A stretch of 64,000 nt of DNA from a virus, in IMG/VR virus record IMGVR_UViG_3300020057_001228, positions 102,578 to 166,577 of that record. The stretch is one strand, 5' to 3'. A program made the translations under genes and the position numbers. The notes under the pieces are model-generated. The model did not search any database. It saw nothing but the letters and a program-made list of their open reading frames with translations, and was not told the origin of the DNA. Positions 1-64,000 of the stretch are shown piece after piece (positions within the stretch are counted from its first letter, which is position 1; each line of letters opens with the position of its first letter).

Positions 1-1
1 T

Positions 2-3000
2 GATGGCACAGCCGGTAACATGGTTGGTATCGTTAACCAAATCGGTCACCCAATGCTAGGTGTGTTGGCCATGGGTGAGGTCATTAAGACTGACCAGGCT
101 AACCGTGTTAAGACCACATACTTCGTAGGTATCCAGGGCCCATTCCACGTTCAGATGGGTATTGGTTTGGTTGCCCCTTACCAGAAGGTAGAAACACGTA
201 ACGAGCACGGAGCAATACAAACCCAGTGGGAGTACGCTCCTGATACTGTAGCTGGTGGTTTAATCAGCGCAGCTGCCTTCCCAGTCGTAGGTTTAATATC
301 TGCTGGAGCTATCCTTGGTTCTGCCTATGGTTGGAAACCAACTGGTAAGCTCGGTCTGGCTGTAGGTGTAGCTAAGTACAACATTGCTGTAAACCCTCTA
401 GGCCTGGCAGCTAAGCTAACCTCTGGTGCATGGAACATCATCTCCTCTGCTGCTGAAGCTACCCGTAATGCTGGTAAGCCTATGGGCAGAGCAGCTTTAC
501 CAAGGTACCGCGTAACACCAGGTGTCATCGGTTCCATCGGTCTAGCATCTGCCTTCGCTACTGCTATTGGTATGCAGTGGGCAGGAGCCAGGGCTGCTCT
601 TATCGCGCACAGTGGTGACAATATCGGTGGGCGTATGCGCGAGATGACCAACGTTAGCCAAGACATAGAAGCTAATGGTGGTAGGAACCTTACCAACCTA
701 GCGTTCGTATCTGGTGCTCTAGTTGGTGGAGCTTCCGGTTTAGGTGGCTACAGACATGACACCTTAGTCAAACACCCAGGTATGAGTAAGACTCAAATGG
801 CTAGAGGTATGGGTCTAGCTGGTGCCTACCGTGGCGCCGTCGTAGCCTTTGCTATGGCAGGACTAGCAGAGCTAGCGAGTGCTTACGGTGCTCCTACCTT
901 CATGAACAACATCTGGCTACAGGTAACAGGGTTCGGTCAGAAGGTTAATAAGGTAGATGGTGGACTTAGCACTAAGATGCGTAGGGCTAACCATACTACG
1001 GATGGCTTCCTCGGCAGCTATGATGTCATTGCATCACAGATGTCTGCTAACGAGAACGCTCCACCAACTGGTGCAAACTGGTGGGCAATAACGCTTCGTA
1101 ACATATCTACTCTTCCCAAGGCTATTTACCTAGGTATCTCTGCACCGTTTGTAGGAGCTGGTGGTGCAGCAGGTGTCAAGTTTGGTGACCAGACAGGTGA
1201 CGGTGCGTTATCCTACCCAACGTCATTCACGCAGGCGCAGTACCCAGGTCAGGACTTCACGATGTCTACCACCACATGGGGTAGCAAGACGATCAAGCCT
1301 GACGACATAGCTATGTACATGGATGTCTTAAGTAAGTCCCCTGAGTGGCTACGTACGCATAGGCATACCCGTAACCCTCGTGTATCTGGGACCATGTTCT
1401 ACCAGAGTGGTGCTCTACAGGATGCATCTCCATCTGTACGTATGGCTGTTACCCAAAGGCTCAACATCCACAAGTGGGCACTAGGCGCATGGGGTGACGA
1501 AGTAGCTAACTACATGGGTATCGACCCTGTAACTACTAAAGGCCAGATGTCTTACCTCACTTCCAAGGGTAGTGGGTTCCAGATGAAGCGCTTCGAAGTA
1601 AAGCTAGGCTCGCTGAGCAACGTCATCAAAGACCAATTCAGGAACATTGAGAAGTACATTACGACCAAAGGAGAGTACGTAGAAGTAGACGGTGTAAACC
1701 AAGCCGAGTTCCAGGCTCGTAGTGAAGAGCTATGGACTAAGCTACAACGCTATAGAAGCAAACTAGGTTCGCCTGGTGCTGCTACCTTTAACGCGTTTGC
1801 TAAGAGTGATAGCGATGACATGGTTAACATGCTCGTTGTTACAGCCGGTGCCGCATCTCTTGGTATGTACGCTGTACGACAGCTGTTCATCAATGGTAGT
1901 ACTGACAAGAGTGGCCTGCTGCAGAGGATCACACGCTCTTGGCAAGGTGCTATGACTAACTTGGCTACTGCTCTTGGTGGTAGTGAAGCTCTACAGAACC
2001 AGAAACTAGGTACCCATATTCAGATGGTCAGGCCTCTAGGTCAACCTATGCGTTGGGACCCAGTAGCAGAAGCTATGAAGGTAACTCAGCAGAGTCTTGT
2101 GGACACACTTAAGGTAAGTGCTGAGCCATACTACCTAGACTCCAGGGTAAAGCTGCATTATGTAGTCACCGGCCACCACTACTTTGCACCTGGTGGTGTA
2201 TCGATGGTAGATGAGATGACTAGACGTCTAGTTAACAACCAGGTTGGTAGGTTCGAGGTAGCGTTCCTACAGGGTAAGATAGCCGCTGGGTTCACCAATG
2301 CGTTCGACACACCTCTAACCTACAATATGATTGAGCATGGTCTTGTACAAAACATCCAGCTCATGTCCCAACACATCACTGACTCGCGTACAGCTCTTAT
2401 CAACTTGCTAAACCACGCAGGTGGGAGCGAGGCTGGTATCATGCCTCAGTTCCAGAACTACGTAGACAGAAGTGACGCTTTGCTCGCTAGGGCTAATAAC
2501 CTATTGGCTATTCATGTACCAGGACATGTTGAGGTAACTGATAAGGAGCTTCTAGCTCTTACCAGGGGTATCGCTGAAGATGTTGAAAAGCTAATGGTAG
2601 AGGCCCAGGACCAGCACGGATTCGTCCGGTTTGGTCTAGGTGCTGAAGCTAGTGACGTTACCTTTAAACAGGTGCACATCGACGCAAAGACCATGTCCAA
2701 GTCAGCTACAGCTTGGCAGTGGACCAGGAAGATACTTAGCGGTGCCTTTGGTGCTGATCACCACAAGAGAGTAGCAGTACAGTTAGAGGCTGAAAGAGTA
2801 AGGGCAGCTAGCGTACAGTCATCCAGAGGAACATCCCAGACCTTTGAAGGAGCTCGCTACAAGAGGACCACTGGCCCACAGGCTAGATCTGTAGCAATGT
2901 GGACTCGTAGTCTGCTTGGTGGCAGCATGGGTGATGAACTCCATGAGATGACCACTGGTGAGCTAGCAGCGAAGAACGTTGGTTTAGCAGCCGCTAAGGG

Positions 3001-5908
3001 TGGTAGTAGTATTCTAGCCATACTTAAGTTTGGTGGTTCATCTCTGATGATCATCAATAACCTTGGCTATATGGCATCGTTCCCCATCATGACTATGGCT
3101 GCTACAAGCAAGTACAGTACCAAGGAAGTAAGAGAAGCTGCTGCTGTTGGTATGCTATCTATGCCTGGTGTTATCGCTGTAGACGTCCTGATTGGTAGAC
3201 AGATCAACGCCCATGCTATAGCCGCTGGTGGCTCGTCTCCACTCTTCGCTAGCTTCATTGGTAAGCAGTTCGATAGGCTTGGTGGCGCAGCTACCATGAA
3301 GAAGCTGTTCCCATGGGCAGGATCAGTTGCAGGGTTTGCTGAGTCTAGTAAGATAGCCCAAGCTGTTGGTTGGCTTAAGGTAGGTGCTACTGATGGCTTC
3401 GTAAAGACCGAAGGCAAGCACGCTGTTGCTAATATCATCAGAGCTACAGTAGGTGCTGCTGCTGGGTACGCAATAGGTGGTAGTACGACCGGAGCTGTAA
3501 TTGGTGGTGCCGTTGGTACAGCAGCTCTACGAGGAGCTGTTCTACAGTCTCTACGTGGTGGTATACAACTAGGAGCTTTCGTTGTAGTAGGTGGTGCTGC
3601 TGATCACTTCTTCACAGGCGGTGCGCTTGTTAAGGGCATGGGTGAAACCATGGAGAAGCAACGTAAGTTCCAGCGCAGCGAAGACACATGGGCCCGTATA
3701 ACCTCTGGTGCATCTAGCATGGCTGCTGAGTGGATGCAGTGGGGTACTCTCATTGGTTCTGCTATTGAACCTGGTGGAGGTACTGTAGTAGGTGCTGTCG
3801 CTGGTGCTGGACTTGGTCTACTTGCTGGTGGCTTCATGGGTCTATTCGATGGCTTCCGTGGCCTAGATGACATCGGTTCTAAGATAGCTCACTCTATTGC
3901 TTTGGGAACTCAAGAGTACAACGTTAAGTGGAGAGTAGCTCTCGATAGGCGTGGAGCTAGACCGGCTACCGGTGTCTGGGATTGGATGGGTCGTGGTATC
4001 TCACGGGGTAGCCTGGGTATGTCTGACATTGTCTGGCAGACTATCTTTGGTAGGAGCTACGGAACGATCATAGCCAAGGAGATGAACAAGAATGGTGTAG
4101 AAGGTACAAGTCTATCTCTATACAACCAGGTCCTCAAATCCTTCTCTCCAATCTGGCATGGTAATGCCAACGACTACATCAAGAATGTAGCTATCCCTGA
4201 GCAGGAGGCTATGAGGCTAGGTGTAGCTGGTAACTCCATGTACAAGCTATTCGCTGGTGCTACGTTCAACGAGTTCAAGAATGGCATTGGCTACGATATG
4301 GTTCAGGGTGCAGACCTACCAGGTAGGTACTACGCTAACCCTAATGGTATTGGGCTTGCTTCTGTTACCGAGCGTAGGATTGGTGCTGACTTCATGCCTA
4401 GTCAGACATTCGGTGACCCTGTAGCTTCCGCTATGAAGACTCGTGCCATGATCACTGACACATGGGCACTAGGTCAGGTACTCAATCGTGAGAACACAAA
4501 CGTCGATAAGCTGCTCCGTCCCGATAAGGTCAAGGGTGGCTACCTAGACTCAATAGCTAGCGGTATAGGTTCAGCATGGGGCTGGTCCAAATCTACTGTC
4601 GGTGGTGGGCTTAGTGGTGTTGGTTCAGCGTTAGGTTACGTGGCTAATGCCTGGAAAAGCGCTGTAGGTTACTGGAGTAACGGTGCTGGTCCTGGTAATG
4701 GCGTAGGCGGTGTAAGTGACGGTGTAGCAATGGCTCATCGTATTATCACAAGTGACTTCAAAGGACTACACTTCAGTGGTGGTGGTAGAAGTGCTGCTCG
4801 TAACGCTGCAGTTGGTGGTGTGGTAGGAAGTAGACACATCGAGAACGCTGCTGGTATCAGAGACGCTAACGACTACGTGGGTTCTATAACCGATATGAAC
4901 AAGGCTGCGGCCCGTATCAACGGTATCAGAGGTATGTCCGCCATAGTCCACAATGCTGGATCAGGACTCCATCTACACGTACAAACCGCTGCAGGTACAC
5001 AGAGAGGCGTTGTTACTCATGAGTCCCACGAGCACCCTCATGAACATGAAGGCGAACACAAGGAAGTAAAGACACCTGTTGGTAGTATTAGTTCCAGTCC
5101 TATGGGTGGTTGGAACACCACTGTACTCAAGAGCATGACTTCACTAGCCAAAGGTAATACTCAACGGTTTGCTGGGTATATAGAAAGAGCTGCTGCTAAA
5201 TACGGAGTAGATAAGAACCTGATCGCGTTGATCGCATCGCAGGAGTCTAACTTCAACGTACAGTCTACATCTCACTCCGGTGCTATTGGTCTAATGCAGA
5301 CTATGCCATTCCACTGGACTAAGTCACAGGTAGCTTCTGGTATAGCTAGAGATCCTCTGAACAACATCATGAAGGGTACCAGTATCTTCTCTGGTTACTA
5401 CAACAGGCTGTCAGGTATCAAAGATAAGGTCGAACGTGTGAAGTTCGCTCTAGCTTCTTACAACGCTGGTCCTGGCCATGTAGACAACGCAATGGCAGAA
5501 GCACGTAGGCGTGGACTCAACCCACATAAGTACGAGAACGTTGTTGGACTGCTACCTGCTCAAGAGAACAGGGAGTACGCTGCCAGAGTTCTCGCATGGG
5601 GAGGTGGTAAAGCACCTACAGGTACCACTGGTAAAGCACCTACAGGTACCACTGGTAAGAACACAGGTGGTTCTGTACAGATTGATATCCCATCAAAGAC
5701 TATGATGGCAGCAATCGATACAACACGCCAGAATGCCTCTGAAAGAGTACCGGGCATACGTTACGCAGTAATGCAGGGTAACGTGGCTTACACGGCACGT
5801 GGTGAGGTTGTAGATAGAACAGAAGCTATGAGTGCAGATGCCTCAGACAATACTCAGTACGTATCGATGGCTAAGTACATGCAGGACACTACATTCAGGA
5901 TGGGATAA
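2..5908 (+). CDS. Giant tail protein (tape-measure-like) with C-terminal lytic transglycosylase domain, 5' partial
   Basis: The frame is open to the left window edge, so the true start probably lies upstream; the first ATG inside is at 20. From that ATG the protein is at least 1962 residues. Most of it is Gly/Ala-rich with long hydrophobic stretches (about residues 1020-1290), as in tape-measure or internal virion proteins. A soluble lytic transglycosylase (SLT) domain spans about 1719-1860: catalytic Glu near 1742 in SQES, then GLMQ and AYNAGPG. It would cleave peptidoglycan during DNA entry. A duplicated GKAPTGTT linker follows. This is the only long virion gene seen and is convergent with the minus-strand block. 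Transglycosylase call is firm; tape measure is inferred from length and composition. Confidence 0.85.
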   Translation, partial: DGTAGNMVGIVNQIGHPMLGVLAMGEVIKTDQANRVKTTYFVGIQGPFHVQMGIGLVAPYQKVETRNEHGAIQTQWEYAPDTVAGGLISAAAFPVVGLISAGAILGSAYGWKPTGKLGLAVGVAKYNIAVNPLGLAAKLTSGAWNIISSAAEATRNAGKPMGRAALPRYRVTPGVIGSIGLASAFATAIGMQWAGARAALIAHSGDNIGGRMREMTNVSQDIEANGGRNLTNLAFVSGALVGGASGLGGYRHDTLVKHPGMSKTQMARGMGLAGAYRGAVVAFAMAGLAELASAYGAPTFMNNIWLQVTGFGQKVNKVDGGLSTKMRRANHTTDGFLGSYDVIASQMSANENAPPTGANWWAITLRNISTLPKAIYLGISAPFVGAGGAAGVKFGDQTGDGALSYPTSFTQAQYPGQDFTMSTTTWGSKTIKPDDIAMYMDVLSKSPEWLRTHRHTRNPRVSGTMFYQSGALQDASPSVRMAVTQRLNIHKWALGAWGDEVANYMGIDPVTTKGQMSYLTSKGSGFQMKRFEVKLGSLSNVIKDQFRNIEKYITTKGEYVEVDGVNQAEFQARSEELWTKLQRYRSKLGSPGAATFNAFAKSDSDDMVNMLVVTAGAASLGMYAVRQLFINGSTDKSGLLQRITRSWQGAMTNLATALGGSEALQNQKLGTHIQMVRPLGQPMRWDPVAEAMKVTQQSLVDTLKVSAEPYYLDSRVKLHYVVTGHHYFAPGGVSMVDEMTRRLVNNQVGRFEVAFLQGKIAAGFTNAFDTPLTYNMIEHGLVQNIQLMSQHITDSRTALINLLNHAGGSEAGIMPQFQNYVDRSDALLARANNLLAIHVPGHVEVTDKELLALTRGIAEDVEKLMVEAQDQHGFVRFGLGAEASDVTFKQVHIDAKTMSKSATAWQWTRKILSGAFGADHHKRVAVQLEAERVRAASVQSSRGTSQTFEGARYKRTTGPQARSVAMWTRSLLGGSMGDELHEMTTGELAAKNVGLAAAKGGSSILAILKFGGSSLMIINNLGYMASFPIMTMAATSKYSTKEVREAAAVGMLSMPGVIAVDVLIGRQINAHAIAAGGSSPLFASFIGKQFDRLGGAATMKKLFPWAGSVAGFAESSKIAQAVGWLKVGATDGFVKTEGKHAVANIIRATVGAAAGYAIGGSTTGAVIGGAVGTAALRGAVLQSLRGGIQLGAFVVVGGAADHFFTGGALVKGMGETMEKQRKFQRSEDTWARITSGASSMAAEWMQWGTLIGSAIEPGGGTVVGAVAGAGLGLLAGGFMGLFDGFRGLDDIGSKIAHSIALGTQEYNVKWRVALDRRGARPATGVWDWMGRGISRGSLGMSDIVWQTIFGRSYGTIIAKEMNKNGVEGTSLSLYNQVLKSFSPIWHGNANDYIKNVAIPEQEAMRLGVAGNSMYKLFAGATFNEFKNGIGYDMVQGADLPGRYYANPNGIGLASVTERRIGADFMPSQTFGDPVASAMKTRAMITDTWALGQVLNRENTNVDKLLRPDKVKGGYLDSIASGIGSAWGWSKSTVGGGLSGVGSALGYVANAWKSAVGYWSNGAGPGNGVGGVSDGVAMAHRIITSDFKGLHFSGGGRSAARNAAVGGVVGSRHIENAAGIRDANDYVGSITDMNKAAARINGIRGMSAIVHNAGSGLHLHVQTAAGTQRGVVTHESHEHPHEHEGEHKEVKTPVGSISSSPMGGWNTTVLKSMTSLAKGNTQRFAGYIERAAAKYGVDKNLIALIASQESNFNVQSTSHSGAIGLMQTMPFHWTKSQVASGIARDPLNNIMKGTSIFSGYYNRLSGIKDKVERVKFALASYNAGPGHVDNAMAEARRRGLNPHKYENVVGLLPAQENREYAARVLAWGGGKAPTGTTGKAPTGTTGKNTGGSVQIDIPSKTMMAAIDTTRQNASERVPGIRYAVMQGNVAYTARGEVVDRTEAMSADASDNTQYVSMAKYMQDTTFRMG
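5606..5653 (+). repeat. 24-bp tandem duplication in the tail protein gene
   Basis: Two identical in-frame 24-base units encode GKAPTGTT twice, just after the transglycosylase domain. It looks like a flexible linker expanded by slippage. Confidence 0.9.
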
Positions 5909-6077
5909 TAGAGTCTATAGCATCCAGAATAACTTGTGGATCTGCAGAGCTCTTAACCAATTCACGTACGTACTCTAGACACGCCTTATAGCGGTGTGCT
6001 TCCGTCTGAGCACCATAGGCTTCTGCTAGAGCTTTACCTAGTGGACTGTTGATAGGTACGTTTGGGCTTAACTGCAT
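5895..6077 (-). CDS. Small hypothetical protein (60 aa)
   Basis: Unrecognised. The ATG is joined to the stop of the upstream gene as TAATG, a sign of translational coupling, and its 3' end overlaps the end of the convergent tail gene by 14 bases. The protein is mostly helical and ends in an acidic/hydrophobic segment (DAIDSIIPS). Last gene of the leftmost minus-strand run. Confidence 0.6.
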   Translation of the reverse strand: MQLSPNVPINSPLGKALAEAYGAQTEAHRYKACLEYVRELVKSSADPQVILDAIDSIIPS

Positions 6078-6469
6078 TAGATGTTAATCGAGGGGCCGGA
6101 CTCATTCAGTCTGGTTCCACGCCACTTACCAATACAGGTAAAGAAGATCTCCATCTCGCCACCTGGAGTGTCGTTGACTCTCGACGGGTGGTCTGGATTC
6201 CAATCTTCCATAATCATTACTCTATCTCCAGGCATGTATAGAGCAGCTGGGTCTAGATCGTTGTAAGCTAGAGTGTTTGGTTTGATGAAGTCACGGCTGA
6301 TCTTCACCAGCTTCTTGTAGTTCCGCTGATCGATGAAGAAGGGCTTATCGAATGGACCTTTGATATCGCTCTTCTCAAACTCAACGAAGATGCTATCCGT
6401 ACCAAGGGTATAGAGGACACGGGCAATATAGTAGTGACCTCTACCGTACATACTCGTGTTATACATCAC
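6077..6469 (-). CDS. Hypothetical protein (130 aa)
   Basis: Unrecognised. Starts at GTG 6469 or at the ATG one codon later. The sequence is rich in Tyr and mixed alpha/beta, with a central segment of the form PGDRVMIMEDW and no membrane segment. It overlaps the 56-aa gene upstream by 11 bases and is coupled to the next gene by TAATG. Confidence 0.6.
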   Translation of the reverse strand: MMYNTSMYGRGHYYIARVLYTLGTDSIFVEFEKSDIKGPFDKPFFIDQRNYKKLVKISRDFIKPNTLAYNDLDPAALYMPGDRVMIMEDWNPDHPSRVNDTPGGEMEIFFTCIGKWRGTRLNESGPSINI

Positions 6470-6629
6470 AGCTCTCCAGTGTCTCTAACATAAGCGTAAT
6501 GAGATCTAGAAGCTGATTCCTTATAGACTCAATGATCGCTAACCTAAACGGTCTGTGCCGATGGACAAGATCTAGTTTGGTCAGTAGCCCATCAACTAAG
6601 AGTGCATACTCCTCTAGTTTACTTTCCAT
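6459..6629 (-). CDS. Small hypothetical protein (56 aa)
   Basis: A short gene found by direct translation of the minus strand: ATG at 6629, stop TAA at 6459. It begins MESKLEEYAL and ends LESCDV, and is predicted all-helical and leucine-rich. It overlaps both neighbours by 11 bases, matching the packing of the block. No function can be proposed. Confidence 0.55.
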   Translation of the reverse strand: MESKLEEYALLVDGLLTKLDLVHRHRPFRLAIIESIRNQLLDLITLMLETLESCDV

Positions 6630-7101
6630 CACCTGGTAGTCTTACGCTAGACTTATTGTCTCTGAGTTCGGTTAGCCTAGCTATCACCTTAGCTCTAGCG
6701 ATCTCACCACATTCCTCTTTGAGGATATCTAGGTAAGCTTCTTTGAATCTCTCGTTCTCTTCGTACAGAGCAACGGTCTCTAGAACTTCCTTAGCCAGCT
6801 TGAGTGACTGTCGGATCTCACCAAGGGCCTTACCACGACTCTCCATATCACCAGACTGTTTGGCTTCGTTCAGGAAGGCTACAACCTCTCCCAAGAGCTC
6901 AGGTAGTCTGCTGCTAAGATCAAAGATGTTGGAGTTGCCAGCAGCTAGTTTAGCTACGACAGCTTTCACTGGCATGTTCTTGGTACGCCATTTGGTTACA
7001 GCTTCTACTTCGAGGCCCATCTCGTCAGCAATCTCGGTGTCCTTCTGACCACGCTCAATGCGCTCTTTGACTTCATCGCCAAGCTTCAGCTTATCTATCA
7101 C
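6619..7101 (-). CDS. HTH-containing helical protein, possible small terminase or regulator
   Basis: GTG start at 7101 with GAGG six bases upstream. Residues about 15-40 (ERGQKDTEIADEMGLEVEAV) have the spacing of a helix-turn-helix; the remainder is helical with a charged, coiled-coil-like C-terminus. An N-terminal HTH followed by helices fits phage small terminase subunits but also small transcription regulators. No terminase large subunit is visible in the window. It overlaps the 112-aa gene upstream by 11 bases, and that gene also looks like a DNA-binding protein. Function is inference. Confidence 0.55.
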   Translation of the reverse strand: MIDKLKLGDEVKERIERGQKDTEIADEMGLEVEAVTKWRTKNMPVKAVVAKLAAGNSNIFDLSSRLPELLGEVVAFLNEAKQSGDMESRGKALGEIRQSLKLAKEVLETVALYEENERFKEAYLDILKEECGEIARAKVIARLTELRDNKSSVRLPGDGK

Positions 7102-7429
7102 GCTTGACCTCAGTCTTTACTACAGTCTCTTCGAGATCTCTATTCGCCAGTCTATATAGTATACACTCTATAGCCTGATCCAGCTTACGCTTCACGGTAC
7201 TGTAGTCATAGTTAACCCGAGCTGATATCAGATGTCTGGGCATTCGGCTCACTGTGTAGAGCTTAAGGACACTGTGGAGTACTTCATCAGTCTCCTGTAG
7301 TTCCTTGATGCACACCTTCACATCTTCAGCACTATGGTACCCCCACCCATCAATCCAAGGTTCATGGTGAGAGTACCCATTACGTAGGTACTTTATGAAA
7401 CTATCTCTGCGTGCGTTTGGACTGGGCAT
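7091..7429 (-). CDS. Possible sigma-region-4-like / ArpU-like DNA-binding protein
   Basis: 112 residues, ATG preceded by GGTG. The C-terminal half (about residues 63-100) contains a segment, ISARVNYDYSTVKRKLDQAI, that resembles the helix-turn-helix of sigma region 4 and of phage late regulators of the ArpU/RinA type. Position next to the virion gene and beside another HTH protein fits a late-gene switch. Homology is not established; recognised by pattern only. Confidence 0.5.
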   Translation of the reverse strand: MPSPNARRDSFIKYLRNGYSHHEPWIDGWGYHSAEDVKVCIKELQETDEVLHSVLKLYTVSRMPRHLISARVNYDYSTVKRKLDQAIECILYRLANRDLEETVVKTEVKRDR

Positions 7430-7457
7430 GGTTCACCAAGACTATAATACTGAGTAC

Positions 7458-7487
7458 ATTTAACAATAGTTTAGAGTGCGATGTCAA
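7458..7487 (-). promoter_or_regulatory. Candidate sigma70-like promoter
   Basis: Minus strand carries TTGACA (7482-7487), 18 bases, then TTAAAT (7458-7463). It lies at the end of the 106-aa gene and about 30 bases before the ATG of the HTH gene at 7429, in one of the few real gaps of the region. The -35 is perfect, the -10 only fair. Confidence 0.35.
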
Positions 7488-7791
7488 CGGAGATAGGGCT
7501 GATGACAAACATCAGGTAGGACTGCTCCGTTACCACCTTGAAGTCCAACAGCCATCCGGTAAAAACTTTAGCCAATGACGAGGCTTGATCATCTACGAAT
7601 ACGCAGACTTGCTTCGTCACCGGCGAGCATAGTGCTTCGATCTGCTGCTTTGATAGGTTACCTATGGCCCCCGCTACGAGACATAGTTGGGTAGCTCCGT
7701 CCTTCTCAGAAGTCCAGAAACCCGGTGAGTCTATCGACATAACTAGTTTGAAATCTAGCACGTTCGTAGACAGGTAAATAGCGGAGACCAT
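7471..7791 (-). CDS. Hypothetical protein (106 aa)
   Basis: Unrecognised. ATG at 7791 with AAGGTG seven bases upstream. Mixed alpha/beta with several beta-prone stretches and three Cys residues that do not form a metal-binding pattern. It follows the dNMP kinase gene by 11 bases and is probably co-transcribed with it. Confidence 0.6.
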   Translation of the reverse strand: MVSAIYLSTNVLDFKLVMSIDSPGFWTSEKDGATQLCLVAGAIGNLSKQQIEALCSPVTKQVCVFVDDQASSLAKVFTGWLLDFKVVTEQSYLMFVISPISVDIAL

Positions 7792-7802
7792 AGTTAAACA
7801 CC

Positions 7803-8387
7803 TTAACAGCGCATAGTGTTGTGATAGCGAGACGAACCCTCAATGAGAGTTACAATCTCTGTTGCTATCACAGAACACCTTGCGCTGTATGATTTCAAAG
7901 CCCCATTATTGAAGATGATCTGATCCCATTTGACTGCTTGATCCAAGTCAGTCTCAGAGGGATCATTCTCAATAATACGGCCTCTTCGTGCACGCATCTC
8001 TGTCAATGCTTCAATCCTAACAAAGTATACATCCATCTTGTCGGACCGTAGTCCCTTCAGATAGTCATACTCGTTACGAAATCGCATATCAGTGATTACG
8101 ACATTGCCCTCATCAGGGATAGCCTTCTTTACCCAGTAGAGTATATCTTCCAACCGACGCTTTGCTCCATGTACTATTAGTAGCTCACGCAGCTCGTCTT
8201 TACGGGCGGTCAATTCTTCTACTGTAATCCCAAGCTCCTCTGCCACTTCTATCTTCAGAGTGTCGGCAAAGCCTACTCTAGAATAGTCGTAGCCCATACC
8301 AGCAGCTGTAGGGATAAAGGAATCTGCAAAGGTATCCTTACCGGATCTCATCTTACCTGAGATAGCTATGATCTTACGTGTATCCAT
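7803..8387 (-). CDS. Deoxynucleoside monophosphate kinase
   Basis: 194 residues. Walker A motif GKMRSGKDT lies near the N-terminus, followed by an LID-like region rich in Arg, as in T4 gene 1-type dNMP kinases that convert dNMPs to dNDPs with ATP. I chose the ATG at 8387: it has AGGGGG upstream just past the stop of the preceding nuclease gene, whereas the longer frame would run inside that gene. It fits with the ThyA, dUTPase, DHFR and NrdJ genes elsewhere in the window as part of precursor supply. Exact dNMP specificity cannot be read. Confidence 0.8.
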   Translation of the reverse strand: MDTRKIIAISGKMRSGKDTFADSFIPTAAGMGYDYSRVGFADTLKIEVAEELGITVEELTARKDELRELLIVHGAKRRLEDILYWVKKAIPDEGNVVITDMRFRNEYDYLKGLRSDKMDVYFVRIEALTEMRARRGRIIENDPSETDLDQAVKWDQIIFNNGALKSYSARCSVIATEIVTLIEGSSRYHNTMRC

Positions 8388-8391
8388 TACC

Positions 8392-9465
8392 TTACCCCCT
8401 AAGGATCTTGTGTAGATCGGGGTGGCATACATCTAAGTACTTACATACTCTGGTAGCTTCAGCCATACTCTTAGCTCCACCTAGGCAAGGTGAACCAAAC
8501 TCAGTTGGGCTACGCTTACAGTGGTTCCCACTCTTAGCACTCGTAATAGAGTCCTCAAAGCGGTTGACTGCATCTTTAACGATGTCCCAGTTGATAGGGG
8601 CAAGCGTTGTCTTACCAGACCTAAGGTGGTTGATACCAATGTAGTAAGGCTTCTCACCAAACACTGCTTCGTAAGCAAACGCGTAGAGTAAGAGCTGATC
8701 CCAGTACATGACCGTGAGAACGTCTGGTGCTTCCCCAGAGCTGGTCTTATGATCGATGATAGCAATCTGGTCGTTGACCACTGCTACAAGGTCAGCAAAG
8801 CCATTCAGGTAGTCTTTAGTTCTCGGTAGGATTACAGGGTTCCTGATCTCACCGTTCCAACGGTTAGAGTCTGGATCCTTTACCTTCTCTGAGAATGAGA
8901 GCTCTACGTTCTTGACTTCTGTAAGCCCAGGGATCTCTTCGTAGTTCTCAAGCAGTTGGTTTGTTTCTGCATAGCAATCTACCAGGCTGATGCCCTTTAG
9001 ATCTTCAGTGCGTTTATCAACCTGCCTGTCGATGTAGGCTTTGCGTTCGTCTAAGCCAAGCTTCTCTGCCTCTTTCTTGTAGATTGAGGTCATAGAAGCA
9101 TTCTTAGGGATGCTGCCATCCTTTGTTCTTATCTGTAGCTTTGGGTCTTGACACTTGGTCGAAGCTCTCCAAGCTAACTGAGAGAGGTCTGTACTAAGAT
9201 CATTGATCCTACCAAAGACATCCCCAAGGTCCCGTTCTTCAAAGAACCTAGACCATGCCCCCTGAAGGGACTTGTGCGGGTGATCCGCTTTACCCTCGTA
9301 GAAATCTTCGAGGGCACTATGTACCATAGTTCCGATAAGCGTATGTATGTTTGTATCGCTACGGTACATACTCATTGTGTAATGTAGATGATACATCTCT
9401 GTGCAACGCGCAAAGGTCTGTACCTTGGAAACCGAATAGAAGCCTTTGTTATCAGCCACGAGCAT
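8392..9465 (-). CDS. Cas4/RecB-like PD-(D/E)XK exonuclease
   Basis: 357 residues. The N-terminus has a Cas4/RecB-type start with a Cys (VQTFARCTEMYHLHY). The catalytic core is GFADLVAVV followed by AIIDHKTSS, giving Asp and D-x-K. Three C-terminal Cys (in HCKRS, GSPCLGG, VCKYLDVC) with the N-terminal one resemble the four ligands of the iron-sulfur cluster of Cas4/AddB nucleases. Likely processes DNA ends in recombination or replication. It overlaps the next nuclease gene by 14 bases. Confidence 0.8.
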   Translation of the reverse strand: MLVADNKGFYSVSKVQTFARCTEMYHLHYTMSMYRSDTNIHTLIGTMVHSALEDFYEGKADHPHKSLQGAWSRFFEERDLGDVFGRINDLSTDLSQLAWRASTKCQDPKLQIRTKDGSIPKNASMTSIYKKEAEKLGLDERKAYIDRQVDKRTEDLKGISLVDCYAETNQLLENYEEIPGLTEVKNVELSFSEKVKDPDSNRWNGEIRNPVILPRTKDYLNGFADLVAVVNDQIAIIDHKTSSGEAPDVLTVMYWDQLLLYAFAYEAVFGEKPYYIGINHLRSGKTTLAPINWDIVKDAVNRFEDSITSAKSGNHCKRSPTEFGSPCLGGAKSMAEATRVCKYLDVCHPDLHKILRG

Positions 9466-9958
9466 TGTCCTCGCTAACGAAGATCAGACTGCAAGATTCA
9501 CACTTGTATGAATACAAGTTTAGCACTGCATGGGGCTGCTTAACAACCTCGTGAGCACATCGTGGGCATGCCCACAGTGATGAATCCCTGGTCCTTAGGA
9601 ATGCCTTAGCTAGAATAGCTAACCATACCTCCAATGTGACTGTTACAAACGATCCACGCTCGTTCCCACTCTTTGTATGCATGACACCGAAGTTACCTTC
9701 AGTACCCTTTACATACCGTTCATCTATTTCTTCTTTGAAAACAGTGTGATGCCCCCAGCCACCATGACGATACTTCATATCGAGCATCATGTTAGGGAGT
9801 TCAGGAACAGTGACATCAGGACGGGATGCCCCAAAGTCACTGCCCCTGGTAATTCTCTTTGCCTTTCCAAAGCCAGCTTTTCTATAAGCGCCTGCTATAG
9901 CACGCTCAAAGCCAGCCCAGGCCGTACTCTGTTTTCCAGAAGGGGTCTTGTGAGCCAT
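9452..9958 (-). CDS. Holliday-junction-resolvase-like PD-(D/E)XK endonuclease with zinc ribbon
   Basis: 168 residues. The segment GSDFGASRPDVTVPELPN then MMLDMKYR matches the restriction-endonuclease fold (Asp, then D-x-K) as used by archaeal-type Hjc resolvases. The C-terminus has two CxxC pairs (CPRC, CESC), a zinc ribbon. Probable role is resolution of branched replication or packaging intermediates. Fold is well supported; substrate is inferred. Confidence 0.65.
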   Translation of the reverse strand: MAHKTPSGKQSTAWAGFERAIAGAYRKAGFGKAKRITRGSDFGASRPDVTVPELPNMMLDMKYRHGGWGHHTVFKEEIDERYVKGTEGNFGVMHTKSGNERGSFVTVTLEVWLAILAKAFLRTRDSSLWACPRCAHEVVKQPHAVLNLYSYKCESCSLIFVSEDNARG

Positions 9959-10019
9959 ATATACCTGCTAGTGATGTGAACAATGTGGTATGTCTCACAT
10001 CCTAAACAGCTAGCACAAA

Positions 10020-10400
10020 TTAGTCAACCAACGGTGTCCATAATTCATCTCTGATCTCTTGGTACATGCCTAGGTAATCCCCAAACTCACCAGGACTCTG
10101 AGAGAAGAAGTCTAGCGCCTTATTGAGCCGCTCATGACGTTTAAACTGAGAGAAGCCATTAAGCTCCAGCAGTTGATCCATAGCACCCATTAACTCTATG
10201 TAGTCTGTACATATCTCTTCTGGAGTAGCTACCTTCTCAGAGATGTTCAGCTCTGTAGCACGTTGAATCAGATCATCGATCCTCTTTAACCTGCTTGGCT
10301 GAGAAGCATCCTCGAATTCAGCTACGTCCTTCTTGAGCATCTGACTGTAGATTTGTGTTAGCTTTAGCAACTTGTCGTCTACCACTGATCGTCCTCGCAT
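10020..10400 (-). CDS. Hypothetical helical protein (126 aa)
   Basis: Unrecognised, all-helical, acidic. ATG at 10400 has only a close AGGT; a GTG at 10385 has AGGA at a better distance and may be the real start. Overlaps the upstream 88-aa gene by up to 83 bases. Confidence 0.5.
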   Translation of the reverse strand: MRGRSVVDDKLLKLTQIYSQMLKKDVAEFEDASQPSRLKRIDDLIQRATELNISEKVATPEEICTDYIELMGAMDQLLELNGFSQFKRHERLNKALDFFSQSPGEFGDYLGMYQEIRDELWTPLVD

Positions 10401-10584
10401 ACCTGTTTAACCAGGTTCCTTGTTCTATGATTCTGTCTGCAAATGTTTTTATTTCGGTTCTAAAGGTGGTGTTCGTGATTGGGTTCATAGAGTACGTAAT
10501 GTGTAGGATCGTACTGTACGGTAACTCCAACCGGTTGTAGGTGAGGTCATCTAATCCTTTAAGTTGGGATGTTAGATCGTGCAT
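10318..10584 (-). CDS. Hypothetical protein (88 aa)
   Basis: Unrecognised. The N-terminal two thirds reads as ordinary protein; the last 28 codons overlap the next gene in another frame. Weak ribosome site. It may be real because it fills an otherwise empty interval. Confidence 0.4.
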   Translation of the reverse strand: MHDLTSQLKGLDDLTYNRLELPYSTILHITYSMNPITNTTFRTEIKTFADRIIEQGTWLNRYARTISGRRQVAKANTNLQSDAQEGRS

Positions 10585-10762
10585 CTGCTATCTCATAAGC
10601 GCTACGTAGAAGGTGGCAGTAGGGTATCAGCAGTTCTGTGTATCCTACTGCCTCGTGTGGTAAGTATGTTTCTTCGTCTAGGAAGTGATCTAGGTCCAGT
10701 AACCTGTATCGTACTGGACCAGAGAGGCTACGCGCCTGGGTGGTGATAAGAGCCAGCCTCAT
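10559..10762 (-). CDS. Hypothetical protein (67 aa)
   Basis: Unrecognised. Start placed at ATG 10762 (begins MRLALITTQ), which has GAGA upstream; a TTG at 10789 would add nine residues. Contains an acidic stretch around LDHFLDEE. Overlaps both neighbours by about 30 bases. Confidence 0.45.
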   Translation of the reverse strand: MRLALITTQARSLSGPVRYRLLDLDHFLDEETYLPHEAVGYTELLIPYCHLLRSAYEIADARSNIPT

Positions 10763-10940
10763 GGATGTTCTCTTTCCACACAGACTCAAGGACCTCCTCT
10801 TGAGTCTTCGGCTGGGTTAGTTCTTGTGAAGGTTGGGTTCCTGAGGTTGAATGATACTGACAAGCTTGATGAACTGGAGGTGTCTCCCGCTTCTCATCGT
10901 CTTCATCCTTCTTACCAAGAATCCATTTTAGTATGTTCAT
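10728..10940 (-). CDS. Small hydrophilic hypothetical protein (70 aa)
   Basis: ATG with a good GGAG six bases upstream, directly behind the helicase gene. The first residues (MNILKWILG) are hydrophobic or amphipathic; the rest is charged and Gln/Thr/Pro rich, probably disordered. Function unknown. Confidence 0.5.
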   Translation of the reverse strand: MNILKWILGKKDEDDEKRETPPVHQACQYHSTSGTQPSQELTQPKTQEEVLESVWKENIHEAGSYHHPGA

Positions 10941-10949
10941 TAGTGCTCC

Positions 10950-12767
10950 CTATAATCCAAACAGCTCTGCTAGCTCTTGAGCCCCGTTAGGTGTCAACTC
11001 ACCGAGAACACCAGCAGACTCATCTCTATTAGAGGCGAATATGGATAGTGTGCCCATGGCCCGTGTGACAGCTACGTATAGCAGACGGTATTCTTCAGGC
11101 TGGTTATCTTTCAAAGGGAAGGTCTTCCTACCCACATTCCAGACACCAACGTGTGGCCACTCAAGTCCCTTTGACTTGTGAACAGTGATGATGGTAACAC
11201 CTTCACCCTTGCTCTTGGGCCTGTTGTTGTAGAAGCTCCATAGCTCATCACCTGTTTTGAACTTATCCAACCAGTTCATTAGCGCGACCTGCATGCTTCG
11301 ATATTCGAATTCTACATCAGGATCACCACTACAATGGTCTAGCCACTTCTTCTTGAGAACGTGGCCGATAAGCTCGGAACAAATGACGTCAGGGCGTTCT
11401 GTCTTCATCCTAGGAACCATACGCTCCAAGAACTCTTTCATACGCCACCAGATGTTTCGTTGAGATTCTGCTTTGAGATACTTCGCGGGGAACTTACTCC
11501 ACGGTGCTTCAGGATCAGTCTTGAAGGCTTGTTCGATAGACTCTACGCTTAGGTACTTATAGACCCTTCCCATCGAGACCCAGTCCTCAAGGTTACCCTC
11601 GTAAAGGAACCTATAGTAACTCATGAAGTCATCGATAACTGGGTGGTCAAAGAAGGAGCCGTTAGTACAGTGATAGGGTATGCCAGCTGTAGAGAGTTGT
11701 ATCTCAAGAGGTAAGATGTGGGACCTAGCCCTATAGAGGATGGCTACATCGGTTAGAGGTACACCACTGTCGATCAGCCCCTGTAACCAGAACGAGACGT
11801 CGTCTTGGTTCTTGTACAAGGCTACGGGATCTCCAGGCTGTTCACCATTAGGCTCTAACCTCATATCGGTTTCCATGATTGGGAGAGCTAAGATCTTGTT
11901 TGCTAACTCAAGGATAGGTTCTTTGGATCTATAGTTGATGTCTAGTACGTAGTCAGTAGCGTTGTAGTCTTCTGGGATAGATCTGAACCGTTCTGGGTTT
12001 GCTGCGCTAAATGCATAAATGCATTGGCTCTCATCACCAACAATGGTGGTGCTCTCTGCATACTGGACGATTCTCTTTACGAAGGCATGCTGTGATGTAG
12101 ATAGATCTTGTGCTTCGTCTACGAGAAGGTGTTTGTAGTAGAGCTCTTCATACGTCTCATTGGGTAGCTCTAGAGCTAGAGATATCATGTCCTGGAATAA
12201 GACTGTAGATGAGGCTCTGCGCGCTCTACGTAGGTGCATAGATAGAAGGACTAGTGCTTCGTTACCCTGTTGTTCCATCAGCTTTTCCATCGGCATAGTC
12301 CACGAAGGCATCTCTGCGAAGTTCGTAGACATAGCACTCTGGCGCCAACTATCAGCAGCAAGGAAAGCCTTCATTTGTGATTCCTGTAATTGGAATCCAT
12401 TCTGCTTGGCTACGATGATGCTGTCTTTGATTACCTTCCACTCGGGAGGCATAGGCTTTGGTAGGGTGGGCATGCCTAAGAGCTTATGGTTTGCTTTGAG
12501 CAACCCGTTAGCCAGGCCGTAACTAGTGAAGACAGATATGGCTGCTGATACCCACGGATCGGGTATTCTCTGCACCTTATCTCTAAACTCATCTGCTACT
12601 GTGTTGTTGAAGGCAATGCATACAATGCGGCCTGGAGACTCCTTATGGAGGTGCTCAGAGCGCTTCAGTAGTACAGTTGACTTCCCAGACCCAGCGGTAG
12701 CACGGACGCGTATAACACCTGTAACAGGTGCTTCAACTGCCGCCTTCTGCTTCGAATTGAGCTCCAA
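10950..12767 (-). CDS. UvrD/Rep-type SF1 DNA helicase
   Basis: 605 residues with all SF1A motifs in order: Q-motif (NSKQKAAVEA), Walker A RATAGSGKST, Walker B LLVDEAQDLS, motif III GDESQCIYAFSAA, motif IV NYRSKEP, motif V TVHKSKGLEW, motif VI LLYVAVTRA. ATP-driven 3'-5' unwinding for replication or repair is expected. Start is a TTG at 12767 with GAGGA six to seven bases upstream; this makes a 35-base overlap with the RNase HII gene. Fills a normal full-length UvrD-like core without an obvious 2B insertion. Confidence 0.9.
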   Translation of the reverse strand: MELNSKQKAAVEAPVTGVIRVRATAGSGKSTVLLKRSEHLHKESPGRIVCIAFNNTVADEFRDKVQRIPDPWVSAAISVFTSYGLANGLLKANHKLLGMPTLPKPMPPEWKVIKDSIIVAKQNGFQLQESQMKAFLAADSWRQSAMSTNFAEMPSWTMPMEKLMEQQGNEALVLLSMHLRRARRASSTVLFQDMISLALELPNETYEELYYKHLLVDEAQDLSTSQHAFVKRIVQYAESTTIVGDESQCIYAFSAANPERFRSIPEDYNATDYVLDINYRSKEPILELANKILALPIMETDMRLEPNGEQPGDPVALYKNQDDVSFWLQGLIDSGVPLTDVAILYRARSHILPLEIQLSTAGIPYHCTNGSFFDHPVIDDFMSYYRFLYEGNLEDWVSMGRVYKYLSVESIEQAFKTDPEAPWSKFPAKYLKAESQRNIWWRMKEFLERMVPRMKTERPDVICSELIGHVLKKKWLDHCSGDPDVEFEYRSMQVALMNWLDKFKTGDELWSFYNNRPKSKGEGVTIITVHKSKGLEWPHVGVWNVGRKTFPLKDNQPEEYRLLYVAVTRAMGTLSIFASNRDESAGVLGELTPNGAQELAELFGL

Positions 12768-13470
12768 CGTTTTCCTCGTCGTCTAACCATACACCAGGTT
12801 CCAGCCAGGCTGGTTTAACCATATCGGTGTACTTCATATATTTCTCGTAGTGTACTTGAAGCACACGTTTGAGATAATGCCTACGGTGAACTCCATAGAT
12901 TGGCCCTAGCTTCAACAGCACTGTTAGATGCTCTAGAGTAGGGTAACCTTTGTTCCTATCAAAGCCAAAGATAGGGAACTCTTTGTTGATCTCTATCATG
13001 TAACTGTCACGAGTATGTTTTGCCATAACGCTAGCTACAGAGACCGGTAAATAGTTCAAGTCAGCTTTTGGTATAGCTATCTGTTCGACTTCAGATGGTA
13101 GGTTAGGCAGCACATGTACGCCATCTACAATCACTGTTATCTCATCGAACCTAGCACCAAGCTGGTTAATGATAACCAGTATAGCTGTCCTAGCTGCTTT
13201 GAATTGCGCATCCAGAGGAGACATACTATCGATCTCCTGAGGAGTGACAGAAGCGCAGGACCACTCTACACCGAGTTCGGTCCCACGTTTGTGTAACTCC
13301 TGATACAGGCGTCTTCGATCTGGCTCCTTGAGCTTCTTTGAATCGGTGAAGCCCCATGACTTCAACTCTTCCCATTGCTCAGGTGGTATGTAACAGGCAC
13401 CTATAGTAACTGGACCTGATATAGCTCCAGTACCAACCTCGTCAGTACCAATGATATATTTCCTAGTCAT
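12733..13470 (-). CDS. rnhB: Ribonuclease HII
   Basis: 245 residues. N-terminal IIGTDEVGTG carries catalytic Asp10 and Glu11 (the common form is DEVGRG). A third acid is Asp116 in VIVDGVHVLP and a fourth Asp137 in PKADLNYLPVSVASVMAKHTRD, the classic KaD...aSi.AK..RD block. It removes RNA primers and misincorporated ribonucleotides, which suits its place between a helicase and the primase gene. Confidence 0.92.
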   Translation of the reverse strand: MTRKYIIGTDEVGTGAISGPVTIGACYIPPEQWEELKSWGFTDSKKLKEPDRRRLYQELHKRGTELGVEWSCASVTPQEIDSMSPLDAQFKAARTAILVIINQLGARFDEITVIVDGVHVLPNLPSEVEQIAIPKADLNYLPVSVASVMAKHTRDSYMIEINKEFPIFGFDRNKGYPTLEHLTVLLKLGPIYGVHRRHYLKRVLQVHYEKYMKYTDMVKPAWLEPGVWLDDEENVGAQFEAEGGS

Positions 13471-13849
13471 CAGAGAGCTGCCCTACCTGATAAGATACAG
13501 ATGACGACTCTGGATCTCCTACACCAAAGTTTGGTTCCTTGGCACCAAAGATCCTAAGGACGCTAGATCCATCAGGCTTGCGGAAGAACGTTTCCTCTGC
13601 GTTGTTAACTACATATCTACTACCACTGACTACGATGTCGCCAGTAGGTAAGGTCTTCACCTTACTACCAAAGCCATCTTTTATCTCGATAGTCCCATCC
13701 CCAGAGAAGACTAGATACGCTCCTGTGCCTGTATGTACAAGGCATACTGAGTACGTACCATCATCCTCCTGCTTGACCATAGTCTTAAAGACTTGGCTAG
13801 GATCTACCTCAGGTGTTAGCGGTCTACCGTCCGGTCCAACTAATGCCAC
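13463..13849 (-). CDS. Small beta-rich protein, possibly virion-associated
   Basis: About 128 residues from a GTG at 13849 that has AGGAG eight bases upstream; an ATG at 13867 is an alternative. Rich in short beta strands and Gly/Thr turns (DGTIEIKDGFGSKVKTLPTG). This style is seen in phage spike and baseplate proteins and is similar in texture to the 128-aa protein at 45284-45670. It sits oddly between RNase HII and the primase. Role unknown. Confidence 0.5.
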   Translation of the reverse strand: MALVGPDGRPLTPEVDPSQVFKTMVKQEDDGTYSVCLVHTGTGAYLVFSGDGTIEIKDGFGSKVKTLPTGDIVVSGSRYVVNNAEETFFRKPDGSSVLRIFGAKEPNFGVGDPESSSVSYQVGQLSDD

Positions 13850-15059
13850 TGGACACACTCCTATCATTACCAGATACAACACTAAGCAGGTAATCGATTG
13901 ACACTCTAGGCCAGCCAACCTTCTTACTGAAGTATTGTACCCAGCGTTCTGGGTCTGGTGTGGAGCTAAGAACTTCTGCTATCTGATAATGAGTATTGAT
14001 TGAGGTGCTTAAGGAATCGATGACGAGCTGAATGGCTGGTTTAGCGTTAGCTTTCACCATATCCATGAACTGCTCGCTAGATGGTTTGTGTTTCAGATAC
14101 CATTCATTGGTATCCATCTTCTCTTCACCAGGCTCTTTGGGTAAGGTTACATTGTAGACTTCTGTGTTAGGTAGCTTCGACTGCATTCTAGCCAGCTCTT
14201 GGACTACCTTATCCTGCGATGCAGAATCATTGTCCATCATTATATATAGACGCTTGATCCTTTTTAGCTTGTAAGCATGGATATGGAATCCCTGATTACC
14301 GATGGTAGCGAAGGAAGTAAACCCAAGCTGCCTAACGATAAGGCTATCTGGAATGCCCTCGTTGATGAATGCTGTGTCGATGTCTCTGGTGAGTTGATCT
14401 TCACCATATAGATACTGAGAGATCGGGAAGCTGCCCATGGTGGTGTCCTTAGGTAGCTGTATGTACTTTACATCACTACGAAAGTCTAACCCCAATGTCC
14501 TACCCTGAAGATGGATGATGTTACAACTCTGGTCATGGATTGCAAACATGATCCGATTAGCGAAGTATGGATCTCCATTACTACATAGAAGACCGACGCT
14601 CTTTAGATCGTCAATACTTATATCAGGCGGAGTACCCATAGAGAAACCAATGTTCGCTTTGAACCAGGTCTCCTCGTTAATACCTCTATCCAGTAAGAAC
14701 TTAGTAGCCTTACTGGAATAGCGGAGATTCCCTCGGTAGTCTGCCATAGCTTTAGAGAGTATCTCTATTCTCTTACTAGGTGGCTTCGTAGGGATGTTAC
14801 CAAGGTTGGCCAGATGTTTGACTATGTCAGCAAAGGAGAACTCCGGTCTCTCCATCTTCATCCACTCAAAGATGTCCCCACCTTTACCACAACGCCCGAA
14901 ACACCTCCAGGTGTCATTGTTATGATTAAGAGATAGGTCTTTGTCTTTGCTGCTATGGAAGGGGCACTCAGTACGGGTACGTGTGGTATTCGCCAAACGT
15001 GAGATCGGTACTGCGCCCCTGATCCTATCAAGGAATGACTGGTCCAGGTTGGACTTCAT
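13824..15059 (-). CDS. dnaG: DnaG-type DNA primase
   Basis: 411 residues. A zinc-binding head, CPFH then WRCFGRCGKGGD, lies in the first 75 residues. The TOPRIM core shows NEGIPDSLIVRQLG (Glu motif) and MMDNDSASQD (D-x-D motif). It makes RNA primers at the fork. Start set at ATG 15059 because AGGA stands seven bases upstream; longer in-frame ATGs at 15083 and 15134 lack a ribosome site and overlap the helicase gene more. No DnaB-type helicase domain is fused. Confidence 0.88.
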   Translation of the reverse strand: MKSNLDQSFLDRIRGAVPISRLANTTRTRTECPFHSSKDKDLSLNHNNDTWRCFGRCGKGGDIFEWMKMERPEFSFADIVKHLANLGNIPTKPPSKRIEILSKAMADYRGNLRYSSKATKFLLDRGINEETWFKANIGFSMGTPPDISIDDLKSVGLLCSNGDPYFANRIMFAIHDQSCNIIHLQGRTLGLDFRSDVKYIQLPKDTTMGSFPISQYLYGEDQLTRDIDTAFINEGIPDSLIVRQLGFTSFATIGNQGFHIHAYKLKRIKRLYIMMDNDSASQDKVVQELARMQSKLPNTEVYNVTLPKEPGEEKMDTNEWYLKHKPSSEQFMDMVKANAKPAIQLVIDSLSTSINTHYQIAEVLSSTPDPERWVQYFSKKVGWPRVSIDYLLSVVSGNDRSVSSGISWTGR

Positions 15060-16524
15060 ACACGTATCCTGGGTACTTTTCATTGTAGTGATATCGCCGT
15101 GCGTATACTTGATCCTGTAGGTAACAAGATTCAAGATCGCAGATATCTATAATCAAAGCTTCATCCTTACCCTCGTAGGTTCTAAGGACTCTACCAGCTC
15201 TCTGTACAGTCTGGATACCAGACCTACCAGCACCAGCTACTACAACGGTTCTCAAACGCTTGATGTTGATACCCGTCACCCAGATTACAGAGGCGACTAC
15301 AATGTCGATCTCCCCAGTGGCTACCTTGTCTTTGACCTCTTTACGCTTATCAGTCTTAGTATCACCATTGATAAGCACGCATGAATCAGAGACTGCCTTA
15401 AGAGCCAAGTAGAGTGACTTCCCATGGTCTATCCGATCAAACAAAACTAGCACTGGGCCAGCCTCATTCTCTAGACACTTTTTTACCTGGAAGGCAATGT
15501 ACTCGGTTCTTTCCGTGTTAGTCGTAACAGCCTGGTTGTACACTTCAGAGAAGGCAGGCTTAGCCCCTTTTACTCTATAGCTCTTGTGGTCGAACATGTG
15601 GAGTTCTACTCTAGGTTTGCACAAGAACCCATCGTCTATTAGACGTGATGGACTTATGCTAAGCCTACTAGGCCCAAGGATGCCCTCCATGACCATCTCT
15701 GCCCCATCCTCTCGTCTGAGAGTAGCAGTGAAGCCGTAACGCCTTACAGCATTAGGTACCATGTAGCTAACGATCTGATATGACTCAGCAGCAGCTCCAT
15801 GGCATTCATCTACGATCCACATCTTTGTACCGTGTAGCCAAGCTAGTCTTTCGACTAGACCCTTATCTGCAACATCATATACGAGACGCTTTGATCGCTT
15901 CTCGATACCTATGTCGTGCACTAGGCTTTGTATCGTACACACTGTGATGCGGTTCGAGGTATCTTTTTCACCATCACCATAGATACCAACCTTCTCTCCA
16001 GTAAACCTAGAGAGTTCATCTCTAGTTTGGAAGAGTAGATCTAACGATGGAACAGTGATCAGAACCTTGAGGTCTTTGTTCCTCATACATACTTCAGATA
16101 TGCAGACTGTCTTGCCACCACCGGTTGGTACTTCTACCATGCCATTGGAGTGAGCTAACAGAGACTTCACGACTTCCTTCTGATAATCATAGAGAGATTC
16201 AATCTGAATATCCTCTACCATCTCAGGTATGTTGAGTTCACACTGAAGAGTTGCATCAGGGTATAGGTTAGTAACAGCTGTCATGAGCCCTGCTGGGAAC
16301 TCCTTAGAGCGCCTATCGTAGAGCCTGACCTTAGGATCCCACCCAGGGATGTATCGCTTGTTGTAGACCATCCTACCGAGTCCTGGAGAGTAGATAAACT
16401 TCTGACCAAACGCAGCGTACTTAGCTCCGTCAGGTTCATAAGACATCATCTCGGCTAACGCTAAATCCGTGGCCTGGTCTGTACCATAGATCTTGGCTCT
16501 ATGCCCGTTGAATATGATATGCAC
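15028..16524 (-). CDS. SF2 DNA helicase (UvsW/RadD-like)
   Basis: 498 residues, GTG start with GAGG eight bases upstream. Motif Q region YQKEVV, Walker A VPTGGGKTV, DECH box (VDECHGA), motif III FTAT, motif VI QRAGRVLR. The N-terminal extension of about 110 residues resembles T4 UvsW. Such helicases remodel R-loops and stalled forks. It sits between the primase gene and a candidate single-strand-binding protein. Confidence 0.87.
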   Translation of the reverse strand: MHIIFNGHRAKIYGTDQATDLALAEMMSYEPDGAKYAAFGQKFIYSPGLGRMVYNKRYIPGWDPKVRLYDRRSKEFPAGLMTAVTNLYPDATLQCELNIPEMVEDIQIESLYDYQKEVVKSLLAHSNGMVEVPTGGGKTVCISEVCMRNKDLKVLITVPSLDLLFQTRDELSRFTGEKVGIYGDGEKDTSNRITVCTIQSLVHDIGIEKRSKRLVYDVADKGLVERLAWLHGTKMWIVDECHGAAAESYQIVSYMVPNAVRRYGFTATLRREDGAEMVMEGILGPSRLSISPSRLIDDGFLCKPRVELHMFDHKSYRVKGAKPAFSEVYNQAVTTNTERTEYIAFQVKKCLENEAGPVLVLFDRIDHGKSLYLALKAVSDSCVLINGDTKTDKRKEVKDKVATGEIDIVVASVIWVTGINIKRLRTVVVAGAGRSGIQTVQRAGRVLRTYEGKDEALIIDICDLESCYLQDQVYARRYHYNEKYPGYVYEVQPGPVIP

Positions 16525-16591
16525 TATCGAAACCTCTATAGGTTAACAGATAGGAAGAGCGGACGTACCACTCCTCTTATCTATCAACTAA

Positions 16592-17530
16592 CTAGAATGG
16601 ACCTTTCTTGCCTTTGGGAGCAGGAGCTTCCTCAGTGGCCTCTGCTGGTGCAGCTGCCTCTGGATTACCCTGGTTCTTACCGGACTCCAGGGCACCGTAG
16701 CTGCTTGAAATCACAGCCTGTTGCTCTGGTGTAGTTGGGGCCACCTCTGCGAACTTGAGGACATAGTACGGGGTACCAGCCTTAGTCTCAAGCTGCTCGA
16801 TCTCGATGTCAGTCACCACCTGGAACGGGGCACTGATCCGGTACTTGTTCTTGATACGATCAACGTACTCATGGTACCGCTGTGCAGTAGCCTTAGTAAC
16901 ATTGATATATCCGATGAAAGGCTCAGCAATCTTCGTGCCGTTCTTCTGGGTAACGAGTACCTCAACACGACCAGTCTGGTTGCACTTCTTGAACCATTCG
17001 TCTTCATTCTCGTTCATGCATGAAACGCAAGAGAACGGGGTAGAGGCAAAGCTCTCAGTCCCGTCAGGGTTAACCGCAGTACCATTTCTGACAGCTTGCA
17101 GGTTGTAGCCCTTGATGAAGTTCCACTTGTTGTTACTAGGCATCATAGGATCACCTTCCTTGGTGACTGGTGCCTTGGTTACAGGGTCTACCCCAAAGGA
17201 GTAAGCCACTGAGCTGCAAGCAGGCCTCTTAGAACCCGCTGGCCAGTTGAGCATCCTGAAGTTGGAGCTCATGATAAGTACTCTCAGTACTTTAGCTGTA
17301 TCCAGTCCAGTCTGGTCTGCAGCCTTCACGTAAACCTCATCAGGCTTACAGTACTGGAATTTGCCGTTGCCCTTGGTCATATTGATATTGACCTTACCTA
17401 GATTCTCATCGGACCTCCGAGGAGCCTTAGGCTTAGTCGTTTCTTCGATTTGAGCAGCGAATTCACCGATATCAAACCGTATGACATCTGCTACTGTGTT
17501 ATCGATGGTGACCAAAGATGTGTCGGACAT
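16592..17530 (-). CDS. Candidate single-stranded-DNA-binding protein
   Basis: 312 residues from ATG 17530, which has AAGG at the right distance. The middle is beta-rich with paired Cys (FSCVSCMNEN and a later KKCNQ), suggesting a zinc site. The last 40 residues are low-complexity Ala/Glu/Pro and end in KKGPF; an acidic disordered tail ending in PF is the partner-binding hallmark of bacterial SSBs. Position upstream of helicase and primase supports the idea. No OB-fold was proven; other replication accessory roles remain possible. Confidence 0.45.
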   Translation of the reverse strand: MSDTSLVTIDNTVADVIRFDIGEFAAQIEETTKPKAPRRSDENLGKVNINMTKGNGKFQYCKPDEVYVKAADQTGLDTAKVLRVLIMSSNFRMLNWPAGSKRPACSSVAYSFGVDPVTKAPVTKEGDPMMPSNNKWNFIKGYNLQAVRNGTAVNPDGTESFASTPFSCVSCMNENEDEWFKKCNQTGRVEVLVTQKNGTKIAEPFIGYINVTKATAQRYHEYVDRIKNKYRISAPFQVVTDIEIEQLETKAGTPYYVLKFAEVAPTTPEQQAVISSSYGALESGKNQGNPEAAAPAEATEEAPAPKGKKGPF

Positions 17531-17535
17531 GTGTG

Positions 17536-18030
17536 CTACCTTCTTTCGATGTAGATTGCTGTGTTGATAGATTGGGTGACGGAGCATTTCACTGCTTCGT
17601 ATCTAGCTGGCTCGTCAACTTCCTTGATAGATGAGTTCATCATCCTTAGGTTGTCGACAGATAGATGGTAATCAGCAAATACCTTCCTGCTCTTCAGAGA
17701 GGTCTTCGATTTACCAGTCGAGGATAGTAGCATACCACCAACGTCGTTGGTAACAAAGTACCTGTATAAACCTTTTGCAGGCGTTATAACACCAGGTGCT
17801 TCGTATCTATGCCAAACCAGTTCACCATCGTGCATTGGGTACGCGTCGATTCTGAATAGTACTTTTAGAATGACGTCGTCACATCTCCAAAGCCCAATGA
17901 GGGGATACCTGAGAGTTGGTAAAGGTCCAACATCAGGTCTGTAGAAACCACTGAAGTGGATCTCTTCTTCCCCAATTGTGATGTTTGATAACTGCATAGC
18001 TTTAACACGCTCGCTATGAATAGGATGCAC
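17536..18030 (-). CDS. Hypothetical protein (up to 164 aa)
   Basis: Unrecognised. GTG at 18030 has AAGG close upstream; ATG at 17997 is an alternative without a ribosome site. Beta-rich in the middle. It overlaps the end of the delta-like gene by 133-166 bases, unusually long even for this genome. Confidence 0.5.
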   Translation of the reverse strand: MHPIHSERVKAMQLSNITIGEEEIHFSGFYRPDVGPLPTLRYPLIGLWRCDDVILKVLFRIDAYPMHDGELVWHRYEAPGVITPAKGLYRYFVTNDVGGMLLSSTGKSKTSLKSRKVFADYHLSVDNLRMMNSSIKEVDEPARYEAVKCSVTQSINTAIYIERR

Positions 18031-18737
18031 CCTACCTTATATTCATACCTCAAGTTGTCAGCTCCGTAGCGACAAGTCTTCAGTATCAATAACCAGGGCG
18101 AATTCCTATACCTTATTACTTTTTCGATATACACCATCAGCCTGATTGCATCGTTATCCGATGGTATCTTAGCTGCTAAAGATATGCTCTCAGGTTTGCC
18201 TAGAGCGTCTATAATCCTCGCTGCTAGCCTTAGCTCCTCACCACCCAACACTACAGCTACATCAACCGATGAGAGGCCGCGTGGTTGTGGGTATGTAAGT
18301 AGCAGTTGCGACATGAGATTATTTACCGCCCGCCTGGAGAGCCGCCCAGAAGACTTAGGATCCAGGGCTATAGAGATTGCTTCAACAGCAGTGTCTGTGA
18401 ACTTCAAATGTTTGATCCCTCTAGTTAACGCCCTCTCTACAGAGTTCGTCGTTAAAGGGGCTATACGTTTGATCTGCAGTTCGTGCTTATTAGCCCAAGC
18501 AGTCCACGCCCTGGGTATATCTGTATCCCAGCCTAGATGCCTGTTCTTCTTAGGTGTAGCAGTTATGAAGAGCATCTTCTCAGACGGGTTGAGGAACAGA
18601 AGAGGACCACCATTGATCCTGGTCTGTGCCCACTGTAATCTGAACTGACCATTAGTTAGGTCAGCACAGTTGATGACTTCAATTCCCGGAACAGCGTCTA
18701 TTACGTCTTCCCTGCTACCTACGTAGAGATCAGTCAT
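17865..18737 (-). CDS. Possible clamp-loader delta-like subunit
   Basis: 290 residues. No Walker motif. The stretch DPKSSGRLSRRAVNNLMSQL then LSSVDVAVVLGG resembles the lid and collar pattern of DNA polymerase III delta, and the gene directly follows dnaX with an 8-base overlap, where a second loader subunit is expected. AAGAAG stands seven bases before the ATG. Sequence identity is too low to be sure by eye. The last 45-55 codons overlap the next gene. Confidence 0.4.
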   Translation of the reverse strand: MTDLYVGSREDVIDAVPGIEVINCADLTNGQFRLQWAQTRINGGPLLFLNPSEKMLFITATPKKNRHLGWDTDIPRAWTAWANKHELQIKRIAPLTTNSVERALTRGIKHLKFTDTAVEAISIALDPKSSGRLSRRAVNNLMSQLLLTYPQPRGLSSVDVAVVLGGEELRLAARIIDALGKPESISLAAKIPSDNDAIRLMVYIEKVIRYRNSPWLLILKTCRYGADNLRYEYKVGCILFIASVLKLCSYQTSQLGKKRSTSVVSTDLMLDLYQLSGIPSLGFGDVTTSF

Positions 18738-19779
18738 ACAAGAACTTCTTTACACCTTTCAGGTTGGTCAAGTCTACTTCCTTAACAGAGAGACTATAGG
18801 GCTGTCCAGCAATCGTTAAGAGTGCAGCTAGCCATATGTCGGTGTTACCTTGTAGACGAGCTCCTGAGAGTATGACCAGAGGCTTCTGCCAATAGAGCTT
18901 CGTTGTATCCCTAGAAGCCATGAACACCAGATCATCAATAAGCTGAGAACCCGCACGTGCAGGCTGAGCCCCAGAGGTTATCCAAGACTTCCATCGCTTG
19001 GCAACTGCAGCTATATCTGTACGTGCCAGATCAGTCCACATCTTATTCCTATCAGCAGTGGAGATTCCTCCAATAGCTTTATAGATAAGATCCTCAGTGA
19101 TCGGTTGTCCAGATAGGGTCAAAGACTCAACGATAGACCAGGCTTCCCTAAATGAACCGTTAGCCTCTTTAGCTACCATGATGAATGGAGTTGGGTCTGC
19201 TACCTTGAGAGCCTCTGCTATACGTACACCTACAAGCTCTGGATCCACTCCATTGAATCTTACTCTTCTACATCTACCTTGGATTTCAGGGAGTACCTTA
19301 TCCGGTTCAGTAGTACAGAAGATAGCAACTGTTGTCTTCGGCATATTCTCCAAGAGAGTTAAGAACGGACTTATCGAGTCCTTCTTAAACTGGTGAACCT
19401 CATCGATGATGAGTATCTTATACTTGGAGTTGATTGGGGCAGACCTCACGAACGGTCTAATAGTCTCTCTAACGAAATCGATAGATCGATCATTAGTACC
19501 ATCTACGTAGAGCAGGTTAGGGTTATCCCCTTTGTCTACCGTGAGGCATGCCTTACATTCGTTACACGGATCTTCTTCGTTTGGGCTTTGGCAGATCAGC
19601 CTCTTCGCTATCAGGAGTGCTCCCGACGTCTTGCCGCTGCCGCTCGTCCCCTCTAAAAGGAATGCAGGTGGGAGTTGGTTCAACCTTATTGACCCTGTCA
19701 AGATCGCTTTCGCGACTGGCTGGCCTAAAAGTTGGTTCCATGTCCTCGGCCTGTTCTGTAGTGCTAAGGTTGATATCAT
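18730..19779 (-). CDS. dnaX: DNA polymerase III clamp loader (DnaX/RFC-type AAA+ ATPase)
   Basis: 349 residues. Motifs in order: NRPRTWNQLLGQ, Walker A GTSGSGKT, zinc module with spaced Cys (CQSPNEEDPCNECKAC), Walker B IIDEVHQF, sensor 1 CTTEPDK, arginine-finger region GRCRRVRF (usually SRC). It loads the sliding clamp encoded at 25413-26537. ATG 19779 has AGGT seven bases upstream. Its first 70 codons overlap the end of the upstream 155-aa gene in another frame. Confidence 0.92.
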   Translation of the reverse strand: MISTLALQNRPRTWNQLLGQPVAKAILTGSIRLNQLPPAFLLEGTSGSGKTSGALLIAKRLICQSPNEEDPCNECKACLTVDKGDNPNLLYVDGTNDRSIDFVRETIRPFVRSAPINSKYKILIIDEVHQFKKDSISPFLTLLENMPKTTVAIFCTTEPDKVLPEIQGRCRRVRFNGVDPELVGVRIAEALKVADPTPFIMVAKEANGSFREAWSIVESLTLSGQPITEDLIYKAIGGISTADRNKMWTDLARTDIAAVAKRWKSWITSGAQPARAGSQLIDDLVFMASRDTTKLYWQKPLVILSGARLQGNTDIWLAALLTIAGQPYSLSVKEVDLTNLKGVKKFLYD

Positions 19780-20029
19780 CTACTACCTGTCTAGTTTCTA
19801 CGATGCTTGCTACTTCTACGGCTGAGCGTGAGTAGCCACGGTATGATGGACGACCATAAGGGTCAACAAAGCATGCTCTACAGCCAAGCGCAACGATAGC
19901 GTCTTTGGTCACGATAACCGTTTGGTTCATCGTAGAGAACAGGTTTGTGGGCTTGTGTGGCTTACCAGGGCGACCACTACATACCAGATTGACTTCCTGG
20001 TTCTTCGTTAGGTCTAATACTGTAGCCAT
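19562..20029 (-). CDS. Hypothetical protein with disordered tail (155 aa)
   Basis: The N-terminal 80 residues look like a normal small domain; the rest is charged and low complexity and ends in PKPKRRRSV. The last 218 bases run inside dnaX in another frame. AGGAGG lies 11 bases before the ATG. Either a true long overlap or a shorter product; the N-terminal part is the better supported half. Confidence 0.5.
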   Translation of the reverse strand: MATVLDLTKNQEVNLVCSGRPGKPHKPTNLFSTMNQTVIVTKDAIVALGCRACFVDPYGRPSYRGYSRSAVEVASIVETRQVVDDINLSTTEQAEDMEPTFRPASRESDLDRVNKVEPTPTCIPFRGDERQRQDVGSTPDSEEADLPKPKRRRSV

Positions 20030-20324
20030 CAGGTAGTGGTCCTCCTCTTGCGAGCTTGTCTAGTCTAGCTCTCGCGTTATCTTTTGCTAAGCACAGAAGC
20101 TCACCGACTGACGAGATTGGCATATGGATATGCCCGAAGGTGGGAGCCCCGTTAACAGGGTCTATTAGTTCAGCGTGGAAGAGCGTCTCGCCAACCTCGG
20201 TGATTCGAATGATGTACGACTGGTTGAGGCGTAGTATCTCTTTCGACACTTTGTATAGATCGAGAAGATACTTTAGCTCTTTGTGACTAGCTTCCACTAT
20301 AAGCATATCGGCCCCCATACCCAT
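19977..20324 (-). CDS. Hypothetical protein (115 aa)
   Basis: Unrecognised alpha/beta protein. ATG joined to the SpoVS stop as TAATG; ATGs at codons 3 and 7 could also serve. The final 17 codons overlap the next gene. Probably translated together with spoVS. Confidence 0.55.
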   Translation of the reverse strand: MGMGADMLIVEASHKELKYLLDLYKVSKEILRLNQSYIIRITEVGETLFHAELIDPVNGAPTFGHIHMPISSVGELLCLAKDNARARLDKLARGGPLPDGYSIRPNEEPGSQSGM

Positions 20325-20602
20325 TACCTAGGCTCTACAATGTACTGCAGAGCCGTCTTAGTCTCACCAGAGATAAGCACCTCTACAAATCCAGGTATCA
20401 TAATAACATCCACATGAGTGCTGGCTAGCTGCCCTCTAGAAATAGCGATTGCTTTATTAGCCTGGTTCACAGCATCGGATCCAATAGCTCGAACGTATGA
20501 CCGTCCAAACTCCTTGATCTGATTAGTGATCGCACCGGCTACACTATTTGGGTTGCTTTTCGCACCGACCGTTAAGATCGTTTCAGCACTCGTTGCGGGC
20601 AT
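20324..20602 (-). CDS. spoVS: SpoVS-family (stage V sporulation protein S) protein
   Basis: 92 residues, full length for the family. The signature is nearly unbroken: KSNPNSVAGAI, then RAIGSDAVNQANKAIAISRG, then VDVIMIPGF and a terminal YIVEPR. SpoVS is a small Alba-like nucleic-acid-binding fold known from sporulating Bacillota, Deinococcus-Thermus and relatives, where it affects septation and sporulation. In this phage it lies within the replication genes, so it may act on viral nucleic acid or on host development. GGAG lies nine bases before the ATG. Confidence 0.9.
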   Translation of the reverse strand: MPATSAETILTVGAKSNPNSVAGAITNQIKEFGRSYVRAIGSDAVNQANKAIAISRGQLASTHVDVIMIPGFVEVLISGETKTALQYIVEPR

Positions 20603-20606
20603 GTTG

Positions 20607-22358
20607 TTAATCTCCGTGTATCATCGTTCTGGCGACTTCGATAGGATCGATGTATGCAGCTTCACCGCTGTCAAACTCTCTATCAATAGTCTGTGATGTA
20701 GCGCGAGCCTTACGTATCATTGCATCGTAGATGTATTTATCAACGGTGTTAGACATGATCAAGTCGTAAACTGGAACAGGATCGTAAAACTGTCCAGGTC
20801 TAACCACCCTGTTATTACCCTGTGACCAAGAGACTGATCTCCAGTCATGGTCATGGTGGATAACATAAGAGGCTTCGACAAGAGTCAGACCTTCTGACAT
20901 CAAGTCTAAGTTACCTACGAGTACATCAAGAGTCTCATCCTCTTGGAACCCCTCGATACGCATATCGCGATCTAGCTGCGTAAGCTTCTTGGGAGCTGCA
21001 CTCTTATCTTGGTCATAGATACGGGTGGTTGTTAACCCACCACTCTTGAGTAAAGATACGAGCCTATTACCTACTGCTATGCGGTTGGTGTAGACAATGA
21101 CCTTACGGTTCTCTGCCTTAGCTTCCTTACATATCTCTAGTACCTTCTGCATCTTAGCAGTGTACTGAGTGTCCAGTGGTGGTAACAGCCCTACTTCCCA
21201 GGGGTGATTAGCAGCAGCTCTAAGGATGTTCAGGTGTGTTAGAACATTCTGTCTAGCTTTCATCCTGGAGACGGTACCCTTGTCCATCTGAACAATGGCG
21301 TCCTCTATCAGGAGAAGCATCTGCTGATGAATCTTGTTGTAGTACTCTACATGATCATCGGAGGCCTGTATGAGACATAGCTGAGAGTTTACCTTAGGGA
21401 ACTTAACGTGTGGAGATACTTCTCCGTCCTTGAAGGTTAATCTATGGACTAGGTGTTTGGTAGCGTTATGAAACGCTGGTACCTGATCCGCTGCTATACC
21501 TGGTGCAGGTCTCTTCTTGATTGACTTGGTACCCTCTTCACCAGTTACGAAGTCACGTGTGTGAGCTTCTACTCTAGTGAACTTACGGGTAAAGCCAGCT
21601 ACTGTGAATGGGAACTCTGGTGACTTCTCTCTGTAGACGACAGCAAGGATAGAGGACAGGTGTTCTACCCAACCATCCATAGGAGTACCAGTGAGTCCTA
21701 GGACTCTCTTAGCCTTCTTACGAAGCTCCTTGACGGCATGAGTACGTTGAGTCCCTACCTTCAGTCTGTGGATCTCATCAATGATCAACAAGCTTGGTGG
21801 ATATCTATGCCTGAATAACTTGTACATAGGAATGCCAACCTTACGATCGGACTTACGTCCACGTTCAGTCTGCTTCTTCAGTAGGTCGTAATGATAGATC
21901 CAGATCGGAGCCTTTGAAAGCCTAGCTGATAGTTCACCATCAATGATCTGTGCATACTTATCCATACCAGCTTTACTAAGCTCACCCTTTAACCAAACGA
22001 GGTTGAGAGTATGTCTAGGAGCCATGATATGAATAGAGCCAGGCTTCAAGTCTTTGAGCTGCTCTTTGTAGATACCCATGATCATCAGGATAGCTTCGTA
22101 GCTCTTACCAGTACCAGCCTCATGGGCAAACAAGTTGTTCTGTCTGAGAGCACCTAGACAAGCGTAGCGTAGTTGGTAGGGCCGTGGTGGCCTCTCACGT
22201 AGCTTAGGTATGGTCGCTATCTTGTGCTCTAGGTATGTCTCAATGTTGTCATAGTCAGGGATACCTAACAGAGTTTCCTCTGGGGTTATCTTCAGACCTA
22301 GTTTAGCGAACTCCTCTGGGGAGTTAACAATCAATCTTTGATCCGTCATCGTTAGCAT
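20607..22358 (-). CDS. SNF2-like SF2 helicase/ATPase
   Basis: About 583 residues from ATG 22358, which overlaps the upstream stop by seven bases (in-frame ATGs also exist at 22379 and 22400; none has a strong ribosome site). Walker A HEAGTGKSY, box II IIDEIHRL, motif III GLTGTPMDG, motif V/VI region NNRVVRPGQ typical of SNF2/Rad54-type remodellers. Expected to translocate on duplex DNA during replication or to displace bound proteins. Second of two SF2 enzymes in this block. Confidence 0.85.
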   Translation of the reverse strand: MLTMTDQRLIVNSPEEFAKLGLKITPEETLLGIPDYDNIETYLEHKIATIPKLRERPPRPYQLRYACLGALRQNNLFAHEAGTGKSYEAILMIMGIYKEQLKDLKPGSIHIMAPRHTLNLVWLKGELSKAGMDKYAQIIDGELSARLSKAPIWIYHYDLLKKQTERGRKSDRKVGIPMYKLFRHRYPPSLLIIDEIHRLKVGTQRTHAVKELRKKAKRVLGLTGTPMDGWVEHLSSILAVVYREKSPEFPFTVAGFTRKFTRVEAHTRDFVTGEEGTKSIKKRPAPGIAADQVPAFHNATKHLVHRLTFKDGEVSPHVKFPKVNSQLCLIQASDDHVEYYNKIHQQMLLLIEDAIVQMDKGTVSRMKARQNVLTHLNILRAAANHPWEVGLLPPLDTQYTAKMQKVLEICKEAKAENRKVIVYTNRIAVGNRLVSLLKSGGLTTTRIYDQDKSAAPKKLTQLDRDMRIEGFQEDETLDVLVGNLDLMSEGLTLVEASYVIHHDHDWRSVSWSQGNNRVVRPGQFYDPVPVYDLIMSNTVDKYIYDAMIRKARATSQTIDREFDSGEAAYIDPIEVARTMIHGD

Positions 22359-22747
22359 GTAACTTCGAGCTTCGGCCATATAGTTTGATTGGGTGTCCAA
22401 CTAGCTATCTGATGAATCTTCTCCTGCACTTGCAGCTTAGCTACAGAGAACTGGTCACGTCTGTATACCTGTTCTGCTTCTAGTGAGGATACTTGCTGTA
22501 CCAGCTCCTCTTCTCTAGCGAGGAAGGATAGGTACTCAGCATCCTGCTGTAGCTTTAGGACTAGTGCTGCTGCACGTTTGGTATCGTTAGACCCGTCAGC
22601 GTCAGTCATCCTCATACGTAGCATGTAGGCCTTTTTATACTTGATGGCCTCTTGTACTACTTTGAGTTGACGTCGGCTTTCTGTTAAGGCTTCAGAGATT
22701 TCTTTAATTGCTTTTGGGTATGCTTCGATAGGCATGTAATCAGCCAT
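22352..22747 (-). CDS. Coiled-coil hypothetical protein (131 aa)
   Basis: ATG 22747 has AGGAG seven bases upstream and is preferred to the longer frame. Almost entirely helical with heptad-like spacing from about residue 10 to 110 (ESRRQLKVVQEAIKYKK, FLAREEELVQQVSSLEAEQ). Coupled to the SNF2-like gene. No known family. Confidence 0.65.
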   Translation of the reverse strand: MADYMPIEAYPKAIKEISEALTESRRQLKVVQEAIKYKKAYMLRMRMTDADGSNDTKRAAALVLKLQQDAEYLSFLAREEELVQQVSSLEAEQVYRRDQFSVAKLQVQEKIHQIASWTPNQTIWPKLEVTC

Positions 22748-22801
22748 AGTGTGTCTCCTGATACGGCTACCAACCACGTAGGTTGGCACACCGTTTAGCT
22801 A

Positions 22802-23020
22802 CTAAATGAAATCTCCAAACATCTTCTTAAGTTCTCTGTTTGGTCTTGTATTCTCTAGTTCTTCTGCGGCTGCCTTAGCGATAGCCTTGTAGCTAAGCCT
22901 AAGTGCCTTTACCTTTCCTGGTAGACGTACAGCGATGCCATCCTTCTCAACGATGACTACAATCTCTGTACCCTCTACTTCAACCTTACGGCTCAGGGGA
23001 CTGCGAAGTTCTACTGCCAT
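22802..23020 (-). CDS. Small basic hypothetical protein (72 aa)
   Basis: Start at ATG 23020 (MAVELRSPLS), with AGGAG about ten bases upstream. Short beta segment then helix with many Lys and Ala. Unrecognised. Confidence 0.5.
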   Translation of the reverse strand: MAVELRSPLSRKVEVEGTEIVVIVEKDGIAVRLPGKVKALRLSYKAIAKAAAEELENTRPNRELKKMFGDFI

Positions 23021-23174
23021 TGTTCTGCGACTCCTCACAACGAATCTGTTCTAAGTTCATTATAGCCTCATAGAGGCTACGATCCAACAGTTTTCGCCTG
23101 GGAAAGTACTTCCTTATGACATGTTTTTGCCATTCAGGAAGACGGGATATACGGACTAGATTAGGACGTTCCAT
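22986..23174 (-). CDS. Small hypothetical protein (62 aa)
   Basis: Unrecognised, basic in the middle (RKYFPRRKLLDRSLYEA). AAGAG precedes the ATG, which overlaps the UDG gene stop by 14 bases. Also overlaps the next gene by 35 bases. Confidence 0.45.
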   Translation of the reverse strand: MERPNLVRISRLPEWQKHVIRKYFPRRKLLDRSLYEAIMNLEQIRCEESQNNGSRTSQSPEP

Positions 23175-23748
23175 ACGTCTCTTCCAAGAGCTGTTTCAGC
23201 TTATCTAAATCCTTGAGGAACATCCAGGGTACTGAACCTGTTTTGAATTGTCTATCCCCATCTAAGTCGAACGAACTGAATTGCTCGATGGTGGCTGGAT
23301 TCCAAGTAACTAAATACTTGTAGCCCTTTAGGGGGTCGGTGAATACTTTGCCATGGATCTTACCAATACCACTCTCCACGTGGGGGAGTAGAGAAGTCTT
23401 AGCACGTTCGCCACAGATCATGATGATCTTACACTGAACCAGCTTGAACTCTTGGTTGATCCACTTACGACAGGCATTCAACTCTTTCTCGGTAACGTCA
23501 AGCTTCTTAGGTGGGCACTTGATAACGTTAGTAATGAATACATCACGTTCCATATCCAGTCCTACATAGGACGCCAATGCCGATCTGAGAAGCTTACCGC
23601 TAGGGCCCATCATAGGCCTTCTTAGTTTGGTCTCCTGGTTACCAGGGTAGTCGGAGACAATGATCAGCTTAGGGTTAGTAGGGCCTTCACCTGGGACAGT
23701 AATACCCTCGCCAAGCTTGCAGGCCTTACAGGCTATATCAATTAGCAT
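23161..23748 (-). CDS. Uracil-DNA glycosylase superfamily, family 4-like with iron-sulfur cysteines
   Basis: 195 residues. N-terminal CKACKLGEG and later C residues in NVIKCPPKK and NACRKW give the four-Cys pattern of family 4/5 UDGs. The motif 1 region reads IIVSDYPGNQE where GEAPG.E is usual, followed by GPSGKLL; the C-terminal motif is TWNPAT instead of HPA. It would remove uracil or another damaged base. The altered catalytic motifs could mean changed specificity. Starts at ATG 23748 with GGAGG ten bases upstream. Confidence 0.8.
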   Translation of the reverse strand: MLIDIACKACKLGEGITVPGEGPTNPKLIIVSDYPGNQETKLRRPMMGPSGKLLRSALASYVGLDMERDVFITNVIKCPPKKLDVTEKELNACRKWINQEFKLVQCKIIMICGERAKTSLLPHVESGIGKIHGKVFTDPLKGYKYLVTWNPATIEQFSSFDLDGDRQFKTGSVPWMFLKDLDKLKQLLEETYGTS

Positions 23749-23923
23749 TCTTCATGTGCCTCCTCGCTTGGTGGTACCAGGTTCTAAGGACGATTAGGAT
23801 ACCATCATGGTCACCTCCTATGTCAGACTCAGCCCACATCATGTTGTCTTCTAGCTGAGTAAGGAAGCCAGGTGGCCACCATTGCCCAGCATTCTCAGCC
23901 TGGTCCCAACGATTAACAAACAT
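23738..23923 (-). CDS. Small hypothetical protein (61 aa)
   Basis: Trp-rich and acidic (NRWDQAENAGQWWPPGF). I placed the start at ATG 23923, just after the stop of the 413-aa gene. The longer frame back to 24034 would overlap that gene by 95 bases. Confidence 0.45.
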   Translation of the reverse strand: MFVNRWDQAENAGQWWPPGFLTQLEDNMMWAESDIGGDHDGILIVLRTWYHQARRHMKNAN

Positions 23924-23939
23924 GTAGACCCAGTAGCGC

Positions 23940-25181
23940 TTATTCCGTTCTCCCAAGCGTGACCCGTGGGGGCTTATGAGTAACGATATCTGCTTCTGAG
24001 AAGAGGACTGTGTATTGCTCATCCCCTCGTTCAACCTTTGCCCCTGGACCTAGAGCCCAGTAGGATCGTTCAATGTCTGAGTTGGTTGGGTACGCTAGCG
24101 ATGCTCGCTTCTGACGCGTCTCGACCTTATTCAGGAACTTAGTTAAATCCCTGGACTCTTTGATAGTGGTTGAATCTGAAAGCATCGTAATGTCCCACAG
24201 AGGCCGACCACTGTTCCGCAAGCGTAAGTAGTTGTTCAGCTCGAACCGCTCACTCACTCTAGCCTTAGCCCTGAACCAAGCTGGATCTGCATTCTCTTTC
24301 AGTACTGACCCAACCCAGGTTAGGGCTGACTCCATGTTACTGAACTTAAGAGCTACAGAGTCACCAGACTTAACCACTTGGTTCTCCGCTACGTAGGGCT
24401 CAGCTGGAACCAATCGTATATTCCACAGTATGGATTTGATCGGTCTAGGATCAGCTGTAGCAACCGGTACTCTCACAACTGAGGTGAAGGTAGATAGAAG
24501 CTCTGACAGCTTGCTTACAGTACGCAGAGTAAGCACAGAGCTAGGTTTAGCCACTCTATATCCACCAATGATGGTGACGTCATACTCTGCTACATAGGTA
24601 TACAGGAACGTCTGTACATTGGTCTGGATATACTCCTTGATGTTGTCAGGAAGCTCCATAGTACCTTTGTGTAGACCTATGAGGATGCCGTTCTCTACAA
24701 GAGACTTAGTAGCCACGTCTAGACATATAGAGGTTTGTGAGGCTTGGCTGGTTGTGTTAACCAGACCTCTGTCTACACAGTTCGATGCATTCATTAAGAA
24801 CCACTGCTGTTTCTGTGGATCCAAGTGGACGATAGCCAAACCAAAAGCTTTATTCGGTTCACCGATGGTGAGTAGGCTTGGACTCTTGGCTAAGAAGTTA
24901 CCAGTTGGAAACACTTCTCTGTTCAAAGCCATCAGAGATTCATCTGTGTCTACACCTTGGTACAAGACACCACCACCCAGTGAAGATGTAATCAGTGCTT
25001 TGTCGCACATCATCTCCAGGATAGCTACGTTGTCCTGTACCCGTAGTAGATGGACTAGCTCTGCGTAGACCTTCTCATCGATCTTGTACTTATCCGCAGC
25101 GGCAATCCAGAGGGCTGTAGCATGCTCCACAACCTTCTGACGGGGTTTCTTTTGTAGGTCTGACAGTGTTATCTGCTTCAT
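23940..25181 (-). CDS. Hypothetical protein (413 aa)
   Basis: Unrecognised. Mixed alpha/beta without membrane segments or a visible nucleotide-binding motif. The N-terminal 60 residues are helical; a beta-rich centre follows (VTIIGGYRVAKPSSVLTLRTV). Lies between the sliding clamp side and the UDG, so a replication or repair role is possible but unproven. No clear ribosome site at the ATG. Confidence 0.6.
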   Translation of the reverse strand: MKQITLSDLQKKPRQKVVEHATALWIAAADKYKIDEKVYAELVHLLRVQDNVAILEMMCDKALITSSLGGGVLYQGVDTDESLMALNREVFPTGNFLAKSPSLLTIGEPNKAFGLAIVHLDPQKQQWFLMNASNCVDRGLVNTTSQASQTSICLDVATKSLVENGILIGLHKGTMELPDNIKEYIQTNVQTFLYTYVAEYDVTIIGGYRVAKPSSVLTLRTVSKLSELLSTFTSVVRVPVATADPRPIKSILWNIRLVPAEPYVAENQVVKSGDSVALKFSNMESALTWVGSVLKENADPAWFRAKARVSERFELNNYLRLRNSGRPLWDITMLSDSTTIKESRDLTKFLNKVETRQKRASLAYPTNSDIERSYWALGPGAKVERGDEQYTVLFSEADIVTHKPPRVTLGRTE

Positions 25182-25407
25182 TGATTAGCTTGTGCTCCCG
25201 AAGAACTCTATCCACAACAGCTTCTATATGCTGCTCTTTAGCGAAGTGCTGGTCTACCTGTTCCTCAACCCACTCAGCTATTTTCTGGGTAGGTCGTGAG
25301 GCAGTAAAAGCATGTAAGACACCAAGGCCACAGAGTGTAACACCAACACCCATAAGAACTAAGCTCGCCTGCCCAAAGACTATTGATAAGCCAATTGAAT
25401 CTACCAT
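25090..25407 (-). CDS. Single-pass membrane protein (105 aa)
   Basis: ATG with AGGAG nine bases upstream. One hydrophobic segment at about residues 7-34 (SIVFGQASLVLMGVGVTLCG), then a charged helical region and a short Cys-rich tail (GCGACYSPLDCRCG). It overlaps the next gene by 92 bases. Holin-like size but topology and location do not prove that. Confidence 0.55.
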   Translation of the reverse strand: MVDSIGLSIVFGQASLVLMGVGVTLCGLGVLHAFTASRPTQKIAEWVEEQVDQHFAKEQHIEAVVDRVLREHKLINEADNTVRPTKETPSEGCGACYSPLDCRCG

Positions 25408-25412
25408 CTGTA

Positions 25413-26537
25413 CTACTCCTGGATTGGCAGCACGACCGCTTGGGTCATGTGAGGGTTGTCTTCATCAAACAGTTTGAGAACCACAATGTCACAGTCGTCA
25501 CCCTCGTGAGTGAGGTAATGCATAATGCAGGACTCAGTACCTAACGCATGAGCAGCTCTATCCAGACACGCAGAGTCAACTAAGACCGCTGGTGTCGTAC
25601 CAGAGATATCTGCTACACCCATTGGTAGGTTGATTCTACCCCTTGCGAAGTCATGAGCTGAGAGCATCATCTCCCTGGCATCCGTATCAATTGTCATACG
25701 GGCTACTTGGGTTGCTTTGGTGACTCGCAGTGTACCAACCTTATCCTTGAAGATAGGTAGATTCATTACGATGTAACCAGCGGGCTCTTTATCAAACAGG
25801 AAGTCATATGCTTCCATATCGACTTCAGTGTTCGCTACACGCATTAAGAAGTGATCGTCACCTCTACTGAAGACAACGATGTCCTCTCCAAAGTGAATGA
25901 GTACTTCACCAATGAAGGCAGGCATCTTCCTTAAGGTATTATACGGGATTTTAAACTGGAAGGGGTGACTCTTGGTAGTCAAGCGGCACTCACAACGGAC
26001 CAATAGTCCTACTGTAGAATCGCCTACATACCCTCTCATCTTATCAGCATCCTCTATAGTAGCGAAGCCGACATCCCCCTCTTTGTTTAGAGTTCCGTTC
26101 TGTAGTGACACCAAGAACTCAGACAACAATTCTCCTGGTACAGAAGCTGCTACACGTGGGAACACAGCTTCTGTAGGGAAGTCTTCAGCTTCAGCTGGGA
26201 ACAGGTTGAAAGCTATTGAAGCTCCTCCTGCCCTGATCTGTAGCTCACCAGAACCTGGATCTGATTCAAGGACCAGCACATGGTCACCTAACCGAGACAC
26301 AACCTTAGAGAAGTGTTCAGCAGAGATCAAGATCTCACCAGGTACCTGTACATTGACATCTACGGATAGAGTCATCTGGTGACTCGTAGTATCTACAGAT
26401 GTCATAAGCAGCTTGTCAGTTCCAGTCTTCAGCTTGATAGCCGTCTGCACTGGATTGGTTTCAGTCTTAGCTACCGCACCAGCTATCTGTCTAAGAGCCG
26501 ACTGGAACTTATCTGGTTCAGAGATTACTACGTGCAT
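25413..26537 (-). CDS. dnaN: DNA polymerase III beta sliding clamp
   Basis: 374 residues, three-domain bacterial clamp length. Family features: ISAEHFSKVVSRL, SGGASIAFNLFPAEAEDFP-type segment in domain 1-2 (here RAGGASIAFNLFPAEAEDFP), and a C-terminal end on VVLPIQE like the usual M-P-hydrophobic tail. It confers processivity and is loaded by DnaX. ATG overlaps the stop of the 46-aa gene as TAATG and has AGGAAG just upstream. Confidence 0.9.
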   Translation of the reverse strand: MHVVISEPDKFQSALRQIAGAVAKTETNPVQTAIKLKTGTDKLLMTSVDTTSHQMTLSVDVNVQVPGEILISAEHFSKVVSRLGDHVLVLESDPGSGELQIRAGGASIAFNLFPAEAEDFPTEAVFPRVAASVPGELLSEFLVSLQNGTLNKEGDVGFATIEDADKMRGYVGDSTVGLLVRCECRLTTKSHPFQFKIPYNTLRKMPAFIGEVLIHFGEDIVVFSRGDDHFLMRVANTEVDMEAYDFLFDKEPAGYIVMNLPIFKDKVGTLRVTKATQVARMTIDTDAREMMLSAHDFARGRINLPMGVADISGTTPAVLVDSACLDRAAHALGTESCIMHYLTHEGDDCDIVVLKLFDEDNPHMTQAVVLPIQE

Positions 26538-26677
26538 TACGGCTTCCTCATGTCTGCTATGAATCTAGTCAGCTGCTTTACACATCGGTCTAGTTCGTAA
26601 TCTCTTCCATTGCTGGTATCTATCTCTACCTTGTAGTTCTTCTTGTCATCGTCTCGGAACTCGATCGTTATCTTCAC
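26537..26677 (-). CDS. Micro-gene upstream of the sliding clamp (46 aa)
   Basis: Found by reading the gap between the polymerase and clamp genes. GTG at 26677 has AAGGA six bases upstream; stop TAA forms TAATG with the clamp start. Product starts MKITIEFRDDDKK and ends RKP; charged, short strand then helix. Coupling suggests a role linked to the clamp or simply translational relay. Confidence 0.6.
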   Translation of the reverse strand: MKITIEFRDDDKKNYKVEIDTSNGRDYELDRCVKQLTRFIADMRKP

Positions 26678-26689
26678 ATTGCATCCTTG

Positions 26690-28711
26690 TTACTTGGTCC
26701 ATGTCCGACCTACCCCACAGGAGGCACGATCAGGAACAATATCTTTGAGGAAGAAGTTACTACCAAGATCCATACATTCGAGAATAGCGTTTACGATGTA
26801 ACGCTGCTCTGGGATATATGAAGCTAACCTATGATCACCTGGATAATCCGTGTGATCCCAGTACTGCTCCGGTGGTGTTAAGAACTCCACGAGTACTTCA
26901 TCATGCACCGTACCAACGATGTAGGCAGAGATACCTAGCTTCCGGAGACTCTTGAGTCTGGTTTCTAGGAACACCAATGCCTTCTTCATCATCAGAGCAC
27001 CAGTACCTTGGATAGGTACATTCATCCCAGCTCTACCAACGGCACCCTTATCAGCATGCCTGGAGTCATTAAGGAATCGTGTACGCCCTAAAGCAAACAC
27101 AGATAACCTAGTGAGGTTTGCTGCTCTGGCTGCATCGTCAAGCCATCTCTTAAGCCCTGGAAGAGGCTTGAAGAAGCGATTGATGATCTGCTTAGCTTCG
27201 TCTACAGAGATACCTAGCTGAGGCCCTAGAGCGTGCTCAGACTGACCGTAACATGTACCGAACGTAACTGCCTTTGTGCCATCTCTGTAGGTTTTGCCAT
27301 TCCACTTAGGGTGCTTTGTACGTGCATCCTTAGGATCGATACCAAAAGCTAGAGCTGCCGTCTGGGCGTGTAGATCAGCATCAGGGTTCTCAACCCACTT
27401 ACCATCAATCAGTGCCAACTGTGGTCTGTTCAGAATATCAATCATAGTCTTGTCCATAGATAGGACAGCCATGATAGAAGTCTCTTGCCCACTAAAGTCA
27501 CTGGATGCTATGTAACCACCATCACTAGCTGAGAAGCAGTAGCGGTAGTTTAGGTAATACCCATTACGCTTCTTGTCGAAGTACTTCTTGTCAGATTCTA
27601 TTACCAACTGGTCAGGTATCCTGATGTCCAGTTTGGGAACCTGTTGCTGATTAGGGTGGGTGCTTGAGAATCTAGCAGTGGCTGTGCCTACTTGATTGAA
27701 GGTTGGATGAATGCGTCCGGTTACAGGATGGATGTACTTCTCGTAGTCTGTTGATAGCTGCTTGCTCAGTAGTTTGTAGTCCAAGTAGATCTGGATGATG
27801 CTATAGGTCTCAGCTAGGTTCTTTAGAGTCTCAGCTTGCAGGTCTGGTAGCTCGATACCTACCTTAAGGAAGGAGGCCAGCATATCATCCCTAGAGTTTA
27901 AGTTGATACCAGCAGGTACCAGGCTGAAGCGCTTCTCTTCTAGAACATAGACGCGTTGCATCGTAGTTCCAAAGGCTTCACATAGCTGTCTGGTGATAGC
28001 TGGGAGAGCTAGCTTAGCACACTGTTGTACACGTCTGTACATGACTAGGTCGAAACCTATACCACGTACTTCCATCTCACACACCACTGGTAGTACGTCC
28101 ATCTCAAGCTGCATAGCTTCAGCTGACTCGTACTCATCGTCAATGGCAGACCGAAGGATATCGTGTAGTTCTATCAGATGTAGTACATCAGAGGCTGCGT
28201 AGTCGTATTGTTCCGTAGTTAAGCTACCTCCCCAATAGGAGGTCTGTTCTGTCTTATCCATCTCAACGGACATAAAGTCTCTCAGTAGATCCTTAAGACC
28301 TAGACCACAGGAAGCCCTTATAGACATGCCCGTGGCATAACCGATGAGACAGCCAGCTATGTAAGTACAGTAGATCTTCTTCAGTTCAACCTTACAGTTG
28401 ACCAGGAGCATCTTGTACTCGAACTTAGCATTGTGGGCTACCCAGGTTATGTCATCTCTATTGAGGAAGTCGAAGAGAGCTTGTGGTCTCCTCAGTCTCT
28501 TCAAGTCAAAGACGTAGGTGTTTCCATTCCTAGTCTTCATCTGGATGAGTCTGATGGCATTCGTATGTGGATCTGAGAAGCCATAGATAGTCGTCACACC
28601 TGTTGAGTACGTCTCGGTGTCTAAAGCTACCAGGGGTTCTACTTGGACCTCTCTATCGAGGTGTGATAAGGCTGCTTTGAGACCTTCTGCATCTGCAACG
28701 ATAGTGTACAT
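26690..28711 (-). CDS. polA: Family A DNA polymerase with 3'-5' exonuclease
   Basis: 673 residues. DnaQ-like proofreading domain: LVALDTETYS (DxE), WVAHNAKFEYKML, YDYAASDVLHL. Polymerase motif A is SSDFSGQETSIMAVL, motif B RDGTKAVTFGTCYGQ, motif C VHDEVLVEF. No 5'-3' exonuclease domain. This is the replicative polymerase candidate, as in T7-like and many large phages. GAGG precedes the ATG. Unusual in being encoded beside a complete bacterial clamp and loader set. Confidence 0.95.
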   Translation of the reverse strand: MYTIVADAEGLKAALSHLDREVQVEPLVALDTETYSTGVTTIYGFSDPHTNAIRLIQMKTRNGNTYVFDLKRLRRPQALFDFLNRDDITWVAHNAKFEYKMLLVNCKVELKKIYCTYIAGCLIGYATGMSIRASCGLGLKDLLRDFMSVEMDKTEQTSYWGGSLTTEQYDYAASDVLHLIELHDILRSAIDDEYESAEAMQLEMDVLPVVCEMEVRGIGFDLVMYRRVQQCAKLALPAITRQLCEAFGTTMQRVYVLEEKRFSLVPAGINLNSRDDMLASFLKVGIELPDLQAETLKNLAETYSIIQIYLDYKLLSKQLSTDYEKYIHPVTGRIHPTFNQVGTATARFSSTHPNQQQVPKLDIRIPDQLVIESDKKYFDKKRNGYYLNYRYCFSASDGGYIASSDFSGQETSIMAVLSMDKTMIDILNRPQLALIDGKWVENPDADLHAQTAALAFGIDPKDARTKHPKWNGKTYRDGTKAVTFGTCYGQSEHALGPQLGISVDEAKQIINRFFKPLPGLKRWLDDAARAANLTRLSVFALGRTRFLNDSRHADKGAVGRAGMNVPIQGTGALMMKKALVFLETRLKSLRKLGISAYIVGTVHDEVLVEFLTPPEQYWDHTDYPGDHRLASYIPEQRYIVNAILECMDLGSNFFLKDIVPDRASCGVGRTWTK

Positions 28712-28714
28712 TCA

Positions 28715-29059
28715 TTACCTCATTGGGAGTACTTTGTTCTTTGTTCGTTTTCTAGTTAGCACATCGTAGCATAGGTAATGCAGGATGGCGGTCCCCATAC
28801 CAAGAAAGAGGTAGGAGGCATTAATGACTGTGTTAGATACTTCTTTACCAGGTGGTCGTTGTTGAACCTGGAAGCACATATCTTCGATCACAGCTTTGCA
28901 GTTATCACCACCACCATGGATATCGTAAGACCTGTAATCCCTGGTGTACTTCTTACCAACGCAGACACTGGCTTCTCTGATCACTATAGACAACGACTCT
29001 ACACCATCACAGAACCGTGCTGCCACAGCTTCTACCTCGCTCGGGAGATCTTCCGTCAT
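28715..29059 (-). CDS. Membrane-anchored hypothetical protein (114 aa)
   Basis: Start at ATG 29059, which has GGAAGGA upstream. Residues about 80-105 are hydrophobic (NASYLFLGMGTAILHYLCY) and could cross the membrane; the end is basic (LTRKRTKNKV). Three Cys in the soluble part. Last gene before polA; function unknown. Confidence 0.5.
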   Translation of the reverse strand: MTEDLPSEVEAVAARFCDGVESLSIVIREASVCVGKKYTRDYRSYDIHGGGDNCKAVIEDMCFQVQQRPPGKEVSNTVINASYLFLGMGTAILHYLCYDVLTRKRTKNKVLPMR

Positions 29060-29075
29060 CCTATTCCTTCCCAAT

Positions 29076-29100
29076 AAAAAAAGGGCCCCTTAAGGCCCCT
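29076..29100 (-). terminator. Rho-independent terminator
   Basis: Minus strand: GC-rich AGGGGCC...GGGCCCT stem (one bulge) followed by seven T. Lies just after the stop of the 103-aa beta protein, closing a one-gene unit. Confidence 0.75.
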
Positions 29101-29113
29101 CGGGTAGATTAGC

Positions 29114-29425
29114 TTACAGCTCGTCTACAAGGTATCCGTAGAATGAACCAGTAACACCAGCACCACTGGTCTCGTGCTTCACCGTCCCACCAGACTTAAC
29201 GAAAAGAGGATCCAACTTAGCACTACCAGATGCAACTCCAGCAGCAGTGATAGTAGTCACAGAGTGAACTACGACATCATTGAAGAGGACAGAGTTTGTG
29301 CCAGGAGCAGCTGGAACCTGTACGCTTACACCAGTAATGACAAGCGTCTTACCAGCAGGTACGGTGTACGTTGCTTCTGTGTTGGTGACAGCCTGTACAA
29401 ACAGGGCACCGCGAGGACTAGACAT
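29114..29425 (-). CDS. Small beta-sandwich virion-like protein (103 aa)
   Basis: Alternating strand pattern with TVPAGKTLVITGVSV, VLFNDVVVHSV and GGTVKHETSGAG, the texture of phage decoration or head/tail accessory domains. AGGAG precedes the ATG. It has its own strong promoter and terminator, so it is expressed separately from its replication neighbours. Probably a virion or cell-surface component; no family assigned. Confidence 0.6.
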   Translation of the reverse strand: MSSPRGALFVQAVTNTEATYTVPAGKTLVITGVSVQVPAAPGTNSVLFNDVVVHSVTTITAAGVASGSAKLDPLFVKSGGTVKHETSGAGVTGSFYGYLVDEL

Positions 29426-29486
29426 TGATGATCTCCTATGAACTAACGCGCGTTATTCAGTAGGAAGCTTGAGCTTCACTGACTGG

Positions 29487-29516
29487 ATAGTAGCACGGTA
29501 TTCATACAAGTATCAA
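29487..29516 (-). promoter_or_regulatory. Sigma70-type promoter for the 103-aa gene
   Basis: Minus strand TTGATA (29511-29516), 18-base spacer, TACTAT (29487-29492), about 60 bases before the ATG at 29425. The best promoter match in the window. Confidence 0.7.
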
Positions 29517-29809
29517 TGCCTATTTTTGAGCGCTCTCACACCTAGGTGGACCCAGCGAAGCATTTGACAGTCCATCAGTACGTTAGCACCGAACCATACA
29601 TTCTCAGAACTCAGGAACCTTTGATCTGGATCAGTATCACTATAGATATTTAGACATAGGTCGACATCGTGAGCGAAGTCCATAACTACGACTACAGTAC
29701 CAAGGGTATGATCTTCACCTGTGAGACCAGCAACGAACACACTACGAAGGCTATCATTGGCCTCTGTACCATAGAGTGCTATGCACTTATCAACAAGCTG
29801 TGTATGCAC
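29513..29809 (-). CDS. Hypothetical protein (98 aa)
   Basis: Unrecognised alpha/beta protein. GTG start at 29809 with AAGG ten bases upstream. Its stop overlaps the -35 box of the next gene's promoter. Confidence 0.5.
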   Translation of the reverse strand: MHTQLVDKCIALYGTEANDSLRSVFVAGLTGEDHTLGTVVVVMDFAHDVDLCLNIYSDTDPDQRFLSSENVWFGANVLMDCQMLRWVHLGVRALKNRH

Positions 29810-30086
29810 GTGATTCTAACCTTATGTTGTAGAGCATGAAGAGATGCTGACAGGCCACCAGGACGGTGCAGGAGTAGGCTCTATCTGCAGCCCAGAAGTC
29901 ATGTGTAGAGAAGCTATCAACGCAGCTCAGAGCCTTTACAGGCTTAGAGAAGAGTGACTCTATCTCTGGTCTTTGCATAACGAGTGCGTTACCTTGAGCT
30001 AACTCTTTACGTGATAGTGAGATAGATCTCAACACGTCTTTCCTATAGCTATAAAGCCGGTCAGCCAGTTGAGACCTTAAGGTCAT
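29790..30086 (-). CDS. Hypothetical protein (98 aa)
   Basis: Start at ATG 30086 (MTLRSQLADRL) with a GGGGGA site; it overlaps the upstream gene's stop by one base. Helical, with several Cys and aromatic residues towards the end. Unrecognised. Confidence 0.5.
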   Translation of the reverse strand: MTLRSQLADRLYSYRKDVLRSISLSRKELAQGNALVMQRPEIESLFSKPVKALSCVDSFSTHDFWAADRAYSCTVLVACQHLFMLYNIRLESRAYTAC

Positions 30087-30286
30087 CACGTCCCCCTTGA
30101 ATACAGGTAGGCTCTGCGTATTAGTCCAACACGCCAAAGAAGTTCTATTGTACCCTGCATATCTCTAAGGAGAGCAGGTTCCATGATAGAGAGTTGCCAA
30201 CTACCTGAAACATGAACAGGATTGTCAGAGAACTCATCGTTAAGCATATGTATCCAAAGTGGGTGTAAGTTAAGTGAGTCTCTCAT
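30086..30286 (-). CDS. Small hypothetical protein (66 aa)
   Basis: Unrecognised; Trp, Leu and His rich. First gene after the reductase operon hairpin. Confidence 0.45.
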   Translation of the reverse strand: MRDSLNLHPLWIHMLNDEFSDNPVHVSGSWQLSIMEPALLRDMQGTIELLWRVGLIRRAYLYSRGT

Positions 30287-30298
30287 ATTAGTGGAAGA

Positions 30299-30313
30299 GG
30301 GACACGTAGTCCC
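30299..30313 (-). terminator. Short hairpin after nrdJ (weak terminator candidate)
   Basis: Minus strand GGGAC-TACGT-GTCCC, followed by TCTTCC. Position right after the nrdJ stop fits a terminator, but the U tract is poor. Confidence 0.3.
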
Positions 30314-30327
30314 CCGTAGTTATTAGG

Positions 30328-32907
30328 TTATCCGCACTTGGAATAACCACATGAGGTACAAATGATACAGCCATTAGTGTATCTCATTGTTCCCTCTGCG
30401 TCGCAGCTCCCACAATCACCCTTAGCTACCTGTCCATCTGGCATTTGCATAGCCAGGACTTTGACGATGTGGAACACAAGGGATCCAGCATAGTACTGAG
30501 GTAGCCCACTAAGAGTAGTGATGACCTCATCAACAGGTACACCATGTCTTAGGTTGAGGCTGATCATACGACCGATGCGACGTGTATTGAGTTGGTGTGC
30601 AGATTTGAATAGCTGGTCATCTACGAATTCATCGTCAAGGTCATGCTTTTTAGCTAGGCTGACGAGAGCATCAGTGACGGTATCAGTGTCATCTGTATTC
30701 TCTCTACGGTTAGTATCAATGAAGAGCTCGTAAGGATTGTCGTTCTTGAGGCTGAGTGTGAAGTAGAACTTCATCTTGCCAGACTTACGTACGATACGTA
30801 GGGCTGGTAGTTCATCTGGAGTACGAGGAACAGAACGACCAGGCTCTAGACCATCACTATCAAGATAGCGAAGGATACCAGCTCTAGATCCGTCACGGTA
30901 GATCGTAACTCCCTTGAGACCTAGTTCGTAGGCCAGGAGGTAGATCTTCTCAACGTCTTCTTCTGTCACGTCTTTAGGTAGGTTGATAGTGCTGCTGATA
31001 GCATTGCTGGTGTACTTACCGATGAGGCCCTGCATGCGTACACGCATCTCAAGGTCTATCTCAGATGTAGTAACCAGATAGTGCTTAACCAAGGGGTCTC
31101 CGAGGTCAGCTGCAGATAGGCCAGCCCTCCGCAGACAATTAGCCACAACACGGTACGTAGTATAACCCCCGTCATCCTTCTTCACCCTTCTCTCGAAGTC
31201 GAATTCAAAGATGGGTTCCAGGCCTGAACCATCGAGCTGGGCTATTAGACTGACTGTACCTGTAGGAGCCACTGTAGAGGTAGCGATGTTACGCACACCG
31301 TAAGCCCTGATAAGATCTTTAGTCTCGTCAGATAGCGTGTTCCACACTGTGGACTTAGCGAACGTATCGAAGTTGTAGGCTGGGCAAGCACCCTTCTCTT
31401 TAGCCAGGAGAGCTGTAGCCTGGTACTCAGAGTCATTCTTAAGTACCATAATACGCTCAACGAGAGCAAGAGCTTCCTTGGAATCGTAACGAAGTCCAAG
31501 CATGACAAGCATGTCAGCTAGCCCAGTGATACCAATACCAAGGCGACGGTAGTCCTTGGCCGCTTCTTCCTGCTGACGTAGAGCCTGCCGGCCTTCGTTA
31601 ACAGTATGAATGTTGTCCTGAACGCGTACTGCCAGCCTGGCATTGATCTCAAACTTGTCGAAATCAAACTCAACGACACCGTTAGCGCTACGTGTAACAA
31701 ACATAGTCAGGTTGTGGTGACCTAAGCAGCACGGCTCGTAAGCCGATAAGCCGATCTCACCACAAGGATTAGTCGTTAGGAACGGGGCCTTGGCTGTCCA
31801 TGCACGCTTGAAGTTACCTCTAAAGATAACGCCAGGCTCAGCTGACTTCCAAGCAGAGTGGATGATCTTCTTCCATAGGACTTTTGCCTTCTCTTTGCGG
31901 TAGACCTTAATGGGATACCCATTAGCCTTCCACTTCTCGAAGTCACCATCCCAGCGGGTGTCATAGATCGTAGCTGCAGCTTCACGCTTGCGCAGCTCTA
32001 CCACATACTCCTCGTCCACATTGTAGCCATCGTACATCAGCATGTAACCAGACTGACGCTTACGCCAGACGGATAGATACTGTGCATCTGTTTCTATTGG
32101 GCAGTTGCTAATGTCAGGAAACCAGTATTCAAATTCCCTGTCATTAATAACCGCATCCATAAACTCATCAGAGATATGGGGGGAGATGTTTGCCGACGAG
32201 ACCTTACGACGGTCACCAAAGGTATCATTGAACTTCTTGGCGAGCGTAGGTGTATGCCTAGCCATCTTCTCAAGCTGTTCAGTCCACCCATCGTCCTTGA
32301 TGCCAACAAAGGCATGGACGTCTGGGTGCTCACCATCAATGGAAAGCATCTCGGCACCACGACGACCCTTCTGGGCAATCGTAGCCGTGTTAGTGCTGTA
32401 CAGATCCATGAAGCTGACTGCACCAGGCGCTTCACTTCTATTAGACCTTGTAGGAGCACCAGCTGGACGTAGGATACCAATGTGGTTACCTACACCGCCA
32501 TGCTTAGCATACGTGCGAGCTGTTTGTGTCAGACATGTCATGATGCCATACAAGCTATCTTCCAGGATCGGAATGGTATAGCAGTTGTTGTAGGATTCGT
32601 TCCTACCTGTGGCACCTAAACCGAACATAACCCGGCCACCGAATACGTATGTGAAGTCCTTCATCATTTCCATGATGACTGCGTACCACTTGTTTATGTC
32701 AGACTTCTCACCTAGAGCAGCACCATAAGCTAGACGCTCCCAGAAACGATAGAGGTTTGGCTCACCGTTCCAGTAGTCCTCAGGTGCTGCGTACTTATTC
32801 GTGAAGACATCTGCAGCGATTAAGTTATCGCCATAGACCTTCTGTAGGGTGTAGTTCTCATACTCCTTTGCATCTCTGAGATGTTCCGGAACGAGTGAGC
32901 TCACCAT
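30328..32907 (-). CDS. nrdJ: Adenosylcobalamin-dependent (class II) ribonucleotide reductase
   Basis: 859 residues. ATG 32907 has a perfect AGGAGG six bases upstream; the longer frame overlaps the DHFR gene and is rejected. Class II hallmarks: NNCYTIPI, RGAEMLSIDGEHPD, TTNPCGEIGLSAYEPCCLG, APTGTVS, and a C-terminal zinc/redox tail with CGSCDAEG, CIICTSCGYSKCG. It reduces ribonucleotides to deoxy forms using B12, without a separate small subunit. Forms an operon with DHFR and, upstream, ThyA. Confidence 0.93.
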   Translation of the reverse strand: MVSSLVPEHLRDAKEYENYTLQKVYGDNLIAADVFTNKYAAPEDYWNGEPNLYRFWERLAYGAALGEKSDINKWYAVIMEMMKDFTYVFGGRVMFGLGATGRNESYNNCYTIPILEDSLYGIMTCLTQTARTYAKHGGVGNHIGILRPAGAPTRSNRSEAPGAVSFMDLYSTNTATIAQKGRRGAEMLSIDGEHPDVHAFVGIKDDGWTEQLEKMARHTPTLAKKFNDTFGDRRKVSSANISPHISDEFMDAVINDREFEYWFPDISNCPIETDAQYLSVWRKRQSGYMLMYDGYNVDEEYVVELRKREAAATIYDTRWDGDFEKWKANGYPIKVYRKEKAKVLWKKIIHSAWKSAEPGVIFRGNFKRAWTAKAPFLTTNPCGEIGLSAYEPCCLGHHNLTMFVTRSANGVVEFDFDKFEINARLAVRVQDNIHTVNEGRQALRQQEEAAKDYRRLGIGITGLADMLVMLGLRYDSKEALALVERIMVLKNDSEYQATALLAKEKGACPAYNFDTFAKSTVWNTLSDETKDLIRAYGVRNIATSTVAPTGTVSLIAQLDGSGLEPIFEFDFERRVKKDDGGYTTYRVVANCLRRAGLSAADLGDPLVKHYLVTTSEIDLEMRVRMQGLIGKYTSNAISSTINLPKDVTEEDVEKIYLLAYELGLKGVTIYRDGSRAGILRYLDSDGLEPGRSVPRTPDELPALRIVRKSGKMKFYFTLSLKNDNPYELFIDTNRRENTDDTDTVTDALVSLAKKHDLDDEFVDDQLFKSAHQLNTRRIGRMISLNLRHGVPVDEVITTLSGLPQYYAGSLVFHIVKVLAMQMPDGQVAKGDCGSCDAEGTMRYTNGCIICTSCGYSKCG

Positions 32908-32950
32908 CGATTTCCTCCTGGTACGTTGTCTATGAAAATGAAATTCTAAT

Positions 32951-33451
32951 CTAGGTGGCTCTGGACCACAACTCATAATGATATGAGTATCCAAGGGTGG
33001 AATGTTTACGGCTAACTCTGTTATCCAAAGTCCACTCGTCCCAATCGATGGGAGGGAAGAACTTATCACAACCAAAGCTCTCGTCGATCCTAGTGAGGTA
33101 CATAGAGTTAGCTAGAGGGAGAGCTTGCTTGTAGACATCGCCACCGCCAATGATGAACATTGGTGCATAAGCTGTATGTATAGCTTCCTCTAGGTTGTTA
33201 CAAAGGAAGATTGGCGGAGTGTTCTTCGTCAACATGATGGTCTGGTTGACCTTCCTGGTGAGGATAATGTTAGTCCTTCCAGGGAGAGTCTTAGGCAGGC
33301 TTTCAGCCGTCTTAGAACCCATGATGATAGGATAACCCATCGTCAGATCTTTGAACCGCTGTAGATCCTCTGCGATGTTCCACGGCATATCACCGCCTCT
33401 AGCAATACCCATATCAGAATCTACTGCTGCGATGATAGAGACGTGATGCAT
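32951..33451 (-). CDS. folA: Dihydrofolate reductase
   Basis: 166 residues from ATG 33451 (MHHVSIIAAVDSDMGIARGG). DMPWNIAEDLQRFKDLT contains the WNI/L.ED substrate loop; PIIMGSKTAESLPKTLPGRTNIILTR and FIIGGGDVYKQAL match the NADPH-binding blocks. It regenerates tetrahydrofolate used by the adjacent ThyA. The longer 185-aa frame has no better ribosome site. Confidence 0.92.
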   Translation of the reverse strand: MHHVSIIAAVDSDMGIARGGDMPWNIAEDLQRFKDLTMGYPIIMGSKTAESLPKTLPGRTNIILTRKVNQTIMLTKNTPPIFLCNNLEEAIHTAYAPMFIIGGGDVYKQALPLANSMYLTRIDESFGCDKFFPPIDWDEWTLDNRVSRKHSTLGYSYHYELWSRAT

Positions 33452-33666
33452 GAAAACCCCACAGTTGAGATTGTTTGTATAATGTATATAGGCCCTCGGC
33501 CCACTCACGTGGTCCTCAGGCCTACGATTTTTATCTAGACTCCACTTAGTGTTCGGCTAGATCAGAAGTACTCGAAAGTAGATTCTAGTCGAACTTAGAC
33601 TTACTTAAGTCTACTAGGCGGAGTTCCTCCACTTGAGCGTCCCGGCTGAGTCGTCGTACTGGTCTA
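33452..33666 (-). promoter_or_regulatory. Structured leader upstream of DHFR-nrdJ
   Basis: About 215 bases without a gene. On the minus strand it holds several hairpins: GTGGAG-GAA-CTCCGC (33618-33632), TAGACTTA-AG-TAAGTCTA (33596-33613), and GGCC-rich inverted segments near 33490-33530. It lies between a promoter and the DHFR start, so it is transcribed as a long 5' leader. No tRNA cloverleaf and no B12-box consensus could be fitted. A regulatory RNA is possible. Confidence 0.5.
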
Positions 33667-33694
33667 ATTATACAGAACTTGTGCTACACAGCAA
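33667..33694 (-). promoter_or_regulatory. Sigma70-type promoter for the DHFR-nrdJ unit
   Basis: Minus strand TTGCTG (33689-33694), 16 bases, TATAAT (33667-33672). It overlaps the 3' end of thyA and precedes the structured leader. Perfect -10. Confidence 0.55.
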
Positions 33695-34571
33695 TGGGTA
33701 AGATGATCCCAGGATGAGATTCGTAATCGAGCAGCTTAAAATCTTCGTAGACGTAATCATCGAGGTTCATTCTAGGAGTGAACGTAAGACCTGGTGCTTT
33801 GAATGGTTCCCTAGCCAACTGCGTTCTCATACCTTCTTCGTGGTTTGTATAGATGTGTGCATCCCCAATCGTATGCACGAAGAACCTAGGTAGAAGATCA
33901 CAGACCTGGCATAGAAGAATCTGGAGTAAACTGTAGCTTGCGATGTTGTAAGGAACGCCTAATCCAATATCACCACTACGTTGGTATAGCTGCATGTCTA
34001 AGTGTCGCTTGCCATTCGAAGTCTCATTACTAACGTAGCAATGGAACATCGTGTGGCACGGAGGTAGAGCCATCTTGTCAATGTCTGAAACGTTCCAGGC
34101 ACTGACGATATGTCTCCGGCTATCTGGGTTGTTCTTGAGACCGTCTACTAGGTTAGCTATCTGATCGATAGGAGTCTTTCTAGCAAACAGCTCGCAGCCG
34201 TCGCCAGCGTCATCAACCATACCCGCTGCCCAATACGTTTCCCAAGATCTCCACTGTTTCCCATAAATAGGACCCAGCTCCCCGTTCTGGTCAGCCCAAG
34301 CCGACCAAATAGGAACCTTGTAATCTTCTAGTTCTCTACAGTTAGTAGAGCCTTTCAAAAACCACAGAAGCTCTCTTACTATACCTTCCCATCGTTTACC
34401 ATCTAACCTCTTAGTTGTAAGCAAAGGAAAGCCTGCACGTAAATCGTACCGTGATTGCGTACCAAATACACTAATGGTACCTGTACCTGTACGGTCATCT
34501 CTACGTTCACCGTAAGAGAGCACCTGCTCAACTAGGTTTAAATACACCGATTCGTTTCTGTTCTCTGCCAC
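33684..34571 (-). CDS. thyA: Thymidylate synthase (ThyA type)
   Basis: 295 residues, GTG start with AGGA close upstream. Family blocks: DRTGTGT, RELLWFLKGSTN, GPIYGKQWRSW, the catalytic Cys in MALPPCHTMFHCYV, QLYQRSGDIGLGVPYNIASYSLL, and HIYTNHEE. Makes dTMP from dUMP with methylene-tetrahydrofolate. Works with DHFR, dUTPase and NrdJ. Confidence 0.95.
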   Translation of the reverse strand: MAENRNESVYLNLVEQVLSYGERRDDRTGTGTISVFGTQSRYDLRAGFPLLTTKRLDGKRWEGIVRELLWFLKGSTNCRELEDYKVPIWSAWADQNGELGPIYGKQWRSWETYWAAGMVDDAGDGCELFARKTPIDQIANLVDGLKNNPDSRRHIVSAWNVSDIDKMALPPCHTMFHCYVSNETSNGKRHLDMQLYQRSGDIGLGVPYNIASYSLLQILLCQVCDLLPRFFVHTIGDAHIYTNHEEGMRTQLAREPFKAPGLTFTPRMNLDDYVYEDFKLLDYESHPGIILPIAV

Positions 34572-34842
34572 GTTTCCTGCCTCGATAAAGCTGCAATAGG
34601 TTCTCTGCTTCAGCTAGATACTCTAACAGTAGCTCGCCTGCAATGTAACTCTTGTGTAATGAGCACACATAGATCTTACGAATGATTAGGAAGGGACCAG
34701 GATATCGAGTCCAACCTATTACGCTGGTACACGATATCCTGTTTACAACCGCTGATACTTCCTGTTTCTCAAGAACCCTTGTGAACTCTGTAGAGAGGGC
34801 GTTCCAATCGGTCCTGATAGAACCGGTGTACCAGTTAAACAT
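34528..34842 (-). CDS. Hypothetical protein (104 aa)
   Basis: Start placed at ATG 34842; a TTG at 34860 would add six residues. Contains no recognised motif; basic tail (RGRKRGREQKR) overlaps the thyA start by 44 bases. Confidence 0.45.
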   Translation of the reverse strand: MFNWYTGSIRTDWNALSTEFTRVLEKQEVSAVVNRISCTSVIGWTRYPGPFLIIRKIYVCSLHKSYIAGELLLEYLAEAENLLQLYRGRKRGREQKRIGVFKPS

Positions 34843-34846
34843 GGAA

Positions 34847-35203
34847 CTATTGGTCAACAACAGTGTAGTTGTCCATGCGAGCGAGTACAGCTAACCAATG
34901 GGCACTCTCTACAGTGTAGTAGGTAGACGTACCAAAGGCAGGTAGGGGTCCAACACCTGAGTCGAAGGTAGCCCGGTAGTTATCTGAGTTGGGATCCTTT
35001 TCGATCACGTCTCTGATAACCCACTTAGATACCCACTCTCCGTTCTCATAAACCCTATCACCTACCTGTAGAAGTCTCTTCCCGAGAAGACCTTCAGCAA
35101 CCTTAGACTCGTATGCAGCAGAGTGCATGTACACACCTCTGTACCCAAGCACATAGACCATGATGGATACAAAGAGGAGCATCACAAAGATTGGGAGTAT
35201 CAC
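34847..35203 (-). CDS. Single-pass membrane protein (118 aa), GTG start
   Basis: GTG 35203 has AAAGGGG seven bases upstream, immediately after the ClpS stop, so the longer frame reaching to 35341 is rejected. Residues 1-22 are strongly hydrophobic (ILPIFVMLLFVSIMVYVLGY), a signal anchor; the rest is a small beta-rich soluble domain (VGDRVYENGEWVSKWVIRDVI). The N-in topology with an outside domain is an inference. Confidence 0.6.
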   Translation of the reverse strand: MILPIFVMLLFVSIMVYVLGYRGVYMHSAAYESKVAEGLLGKRLLQVGDRVYENGEWVSKWVIRDVIEKDPNSDNYRATFDSGVGPLPAFGTSTYYTVESAHWLAVLARMDNYTVVDQ

Positions 35204-35217
35204 TGGCAGCCCCTTTA

Positions 35218-35547
35218 TCAGTTCTGCTCGATACTTACTGTAAGCCCCTGCCCCCAGCCTTCTAATTGATCCTTGTACATCTCGGCGTGCTCCTTGGGAG
35301 TTGTCTTCACGATAGCCTTGCCCTGGTTGTGAATCTCCCACGTCTTACTCTCCGCTTCTGCTCTACTGAGGTTACACACGCTCTTGAGGCCACCTGTGAC
35401 CTCTTCAAAGGTGTTGTGCTCTGTGTTATGGACAATGACGTTCCAGTCACCACCAGAGCCTGTTCCTGTACCTTGTGTGACCTTGTCCTTAGTGGGCGTT
35501 GCGGTCATGACAGGAAAGTTATCAAGCACGCTAGCATAGTTGTACAT
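35218..35547 (-). CDS. clpS: ClpS-like Clp protease adaptor
   Basis: 109 residues: a Gly/Thr-rich N-terminal tail of about 33, then a ClpS core from DWNVIVHNTEHNTFEEV to the end (SVCNLSRAEAESKTWEIHNQGKA, later GLTVSIEQ). The His of the N-degron pocket is kept (His73 in EIHNQGKA), while the usual N-D-D pocket is N-T-E (41-43). ClpS delivers N-degron substrates to ClpAP/ClpC. A phage version could redirect host proteolysis. Recognised by motif pattern; changed pocket residues may alter specificity. Confidence 0.8.
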   Translation of the reverse strand: MYNYASVLDNFPVMTATPTKDKVTQGTGTGSGGDWNVIVHNTEHNTFEEVTGGLKSVCNLSRAEAESKTWEIHNQGKAIVKTTPKEHAEMYKDQLEGWGQGLTVSIEQN

Positions 35548-35556
35548 CTGTTCTCC

Positions 35557-35811
35557 TTAGAAGCGGATGGTCTGACATCCTTCATACTTACCTGTTGCTT
35601 TTGGAAGCTCCAACCTAGAACCATAAGCGCGTTGACGAAACTCTTGTAGAGCTTCACGCTCGTTAGCATTGTTCATGCCACGTTTTACTAAGGCGTCATG
35701 TCGAAGGATCTCTGTATCCAGTAATGCCCTTACGCGTTCGTCTGTAGTAGTTTCCACTAGGGTCTCCAAGATATGTAAAGTGCAGTTCCTAGTAGTGACG
35801 CGTAGTGCCAT
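35557..35811 (-). CDS. Hypothetical protein (84 aa)
   Basis: Unrecognised, basic and helical. Overlaps the membrane-protein gene by 55 bases. Confidence 0.5.
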   Translation of the reverse strand: MALRVTTRNCTLHILETLVETTTDERVRALLDTEILRHDALVKRGMNNANEREALQEFRQRAYGSRLELPKATGKYEGCQTIRF

Positions 35812-36272
35812 TTCTGGTCCATCTCTATTGTCACGTGGACCTTTACGGCCGCACCTAGCATATCTACTTCAGACACCATCTTGTTGACAGTATCTGGGTA
35901 GTTCCATCCCTTAGTTACGTGGCAGAACCAACTGAGAAACCTTCTAGTATCCATCCACGCATGAGGCAAAGCTATAGATCCTAGGGCGTACCACAGGTTG
36001 AACCCTGGGTTGTAGCTCTGTAGGAATAGCAATGCTGGTAGGAACGACAACGTGTACACAAGTATGTGTGACCACAGTGGTGTATTCCACCCAGTCCAAC
36101 GGGGGTTGAATTCAAGTTCTCCGGTCATTGAAGCACTCAACAGATCAAAGGGTAGAAGTCCGCGCTTACTCTTGTTGTTAGCTTGATACGGGACCTGGAA
36201 CCAATAGTCTGCGATGCCATGAGTAGCATGAAATAGAGCGTATGCAGCTGCTAATATGGGTAGGTTGATCAC
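35757..36272 (-). CDS. DUF3307-like integral membrane protein
   Basis: 171 residues with three or four membrane helices. Pattern HGIADYWFQVPYQANNKSK, later LPHAWMDTRR and a terminal IEMDQKWHYASLL follow the order H..AD..Q..K / H..iD..+ / DQ..H of DUF3307 proteins. Biochemical role of that family is not known. In phages such proteins might alter the host envelope. Confidence 0.6.
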   Translation of the reverse strand: MINLPILAAAYALFHATHGIADYWFQVPYQANNKSKRGLLPFDLLSASMTGELEFNPRWTGWNTPLWSHILVYTLSFLPALLFLQSYNPGFNLWYALGSIALPHAWMDTRRFLSWFCHVTKGWNYPDTVNKMVSEVDMLGAAVKVHVTIEMDQKWHYASLLGTALYISWRP

Positions 36273-36286
36273 TGTTACTTCCCTTT

Positions 36287-36318
36287 AAAAAGGGGGCTCC
36301 ACCTTTCAGTAGAACCCC
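36287..36318 (-). terminator. Rho-independent terminator
   Basis: Minus strand GGGGTTCTAC-TGAAAG-GTGGAGCCCC (two G-U pairs) followed by TTTTT, right after the stop of the 123-aa gene. Confidence 0.8.
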
Positions 36319-36326
36319 AGAGCACC

Positions 36327-36698
36327 TTACTGGAGTACGAGCTTAGCCTGCTCCCGGCTGATGGGAGCTTCGATACGAACACCTTCACGAATCTCAACCA
36401 CTAGCTTAACGGAACTGACACTCCTTACGGATGGAACGTCACGAACTGTAGCTACTGCGCGAGCGTTGTTGGCTTTGATCTCTGCAGACCGACGCTTGAA
36501 GCCCTTGGCCTGAGCCTTAGACGCAGCTTCGTAGGTCTTGTACACAGTACCCTTGGACCGGGAGAGCGTAAGATAACGCTCGACAGTCTTGTACTGGGCT
36601 GCAGTGATGTTCTTCGTATCAATCTTCAATTGGCTGCAGATCTTACCCACTACGGAGTGCCAGATGTCCAGCTTCTTGGAGGCTTCGACTAGATTCAT
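36327..36698 (-). CDS. Basic hypothetical protein (123 aa)
   Basis: ATG 36698 with AAAGGGA upstream. Helical N-terminus, then Lys/Arg-rich (KAQAKGFKRRSAEIKANN) and a short hydrophobic end. May bind nucleic acid. Last gene of the RNA-repair run before a terminator. Confidence 0.55.
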   Translation of the reverse strand: MNLVEASKKLDIWHSVVGKICSQLKIDTKNITAAQYKTVERYLTLSRSKGTVYKTYEAASKAQAKGFKRRSAEIKANNARAVATVRDVPSVRSVSSVKLVVEIREGVRIEAPISREQAKLVLQ

Positions 36699-36732
36699 GA
36701 TGATGTTTCCCTTTACGTATGATGTTTGTCTT

Positions 36733-37629
36733 CTAGAAGTTGCCAGGAGCAACTTGAAACACCGTAAGGCCAAGAGACCTCATGTGGTTCACAACCTGAT
36801 CGCGGTCATCGAAGACCACATCTACGTAATACTCGGGAAGGATATGCGTCTTGTATAGCTCTTCTTTGATCACATAATCGGGACGGTTGTCCCCTGTGGT
36901 TCTCATGAAGAGTCCTACGCTCTCGATCCCGTGCTTTGCCAACGCTGTTTCTGTCTGTGTGCGGTACTTGTTTTCCCGGCCTGAGAGTAGAATCAGTGGT
37001 AGCCCCCAGTGCTGTTGGTACGCACGAATAGCGTTAGCTACTGGAGTATTCAATGGATCACGATCACATGTACTGGCGTCGAAAGGATTGCGACCATTGA
37101 GAAGGAACAGAGTTCCATCCAGGTCAGACACAATGCAACGCGGCTTGGTGGAATCGTTAATGAATGGTGTATCCGAGAGTAGCTTTTTGAAGTACTTCTC
37201 ATAGGTCTCTGTGATGGCTTTGACTCCAACAGGTTTATCCCGCTTAGAGTCTCGGTCCAGACAGACATGCAGAGGAGTATCAAACAGCTTGATCTCTACC
37301 TCTACGGTAGCTGGGAAGCTAGCTCTAGCTGTGAGGCTGACTGCTAGGTCCTGTAGCCGCGTGAGGTGTGGCTCGTAGCCATGGGTATTATCCACGACTA
37401 CGTTCTTGTGGTTGAGGAGTGCTTGAGTGATGATCGAGGATTCGATCTCGACCGTGGTCTTCTCATTGTTACGGGTCCATTGACCATCGTAGAGCATAAC
37501 CCGAAGGTCATCTTTGCTGGCTCTAACCCAGGAATCTGGATTCGTCTTTACAAGGTTTCTAGCAAAGGTAGATTTACCGGATGCTTGCAGGCCCCGAAGA
37601 ACTAGTAGCTTCAACGTATTCGTGCTCAT
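36733..37629 (-). CDS. pseT: Polynucleotide 5'-kinase / 3'-phosphatase (T4 PseT type)
   Basis: 298 residues. Kinase domain first: P-loop GLQASGKST (Lys19), KDDLR at 39-43, LDRDSKR near 124-130. Phosphatase domain second: VSDLDGTL with Asp169 and Asp171, later GRENKYR and DDRDQV of the HAD fold. It heals 5'-OH and 2',3'-cyclic phosphate ends for the RNA ligase encoded nearby, the T4-style counter to anticodon nucleases. TAGGAG precedes the ATG. Confidence 0.92.
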   Translation of the reverse strand: MSTNTLKLLVLRGLQASGKSTFARNLVKTNPDSWVRASKDDLRVMLYDGQWTRNNEKTTVEIESSIITQALLNHKNVVVDNTHGYEPHLTRLQDLAVSLTARASFPATVEVEIKLFDTPLHVCLDRDSKRDKPVGVKAITETYEKYFKKLLSDTPFINDSTKPRCIVSDLDGTLFLLNGRNPFDASTCDRDPLNTPVANAIRAYQQHWGLPLILLSGRENKYRTQTETALAKHGIESVGLFMRTTGDNRPDYVIKEELYKTHILPEYYVDVVFDDRDQVVNHMRSLGLTVFQVAPGNF

Positions 37630-38053
37630 CGTTTCTCCTAGTTAGAACGTGTGGGTATACAAGATCATCAATAGTCTTGTGAGGGTCAAGAACCCTCTCA
37701 CCCATATAGCAGAACGCTTCCATCAATTCATGTCGCACAGTCAGCTCTACAGCGTTCCATGCTTTCATGACTACCCTGGTCTCATCAGCGTCAACAGGGA
37801 TGAACACCCCGCCACCATAGCCAGTCTCTATCTTACCCGTCGTAGTATCTGGCCTTTGAAAGGTTGGCCAGATGACGAAGCCCATTACGTGAGTCTCGTT
37901 CATATTGACGAGCACGCCACCTTTGTAGCCTACAGAAGCGTAGCCACCCTTCCTGTAAAGCTCTTGAATCTTCCAGCTCCACCCCATATCTACACAGGAG
38001 GGTTTAAAGGTAATCCCATCTAGGATTACTTCTATATCACGTAGTATGAGAAT
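37574..38053 (-). CDS. Hypothetical protein probably initiated at ATT (159 aa)
   Basis: The first ATG (37987) has no ribosome site. In frame upstream the sequence reads as good protein (DIEVILDGITFKPS) back to an in-frame TAG at 38063-38065. Between them the only start-like codon is ATT at 38053, five bases after a perfect AGGAGG. Product unknown; contains a segment VRHELMEAFCYMGERV that is helical and might be metal binding, but this is weak. Overlaps PNKP by 56 bases. Confidence 0.6.
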   Translation of the reverse strand: MLILRDIEVILDGITFKPSCVDMGWSWKIQELYRKGGYASVGYKGGVLVNMNETHVMGFVIWPTFQRPDTTTGKIETGYGGGVFIPVDADETRVVMKAWNAVELTVRHELMEAFCYMGERVLDPHKTIDDLVYPHVLTRRNDEHEYVEATSSSGPASIR

Positions 38054-38062
38054 GAGGACCTC

Positions 38063-38305
38063 CTACAGGTGTATTGGCCTATGTGGGTACAGTGTTACGT
38101 ATACCTTAGGGTTCAATGCACCTATTCTTTGTGTGGGTGAATGTGGGTCAGCTAGCTCTGGGTTCTCGTCCTCTAGCTTCTTGAGCTCGTGGTAGAGTTT
38201 GTCCCATTCGTAGTCGCTGATCTTTGGCGCGTCGTGGTTATAGTAGAGTTGGCTATGATACTCAACATCTTCTCTAAGCTGGAGCACCTTCTCTTGCAGT
38301 GTCAT
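38063..38305 (-). CDS. Orphan NAD-dependent DNA ligase domain Ia (80 aa)
   Basis: Residues 1-62 match the N-terminal Ia domain of LigA, which binds the nicotinamide end of NAD: LYYNHDAPKISDYEWDKLYHEL, ENPELADPHSPTQRIGA. It stops soon after, where LigA would go on to the nucleotidyltransferase core with its KxDG lysine. AGGAG stands nine bases before the ATG. Sits between the ATT-initiated gene and the RNA ligase gene. Either a functional small protein or a relic. Confidence 0.8.
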   Translation of the reverse strand: MTLQEKVLQLREDVEYHSQLYYNHDAPKISDYEWDKLYHELKKLEDENPELADPHSPTQRIGALNPKVYVTLYPHRPIHL

Positions 38306-39386
38306 CTAGTGTTACTCCTAGTCCGTCGAAACCAGATCTGCCTTCCGGTTCCAACATACCCCAGATAGCCTTGTGGTAACCCTTGCGGTCTAACATCTTG
38401 AACATGATATAAGCCCAAGGATCACCGTACCCAAGAATGACAACAGCTAGAGCTTTGCGATCTGCACCAAAGGGCAACGCCTTCTGAGCCTCATCTAGCT
38501 TCTCTCTAGCTTTGTCTTCGACATCTCTGTACTTCTGCCGGAACTCCCGTTCCATAGACTTCATCCAGTTGAACATCTCGTCAGGAATATTCTCTGGGAT
38601 GTCCCCTGGCAGACCGTGAACTTCTTTCATGTAGAGCATGTTCCAAATCTGTTTGGGGTTCATGCCACTCATGATGCTGTTTAGTCTGCAGTACTCTGAG
38701 AACTTGATCTTGACTCGATACCCACTAGAGAAGCGAACGATATATCCTTCGCGATTCTCATACGTATGATTGGTCTCACTCTCTTGCACAATGCTTTCGA
38801 GAGTGGATCCTTCATACCGGTGGGCAGTGGGGAAGCCAAAGGAAGAGTCGAGCTTCAGTTCCTCACCCGTATCTGTGTTACGGATACCAGTAAGGATTAA
38901 ATCCTCCTGAGTACCATAATCTACAAGAATACGAGTCGTAGGATGCAGCAGCTCAAACATGTACGTGTTGGCTGTGTCTAACGCAGCGAGCTGGTCTTTG
39001 TATCTATTTTCAAACAACGCCTTAGCGATACCAACGTGATCAGAGGTGAAAGACCCTGAGGACGTTACTATTGGTAAACCGTCGAACCATGAAAGGGTGA
39101 TCAAAGACCCATCTAGCTTGTCGTATACATCGTAATCTAGACCTACAGGAATCTCTTCCAGTGGCCGCTCTCCGTAGTTGAAGAACTTGTTGTAGGGCCT
39201 AGAGACAACTCTTCCGTCGTCACTGATCACAATACCCCTGCAAGCAGAAGTAATGTAGTTCCAGGCCTGTGAGTACACACACAGAGGTGTGTATTTATAG
39301 ATGGTTAGAGGTAGGGTAGCATGTCTACCAGACCTTACCAAACCCTCATTAACATACGGTTGAATCATCTCGTTGGTGAGCAACAT
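38274..39386 (-). CDS. RNA ligase, T4 Rnl1-like
   Basis: 370 residues from ATG 39386 (AGAGG upstream). Motif I is YDKLDGSLI with adenylated Lys90; CRGIVIS and PYNKFFNYGE precede it as in Rnl1; motif IV EGYIVRF and motif V KIKFSEY follow. The C-terminal helical domain is Rnl1-like. Seals RNA ends made by the PNKP. Partner genes adjacent form a tRNA repair cassette. Confidence 0.88.
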   Translation of the reverse strand: MLLTNEMIQPYVNEGLVRSGRHATLPLTIYKYTPLCVYSQAWNYITSACRGIVISDDGRVVSRPYNKFFNYGERPLEEIPVGLDYDVYDKLDGSLITLSWFDGLPIVTSSGSFTSDHVGIAKALFENRYKDQLAALDTANTYMFELLHPTTRILVDYGTQEDLILTGIRNTDTGEELKLDSSFGFPTAHRYEGSTLESIVQESETNHTYENREGYIVRFSSGYRVKIKFSEYCRLNSIMSGMNPKQIWNMLYMKEVHGLPGDIPENIPDEMFNWMKSMEREFRQKYRDVEDKAREKLDEAQKALPFGADRKALAVVILGYGDPWAYIMFKMLDRKGYHKAIWGMLEPEGRSGFDGLGVTLDDTAREGAPA

Positions 39387-39771
39387 CAGTAGCACCTCTT
39401 CTAGCATCTTTGAAGTTTTTAACTAGACGAAGGCGCCTTCTAGCGCTACTAATTTCACTCAGCAAGCTACCGTAATGGGTCAGTGGTAGGACCATAGCTT
39501 GTCTAAGTTCACTACCCTTTTTAATGAAGTCTTGCTTAGCGGCGTAAGCACCAGGCCCTGTTGCTGGGGTCAAGCCAAGTAGCTGCATAGAATACCAGAC
39601 CATATTCTCGTCTAAACCATCTATGTGGTCAGCTGATATCTTGGACCACGACATTCTACCTCCAGCTCCAAGGACTACTGTCTGCCCTGGCGTAGGATTT
39701 GGGGCTATATGCCTAGCACTGATTGTTCCCATACTCACTGGTGAAAATCCTGTTATATTGTGGTGCGACAT
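39349..39771 (-). CDS. Hypothetical virion-like protein (140 aa)
   Basis: N-terminal half contains a repeated ISARHI / ISADHIDGL element as seen in tail-fibre tip proteins; the C-terminal half is helical and basic. AAAGGA upstream of the ATG. Lies directly behind the PAAR gene, so a tail-tip component is plausible. Confidence 0.5.
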   Translation of the reverse strand: MSHHNITGFSPVSMGTISARHIAPNPTPGQTVVLGAGGRMSWSKISADHIDGLDENMVWYSMQLLGLTPATGPGAYAAKQDFIKKGSELRQAMVLPLTHYGSLLSEISSARRRLRLVKNFKDARRGATDVAHQRDDSTVC

Positions 39772-39779
39772 AGTTTCCT

Positions 39780-40118
39780 TTAATCTGCAAAGACGATGGG
39801 GGCTCCCATGATAATGGTACCGTCACCTGATACGTCTCCGCAGTGCCTGGTAGTATCTGTAAGCCTCGCCACACCCTTGTCGTTGATTACTTTGGTAGAA
39901 CCAGAGGAGATACTATAGGTATTTGTGCCAACACATGCAGCGTGCACACCCTTATCATCCTTCCGAGCCATAGGCTGTCCCATAACCATCACCTTCGTAC
40001 TACCTTGGACGATAGGCCCAACCACACCAAATGGTGTCGGTATGCCTATGACAGGGGGTACGAGATGAACATCTGCGGCACAGATTGCTGTGTCACCAAC
40101 TCTAGCTATGGGAAGCAT
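39780..40118 (-). CDS. PAAR-domain tail spike tip protein
   Basis: 112 residues from ATG 40118 with TAGGAG upstream. Pattern IARVGDT...H, GPIVQGSTKVMVMGQPMARKDD, SSGSTKVINDKGVARLTDTT fits the three-fold PAAR repeat with metal-binding His/Cys. Caps the tail spike and pierces the cell envelope in contractile tails and type VI systems. Confidence 0.82.
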   Translation of the reverse strand: MLPIARVGDTAICAADVHLVPPVIGIPTPFGVVGPIVQGSTKVMVMGQPMARKDDKGVHAACVGTNTYSISSGSTKVINDKGVARLTDTTRHCGDVSGDGTIIMGAPIVFAD

Positions 40119-40204
40119 GATAGCAAGGCTCCTAATACACCACACACGAAGAACAATATCTCTATTAGTAGTACTGTAAGCCAGACTTCATCTTTAAATT
40201 TCAT
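40106..40204 (-). CDS. Tiny single-pass membrane peptide (32 aa)
   Basis: Short gene in another frame between the PAAR gene and the previous one: charged start MKFKDEVW, then about 20 hydrophobic residues (LTVLLIEILFFVCGVLGALL). The ATG overlaps the upstream stop, but no clear ribosome site was seen. Confidence 0.4.
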   Translation of the reverse strand: MKFKDEVWLTVLLIEILFFVCGVLGALLSCFP

Positions 40205-40929
40205 GATACCAAACTGTGGTAGCTGGCCCTTCAAACATTCTATCGGCATCTACGATAGTTAGATGTATGATGATCCTGCCAACAGGTACTCCACTATCTG
40301 TAACTATGAAGTCACCTTGGTAGTTACCAACAGGCAGAGGAGCAACGAAGGTTAACCCCACAGACAAGGTGTAGTTAGCACCTATGATTGAGTTCGTACG
40401 ATTGTATACACTCTGAAAGCCAACAGGGTCTTGTGCAGTAAAGAAGAAGAGATGAGGGTTGAGTGGATTGTTCGTGTCATCTAAGGTGATCTCGAAGAAG
40501 CTTCCTGTAAAGACTACAACGGGTTGGTTGGCGATAGCGTTTCTGCTTATCACCTCGCCTAGATTGGGCTCCGTCATCTTCCGGATCTCTTCGTAGAAGA
40601 TGATGTCCTGATTGAAACCTAGGTTGTCGAAGAAACCCAGGGAAACTGAGACTCTTAATGGAATCTGGAGGACCAGGGTCGTTAGCGGAGAGGGTAACAA
40701 CCCAACCATTGCCCCAGATATCCTGTCCTCGTACGTCCCAAGGTTGAGCTCCAGCCATCCGTTTTTGTTTGTTGCCATAGAGGTAAGCGTCTCTCAATCG
40801 TAGTACCGGACTGAAGATCATTCTAGCAGAATCGATATGTCTACGGGTGATGCTATCTTCCTCATAGTATTCCATAAAGAAACCAATACGTGCTCTGTCA
40901 AACGCTAGATACTGCCATGGTCCTCTCAT
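40194..40929 (-). CDS. Virion-like protein in two overlapping frames (possible +1 frameshift)
   Basis: Two frames share 302 bases. The frame from ATG 40929 (AGGAAG upstream) gives a good protein up to about SLSFPGF, then turns Arg-rich junk before ending at 40477. The frame from ATG 40778 to 40194 (194 aa) has a weak site; its later part is a clear beta-rich protein. Joining them by +1 near 40600-40680 would give about 245 residues. Otherwise two genes overlap by 100 codons. Beta-rich, in the PAAR cluster. Confidence 0.55.
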
Positions 40930-41102
40930 CTACGCTTCCTAACTACACTGTAGTAGCGGTTAGCTTTATGCATAGCTTCAAAGAAGACAGAAATCCTCTG
41001 GGTGTTTTCGACAACACCAAAGACTCTCCAAAGGAATACCTCGTCATGGATATTATTAATAAGCCAACGCATCCATCGGTTTACCACAGGAAGATTAGTC
41101 AT
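40926..41102 (-). CDS. Small protein, paralogue of its neighbour (58 aa)
   Basis: Found by translation; ATGA overlaps at both ends (with 41099-41101 and 40927-40929). Product begins MTNLPVVNRWMRWLINN and ends FFEAMHKANRYYSVVRKRR. It aligns over about 50 residues with the next upstream gene product. Function unknown. Confidence 0.65.
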   Translation of the reverse strand: MTNLPVVNRWMRWLINNIHDEVFLWRVFGVVENTQRISVFFEAMHKANRYYSVVRKRR

Positions 41103-41296
41103 CTACGTTTCCGAACAGCGTCACGGTAACGTCTAGCCTTAGCTAATCTCTCGAAGAACATGTCATCGAAGAATTTAGAGCTAGCATTCTCATCGTTACA
41201 GAAGTACTTCCAATTCAGCATCTCACCGTAGATACCACCAATGAGGTCCTTAATCCAGTAATAGACTCTTGCTGGCTGGTACACCAGTTCTATCAT
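41099..41296 (-). CDS. Small protein, paralogue of its neighbour (65 aa)
   Basis: ATG 41296 with GGGGAAG upstream; a longer frame to 41368 overlaps the next gene heavily. Ends FFERLAKARRYRDAVRKRR and shares W.K/R.LI..I..E...W+.F...EN with the 58-aa protein. Very basic C-terminus. Confidence 0.65.
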   Translation of the reverse strand: MIELVYQPARVYYWIKDLIGGIYGEMLNWKYFCNDENASSKFFDDMFFERLAKARRYRDAVRKRR

Positions 41297-41477
41297 GACG
41301 TCTTCCCCGTATGATGACATAGATGTCGTATAGATCTTGTATGCTGTCCGTGGCCCCATCTGCGTCATCGCTAGGCTCGTAGAACTGACCAGCCTCCATA
41401 CGGTTTATAGCCATAACACAGGCTACGTGCACATACACCCAAGCCTTGAAGTTGTCAGGCTGTGACCACGAAGTCAT
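41250..41477 (-). CDS. Hypothetical protein (75 aa)
   Basis: Start at ATG 41477 with AGGTGG seven bases upstream, inside the end of the 144-aa gene. Hydrophobic first third, acidic centre (EPSDDADGATD), basic end. Unrecognised. Confidence 0.5.
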   Translation of the reverse strand: MTSWSQPDNFKAWVYVHVACVMAINRMEAGQFYEPSDDADGATDSIQDLYDIYVIIRGRRHDRTGVPASKSLLLD

Positions 41478-41889
41478 CTTTAGCCACCTGTAGTAGAGCG
41501 AGTACACCACCGAGTGGTTGGATAGGAGCTAAGTCGTCTGTGTCAGGTTCCATCATGTCCATGACTGTAGCACTGACGATAAATTTGCCAATGAGATCAA
41601 CGGGTTTCCCAACCATAATCTGCCATTGGTAAGATCCCGGATCAGCTCCCCGTACGAGCGATGCTGCGTAAGGACACTTTCCATCCAGCCCAAGAGCTCC
41701 AAGAGTAAACCCAATAGGTGAAGCATTTGCTTCAACACTAAGGACCACATCAGTGAGGTCTCCTGTTACCTGGATCTCGCCAGTAAGGATGATGTCCTGG
41801 AAGTTGGTTATCGTTCCTAAGTATACACCCGCAACAGGGATCTTACCTGGGCCTAGATTAACTAGGGATAACTTTCCGTTGGCTCCCAT
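41455..41889 (-). CDS. Beta-rich virion-like protein (144 aa)
   Basis: AGGAG precedes the ATG. Gly/Thr/Val-rich strands (LGTITNFQDIILTGEIQVTG) suggest an immunoglobulin-like or tail protein. Clustered with the PAAR protein. Confidence 0.55.
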   Translation of the reverse strand: MGANGKLSLVNLGPGKIPVAGVYLGTITNFQDIILTGEIQVTGDLTDVVLSVEANASPIGFTLGALGLDGKCPYAASLVRGADPGSYQWQIMVGKPVDLIGKFIVSATVMDMMEPDTDDLAPIQPLGGVLALLQVAKDDFVVTA

Positions 41890-42157
41890 AGTCTCTCCTA
41901 GCCTTGATCAGGTTGTGTGCAGTTCTCAACCAGTCTAGCCTATACATGATGGTGTGGTAAATAGCTTTACCTACATCCAAAGCTAAGCTCTGGTGGTTGT
42001 ATATATGCTCTTTAGTATTGTTATACATACTGTACCTAAAGGTTACATCACGATGACCGATGTCTTCTAGCCCAGATACACACTGACCAAAAGAGAGCCA
42101 GTTATCTGGTGGGAGTTCACCCCATCCTAGTTCGTCTTCGATTACTACGTATTGCAT
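41858..42157 (-). CDS. Hypothetical protein (99 aa)
   Basis: ATG 42157 with AAAAGGG upstream. Beta-strand start (MQYVVIEDELGWGELPP) then helices with many aromatic and basic residues. First gene of the virion-like cluster, preceded by a stable hairpin. Confidence 0.5.
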   Translation of the reverse strand: MQYVVIEDELGWGELPPDNWLSFGQCVSGLEDIGHRDVTFRYSMYNNTKEHIYNHQSLALDVGKAIYHTIMYRLDWLRTAHNLIKARRDYGSQRKVIPS

Positions 42158-42189
42158 AGACACCCTTTTGTTTTACTTGGACAAGAGCA

Positions 42190-42207
42190 GGGGTGGCGAA
42201 CCACCCC
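42190..42207 (-). terminator. UUCG-capped hairpin, possible terminator
   Basis: Minus strand GGGGTGG-TTCG-CCACCCC, a perfect 7-bp stem with a stable tetraloop, in the 60-base gap after the 145-aa gene. No U tract follows, so attenuation or RNA protection is as likely as termination. Confidence 0.45.
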
Positions 42208-42222
42208 ATACCCATCTAATCG

Positions 42223-42660
42223 CTAGTTAGGGAAGCTTAGAAACTTCTTCTTGATGTCTGGCTCCATGTTCGGAATCTGTTCCAACCACTGAGCTCTCTC
42301 TTCGAAGCAACAATCGAAGATCATAGACAACACAACGCCAACTAGCGGCTTTTCAGCACCACGAAGCTTCGTGATCGATTCAACATCAAAGTTCTCATTC
42401 CGTACAGCGATACGGAAGATGTGCTCGATGTTCGTACTCTTATAGGGATTCGCCAGCGTGTCATCGCTGGGAATCTCCTTAAGACAAGCGTGTTCATCGC
42501 TGTTCGGTGTATGCGGTTCAGCACACAGCCAGCAGATGTAGGGTAGCCCCAACCTAAAGTTGGCCCACTGTTCATTGAGGTCAATGTCAGAGGGCATGGA
42601 CACATCCTTGGTCAGCTCAGCAAGCTGCTCAGGGGTCAGTGTCTCTTCCAATGTTGCCAT
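42223..42660 (-). CDS. Hypothetical protein with Cys cluster (145 aa)
   Basis: AAGGAG precedes the ATG. A CWLC pair then HTPNSDEHAC gives a possible zinc site around residues 43-58; the rest is helical and acidic. Last gene after the first MoxR gene. Might be a helper of that system; unrecognised. Confidence 0.55.
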   Translation of the reverse strand: MATLEETLTPEQLAELTKDVSMPSDIDLNEQWANFRLGLPYICWLCAEPHTPNSDEHACLKEIPSDDTLANPYKSTNIEHIFRIAVRNENFDVESITKLRGAEKPLVGVVLSMIFDCCFEERAQWLEQIPNMEPDIKKKFLSFPN

Positions 42661-42674
42661 GTGGTTTGTCTCCT

Positions 42675-43826
42675 TTAAGCTTTAGCAGCTTCAGCAGGCA
42701 GCGTGGTGCGGAACATATCCAGGTTACGAGTACGCCACAGTTTGAAATCTTCATTCTTGATGATCTCAATGTTGACGCCCTTCACCTTCCCAATGTCAGT
42801 GACAAACAGAGTAGCAAACTCTGTCTCAAACTTGTCGACATAACGGATGGCGTTACTCAAATACCCCTGGAACTGGAGAGCCTTCTCAGGCCTATTGTAG
42901 AACTGCACTAGCTTGGAGACGATACCAGAGATGGTTGCATAACGCAGACCAACATCCTCAGGCACCTCGACGTTTGTATAGCCACTAACGATGGCTTCGA
43001 TGTTCGGCAGCTTATCCGTGATAGCGATGTAGTTGATGAAGGTAGTAGCTGCAGCAAACCCGATAGCACCAGACAATGCGAAGTGGAGAGCCACATTCTT
43101 ATCAATGGGGATATGCGTCTTGTTGAGCTTACCCTTCAAGATACGATCAGCATACTCCCATGTACGAGGAGAGGGGAACGCAGGTTCATCAGAATCACTT
43201 CTGAAGTCGAACAGACCGGTCACACCCTTCCAGCTGACGAAACCAATGATCCTAGGATCAATCTTCGTGTTACCATCAGCACCAACCTGAAGTGCCCACT
43301 CTTTCCAGACATCAATGTCAGGCTGGATCTCGATGTGAACGAATCTATTGGCCAATGCTTTAGCCAGCTTGTATACAACGGAGCGATCACTCACCCGGTT
43401 ACCAGCAGCTAGAACACTCCAACCTGGAGGTAGAACAGCATCACCAACTCTACGGTCTAGCACCAGCTGATACGCAGAGGCTTGAACCATAGGAGGAGCA
43501 GAGCTCAGCTCATCGAGTAGCAGGATGCCACGCTTGCCGTGAATCTCCTCAGAGGGGAAGAAGCTAGGGATAGCCCAGTGAGCCCTCTTCAACTCACGGC
43601 CGTTCACCATGTCGTTGAGGAAGTACGGTAGACCACGAATGTCTGACGGGTCCATCTGAGATAGACGTACGTCGATCAGAGCCATCTCGTTCTTGTCCGC
43701 TAGCTCTTTGATCTTGGCGCTCTTGCCAACTCCAGGAGGGCCCCAGATGAACATAGGAGTACCCAGCTCAGCTTCAATGATTTCACCAGCTACGTTGAGA
43801 TTGGTAGAGATGTTTTCGTTACTCAT
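42675..43826 (-). CDS. MoxR-type AAA+ ATPase, copy 1
   Basis: 383 residues. Walker A FIWGPPGVGKSAK near the start, Walker B GILLLDELSSAPP, sensor 1 AAGNRVSDRS, and arginine-rich later segments, in MoxR/RavA order. MoxR ATPases work as chaperone-like remodellers with a vWA partner, here the next gene upstream (8 bases away). Probably hexameric and cytoplasmic. See copy 2 at 49444-50598. Confidence 0.85.
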   Translation of the reverse strand: MSNENISTNLNVAGEIIEAELGTPMFIWGPPGVGKSAKIKELADKNEMALIDVRLSQMDPSDIRGLPYFLNDMVNGRELKRAHWAIPSFFPSEEIHGKRGILLLDELSSAPPMVQASAYQLVLDRRVGDAVLPPGWSVLAAGNRVSDRSVVYKLAKALANRFVHIEIQPDIDVWKEWALQVGADGNTKIDPRIIGFVSWKGVTGLFDFRSDSDEPAFPSPRTWEYADRILKGKLNKTHIPIDKNVALHFALSGAIGFAAATTFINYIAITDKLPNIEAIVSGYTNVEVPEDVGLRYATISGIVSKLVQFYNRPEKALQFQGYLSNAIRYVDKFETEFATLFVTDIGKVKGVNIEIIKNEDFKLWRTRNLDMFRTTLPAEAAKA

Positions 43827-43834
43827 GTTGGTCC

Positions 43835-45028
43835 TTAGCCTGTTATTCCAGTGAGTGGTAATACGGTGCCGAACTTTGGTATGTCCGTTCTATTGCTCAA
43901 CACCCAAATTACTTCATAGTCTGGAGCTGGTGGCATCTCTTCGTAGAAGTCACCATCAGAGGCTATGATCAAGGCATCAATTGGCTCATGAACATTCTGT
44001 TCAATCCAATCAAACACAGGACTAACGTGGGTACCACCACGGTCTTCAAATCCATACCCCTCTGCAGGGATATTATCTCCAGTGATAAACTTCTTGTGAC
44101 TGTGCAAGTGGGAAGAGAATGCAAGCACATCAATCTCAAAGTTTCTAAACGATCCCATGATGTCATTCAAGACGCCTACGAAGTACTGAAGCTCTTTACT
44201 GGACACTGATCCAGAGGAGTCAATAGCTAAGACGATCCTAACCATACTTCCTGTATAGCCGTACATGTAGATCCCATGGGCGAATAGCTTCTTGTGTGGA
44301 GGTACGATGCAGTGGTCATCCTTGATAACAGATTTGATCGTCGCGTCCAGCAGTGAGTAGAAGTCAATCTTAGGGCTGAGATAGCTATCAATAACCTCTG
44401 CAACCCCATTAGGAAGCTTACCAGCAGCACGTGCCTTCTGGGCAGCCTGGATAGACCTATTGACCCAGTCACGCTTGTCACAGGCATCTATAGGAGTACC
44501 GTCAAGCATGTCATGGTCGTCAAGGGTCTTCATATCCTTGAGCTTCTCTTTGAGATCTGGGTCGTTCATGATGTAATCATAAACTTTCTCAGAGTTCCAA
44601 CCCTTAAACTTGTAGGGTTCGTACAGACAGCCTTTGATGAACTCAAACTTAGCATCAACCAGGATACTATTGATCACGTAGTCTGTTGCTAGATTCCAGG
44701 CGTGTTTGTTGCGATCTGAAACACGATCATTGTTATGAACATGTTTAAAGACGACGTGCATGACTTCGTGGGCCATGGCAAACATGAGCTCAGCATCAGA
44801 TAAACCATCTACGAATTCTTTGTTGAAGTAGATGTTCCTGCCATCGGTGGCCAAGGTGGACATCAGCTTTGTCTCAACAAGTCGAAGATACATCACCAAG
44901 CTCCCAAAGAAGGGGTGATCTAATAGCAGGTTTACCCTAGCTTTGCTTACACGTTTAGCTGTGTCCAAAAATCCTCCGATGTGAACACCTTTACCAGATC
45001 GATACCATCTATGATAATGATGGAACAT
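43835..45028 (-). CDS. Metallopeptidase-like plus vWA domain protein, copy 1
   Basis: 397 residues. The N-terminal domain has HEVMH near residue 86 (zinc protease-like, DUF2201 type), then an alpha-rich region; the C-terminal vWA has DSSGSVS (metal site) near 268 and later SDGDFY. vWA proteins pair with MoxR ATPases. The first ATG lacks a ribosome site; a TTG at 44968 has GGAGG four bases upstream and may be the true start (removing 20 residues). Confidence 0.82.
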   Translation of the reverse strand: MFHHYHRWYRSGKGVHIGGFLDTAKRVSKARVNLLLDHPFFGSLVMYLRLVETKLMSTLATDGRNIYFNKEFVDGLSDAELMFAMAHEVMHVVFKHVHNNDRVSDRNKHAWNLATDYVINSILVDAKFEFIKGCLYEPYKFKGWNSEKVYDYIMNDPDLKEKLKDMKTLDDHDMLDGTPIDACDKRDWVNRSIQAAQKARAAGKLPNGVAEVIDSYLSPKIDFYSLLDATIKSVIKDDHCIVPPHKKLFAHGIYMYGYTGSMVRIVLAIDSSGSVSSKELQYFVGVLNDIMGSFRNFEIDVLAFSSHLHSHKKFITGDNIPAEGYGFEDRGGTHVSPVFDWIEQNVHEPIDALIIASDGDFYEEMPPAPDYEVIWVLSNRTDIPKFGTVLPLTGITG

Positions 45029-45059
45029 TCTGGTGCATAGTTAGATTAGGAGCGTCGTC

Positions 45060-45287
45060 ATGGACGAGCAGGATCTGTTTTTCGAAGAGCCCAAGAACAC
45101 CATTCAGATTGTTATTGGACCAGACAAGTATGTTGTCTCATCCACGCTCACTGCTAATACATCTGACAAGACCTTCGATAAGCTCCTGAAGAGGATGCTA
45201 TACGCCGAGAGGTTTATCAGAGCATCTAAAGATGTCACCCCGGTAGAGTACGTTGATATAGTAGAGGGTGAGGATGAAGCAACTTAA
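45060..45287 (+). CDS. Small acidic hypothetical protein (75 aa)
   Basis: Plus strand, TAGGAG seven to eight bases before the ATG. Acidic ends, a beta centre (IQIVIGPDKYVVS) and a helical end. Divergent from the vWA gene and convergent with the beta protein gene (4-base overlap). Unrecognised. Confidence 0.6.
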   Translation: MDEQDLFFEEPKNTIQIVIGPDKYVVSSTLTANTSDKTFDKLLKRMLYAERFIRASKDVTPVEYVDIVEGEDEAT

Positions 45288-45670
45288 GTCTTCTGGTATG
45301 CCTTAATAGCCTCGGGGATCAGATGCGGTAGAGTCTTCTTCACCAGAATGTCTACCACTGCTTCTAGATCCCCACTACGGATTCTCTCTAGATTAGCTGT
45401 ATCAAACTCTTCCTCGGTACCACTGTCGCCAAGGAAGACGTACCGTGCTGCTGTTAGACGAGAATTTCTAGCACCGCTGAGATCAAGTTCACCGTCAGCT
45501 CCAAAGCTAATTGTGGATCCACTCTGTTTGTGTTTGATTTCGACTGAGCCGTCTGGTGCCTTCGTGAAGATGAGCCCCATGAACTCTTTAGTTTCAAGAG
45601 TACTAGGAGGATCAATAACCCTAGGAGTATCCACCATACGTACATTCAGTCTACCTACCACTTGAGCCAT
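45284..45670 (-). CDS. Small beta-rich protein, possibly virion-associated (128 aa)
   Basis: ATG 45670 with AAGGG upstream. Beta-rich middle (GSVEIKHKQSGSTISFGADGELDLSG) then a helical end (LIPEAIKAYQKT). Resembles in style the 128-aa protein at 13463-13849. Lies between dUTPase and a plus-strand gene. Confidence 0.5.
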   Translation of the reverse strand: MAQVVGRLNVRMVDTPRVIDPPSTLETKEFMGLIFTKAPDGSVEIKHKQSGSTISFGADGELDLSGARNSRLTAARYVFLGDSGTEEEFDTANLERIRSGDLEAVVDILVKKTLPHLIPEAIKAYQKT

Positions 45671-46142
45671 GTCCCTTGTCACCTCTGTTCGTCTCTGACA
45701 GTTCATCTACATACTCAAATGCTCTCACAATAACAGGCAAGAGTACAAGCTGAGATACACGTTCACCAGCTTCTAGGGTAACTGAGTTAAGACCTAGGTT
45801 AACGATGTTCGTCATCAACTCACCACGATAGCTAGGGTCAACAGTCCCATACTGTACATACAGAGGGGCTATGACGTCGATGCCGCTCATGAACTTCATG
45901 AGGGTAGATGATCTAGGCCTGATGGAGAATTGATAGCCTTCTGGGGGCTCTACGCAGATAGCATGTTTCAAACGAACAGGTAAGTTCGGCTGAAGGATGA
46001 TATCTTGCTGGACGTACAGATCATACCCAGTGTTCCCGTCTTCAGGACAACCAAGTCGAGCATAGTTATTACCAGGAATCTGTCTGACCTTGAATTGACC
46101 ATAAGCGCTATCGGAGTGTAGTGGCGTGACTATGAACACCAT
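45651..46142 (-). CDS. dut: dUTP diphosphatase
   Basis: 163 residues with the five trimeric dUTPase motifs: NTGYDLYV, IRPRSST, GTVDPSYRGEL, GERVSQLVLLP, and the C-terminal RGDKGHGSSGR. Converts dUTP to dUMP, feeding ThyA and keeping uracil out of DNA alongside the UDG-like enzyme. AAAAGGA precedes the ATG. Confidence 0.93.
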   Translation of the reverse strand: MVFIVTPLHSDSAYGQFKVRQIPGNNYARLGCPEDGNTGYDLYVQQDIILQPNLPVRLKHAICVEPPEGYQFSIRPRSSTLMKFMSGIDVIAPLYVQYGTVDPSYRGELMTNIVNLGLNSVTLEAGERVSQLVLLPVIVRAFEYVDELSETNRGDKGHGSSGR

Positions 46143-46242
46143 AAGGGTTCCTTTTACATTTCGTTACTTGTCATGTATTGACTACTGAGGTCTATCAAGT
46201 CATGATTCTATATGAACCTAGACCAAGACCCAACAGGAGTCA
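46143..46242. promoter_or_regulatory. Divergent intergenic region with candidate promoters
   Basis: About 100 bases between the dUTPase (minus) and the phosphoesterase (plus). The plus strand has TTGACT, 17 bases, CATGAT, and TTGTCA, 17 bases, TCTATC; the minus strand has TTGATA, 17 bases, CATGAC. All are only moderate matches. Confidence 0.4.
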
Positions 46243-47328
46243 GTGATGCTTCCTAGCTCAAACCGTATCGACCACATCAGACAGATCGCAGCAACAAGGG
46301 CTAATGCCAACGCTGCAGCAGCTGCTGATAGGACAGAGCTTTCCAAGATTGTTCGTAGCGAGCACTTCGCTGGCATCGATCGCGAACACCTTAAGGCACA
46401 ACGCGAAATGACTGCATCAGTCGTCCGCCAGGAGCCGAAAGAGATAGCGGTAACTAACCATACCGACCGCCTATCCACCAAACAGAAGACAAATGACGTC
46501 ACCCTAGATGATATGTTTGGCGAAGCCATCCGTCGTCAGGACTTCAAAACCAAGCTAACGGTACCTACCTACCCTGAGATTCATCACAATATGAAGGACG
46601 ACAAGCCTATCGCTGTCACCTTCTTTTCTGATATCCACCTAGGTAGTTATGGTATGGCTTACGAACAGCTACAGGGGGACATCAAGGCGATCAAGAACAC
46701 CGAGGGTATGTATGTAGTACATAACGGTGACGAGATCAACAACTTCATCATCGGCAGGCTACAGGGCCTCTCCAGGCACGATGCACTCCAGCCGGATGAC
46801 CAGTGGATGTTCCTCAAGCTAATGTTCAAGGAGCTCGCTCCAAAGACTCTAGCAGCTACCAGGGGTAACCACACTGATTGGACTCCGATGCTCACAGCAA
46901 TCGACTACAGGTCTGAGATCTGCGATAGCCTAAGCATCCTGGATGTTGGTCACGGTGGTAAGATCTACATCACTCTCGGTGGTATTATGTACACGGTGAT
47001 GGTACGTCACAAGTACAAGTTCGAGTCTGGCTCCAACCAGTACAACGCTGTTGTGAAGATGTTCGAGAACTTCGGTCCATTCGATGTCGGTGTCATCGGC
47101 CATACACACACCAGTGGTATTGCTAATTTCAACAGACAGGGTAAGGACTTCGTTGCTATCCGTCCAGGTAGCTACAAGATCCACGATGAGTATGCAGAGG
47201 AATGGGGATGGGCTCCAGCTAAGTCTCTGTCACCCACCGTCATCTTGTTCCCAACCGAGAAGCGCATGGTGATCTTTGATAACTGCCAAGAAGCCTCAGA
47301 GTACCTAAAGTTCCTGAGGGCCAACTAA
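46243..47328 (+). CDS. Calcineurin-like metallophosphoesterase
   Basis: 361 residues. The core has FFSDIHLG (Asp, His), VVHNGDEIN (Asp), ATRGNHTDW (Asn, His) and GHTHTSG (His), in the order of binuclear metallophosphoesterases. An N-terminal helical extension of about 115 residues, rich in Ala, precedes it. Substrate unknown; may act on nucleic acid or a nucleotide second messenger. AGGAG precedes the ATG. Confidence 0.8.
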   Translation: MMLPSSNRIDHIRQIAATRANANAAAAADRTELSKIVRSEHFAGIDREHLKAQREMTASVVRQEPKEIAVTNHTDRLSTKQKTNDVTLDDMFGEAIRRQDFKTKLTVPTYPEIHHNMKDDKPIAVTFFSDIHLGSYGMAYEQLQGDIKAIKNTEGMYVVHNGDEINNFIIGRLQGLSRHDALQPDDQWMFLKLMFKELAPKTLAATRGNHTDWTPMLTAIDYRSEICDSLSILDVGHGGKIYITLGGIMYTVMVRHKYKFESGSNQYNAVVKMFENFGPFDVGVIGHTHTSGIANFNRQGKDFVAIRPGSYKIHDEYAEEWGWAPAKSLSPTVILFPTEKRMVIFDNCQEASEYLKFLRAN

Positions 47329-47332
47329 CCAA

Positions 47333-47596
47333 ATGCTTCAACTAGAACTTACAAGAGAGCAGCTTCCCCTATTTGGGGACACGGTGAAAGAAGACTCGCA
47401 CAGTGAGTTGAAGCTTAGGTTGTGTGGATTAGACATCGAAGACGTGCTCCTGTTCTCCAATCTGGTAGACCAGGATGCACCTAAAGCAGAGATCTATATT
47501 GATTCCGGCTACGTCATCCTAGAAGGGATGAAATACGAAGTACTCTGGGTCTTGTATCTGTTCCAACAGGCAAGGCTCAGGGCCGGGGTCGTCTAG
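47333..47596 (+). CDS. Hypothetical protein (87 aa)
   Basis: Plus-strand gene four bases behind the phosphoesterase. Short N-terminus with QLPLF, then alternating strands and a C-terminal helix (EVLWVLYLFQQARLRA). The EQLPLFGD segment resembles a clamp-binding peptide (QLxLF), an idea to test. Unrecognised. Confidence 0.55.
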   Translation: MLQLELTREQLPLFGDTVKEDSHSELKLRLCGLDIEDVLLFSNLVDQDAPKAEIYIDSGYVILEGMKYEVLWVLYLFQQARLRAGVV

Positions 47597-47598
47597 GT

Positions 47599-47904
47599 CT
47601 AAGGGGTATGGCTTGAGCAGCTGTGCCCCTTCTTTTTGTTTGCGAACTTGTATAGCTTGTGAGCTACAACTATCTTCTCTAGAGTAGGGAGAGCCCACTG
47701 CTTCACCTCTAAGTCACGTGCCGCTGTGGTGAGCTTAGAGGCTACGTAGTCACATAAATCCCATATGGTAAACATGGTAGAGTGTGCTACAGAGCAGATA
47801 GAATCCTCAAAGGTTCTATGTACCCAGGGTATAGCCATATGTACCCAGGGTATAGCCATTGGTGTGCTCACACCCAACGTTATCTCACTACAAGGGTTCT
47901 TCAT
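47599..47904 (-). CDS. Hypothetical protein (101 aa)
   Basis: ATG 47904 joined to the upstream stop as ATGA; the longer frame is rejected. Contains a duplicated MAIPWVH from a 21-bp repeat, several Cys and a basic end. Unrecognised. Confidence 0.5.
   Translation of the reverse strand: MKNPCSEITLGVSTPMAIPWVHMAIPWVHRTFEDSICSVAHSTMFTIWDLCDYVASKLTTAARDLEVKQWALPTLEKIVVAHKLYKFANKKKGHSCSSHTP
47601..47637 (+). terminator. Rho-independent terminator (plus strand)
   Basis: AAGGGG ... CCCCTT stem with an inner GGCT/AGCT pairing, followed by CTTTTTG, five bases after the plus-strand stop. It lies within the 3' end of the convergent minus gene. Confidence 0.65.
47818..47859 (-). repeat. 21-bp tandem duplication
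   Basis: Two identical 21-base units give MAIPWVH twice in the product, a recent in-frame duplication. Confidence 0.9.
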
Positions 47905-48233
47905 AGCAGATTGAAGTTGTACAACGCTGTAAGCATATGAGCCTGGTGTGTAGTGGGGATGATACTCTTCTCCACCGGGACACCTTCTTTGATCCATACA
48001 AGCGTCTCCACCATGTCTAGAGATCGCATGACGGGGTCACTATACCCATTGTGCAGCCTAGCCTCCAGTATGGGTGCTTTGCCTGCTACCTTGACTACTA
48101 CACGATGGTTATCCTGCGTGTAATCAAACTCCAGACGTGCATTCTTATCTTCAAGGCTGAGCTTGTAGCGTAGGACACACTGCATGGTAGTTAGGTTGAT
48201 ACGATCTTCGAATGGGTTCTGCGGGTCAATCAT
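47901..48233 (-). CDS. Hypothetical protein (110 aa)
   Basis: ATG 48233 overlaps the upstream stop. Beta-rich first half with LSLEDKNARLEFDYTQ, helical end. Unrecognised. Confidence 0.5.
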   Translation of the reverse strand: MIDPQNPFEDRINLTTMQCVLRYKLSLEDKNARLEFDYTQDNHRVVVKVAGKAPILEARLHNGYSDPVMRSLDMVETLVWIKEGVPVEKSIIPTTHQAHMLTALYNFNLL

Positions 48234-48615
48234 CAAGGGCTCCGATTTGTTCTGCGAACCAGGTGCTGAACTTGGTAGTGAAGTACGGGATATTCAAGTG
48301 GATAGCCACGCTGGTGACAATGAGACTAACGTACACACCAGTCTTCCACATAGGTGCTGCTGGATTATGCATACCCTGCTGCACGATTGGATAGAGTGGA
48401 GTCAGTCCCAATAGATACCATACGAGACCAATCCACACAAGATTAACAGCCAAGGTCACGAGGATGTCTATGAGCTTATAGCCATAGTGGTACACCTGGA
48501 ACTTGGTCGTAGCCTTCAAGGTTGACGGAGGAATCAACTTAACGAATCCCTGAGCTATGAGTGGAGAGAACGCATCAATGGGGTCCTCATCAGCAGGTGG
48601 TAGAAAGCTATTCAT
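48226..48615 (-). CDS. Membrane protein with two or three helices (129 aa)
   Basis: AAGGA precedes the ATG. Hydrophobic segments at about residues 47-73 (ILVTLAVNLVWIGLVWYLLG) and 92-108 (GVYVSLIVTSVAIHL). Function unknown. Confidence 0.6.
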   Translation of the reverse strand: MNSFLPPADEDPIDAFSPLIAQGFVKLIPPSTLKATTKFQVYHYGYKLIDILVTLAVNLVWIGLVWYLLGLTPLYPIVQQGMHNPAAPMWKTGVYVSLIVTSVAIHLNIPYFTTKFSTWFAEQIGALDD

Positions 48616-49129
48616 GTTTAGTCCTTACAGCTTCGATCAGGTCTTCCATCTGGGACAAGATACCTGAGGTAGGCTTTGTCTCCAGTTCTAAAACACGTTC
48701 ACGAAGAGCATCTCTGTCAGCCTGCAGCTCTTTAAAGGCTGCTACGAACTCAGCTAGGATATCTTCAGGAGACTTATCGGTCTTCTTACGTTTACCCTTC
48801 TTAGCAGCTGCTACAGCTATGGGGTTAGGCTCTGGATCCATCTGTAAGAGTAATGTAGAAACACCAACGCTACTGGTCAGGAGCTTTACCTTAGACAGGA
48901 GACCGAATGAGTTCTTTACTGTGGACAGAGGCTGGTAGTTATTACTGTCGACTAACGTCATCAAGACGTCATCTGTCACTGTTACTGGGTGAGCACCAGC
49001 TATGAAGGAGATCTCCTTTAGCTGTTCCATAACCATGATTGCTGTCTTAGCAAAGTCTTGGTCCTCACACCCTATGGCCGCGTAGAAGCGTGGGTGGCTT
49101 TCTTTTATAGCGTCGAAGGCTTCGTTCAC
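48608..49129 (-). CDS. Hypothetical protein with C-terminal coiled coil (173 aa)
   Basis: GTG 49129 with AAGGA ten bases upstream. An alpha/beta N-terminal part, a Lys-rich linker (KKGKRKKTDK) and a leucine-heptad tail. May assemble with a neighbour. Unrecognised. Confidence 0.55.
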   Translation of the reverse strand: MNEAFDAIKESHPRFYAAIGCEDQDFAKTAIMVMEQLKEISFIAGAHPVTVTDDVLMTLVDSNNYQPLSTVKNSFGLLSKVKLLTSSVGVSTLLLQMDPEPNPIAVAAAKKGKRKKTDKSPEDILAEFVAAFKELQADRDALRERVLELETKPTSGILSQMEDLIEAVRTKHE

Positions 49130-49440
49130 TGTTTGATATCCTTTGGGATGTTAAGTAGAATCTCTAACCCAACAGGTTTATCACCCGCATCTATGTCCAT
49201 GAGAGCTGCGATTGCGGACCCATCGTTTACATCTTCTTGCCTAACAATCCTACGGATAGACTTCTTAGGGTCTGCCAGGTGTATATATATGGAGTATGTT
49301 TGATCGGTCACCCTAGACGCTGCATAAGCATGACACCAGAGTGACCGAGCGAATACACTCTCAAAGACCATACTAATTGATCGGTTTGAGAATCCCTTTA
49401 AACACAGCTCTGCTAAGTCCTTCAACGTAGCAGGAGGCAT
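49126..49440 (-). CDS. Hypothetical protein (104 aa)
   Basis: Mixed fold, no motif. Follows MoxR copy 2 by three bases and overlaps the coiled-coil gene start (GTGA). Confidence 0.5.
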   Translation of the reverse strand: MPPATLKDLAELCLKGFSNRSISMVFESVFARSLWCHAYAASRVTDQTYSIYIHLADPKKSIRRIVRQEDVNDGSAIAALMDIDAGDKPVGLEILLNIPKDIKQ

Positions 49441-49443
49441 GAT

Positions 49444-50598
49444 CTATTCCATTTCAGCCTTCACCTTTGTAAGCTTCTCTTTGTACAACCCAAGCAGCCG
49501 TGAACTACTCAGTACGAGTGGTTGGAATCGTTTACCAAAGTCTGTACGATAGTCTACCATGCTCACTACAAGCTTAGACCCCATCTCTGGTGGAACTAGG
49601 CAGAGGAAGGCAGACACGCTGGAGAACTGATCCTTACTGATGGACTTCATGTTCTTCAGGTAGAGGTACAGTCTGTGAACCGTGATGGCTAACAGAGAGT
49701 TCATACCCTGAGAAACCCAGGAGTCGATCTTATCCTCTACATCCTCACCAGCCAAGATAACTTCAGGGCTGATAGGCTTCTCAGTGGATTTCCATGCATC
49801 AAAGGTAGCAAGGAACTCAACACCAAAGGTACATGTAGCGATAAGACTGAGTAGCGTTCTATCGTCTTTGATGTACGGATAGATACGAGCGAAGATCATA
49901 CGCATACGAGGATTGCTGTCAGGCTTTGTGATGGAGACTCTTTCAGTCTTCAGTCCGTCCCTGTTAGCCAACCAGAAGTTCTTGAGATCTTCATGAACGT
50001 CCTGGATCTCCATCTGTTCTAGCTCTACATCGATAGCCACGTTGTATGGCACGCTAAGGAACCTAGAGAGCTGAGCTCTATCTAGTTGGGAGACGTTGTA
50101 CTCCACTGTGTCAGGGTTGTCTGTGATCACAATAGCCCATGTGTTGGGAATCGATACACCAGCAAACGTACGTTCCAGAGAGAACTGTTGTAAGGCCTGT
50201 TGGATGTGTGGGAGAGCCCTAGACATGTCATCGATGTTCAGGATACCTGTAGTGCCTTCTTTAGGCCAATCCTTTGGCACGGCTACCACAGTCTCTTTAC
50301 CACCATCTGCAGAGTCAGATACCGTACTGAGTCCAAAGATCTCAGCAACGTCAGTCTTCTGTGTATCCAACTTCAGGTAGCCGATACCAGCCTTACGGCA
50401 GTAGTCTTCTACAATAGCTGTCTTACCCACACCCGGAGCACCAACTAAACGTATCACTACGTGTCTAGGTCTCAGGTTAGGATTACCTGACGCATCCAAT
50501 GTAGCATGGTAAGCAGCATTAATCAGCCTCATATAGGGGTTGATACTAAACTTACTGAGGCCTTCGCTACATACCTGTGTTGGTGTTTTATCTGACAC
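49444..50598 (-). CDS. MoxR-type AAA+ ATPase, copy 2
   Basis: 384 residues, GTG start with GAGG upstream. Walker A LVGAPGVGKTAI near 50-61, Walker B GILNIDDMSRA (the common Asp-Glu is Asp-Asp here), sensor-like VITDNPDTV. Pairs with the vWA gene four bases upstream. It differs clearly from copy 1, so the two modules are old paralogues or separate gains. Confidence 0.82.
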   Translation of the reverse strand: MSDKTPTQVCSEGLSKFSINPYMRLINAAYHATLDASGNPNLRPRHVVIRLVGAPGVGKTAIVEDYCRKAGIGYLKLDTQKTDVAEIFGLSTVSDSADGGKETVVAVPKDWPKEGTTGILNIDDMSRALPHIQQALQQFSLERTFAGVSIPNTWAIVITDNPDTVEYNVSQLDRAQLSRFLSVPYNVAIDVELEQMEIQDVHEDLKNFWLANRDGLKTERVSITKPDSNPRMRMIFARIYPYIKDDRTLLSLIATCTFGVEFLATFDAWKSTEKPISPEVILAGEDVEDKIDSWVSQGMNSLLAITVHRLYLYLKNMKSISKDQFSSVSAFLCLVPPEMGSKLVVSMVDYRTDFGKRFQPLVLSSSRLLGLYKEKLTKVKAEME

Positions 50599-50602
50599 TG
50601 TA

Positions 50603-52057
50603 CTACCTCTGTACTTTTAGTCTTACTACTTCACCGCAGTGCTCTGGAAATACTTCGTCAGTGGTGCATACCCACATGGTCCGAGCAAAGATCAACTCGG
50701 GTGGTGGTTTCTGTGCTGCACCATCTGTCAACACAATGATACCTGTATAGTTCTTACGCTTCCAGATACCACGTACGTGTTTAAGAGCCTCGATAAAGCT
50801 AGTGCCGCCTCTACCCTTGATCGCGTAGCCTGCTGACCTTCTGAAGGGGCTTATATCCTGTACAGAGAAGTCAAACTGTATGACGTCGATCTGTACTCCA
50901 TTCCTATAAGCACCCTCAACCTCAGACAGGAAAGAGGTTAACTCTTTGTTGCTCACAGAGCTAGAGGTATCAAGCAGGAATGCTATATAGGTTCCAGGAA
51001 GAGGTTTGATCTTCGGGGGCTGTCCATACTTGTTCAGCTGACCTGACGTAGCCCTAAGCTGAATCCCACCACAGTATCCTAAGAACCTTCTGATGTAATG
51101 CTGCCATGGTAGCTTAGACGCTTTACCAGCTTCGATGATCTGCTGAATCTTACCAGCTACGTCACCACAGTACTTCTGGAACATCTCAGGGTCTGTCATC
51201 TCTTTAGCAGAGGACATCTCCTGTGAGAGCTTGAACTGAACAGCTTCTTTCATGTTGGGATCTTCGACAGCTGTCTCCCAGTAGTCATGGTTAGAAGCTT
51301 CCTTCATCTGGGCTGTTATATCAGCAGCAGAGGAACCTTCGTCTTCACCTTCAGATGGCTCATCGCCCTCTTCTTCAGAGGATGTACCTTCATCATCGGA
51401 CTCAGACTCTTCATCACTCTCACCAGAGCTATCACTCTCACCAGAGCTATCACTCTCACCAGAGCTATCACTCTCACCAGATCCACCCATATCAGATCCA
51501 GAGCCACTAGACTCGCCTTCACCTTCACCCTCTTCTACAACCTCAGGCAGTAGGCTATATACCCACTTAACCCATTCGTAGTAAGACAGGCTGGTAGCAA
51601 ACCCTTTAGGCATAGAGTTAGTTATGTTCTGTGTAGGAGGAACAAACTTCTGCATAGCATCAAGGAAACGCTTAGGTGTAATGGAGTTAGGAAGCAGCAA
51701 AGCTCCTTGAGCCTCCATCATGACGTTGATAGCCATATCACAGGCTACACTGTAGAGAGGGTCGCCAAACTCAGGCTGCATAGGATGTTCGTAGATCCAG
51801 TGTAGAACCTCGTGCTCCAGTAGGAACAGTCGGCTCTTCAAGGTAATGGTATCCAGTGCCTCTTCATTAATTAGAAGCACTGAGGAGCCTTCTAGCCCCT
51901 CGTAAGTGATACCAAAGTACGCGACATCCTTACTAGGTTTGTACCTCATCTGAAGAACCCAAGCATAATAGAAAGGGTTCCTGGTCAGAAGAGCAATTAC
52001 CGTTTCGCTATAAGCTTGGGTCAAACCTTTCCCCCTTGTCGTCCAGAAGAGTGGCAT
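50603..52057 (-). CDS. Metallopeptidase-like plus vWA protein, copy 2, with Ser/Glu-rich linker
   Basis: 484 residues. HEVLH at 82-86 in the N-terminal zinc-protease-like domain, and Asp107 in SVACDMAIN; a long acidic linker (about 175-245) with a repeated SDSSGE unit; a helical segment; a vWA domain with DTSSSVS near 362 and VLTDGAAQK. AGGAAG precedes the ATG. The linker probably lets the two domains move apart. Partner of MoxR copy 2. Confidence 0.8.
   Translation of the reverse strand: MPLFWTTRGKGLTQAYSETVIALLTRNPFYYAWVLQMRYKPSKDVAYFGITYEGLEGSSVLLINEEALDTITLKSRLFLLEHEVLHWIYEHPMQPEFGDPLYSVACDMAINVMMEAQGALLLPNSITPKRFLDAMQKFVPPTQNITNSMPKGFATSLSYYEWVKWVYSLLPEVVEEGEGEGESSGSGSDMGGSGESDSSGESDSSGESDSSGESDEESESDDEGTSSEEEGDEPSEGEDEGSSAADITAQMKEASNHDYWETAVEDPNMKEAVQFKLSQEMSSAKEMTDPEMFQKYCGDVAGKIQQIIEAGKASKLPWQHYIRRFLGYCGGIQLRATSGQLNKYGQPPKIKPLPGTYIAFLLDTSSSVSNKELTSFLSEVEGAYRNGVQIDVIQFDFSVQDISPFRRSAGYAIKGRGGTSFIEALKHVRGIWKRKNYTGIIVLTDGAAQKPPPELIFARTMWVCTTDEVFPEHCGEVVRLKVQR
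51413..51481 (-). repeat. 18-bp tandem repeat (3.8 copies) encoding SDSSGE
   Basis: Three complete and one partial copy of the 18-base unit lie in the acidic linker of the vWA protein. They are contiguous, so this is not a CRISPR array. Confidence 0.9.
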
Positions 52058-52376
52058 CCAACTCTTCCTGCCCTTTGGTGATGTATAGAGCTTTTCTGAT
52101 CGGCTCGTCTACTACAGCAATGATAGTCCCTTTACACAGCTTGGCAACCTGTCTGATTATTTCCACACCATCCTCTGTTTTTAGCTGGATGGCCATGATC
52201 CTAAGACGCTTCCCTTTGAAGCCACCTGTAAGAGCAATGTGGGTTGACTGGATACACCAACTGTTATCGGAAGCAGCGAACATGACTTTGAGACGATCTG
52301 CACTTGGGAAGAACCCAATGATCTCCATAAGATCATCTCTGTACACGTTCATTACAATGCTGTAGACAGTGATCAT
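52008..52376 (-). CDS. Hypothetical protein (122 aa)
   Basis: Alpha/beta with no motif; overlaps the vWA gene by 50 bases and the 414-aa gene by four. Unrecognised. Confidence 0.5.
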   Translation of the reverse strand: MITVYSIVMNVYRDDLMEIIGFFPSADRLKVMFAASDNSWCIQSTHIALTGGFKGKRLRIMAIQLKTEDGVEIIRQVAKLCKGTIIAVVDEPIRKALYITKGQEELDATLLDDKGERFDPSL

Positions 52377-53617
52377 AACCCTCTACTCCTAATGGCAGTG
52401 TTAGCCTGCTGGAGGTACGTACCGAGGTACTCGTACTCCTTCTGTATAGAGTAATAACTCACTCTCTCTAGCAGGTGTTGAGCAGTAGTGTTCCCAGTCT
52501 TAGCAACTTTGTAAGCACTAGCCACGATTTGTATAAAGCTCTCTAGGCCAATACACTCTAAGATGAACTTGTTGACATTGTGTCGAGTCGTATGTTGCAT
52601 ACGAAGTACCGATAGTACACCTCGCCACGTAGCAGCGTTAAGAGTTTCAGGATACTCCAACCAGAGAGTCCTCAGACAGCTCAGAGTAGGACTATCACCA
52701 TCGGTGTGATCGATCGTGAGCTGGATAGCTTTAGTGACCGTTCTAGCGAGTCCTACAGGGTCTGGGTGTGACTTGAGGTAGCTTACGATACCCGTGGTAA
52801 GTACAGAAGACCACTCTCGTATACTCTGCTTGTCATTAATGCCAGCACCGTAAGAGAGTTCGATCAGATCACAAACTCTTCTTATAGATACTTCTGTTGG
52901 TCTGTTGGTCGTTAGTTTCAGAAGCTCCATGTCTTCAACCACTAGAGAGTCAATGACGTCGCTGGGTACAGTTGGATGGAGTACACAAGCTCGTAGTGTT
53001 AACTTCTTATCAGCATCGTTAACACTGGTGAGTGTAGGATGGTCAGCAACTGCTGGTTTCAATCCTGCCCAGGTCATGATCAACCAGGCTGGACATGCAA
53101 TAGCCGTCGTGACTATCTCGTTGATAGTTAGAACACTCTTCGGTTGTGTATTCAGTATCCGTAAGCCAATGTCTTCAGGTAACAACCTGCTACGGAATGG
53201 CATAGATAAGTCGATACCACCCACCCGTTCATAGAGACAGGCTAGCATCTCCCAGCGGCCGTTGTGAATCCAGGAGGTTGCTATATCATGTCGATCTTGT
53301 GGGTGAGAGTTAGCTTTGAGCTGACCAAAGATGATACTTTTGTACGGATCATGGTCTATTTCCTGATCCATAAATCGTACAGTGTGCGGGTAGTTAGATG
53401 CTAAGGATAAGAGCTGGAGGGTAGTTAGCATAGACCTAGTGTTAGCTAAATAAGATGCTGCACTTTGGTAGATGTCACGCCCTACTCTGGTAAGGAGGAA
53501 GTGGAGTGCTGCTTCAGCTTCGGCTGGACTCTGTGAGTCACCTACAACATCGGCAACAGTATCATGCCGGTCAATCTTCTCTAGTCTTTCCAGCATTGCT
53601 AAGAACGATGTGTCCAC
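52373..53617 (-). CDS. All-helical HEAT-like hypothetical protein (414 aa)
   Basis: GTG start with GGGGAG upstream. Repeating amphipathic helices over the whole length suggest an alpha-solenoid scaffold; no catalytic motif. Could bind proteins of the adjacent vWA/MoxR module. Inference only. Confidence 0.55.
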   Translation of the reverse strand: MDTSFLAMLERLEKIDRHDTVADVVGDSQSPAEAEAALHFLLTRVGRDIYQSAASYLANTRSMLTTLQLLSLASNYPHTVRFMDQEIDHDPYKSIIFGQLKANSHPQDRHDIATSWIHNGRWEMLACLYERVGGIDLSMPFRSRLLPEDIGLRILNTQPKSVLTINEIVTTAIACPAWLIMTWAGLKPAVADHPTLTSVNDADKKLTLRACVLHPTVPSDVIDSLVVEDMELLKLTTNRPTEVSIRRVCDLIELSYGAGINDKQSIREWSSVLTTGIVSYLKSHPDPVGLARTVTKAIQLTIDHTDGDSPTLSCLRTLWLEYPETLNAATWRGVLSVLRMQHTTRHNVNKFILECIGLESFIQIVASAYKVAKTGNTTAQHLLERVSYYSIQKEYEYLGTYLQQANTAIRSRGL

Positions 53618-53942
53618 GTCTCTCCCCGTATGGTCCCATTAATCTTCTGTCTGGACGACGTTGTAGTTCACGTGCTGAGTACTTCATATATAGAGCACGA
53701 AAGCACCAGCTGAGGCCCCTAAGAGCTTCCCACTGCCAGTAAAGAATCTGTACCACGTTGTGGGTCTGTTCTTTACCTGCATAGTGCATAACATTTAGAT
53801 GAACTGAAGCAACCCTGTGTCTTAGATCTGTGATGCCCGCGAGTTCAGCTTTACTTAGAGTTGGTAGTACTGACTTAGCAGTCGCCTTTACAACTCTATT
53901 CCTGATCCTGTTTCTGGTGTGGGCAACAGTTCTATAGTCCAA
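53571..53942 (-). CDS. Basic hypothetical protein (123 aa)
   Basis: TTG start at 53942, with AGGT upstream. Arg/His-rich, helical (RNRIRNRVVKATAK). The end overlaps the next gene by 47 bases. May bind nucleic acid. Confidence 0.45.
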   Translation of the reverse strand: MDYRTVAHTRNRIRNRVVKATAKSVLPTLSKAELAGITDLRHRVASVHLNVMHYAGKEQTHNVVQILYWQWEALRGLSWCFRALYMKYSARELQRRPDRRLMGPYGERRGHIVLSNAGKTRED

Positions 53943-53943
53943 T

Positions 53944-54261
53944 TTAGATACCTACATCGGTCATACACTCCGTTACTCTGAACACAATATCAAAGACTAC
54001 TTCAGCCTCTGGTTCAGTGTACTTAACTTCCTTGAGATAACTCTCTTTGTACTCAGCTAGCAACGCTTTGCTAATAGCTTGGTACGTATCATTAGTATCG
54101 CAGGCAACGTGTACCACAACAAGAGGCATACCATCGTCACTGACACTATATTGACGGAGCACTAGAAAGCCATCGATGACGTCTGTCTCTAGGATCAACC
54201 CATCTGTACCACTGGTAACAGACTGCAAAAGATCATCCAGATCTTCAAACCTATGTATCAC
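53944..54261 (-). CDS. Hypothetical acidic protein (105 aa)
   Basis: GTG start with GGAAGG upstream. Alpha/beta, acidic, with VDGF-like turns. Unrecognised. Confidence 0.5.
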   Translation of the reverse strand: MIHRFEDLDDLLQSVTSGTDGLILETDVIDGFLVLRQYSVSDDGMPLVVVHVACDTNDTYQAISKALLAEYKESYLKEVKYTEPEAEVVFDIVFRVTECMTDVGI

Positions 54262-54283
54262 AACTTACCTTCCTAATTAGTTT

Positions 54284-54320
54284 ATAGGTAGGAGGGGACT
54301 AACCCCCTCCCGATACCTAT
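54284..54320 (-). terminator. Long hairpin, likely terminator
   Basis: Minus strand ATAGGTA...GGAGGGG-GTTAGT-CCCCTCC-TACCTAT, two stacked 7-bp stems, followed by a weak T/A tract. The base of the stem includes the stop of the 82-aa gene. Confidence 0.6.
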
Positions 54321-54565
54321 ATTGTCAGGACTACGTTGAGTGCTTTGTACGCTTCCAACAAGTTTAATCCTGCTGTTGTACCTTTGAGCACCTTGGAAAT
54401 GTCGTGCCTAGCTTTGATAACAAGATCTAGTTCTTCTTGCTCCATAGCTTCCTGGTCTACACAAGTTTGTAGTAGCTGAGCCACAACACTAAAGTCGTGG
54501 TCAGCTTGCAATAGGGCCAACCGCATTGCTGCAGCTTCTACCTCTAGCTCTGAGTAACTACTCAT
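54317..54565 (-). CDS. Hypothetical helical protein (82 aa)
   Basis: All-helical, acidic start, leucine-rich; no ribosome site seen. Overlaps the 105-aa gene upstream by 8 bases. Confidence 0.5.
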   Translation of the reverse strand: MSSYSELEVEAAAMRLALLQADHDFSVVAQLLQTCVDQEAMEQEELDLVIKARHDISKVLKGTTAGLNLLEAYKALNVVLTI

Positions 54566-54875
54566 CGTTGAACATAGCGCGTATCGTCTCTTCTATTTCT
54601 ACATGATCAGCAAAGCCGCGAGGTGCTGGTGTAACTGGGGCTACTACGATATGAGGGAAACGGTCTCTAAAGAATGGATTCTGAGGACGGTTTCTACCTA
54701 CCCCATTATCCAAATCCCGTTGCCTAGCATCTCGTATCTGCTGCATAACGTCAGCCTCAGTAGCATGGGGACCAAGTTCCATACGGTATCTACGGCCATC
54801 AACAGCTTCCGCTGTGACTATAGCGCCATAGGGCCCGAAGTCCCTATTGATAGACACGATACCTAGGTCGTTCAT
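54558..54875 (-). CDS. Hypothetical protein (105 aa)
   Basis: Short beta segments (GIVSINRDFGPYGAIVTAEAV), then a charged helical part and a Pro-rich end. Lies directly behind the E2-like gene (18 bases), so it may belong to the conjugation operon. Unrecognised. Confidence 0.5.
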   Translation of the reverse strand: MNDLGIVSINRDFGPYGAIVTAEAVDGRRYRMELGPHATEADVMQQIRDARQRDLDNGVGRNRPQNPFFRDRFPHIVVAPVTPAPRGFADHVEIEETIRAMFNDE

Positions 54876-54892
54876 GGTGTTCTGCTGACGGT

Positions 54893-57139
54893 CTACCAGG
54901 TCCCTGTAGTTGCGACGGTTGTTCCCCAGTTCCCGGTACCTGTGATGGTTATCGTCGATCCTGACGTTATTGTCGACGTCGACGGCTGGTACTGGACTTT
55001 TGGGACAGCGGATACTCCACCAACAGCCTTGAGCAGAGCGATCTGCTCTGTGATATAGCTAGCTTCGTCGCTGTCACGCTTGAAGATATCCTTGGTAGCA
55101 ACGTTGTAGTACTCACAGAAAGCTACAACATCGTCACCAGAGAACTCACGAGCTAGGATGGGTCTAAGCTGACCTAGTGGTGGACGGCAGCTGGCTGCGA
55201 TCGCACGACTACTCTTCTTAAACATGTACTTAGAAGCACGTGTGATAGCCTTCTGTAGCTTCTCATGAAGTACTGCTCCCTCAGGAACAAACGTCACGGC
55301 AAACTTGAAGTCATCAGGCGTAGCTGTTGGGTACACGGTAATCCTAGACCCTTGAGGGATAGGCATACCACGCCATTCCATAGGACTGGCAACTGCCATC
55401 TCTAGACTCAATGCAGCTAGCTCAGGGTTATCTGGGTTGGCTGTACGAGCGTTCTCATAGAGACCTGCAAAGGTACCAGAGATATGATTACGGATATCAT
55501 CTTCGTAGATATCATCCCTATTGACGTGATACAGAGCTGCAAGCAGGTTCTCACCACGACCTCCAATGTAGGCAGGCCTAGTGGTCAAGACGGTTCTACA
55601 CACCCCAGGAACACGGAACGAAGTCGTAGCCCCTGTGTAGACTGTATCAGGACCCTCAGTAGACATAGTGAAGTAATCAGCTCCACCATTCTCATGAGCT
55701 GCTGGTGACAACAGACCAGAGAACGCAGCACGAGCAACTTGTCTACCCCAGTTATTGATTGCTAGAACTGCCTGCGGGACAACGTCTCCCAGAACCTCAT
55801 TGATAAGCTTGTTTACCGTATTGCCATTCTTATCAAGAGTCTTATGTACAGAGAGTTGCAGCAGTAGAGTATGTACAGGCATGAGGATCTGCTCCCCACC
55901 ACCGTTGCGTCCTGTGTACTGACCAAGGAAGGCATCGATCTCAGGGATGTACCTAGTTATCCGACTCAACGAGTTGATATAGTTAGAGCCAATTTGCATA
56001 GCCTTCTCTGTACCAACGTAGTGTTGAAGAACGATAGCCCTAAGGTTATCCATCTCCTTCTTGTGAACCTGGATAGCTTTGTCTAGAGCTATGTCTAACT
56101 TCGGATTGGTAGTACGGACATAGGTGACAGGAGCCTTCCGTGTGGTCAGTCTAGAACGGATCTCTGAGTAATGCTGTTGCGCTACTCTAGCCCAGTTCAC
56201 ACTGTTGTTAGCAATCGCAGCTACCTTATAGCACTCTGCAGTCACAAAGATCGACTGAGGATTCACTGGGATCTCTTGATCACCAACTACTGCTACATAG
56301 CCCTCTGGTGTGGACTTACAAGGGTAGGTAAAGAACTTGTTGCCCTCAGATAGGACCAGCACTTTATTATGCTCACCAGTAATGGCGTCTACGTACTTGA
56401 AGCTATCTTTAGCCATCGCGCGATACGGTACACCATTCAGCAGGAGCACAGACTGGTCTCTAACCACCTGATCATTACCAGTACGAGAGTTCTCACCATT
56501 CATAAGAGCGGTGAGGTCTCTGCCAGATACAGGAACAGGATAGTCCGTAACGTCTGCCAAGCTTAGCTTGGACCATGCTCTGAACATACCACGTCTAGGC
56601 TCCTGACTCTGTGCTGTAGAGAACTTGGGGTTCTTCGCTAGGATCTCAGGCTTGATGAAGCACAGGTTACCTTCCAAGTGATGGTTGAATGGAGAGCTAA
56701 GGAAGTACGTGATAGCCTGCATCAGGCTCGTACTCTGTCCGTGCCCACCAAAACAGATCTTACCGTTAGACCAAACGTTACCAACCTGGAATGCATTCAG
56801 TCTAGAGTACGTCACATCGAGTGAAGATCTAGTAAAGACACGTAGCTTGTCGTAAGCTGTTCGACCTGGAGTCATATCCCATAGGAACACAAGATTCGGA
56901 ACAGGGACGGTGAGTCGCTCATCCAGAAAGATAACTTCTCTATTGTGAGCTGGAAGTTCAAAGGCGAACGTAGTGTTCAAGCCTCTAACCATCTTCAACC
57001 CAGAGAATTCCAACATAGTTGCCATTGCTGGGATAGTAACCCGCTGTGGTTTCACTACGTTTCCATTGGGGAGTACATTCTCTCCAACTTCAACTAGGAC
57101 ACAGGGGGTACCCCCGATGACTGCTTCGATTGTATCCAT
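54893..57139 (-). CDS. Large protein with PRTRC-B-like E2 (ubiquitin-conjugating-type) domain
   Basis: 748 residues. Around 80-155: PNLVFLWDMTPGRTAYDK, then GNVWSNGKICFGG with Cys129, then FLSSPFNHH. The order (N.V...GkiC.G, then FF.S.F.H) is the E2-like signature of PRTRC protein B; the Cys would carry the thioester. The remaining 550 residues are unrecognised, with a Ser/Thr/Gly-rich tail. Conjugates or transfers the Ub-like protein to targets, if the system is active. Near ThiF and JAMM genes; weak ribosome site. Confidence 0.6.
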   Translation of the reverse strand: MDTIEAVIGGTPCVLVEVGENVLPNGNVVKPQRVTIPAMATMLEFSGLKMVRGLNTTFAFELPAHNREVIFLDERLTVPVPNLVFLWDMTPGRTAYDKLRVFTRSSLDVTYSRLNAFQVGNVWSNGKICFGGHGQSTSLMQAITYFLSSPFNHHLEGNLCFIKPEILAKNPKFSTAQSQEPRRGMFRAWSKLSLADVTDYPVPVSGRDLTALMNGENSRTGNDQVVRDQSVLLLNGVPYRAMAKDSFKYVDAITGEHNKVLVLSEGNKFFTYPCKSTPEGYVAVVGDQEIPVNPQSIFVTAECYKVAAIANNSVNWARVAQQHYSEIRSRLTTRKAPVTYVRTTNPKLDIALDKAIQVHKKEMDNLRAIVLQHYVGTEKAMQIGSNYINSLSRITRYIPEIDAFLGQYTGRNGGGEQILMPVHTLLLQLSVHKTLDKNGNTVNKLINEVLGDVVPQAVLAINNWGRQVARAAFSGLLSPAAHENGGADYFTMSTEGPDTVYTGATTSFRVPGVCRTVLTTRPAYIGGRGENLLAALYHVNRDDIYEDDIRNHISGTFAGLYENARTANPDNPELAALSLEMAVASPMEWRGMPIPQGSRITVYPTATPDDFKFAVTFVPEGAVLHEKLQKAITRASKYMFKKSSRAIAASCRPPLGQLRPILAREFSGDDVVAFCEYYNVATKDIFKRDSDEASYITEQIALLKAVGGVSAVPKVQYQPSTSTITSGSTITITGTGNWGTTVATTGTW

Positions 57140-57153
57140 TGTTCCGTCCCGCT

Positions 57154-57188
57154 AAAAAGGGGGTCAGGAACACCACGTTCCCAACCCC
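57154..57188 (-). terminator. Rho-independent terminator before the E2-like gene
   Basis: Minus strand 12-bp stem GGGGTTGGGAAC / GTTCCTGACCCC (two G-U pairs), short loop, then TTTTT. It divides the operon between the beta-grasp candidate and the E2-like gene; readthrough or antitermination may tune E2-like expression. Confidence 0.8.
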
Positions 57189-57196
57189 AAGGTCTA

Positions 57197-57853
57197 CTAC
57201 CTGTCCCGAACTGAAATGGTCACACGGATAGCGTCACGCTCAACACCCAGCGCATTGGCTAGAGTTGCGATGATACTGTCACGTGCGGCATCTGTAGCCT
57301 GACGAGGCGTGGCCGGTGCTGTAGCTGTAGCTACGGGCACTACCACTGCTGCACGCTGGGCAGCCTTAGCATCGAGTGTCTGCTTTAGCAGGACAGCTGC
57401 GATGAGCTTCGGGCTCCCAACGTCTGCATACTCCAACCTTTCGGTTGCTGACACAACGACACTATGCTCAGCATGAGTCTCGTCGTTGGAGAAGTGGAAG
57501 ATACCTGGCTCGTCTGCGTCAGCATCAACGCTCCAGCCGGCATCCGCCAATTCCCCTAGCAGCCGGCGTGCAGAGGATGTGTCAAAAGACTGCTTGGTTC
57601 CAGTAGTGGCTACCAGAGTCACATAGACTTCGGTAGTACCAGCGGGAAGCTGGGCCACGATGGAATCAGCCGAGGTATCCAGACCACCGAGGTTCTGGTT
57701 GTTGACGTTCACGGTAACCCCTGTGAGCTGGTTCTCACCGATGAGGCCACGGGACATCGCGTTCTCAAACAGCTGACGAAGGGTCCGACCCTGCCAGTTA
57801 CGAGTGATAGCGGTCTCATTGTTGACCGTTAGGTTGAATACTGTTTCAGCCAT
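57197..57853 (-). CDS. Candidate ubiquitin-like (beta-grasp) protein (218 aa)
   Basis: The N-terminal 85 residues read like a beta-grasp domain: strand, LRQLFENAMSRG helix, strands, VNVNNQNLGGLDTSADSIVAQLP, and a last strand VYVTLV. MoaD/ThiS-like rhythm; an internal Gly-Gly at about 55-57. The C-terminal 130 residues are a separate Ala-rich domain with no terminal Gly-Gly, so conjugation by the classic tail would need cleavage. Ub-like identity is inferred from operon context and pattern, not proven. AAGGAG precedes the ATG. Confidence 0.4.
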   Translation of the reverse strand: MAETVFNLTVNNETAITRNWQGRTLRQLFENAMSRGLIGENQLTGVTVNVNNQNLGGLDTSADSIVAQLPAGTTEVYVTLVATTGTKQSFDTSSARRLLGELADAGWSVDADADEPGIFHFSNDETHAEHSVVVSATERLEYADVGSPKLIAAVLLKQTLDAKAAQRAAVVVPVATATAPATPRQATDAARDSIIATLANALGVERDAIRVTISVRDR

Positions 57854-57925
57854 TTAGCTGTCGTCTCCTTGGAGCGATGGTGTGTTGTAATTCTAGAAAA
57901 TACGCTCTAACTAGGCGACGTAGCC

Positions 57926-58702
57926 TTAACTAACTACAGGTTCAGTTACCTGGACAGTAGGTTCCACCACAGCAGCAATCGCTACGGGTGTCAGGGTAGC
58001 CTTCTTGTTCTCAAGCAACTTCGCTAACGTTGCCACAGGGCCAATAGCGTTCTGCTTGAAGTTGACTGAGTCGTAGAACACATCAGCTGGAACTGCCGTA
58101 CCCTTGTACAGAGCAGAAACCAACTGAAGGATCACCGTTGCTCCAGTCACATTCGTACTGATGAGCTGAGGGCTACCTTCATCTGCTGTAGCCATGCATG
58201 ACGGTTCATTGGGATGCCTATCTTGTGGATTGGCAATCTCAGGGTGGAACTGTGTGATGGGAGGCAGCAGATCCTGACCTTCAAGCCGAGCATACAGAAG
58301 CACATTGCCGTTGCTGAGATTGCCTGTCCCACAGATGTAGGCGACGTTCTCAAGGGTTCCGCAGTGATCCTGAATGAGCTTATTGGTCTTATGGTTATCA
58401 ACCGCACTGATGACTAGGGATTCATCAGGAATAGCGGTGACGTTATCCACGTCTAGGAAGGTAGCGATCGTGAACACATCGATCGGAGAGCCCTTTAGCT
58501 GGGCCTGCAATGCTTTTGCTTTGGGTAGTGTGATGTCATTGGTACCAAAACTCTGCCTAGCCAGGTTAGAGCGCTCAACCGTGTCGCCATCAATGATGGT
58601 CAACGCTGGCTTTGCCTCCAAGGAGCTAAGGAATCTATGTAGGGGGCCGAAGAGATTACTCCCGACTCCACCTAATCCAATAAGAATCACATTGCTGAAC
58701 AT
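57926..58702 (-). CDS. E1-like ThiF-family activating enzyme (PRTRC ThiF-like)
   Basis: 258 residues. Rossmann ATP site IGLGGVGSN (9-16), Asp38/Asp40, then ERSNLARQ (43-50), Lys61, VDNHKTN near 102, all in the E1/MoaB/ThiF order. Candidate catalytic Cys169 in EPSCMATADEGSP, matching the SC motif of PRTRC ThiF. Adenylates the C-terminus of a Ub-like protein. Its ATG directly follows the stop of the 642-aa gene (TAAATG). C-terminal tail of about 40 is Ala/Val-rich. Confidence 0.8.
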   Translation of the reverse strand: MFSNVILIGLGGVGSNLFGPLHRFLSSLEAKPALTIIDGDTVERSNLARQSFGTNDITLPKAKALQAQLKGSPIDVFTIATFLDVDNVTAIPDESLVISAVDNHKTNKLIQDHCGTLENVAYICGTGNLSNGNVLLYARLEGQDLLPPITQFHPEIANPQDRHPNEPSCMATADEGSPQLISTNVTGATVILQLVSALYKGTAVPADVFYDSVNFKQNAIGPVATLAKLLENKKATLTPVAIAAVVEPTVQVTEPVVS

Positions 58703-60631
58703 TTAGCCAAGTACCTTCTTGCGCGCATGTGTGAGAACATCGATTTGTTCTTGCAGATAAGTGCCGATGTCAGCACCTCTGTTGAACTCTATACCCATCA
58801 AAGTCAAAGCCCTGACTAGCTGCTGACCCTTCATGAACATATCAAACACACCACGCACAGAGCTAAGAATACGAATACTCTTTACTGCGCCTGCATGTGT
58901 GACGTTCTTCTTGATCAGGTCAACGTCGTTGTTCAGATAGCTACCAATAGATAGCACACCACCAACAGTTGCGAGGTCTGTTGTCTCTCTATACATATAG
59001 AAAGATTCAGCCGAACCTCTAACACCAGAGGGCAATTGGATAGTCAGAGAACCAGACACGAGGTCAACCTTTATAGGTTCACTACGACGTCTAGTAATAC
59101 TGAAGACCAAGTCCTCGTAGACACCAGTTGCTTCGTCCTTCATAGGGAACGCCCAGTAGCGTGAGATAGACTGTGTGTCTACCACGTTACCAAAGGGCCC
59201 TACTCTGTTCTGGTTGGTGGTCTGCTGACGAAGTCTATCTGCTCTAGAGTCCAGATCGAGTGCGTCAAACTGTGCTTGATACTGGGCCAACTCCATAATC
59301 ACCCCGTCAGGCATAACTATGTCGTTAAACTCCAAGTAGCACTTTGGCATGAACATCAGACTATGCTGCAGTCTATGCTCTAACTGATCCGGAGCACTAG
59401 AACACAGATAACCATCATCATAGGCTTTCAGTACAACAGCGTTGTACCAACCACCATGACCCTGTTTGACTCTGATCCTAGATCCAGTGACCAAGTCTTC
59501 AGCTGTAGCACCCTTGATCACCATGAACCTACGATTAGCAGGTAGATCAGCTGCATTACTGTACAACTGCAATGGGTGCAAGTAGAAAGGTAGAGTGTTA
59601 CCAAGCATCTCAAACTTCAAGAAGCCATGCTCTCTACCCTTGTACACGATCTTGTTAGGATACAGGCCACCGTATGCATTAGTATTGATAACCAATGCAT
59701 GTTCGTCTATCACTAGAGTGGCAGCATACTCCTCAGCCTTCTCGATAAGCTTAGCCGAAGCTTGCTTCCGTAAAGGCTCACCTTGGGTACCAAAGGTATG
59801 TCGGCCAGCAATCTGTGCAATGACAGCCTCGTACTGCCTTAGAACACCACCAGCGTGGGATATGTTGTCATACAGAGAGATAACCTTATCGGCCTCTGTA
59901 TTTGCATTCATATACCCACCCTTAGGGTAGTCCTTGTATTCATCGGAGCAGTGAAGTTCTGTGCACCAACCAACCCTAGGTGGAGTGGACATCAAGATAT
60001 CCATACGCCTAGTCTTCGGTCTGTAGATCCAGAGCTTACCATCGATCTTTGAAACAGGGATGATCACGTCGTTGTGGAACACAAGAACGTTGGTATCCGG
60101 TCTGGCCTCAAAGTTGATAACCCTAGACTTCACTACACCTAAGAACCAGGAGTCCTCTAGCTTGATATGGTTACTCCCATCACTGAATCTAGATCCACCC
60201 TTCAAGATGGATACTAGTTCAGCGTCTGAGTGACAACCAACAGCTGTGTAGCCCGTGGTAGCAAGCTGGGCACTTACCTTGAGTTCAAGTTTACCCTGAG
60301 TCTCAAAGTACATCTGGTTAGTGCCAGACTTGATCACGCCATACTTACCCTCAGCATCCTTCAGGAGAAACTGGAAGTATAGAACATCCATAGCTACAAA
60401 GAACGCAACGTGTACAGCTGGGGATTTGTTCAGACGAACAACAGCTACCGTTGGGTGAGGCAGACTAACCAAAGTGGCGTCTATACCCCCCAGGCCCACC
60501 TCTATAGATGTCCTGAGGGAGTCAGACCTAGGAGCAAAATAAGAACCACTGTCACCAGGGGCCTTTGCTACCGGTAGAAGATCAATCTCACTCTGGAGTT
60601 TGAGTTCTACTTGTTGACCAATCTGGCCCAT
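58703..60631 (-). CDS. Unknown large protein of the conjugation operon (642 aa)
   Basis: CGGAGAG precedes the ATG. No recognised motif. Predicted beta-rich with mixed segments; residues about 200-260 include WIYRPKTRRMDILMSTPPRVG. Located between the JAMM and E1 genes with a 25-base overlap to the first, so probably part of the same pathway: substrate, adaptor or target-binding subunit. Cannot be classified by eye. Confidence 0.65.
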   Translation of the reverse strand: MGQIGQQVELKLQSEIDLLPVAKAPGDSGSYFAPRSDSLRTSIEVGLGGIDATLVSLPHPTVAVVRLNKSPAVHVAFFVAMDVLYFQFLLKDAEGKYGVIKSGTNQMYFETQGKLELKVSAQLATTGYTAVGCHSDAELVSILKGGSRFSDGSNHIKLEDSWFLGVVKSRVINFEARPDTNVLVFHNDVIIPVSKIDGKLWIYRPKTRRMDILMSTPPRVGWCTELHCSDEYKDYPKGGYMNANTEADKVISLYDNISHAGGVLRQYEAVIAQIAGRHTFGTQGEPLRKQASAKLIEKAEEYAATLVIDEHALVINTNAYGGLYPNKIVYKGREHGFLKFEMLGNTLPFYLHPLQLYSNAADLPANRRFMVIKGATAEDLVTGSRIRVKQGHGGWYNAVVLKAYDDGYLCSSAPDQLEHRLQHSLMFMPKCYLEFNDIVMPDGVIMELAQYQAQFDALDLDSRADRLRQQTTNQNRVGPFGNVVDTQSISRYWAFPMKDEATGVYEDLVFSITRRRSEPIKVDLVSGSLTIQLPSGVRGSAESFYMYRETTDLATVGGVLSIGSYLNNDVDLIKKNVTHAGAVKSIRILSSVRGVFDMFMKGQQLVRALTLMGIEFNRGADIGTYLQEQIDVLTHARKKVLG

Positions 60632-61698
60632 GTGCTCTCCGTTGCTGGTTCAGTGATACCAGCATCTTGCTGCTCTAGTTCAGCAAGCAAAGCGATATCA
60701 CGAGGGTCGATAGGCAGATCATCAAGAGGAAGATCTTCACCTTCATAGAGATGGGGATATTGTCTTCTGAGGCGAGCGTCGATTGCGTCTTCTTCCCCTG
60801 GGGACAGAGGAGCCCTGGCGCCCGCCCATGCTCGGTCCCAGTCCGCATCCTCCGACGCTTGACTTCCCCGGTGGGAACCATAGTCAGCAGCAGCAGGAGC
60901 TCCCTTAGGAAGCCACGCACTGTTAGGTCCACCTACAGGAGCAGGAGCCCCCTTAGTGACCGTAGCAGCCTTGTAGGTATCCTTGACGACCTGATCCAGA
61001 ACTGACTGGTGAGGCTTGTAGTACTCGATAGGTTCGATGTCAAACACCTGGTGTGCAGGAAGCACGAACCGTGTATGACGAACTACCAATGAGCATGCTA
61101 AAGCAGGAATGGGATCCAAGACCTTACCAAAGGTGACGTGGAATCCATTGATGGGTAGCTCATTGATGTTGTCACCACCGGACCAGAAGGCACCCATCAT
61201 ACCGTGACTGTGTGCTGAACCAGCTAGGACCCACCCCTTGGTGTTGTCGATGTCTGCTTCTTCACCTGTCTCAAGGTTGAGGATACGTCCGACACTAAGG
61301 TCATAGCTAGCCTGTCCACCAGAACACTTCTGACTCGGGATGACTGTCTGCCATTCTGTTGTGTTCTTGTTGTAGTAGAACAGGACGACTGCTTCAGTCT
61401 TCTGCTGTTCATAGATGTACTTGAAGAGATCACGAGTAGCTTCGAACAGGCGCCCTGGAATCTTTAGGGCTGACTGTTGAACGACAGGCGTGATTTCTCT
61501 GGTCTTACGAGTGTCTTTGACAAGGGCCGTACCAAAGATGGTAGGAACCTTAATGAATCGTCCACCGTCTCCGATAACCGTATCGAAGTCTTCGAGCTTC
61601 TCGATCTGCTCAAGCTCCCATGCGATCTCCTGGTTAGGATCGACAGCGGGCGGAAGTGGTGCCAATTCACCGGACTGCCGCATTCCTCTCTTAGACAT
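60607..61698 (-). CDS. JAMM/MPN isopeptidase-like protein (PRTRC-A-like)
   Basis: 363 residues from ATG 61698, with GGAGG four bases before it; the longer frame is rejected. The JAMM signature is complete: Glu102, HSH at 163-165, seven residues, Ser173, two residues, Asp176 (AHSHGMMGAFWSGGDN). Zinc-dependent removal or processing of Ub-like proteins is expected. First gene of the operon; long acidic Pro/Ala-rich tail. Confidence 0.85.
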   Translation of the reverse strand: MSKRGMRQSGELAPLPPAVDPNQEIAWELEQIEKLEDFDTVIGDGGRFIKVPTIFGTALVKDTRKTREITPVVQQSALKIPGRLFEATRDLFKYIYEQQKTEAVVLFYYNKNTTEWQTVIPSQKCSGGQASYDLSVGRILNLETGEEADIDNTKGWVLAGSAHSHGMMGAFWSGGDNINELPINGFHVTFGKVLDPIPALACSLVVRHTRFVLPAHQVFDIEPIEYYKPHQSVLDQVVKDTYKAATVTKGAPAPVGGPNSAWLPKGAPAAADYGSHRGSQASEDADWDRAWAGARAPLSPGEEDAIDARLRRQYPHLYEGEDLPLDDLPIDPRDIALLAELEQQDAGITEPATESTWARLVNK

Positions 61699-61722
61699 TA
61701 AACCTCCATTAGTGTGTATCTT

Positions 61723-61822
61723 TGGGTTGCTAAAACAGCTAAGCTGTATCAAAGATATACATAGGCTTGGAGGCCGCTATAGAAACGTTGAGAGGTAGGG
61801 AAGGCCAAAGCCCTCACCTACC
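61723..61822 (-). promoter_or_regulatory. Leader and hairpin before the conjugation operon
   Basis: About 100 bases between the 109-aa gene and the JAMM gene. At 61794-61822 an imperfect hairpin (GGTAGG ... CCTACC, inner GGC/GCC) probably ends the upstream unit; no T tract. Near 61740 the palindrome CAGCT-T-AGCTG may be an operator. A sigma70 promoter is not clear. Confidence 0.4.
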
Positions 61823-61855
61823 CTCAACCTGGTGGCGATCAGAAGTCTTGAAAGA

Positions 61856-62185
61856 TCAGATCGAACCAGATGAAACCTTAGAACCGTTGACGAATATCCA
61901 GTAGCCCATCTGTAGCTTCGATACTGTCATGTGGCAAGCCACAGATATACCTTCAAGCATTCCAGTTGCTTCGTCTTCACTCTTGTGAATGAGGACAATA
62001 TGGCTACCCATGGCGCCGGTGTTCTGATCAGTCTTCAGAGCAAGCCGAAGCTTCGCTAGACTGGCGGGCTCGCCTGCAAAGAGGGTTACCACTTTATCAG
62101 GGAAGTTCTGTTTCACATACGCCTGCAAGAGGGTCTCTTCCCCAAGCACACATAGGCGAGACTGGAGTGGTTGCTGAGACATCAT
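61856..62185 (-). CDS. Hypothetical protein (109 aa)
   Basis: Start at ATG 62185 with AAAGGA nine bases upstream. Alpha/beta (VVTLFAGEPASLAKLRLALK, SHIVLIHKSEDEA); no motif. Upstream of the conjugation operon and separated by a hairpin. Confidence 0.5.
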   Translation of the reverse strand: MMSQQPLQSRLCVLGEETLLQAYVKQNFPDKVVTLFAGEPASLAKLRLALKTDQNTGAMGSHIVLIHKSEDEATGMLEGISVACHMTVSKLQMGYWIFVNGSKVSSGSI

Positions 62186-62531
62186 ATGGTTGGATCCTTT
62201 CAACATCAATACCGGCCATAAGTAGTTCGTGATTCACAGCCTCCAATAAAGCAGCTGCAACAGCCGCTCTTGCTCTGACTGCGGGATCATTCTCCGCTGG
62301 CCTACCTACGAACTTCCATTCGCCTTCTTGAGTTCTTCGCCAGTTGGACGCCTTAGCATAATGCTCTAGCGTATTTAGAACGGCGTTCCTAACCCGTTCG
62401 AAGCTTCGTCGTCGCTCTTCAAGTTCAGCGACGATCATTGGTAAGTAGTTGAGTGCGTTCTCTATTTCATCTGCACTAGACGCAGCAGTAACCTGTTTGA
62501 GATTATTAATCTCCTTAGCAGGAACCCTCAC
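62097..62531 (-). CDS. Helical hypothetical protein (144 aa)
   Basis: GTG start fused to the upstream stop (GTGA). Helical with coiled-coil-like middle (ELEERRRSFERVRNAVLN); no known domain. Overlaps the 109-aa gene by 89 bases. Confidence 0.5.
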   Translation of the reverse strand: MRVPAKEINNLKQVTAASSADEIENALNYLPMIVAELEERRRSFERVRNAVLNTLEHYAKASNWRRTQEGEWKFVGRPAENDPAVRARAAVAAALLEAVNHELLMAGIDVERIQPYDVSATTPVSPMCAWGRDPLAGVCETELP

Positions 62532-63007
62532 GTAACCCTCTTAAAGACTATGAAGTCTTCTATGTACTCAATGTCACTATAACCATTATGTAGCAGGATT
62601 GCGGTGAAACATCTGGCCACAGGTGTATAGCGCCATAACTGAGTGGGGTCAGCTACTATCCGGTCTTCGTATCTTGCGGCTATCACCTCATCTTCAAGGA
62701 CGTACTGTGGTCTCCCATACGATGAGTACTGGTGAGATGCAATCTCATAGGAGAAGACAGATTCGTACTCGCCTTTGAAGCGGGTTATATCAGTCGTTGC
62801 AATCTTTTTGTTTTCGAGCTTATCGCAGTAAGAGCTTGAAGATGTCAGTGCGACACCTAGCTCCATGTACGTTGTTTCTATGTAGAGTTGGGGTGGTTGC
62901 CCAGAACCTGTAACAAAGTAGTTGACCACTCTGACAATGTTCTTGGGCAACCTGGTGAGCGACTCAGGTGTAAGGAGGTTGGCCTCTTGTAGAAAGATAT
63001 CTAGCAA
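62528..63007 (-). CDS. Hypothetical protein (159 aa), TTG start
   Basis: TTG 63007 has GGAGG five bases upstream; no ATG lies nearby. Mixed alpha/beta with several aromatic residues (HQYSSYGRPQYVLEDEV). Unrecognised. Confidence 0.55.
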   Translation of the reverse strand: MLDIFLQEANLLTPESLTRLPKNIVRVVNYFVTGSGQPPQLYIETTYMELGVALTSSSSYCDKLENKKIATTDITRFKGEYESVFSYEIASHQYSSYGRPQYVLEDEVIAARYEDRIVADPTQLWRYTPVARCFTAILLHNGYSDIEYIEDFIVFKRVT

Positions 63008-63031
63008 ACCAACCTCCCCTTAGGCTACTAC

Positions 63032-63466
63032 TTATCCCTCGCGGAACAGAGCAACCAATGCACCAAAGTTAGGCTCCTTGATAGAACCTGTCATTCTAAT
63101 CGGATCTGTGTCGGACCCAATATACACAGTAACAGGAAGCCTGCCCTGTGTGACAGCCCTAGACGGACGAGTGGGAGTTGCTGGCTTGGCTACCGCCACT
63201 GGAGCCTGAGGAGCTGGGATAGCGACACCGTTATTAGCGGCTGCTAGCTCTGCGTCTCTGACACTCTTGTAGTCAATCAACTGATTCAGCTGTGCTCCAG
63301 TTACGAAGCGCAGAGGGTGCCCACCACGAGGGTTGGGACGGTTGACTGCTTCAATGTTCAGCTTGCTGATCCAGGATGCAATCGTTGTGTACGACACGTC
63401 CAGAGCGGACGCTACTTCGTTGAAGTTGTACATTTCGATCTTTTTGCGGGTTGCTGTTGCTACCAT
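63032..63466 (-). CDS. HTH regulator (MerR/excisionase-like N-terminus)
   Basis: 144 residues from ATG 63466 with AGGA eight bases upstream. Residues about 12-60 (YNFNEVASALDVSYTTIASW, then RGGHPLRFV) form a winged-helix excisionase-like pattern. An Ala/Pro linker (about 82-110) leads to a short C-terminal beta domain. Likely controls local genes such as the conjugation operon. Confidence 0.7.
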   Translation of the reverse strand: MVATATRKKIEMYNFNEVASALDVSYTTIASWISKLNIEAVNRPNPRGGHPLRFVTGAQLNQLIDYKSVRDAELAAANNGVAIPAPQAPVAVAKPATPTRPSRAVTQGRLPVTVYIGSDTDPIRMTGSIKEPNFGALVALFREG

Positions 63467-63478
63467 GTTGTTCCTCAC

Positions 63479-63625
63479 ATTTGCGATAGTGATGCTACGT
63501 TTCTAGCTATTCAGTCGTTACGACCTTACACGGAAGTTATCCGTTTCAATAGCGTAGACCTGTACCTTAGCCCTACAGGGGCTCCTGTGTACATGGTTGG
63601 TATAAAGTCTACCGCCTATGATAAG
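63479..63625. other. 147-base gap with short hairpins
   Basis: No gene or strong promoter seen. Minus strand has ACGGA-TAACT-TCCGT and ACAGG-AGCC-CCTGT hairpins, possibly an operator or leader for the HTH gene. Confidence 0.3.
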
Positions 63626-64000
63626 TCACTTGATCTTGAGCCCGCCATAGAGCTCTAGGAGAACGTCGTCCACTTCCATTACTTCACCGTGCTCCACACA
63701 GACACCATCAGCATACTCATGCTCTCCCATAGAGGGATCGCTGAAGTAGACACTGATCTGTCCGTCGTAATCAATGGTAATCTCAACGTCTCTTTTGTTG
63801 ACATGCCATTCGATCTGAACACCACCATCCCCCAAGGGAACGATACTCGGTGAGGATAGGTTATCAGGCATACCATCTACCAGCTTGATAGCTGCTGCAA
63901 TGGATACCTCAGAGATCTCATGACCTCCATAACTATCCCAGTTTGCTTCTAGCTCCCTGAGTGACTCAATGGAAGCCTTAGTGCTAGTCTTGGAAAACAT
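63626..64000 (-). CDS. Hypothetical protein (124 aa) at the window edge
   Basis: An ATG falls exactly at base 64000, so it may be complete but upstream sequence is absent. Starts with LRELEANWDSYGG then PLGDGGVQIEWHV and a mostly beta, acidic second half. This N..W..Y.G / DGG..iEW pattern recurs in small bacterial and phage proteins of unknown role. Confidence 0.6.
   Translation of the reverse strand: MFSKTSTKASIESLRELEANWDSYGGHEISEVSIAAAIKLVDGMPDNLSSPSIVPLGDGGVQIEWHVNKRDVEITIDYDGQISVYFSDPSMGEHEYADGVCVEHGEVMEVDDVLLELYGGLKIK

Follow-up and report, generated by a model that had tools for sequence, protein, structure and literature searches.

A rearranged phage-borne gene cassette related to operon type 6d and PRTRC systems, with a probable function in reversible ubiquitin-like conjugation

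Introduction

Conjugation of ubiquitin-like (Ubl) proteins in bacteria has mainly been studied as an anti-phage defence. Five neighbouring genes of a large phage raise the question whether phages themselves carry a module for attaching and removing such modifiers. If a self-contained module of this kind recurs across dozens of lineages of large phages, this chemistry would operate on the side of the phage as well. The genes had been described, in a reading made from the sequence alone, as an operon encoding a JAMM peptidase, a 642-aa protein, an E1-like enzyme, a beta-grasp candidate, and a 748-aa protein with an E2-like signature. According to our analysis they probably constitute, at a probability of roughly 0.7, a phage-borne cassette for reversible Ub-like conjugation that combines E1, E2 family D, and JAMM proteins in the manner of operon type 6d, close to PRTRC systems and in rearranged form. 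This kind of cassette is already known in bacteria, and the window holds a rearranged phage form of it, for which no first report is claimed.

Carrier phage and arrangement of the locus

The record IMGVR_UViG_3300020057_001228 comprises 166,577 bases, and the window, i.e. the whole stretch of 64,000 nt analyzed here, is its end. By its predicted proteins the record is a contractile-tailed phage. It encodes a portal, a major head protein, and a tail sheath as well as a family A DNA polymerase, primase, helicases, and ribonucleotide reductase. The head protein is nearest to those of the Ma-LMM01 group of Microcystis phages and of Microcoleus phage My-WqHQDG (29-32% identity), the DNA polymerase is nearest to that of My-WqHQDG (28% identity), and about 26 ORFs match Ma-LMM01 or My-WqHQDG, the terminase at 36% included. 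The phage is probably distantly related to phages of freshwater cyanobacteria, and we infer a cyanobacterial host from this distant kinship alone. None of the cassette genes was found in Ma-LMM01 or in the partial record of My-WqHQDG. Hence, they are an accessory gene set of this lineage.

All five ORFs reported between 54893 and 61698 were confirmed on the minus strand, in the order JAB-P642-E1-P218-E2. The features of the locus are as follows.

60607..61698, minus strand: JAMM/JAB metallopeptidase, 363 aa, PRTRC-A-like, candidate deconjugase and/or Ubl-maturing protease; ATG start with GGAGG upstream
58703..60631, minus strand: P642, a 642-aa orphan between the JAMM and E1 genes; overlaps the JAMM gene end by 25 nt
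57926..58702, minus strand: E1-like adenylyltransferase, 258 aa, PRTRC-ThiF-like, candidate catalytic Cys169; family matches and conserved residues
57197..57853, minus strand: P218, putative Ub-like N-terminal domain, alpha-beta-beta-beta-alpha domain, and C-terminal tail; profiles and model
57584..57853, minus strand: putative Ub-like domain of P218, residues 1-90; alignment, model, and Foldseek
54893..57139, minus strand: E2-like protein, 748 aa; Prok-E2_D / PRTRC-B matches
57160..57188, minus strand: terminator-like hairpin between the P218 and E2 genes; 13 pairs, then CTTTTTAG
about 61786..61828, minus strand: strong hairpin upstream of the JAMM gene, possible transcription-unit boundary; -32.3 kcal/mol, z -4.2
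54558..54875, minus strand: 105-aa orphan gene, 17 nt downstream of the E2 gene; ORF without family match

As judged from the GGAGG upstream of it, the ATG at 61698 is the probable start of the JAMM gene; the longest ORF begins with a TTG at 61752. Although the genes are neighbours with a common orientation, the hairpins at 57188-57160 and about 61828-61786 make the proposed single five-gene operon doubtful. Since one hairpin lies between the P218 and E2 genes and the other on the 5' side of the JAMM gene, expression of E2 may be separate from, or weaker than, that of the other cassette genes. The former hairpin, with -20.6 kcal/mol and z -0.77, is an ordinary fold compared with shuffles, and the latter has a weak T tract. 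The 105-aa orphan gene may share a transcript with the E2 gene.

Outside the cassette, two modules at window positions 42675-45028 and 49444-52057 are each composed of a VWA-like/putative metallopeptidase (DUF2201) protein and a neighbouring 383-384-aa protein. The protein encoded at 42675-43826 gave a weak MoxR-like AAA match, and the second module follows downstream of the E2 gene after about 2.8 kb.

The E1, E2-like, and JAMM proteins

The E1-like protein matched PF00899 ThiF at 8e-16 and TIGR03736 PRTRC_ThiF at 4e-17, the latter with 62.4 bits against an NCBI cut-off of 144.75, and it matched ThiF/MoeB models as well. Its residues include GxGGxG at 9-14, D38, D40, R49, K61, and D102. The ATP site noted earlier proved intact, with G9, G11, D38, D40, N46, and K61 invariant where aligned. 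Cys169 lies in a conserved [GS]C motif, a pattern found in most of 57 E1 sequences; an equivalent Cys occupies the exact profile column in 39 and the expected region in 53 of them. In the E1 tree, the window fell with moderate support (92/89) into a clade formed by the viral loci L018-L037 and three MAG loci.

The family D/PRTRC-B domain of the 748-aa protein extends approximately from residue 20 to 254. It matched PF14460 Prok-E2_D at 3.5e-5 and 24.0 bits, just below the 25-bit cut-off, and PRTRC_B at 6e-4 and 19.3 bits against an NCBI cut-off of 131.45. These matches, together with the conservation of Cys129 in 55 of 55 sequences, agree with the E2-like PRTRC-B signature that had been placed around this residue. 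Asn121 is likewise kept in all 55, and SPFNHHL at 149-155 provides His153/154 downstream of Cys129, most relatives having Asp at 154. The rest of the protein (about residues 255-748) is an orphan C-terminal extension of about 490 aa, for which scans with the whole 748-aa protein found no relatives in the libraries, phage records, cassette loci, or IMG/VR. Against PDB sequences, the E2 profile gave weak unrelated matches only.

As a single sequence, the JAMM protein matched PRTRC_A with an E-value of 0.03 and 13.8 bits (NCBI cut-off 101.8) and Prok-JAB with an E-value of 0.05. The value of 2e-55 was obtained with a profile trained on relatives, the window sequence included. The E/HxH/S/D set is complete, as had been stated, and in the 363-aa numbering consists of E102, H163, H165, S173, and D176, which are nearly invariant across relatives. 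Thus, homology above chance level and conserved residues support the earlier interpretation as a PRTRC-like set of E1, E2, and JAMM with a Ub-like candidate.

No relative of P642 was found in Pfam, NCBIfam, PHROGs, PADLOC, PDB sequences, IMG/VR, phage records, or the cassette loci. Its position and an alignment by eye of RFSDGSNHIKLE with FLSSPFNHHLE had brought up P642 as a second E2; with filters off, it gave no match to the E2 profile.

Related cassettes in other phages and genomes

In IMG/VR and phage records, from which entries very near the window may be missing, the window proteins had no close relatives. Similarity of E1 led to cassettes in Bacillus phage vB_BauM_KLEB27-3 (gp194-199, one of them annotated with a PRTRC_A domain), Salmonella phage Arash (gp246-251), Vibrio phage D69, Acinetobacter phage ME3, and plasmids. 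Scanning IMG/VR for a JAMM motif yielded 53 contigs, every one with E1 and E2 genes beside the JAMM gene, and grouping at 90% JAMM identity resulted in 37 non-redundant viral lineages. Their gene orders were E2-JAB-E1 (27), JAB-E2-E1 (9), and E2-JAB-E2-E1 (1), and the largest gap between core genes was typically tens of bases. In the single lineage of the last type, two E2-like genes flank the JAMM gene (L028:3171-6898). A Ubl gene was recognised in 31 of the 37 lineages, upstream of the enzymes where found. A motif scan of bacterial and archaeal genomes returned only 9 loci, with a different peptide pattern that makes the counts not directly comparable with those from IMG/VR.

The profiles were iterated on these loci, and their E-values therefore describe a trained family; the independent evidence is the co-occurrence of three unrelated families, E1, E2, and JAMM. 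Judged from sequence, E1, E2, and JAMM proteins with conserved catalytic residues are encoded together in the window as in 37 other viral lineages. One JAMM motif alone recovered this core module from 37 lineages, which makes it a widespread feature of large phages, and tandem poly-Ubl genes frequently accompany it. Hence, being phage-borne is the general case, and the peculiarity of the window lies in the rearranged variant. In the literature searched, whose coverage leaves out most subscription papers and all preprints, no description of phage E1/E2/JAB cassettes was found, and a survey of jumbo phages (PMC7824862) contains no mention of ThiF, JAB, E2-like proteins, or PRTRC.

Two types of Ubl occur in the cassettes. 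The first is PRTRC-C-like, and two examples score 94 and 103 bits against PF14454 Prok_Ub, for which the cut-off is 25. The second (clade B), found in the JAB-E2-E1 lineages and their kin, weakly matches PF02597 ThiS. Tandem Ubl copies number six in L053, five in L059, four in KLEB27-3 and L067, three in D69, and two in several others, with K-G at nearly every unit end, and parallel eukaryotic polyubiquitin genes. Single genes encoding 3-6 Ub-like domains head to tail, with Lys-Gly closing each unit, are located at L053:1764-2843, L059:6156-7262, L004:4700-5449, L067:4742-5494, and L015:2301-3092.

The ThiS match of the clade B Ubls and the ThiF/MoeB matches of E1 would also suit a sulfur-carrier or small-molecule pathway, in which E1, together with a ThiS/MoaD-like protein, would serve to supply sulfur or to activate a peptide and the JAMM enzyme would merely mature the carrier. 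We consider such a pathway improbable. E1 is best described by PRTRC_ThiF, all 37 lineages have an adjacent E2-like gene whose Cys is invariant, tandem Ubls fit a consumed modifier better than a carrier, and genes for thiamine or molybdopterin were not recognised next to the window cassette.

The putative Ub-like domain of P218

As to the proposal that P218 is a beta-grasp protein, weak sequence similarity and a low-confidence model suggest a Ub-like fold for about residues 1-88 only. The C-terminal glycine to be expected there is absent. Two Ubl profiles each placed P218 first among the ORFs of the phage, with scores reached by 20 and 11 of 5000 shuffles, respectively. With the final profiles, no ORF of the record ranked above it as another Ubl. 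Direct searches revealed no relatives of P218 in phage records or cassette loci. Residues 1-88 align with the second Ubl type at 20-26% identity to its nearer members; a Lys column is invariant in this alignment, in which K87-Q88 falls on the K-G terminus. The expected processing site thus would be Lys87-Gln88 (Gln codon CAG), with the domain ending TGTK-Q. Among 68 other distinct Ubl domains, 66 end in Lys-Gly and 2 in Lys-Ala (L017 and L021). As P218 has Lys-Gln at this site and continues for a further 130 residues, a conventional glycine-ended modifier is not evident.

The single-sequence structure model of P218 was poor at the N-terminus and gave no usable match in a Foldseek-type fold search. 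With 15 relatives aligned, the N-terminus was modelled at pLDDT 59 and the Foldseek list contained mostly Ub-like folds, the top TM-scores among the matches listed being those of 8tyx, a bacterial Ubl-deubiquitinase complex (TM 0.60/0.67), and 8tyz, a bacterial E1-E2-Ubl complex. Because relatives were in its alignment, this model counts as support only. We regard the assignment of the first 88 or so residues as the Ub-like domain of the cassette as moderately supported. It is followed by an alpha-beta-beta-beta-alpha domain at about residues 92-166 and the C-terminal tail. In the single-sequence model, the alpha-beta-beta-beta-alpha part at about residues 90-165 (57359-57586) is the most confident one and is faintly HicA-like (Foldseek 6g26, not significant).

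The K87-Q88 end, the unique gene order, and the orphan insertions would be expected of a phage system that was once active and has since decayed or been repurposed, so that its modifier has lost its Gly and its proteins form a non-covalent complex. Yet the catalytic residues of E1, E2, and JAMM are all intact, the reading frames are open, and the Lys-Ala domains of L017 and L021 indicate that the terminal residue can vary, so that we judge decay to be unlikely.

Comparison with known systems

Operon type 6d of bacteria, for which Ub-like conjugation and removal were proposed (Iyer, Burroughs and Aravind 2006, Genome Biol 7:R60, PMC1779556), unites a JAB protein, a stand-alone E1, a stand-alone E2-like protein with a Cys and a downstream His, and a Ub-like protein, as does the window with P218 as the candidate for the last of these. 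In contrast to type 6d, the window has a rearranged order, the 490-aa extension of E2, the additional 642-aa orphan, and a putative Ubl domain that is fused to other sequence and lacks the terminal Gly. From PRTRC systems (TIGR03735-03737), the ThiF, PRTRC-B, and PRTRC-A models were the best NCBI models for E1, E2, and JAMM, respectively, but all three scores were far below the curated cut-offs. The window proteins are therefore relatives of PRTRC proteins rather than members. Among the eight window genes scanned, none matched the ParB-like, PRTRC-C, -E, or -F genes, and the PRTRC order ParB-E-C-F-B-A-ThiF, as in Cupriavidus taiwanensis plasmid I (L014), is not kept.

KLEB27-3, Arash, D69, ME3, and the 37 IMG/VR lineages share the same E1, E2, and JAMM families with the window. 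Its order, however, was present in none of the 37 lineages, where, apart from the second E2 in one of them, the core reads E2-JAB-E1 or JAB-E2-E1. Gene order, E2 extension, and 642-aa protein match no relative examined, which bears out the remark that the arrangement departs from the standard cassette. The window cassette is a rearranged variant with its own gene order, two orphan protein regions, and Lys-Gln in place of Lys-Gly.

Bil, the CBASS E1-E2 (Cap2), and Bub systems also employ bacterial E1, E2, Ubl, and JAMM chemistry, and the P218 model appears structurally near the Ubls of 8tyx and 8tyz. The window differs from them in being phage-encoded, in its separate family D E2, and in sharing weak similarity in the E1 domain only. 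PADLOC, with a 2023 library possibly without Bil models, reported generic E1-E2 models through the ThiF domain only and no match for JAMM, P642, P218, or E2. In phage lambda, the tail proteins I and K likewise combine a Ub-like domain and a JAB peptidase (PMC1779556), but they belong to other protein families, act in tail assembly, and are accompanied by neither E1 nor E2.

Proposed mechanism and biological role

At the family level, reversible Ub-like conjugation is very likely the chemistry of these proteins, as deduced from their homology. The JAMM protease would cut Ubl precursors, often tandem ones, after Lys-Gly. E1 would then adenylate the Lys-Gly end and hand the Ubl to the E2 cysteine, E2 would join it to a target, and the JAMM enzyme would also take it off again. 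Target recognition or a scaffold role would here most likely fall to the long extension of E2 and to P642. Because of the Lys-Gln at its processing site, P218 may be used after atypical processing or act as a non-covalent adaptor, or a further modifier may have gone unrecognised. Several observations count against the cassette reading, namely the missing terminal Gly and low-confidence model of P218, the E2 match just under the Pfam cut-off, the lack of relatives for P642 and the E2 extension, and the terminator-like hairpin separating E2 from the other genes.

Most likely, phage or host proteins are modified during infection. Modification of virion proteins and counteraction of Bil had both been suggested, and nothing in the sequence points specifically to either. 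Since the cassette belongs to the replication-side arm and is well removed from the structural block, we slightly prefer takeover or counter-defence over virion assembly or modification in this phage.

Counter-defence could also operate by deconjugation only, with the JAMM enzyme stripping a host Bil-type or other Ubl from phage proteins and with E1, E2, and the Ubl-like protein serving as decoys. A JAMM enzyme is present, many such enzymes occur in the viral-like Borgs (PMC12660748), and hosts conjugate Ubls onto phage structural proteins according to Hor et al. 2024, as cited there. We nevertheless think this improbable, since the E1 and E2 active sites, unneeded in decoys, are kept across distant lineages, the whole gene set travels together, and PADLOC gives generic E1 matches only.

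Extending the conjugation reading, large tailed phages may commonly encode complete autonomous Ubl conjugation systems with JAMM-cut tandem modifiers that are used in infection, the window being a divergent branch with a non-glycine modifier end and an E2 with its own target-recognition region. We put this forward tentatively, at somewhat less than even odds. KLEB27-3, Arash, D69, and ME3 offer cultivable models for what PRTRC-like systems do.

In Arash (L016 / L080), the cassette is located at the end of the structural block beside tail/baseplate genes, and the depositors annotated E1 and E2 as 'structural protein'; for that phage, this would speak for a role in the virion. Some of these neighbouring gene families recur in about 15 viral lineages. 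In ME3, the JAMM gene is split into two halves with a tRNA gene and small ORFs between them (L017:2622-5732), which suggests an intron or insertion. The annotated E1 of D69 (L015:5870-6103) has no N-terminal nucleotide-binding part, and a tblastn match extends upstream of its start; the gene may be broken or misannotated. Large extra regions are found in the E1 genes at L046:10662-13139 (825 aa) and L064:8162-11302 (1046 aa).
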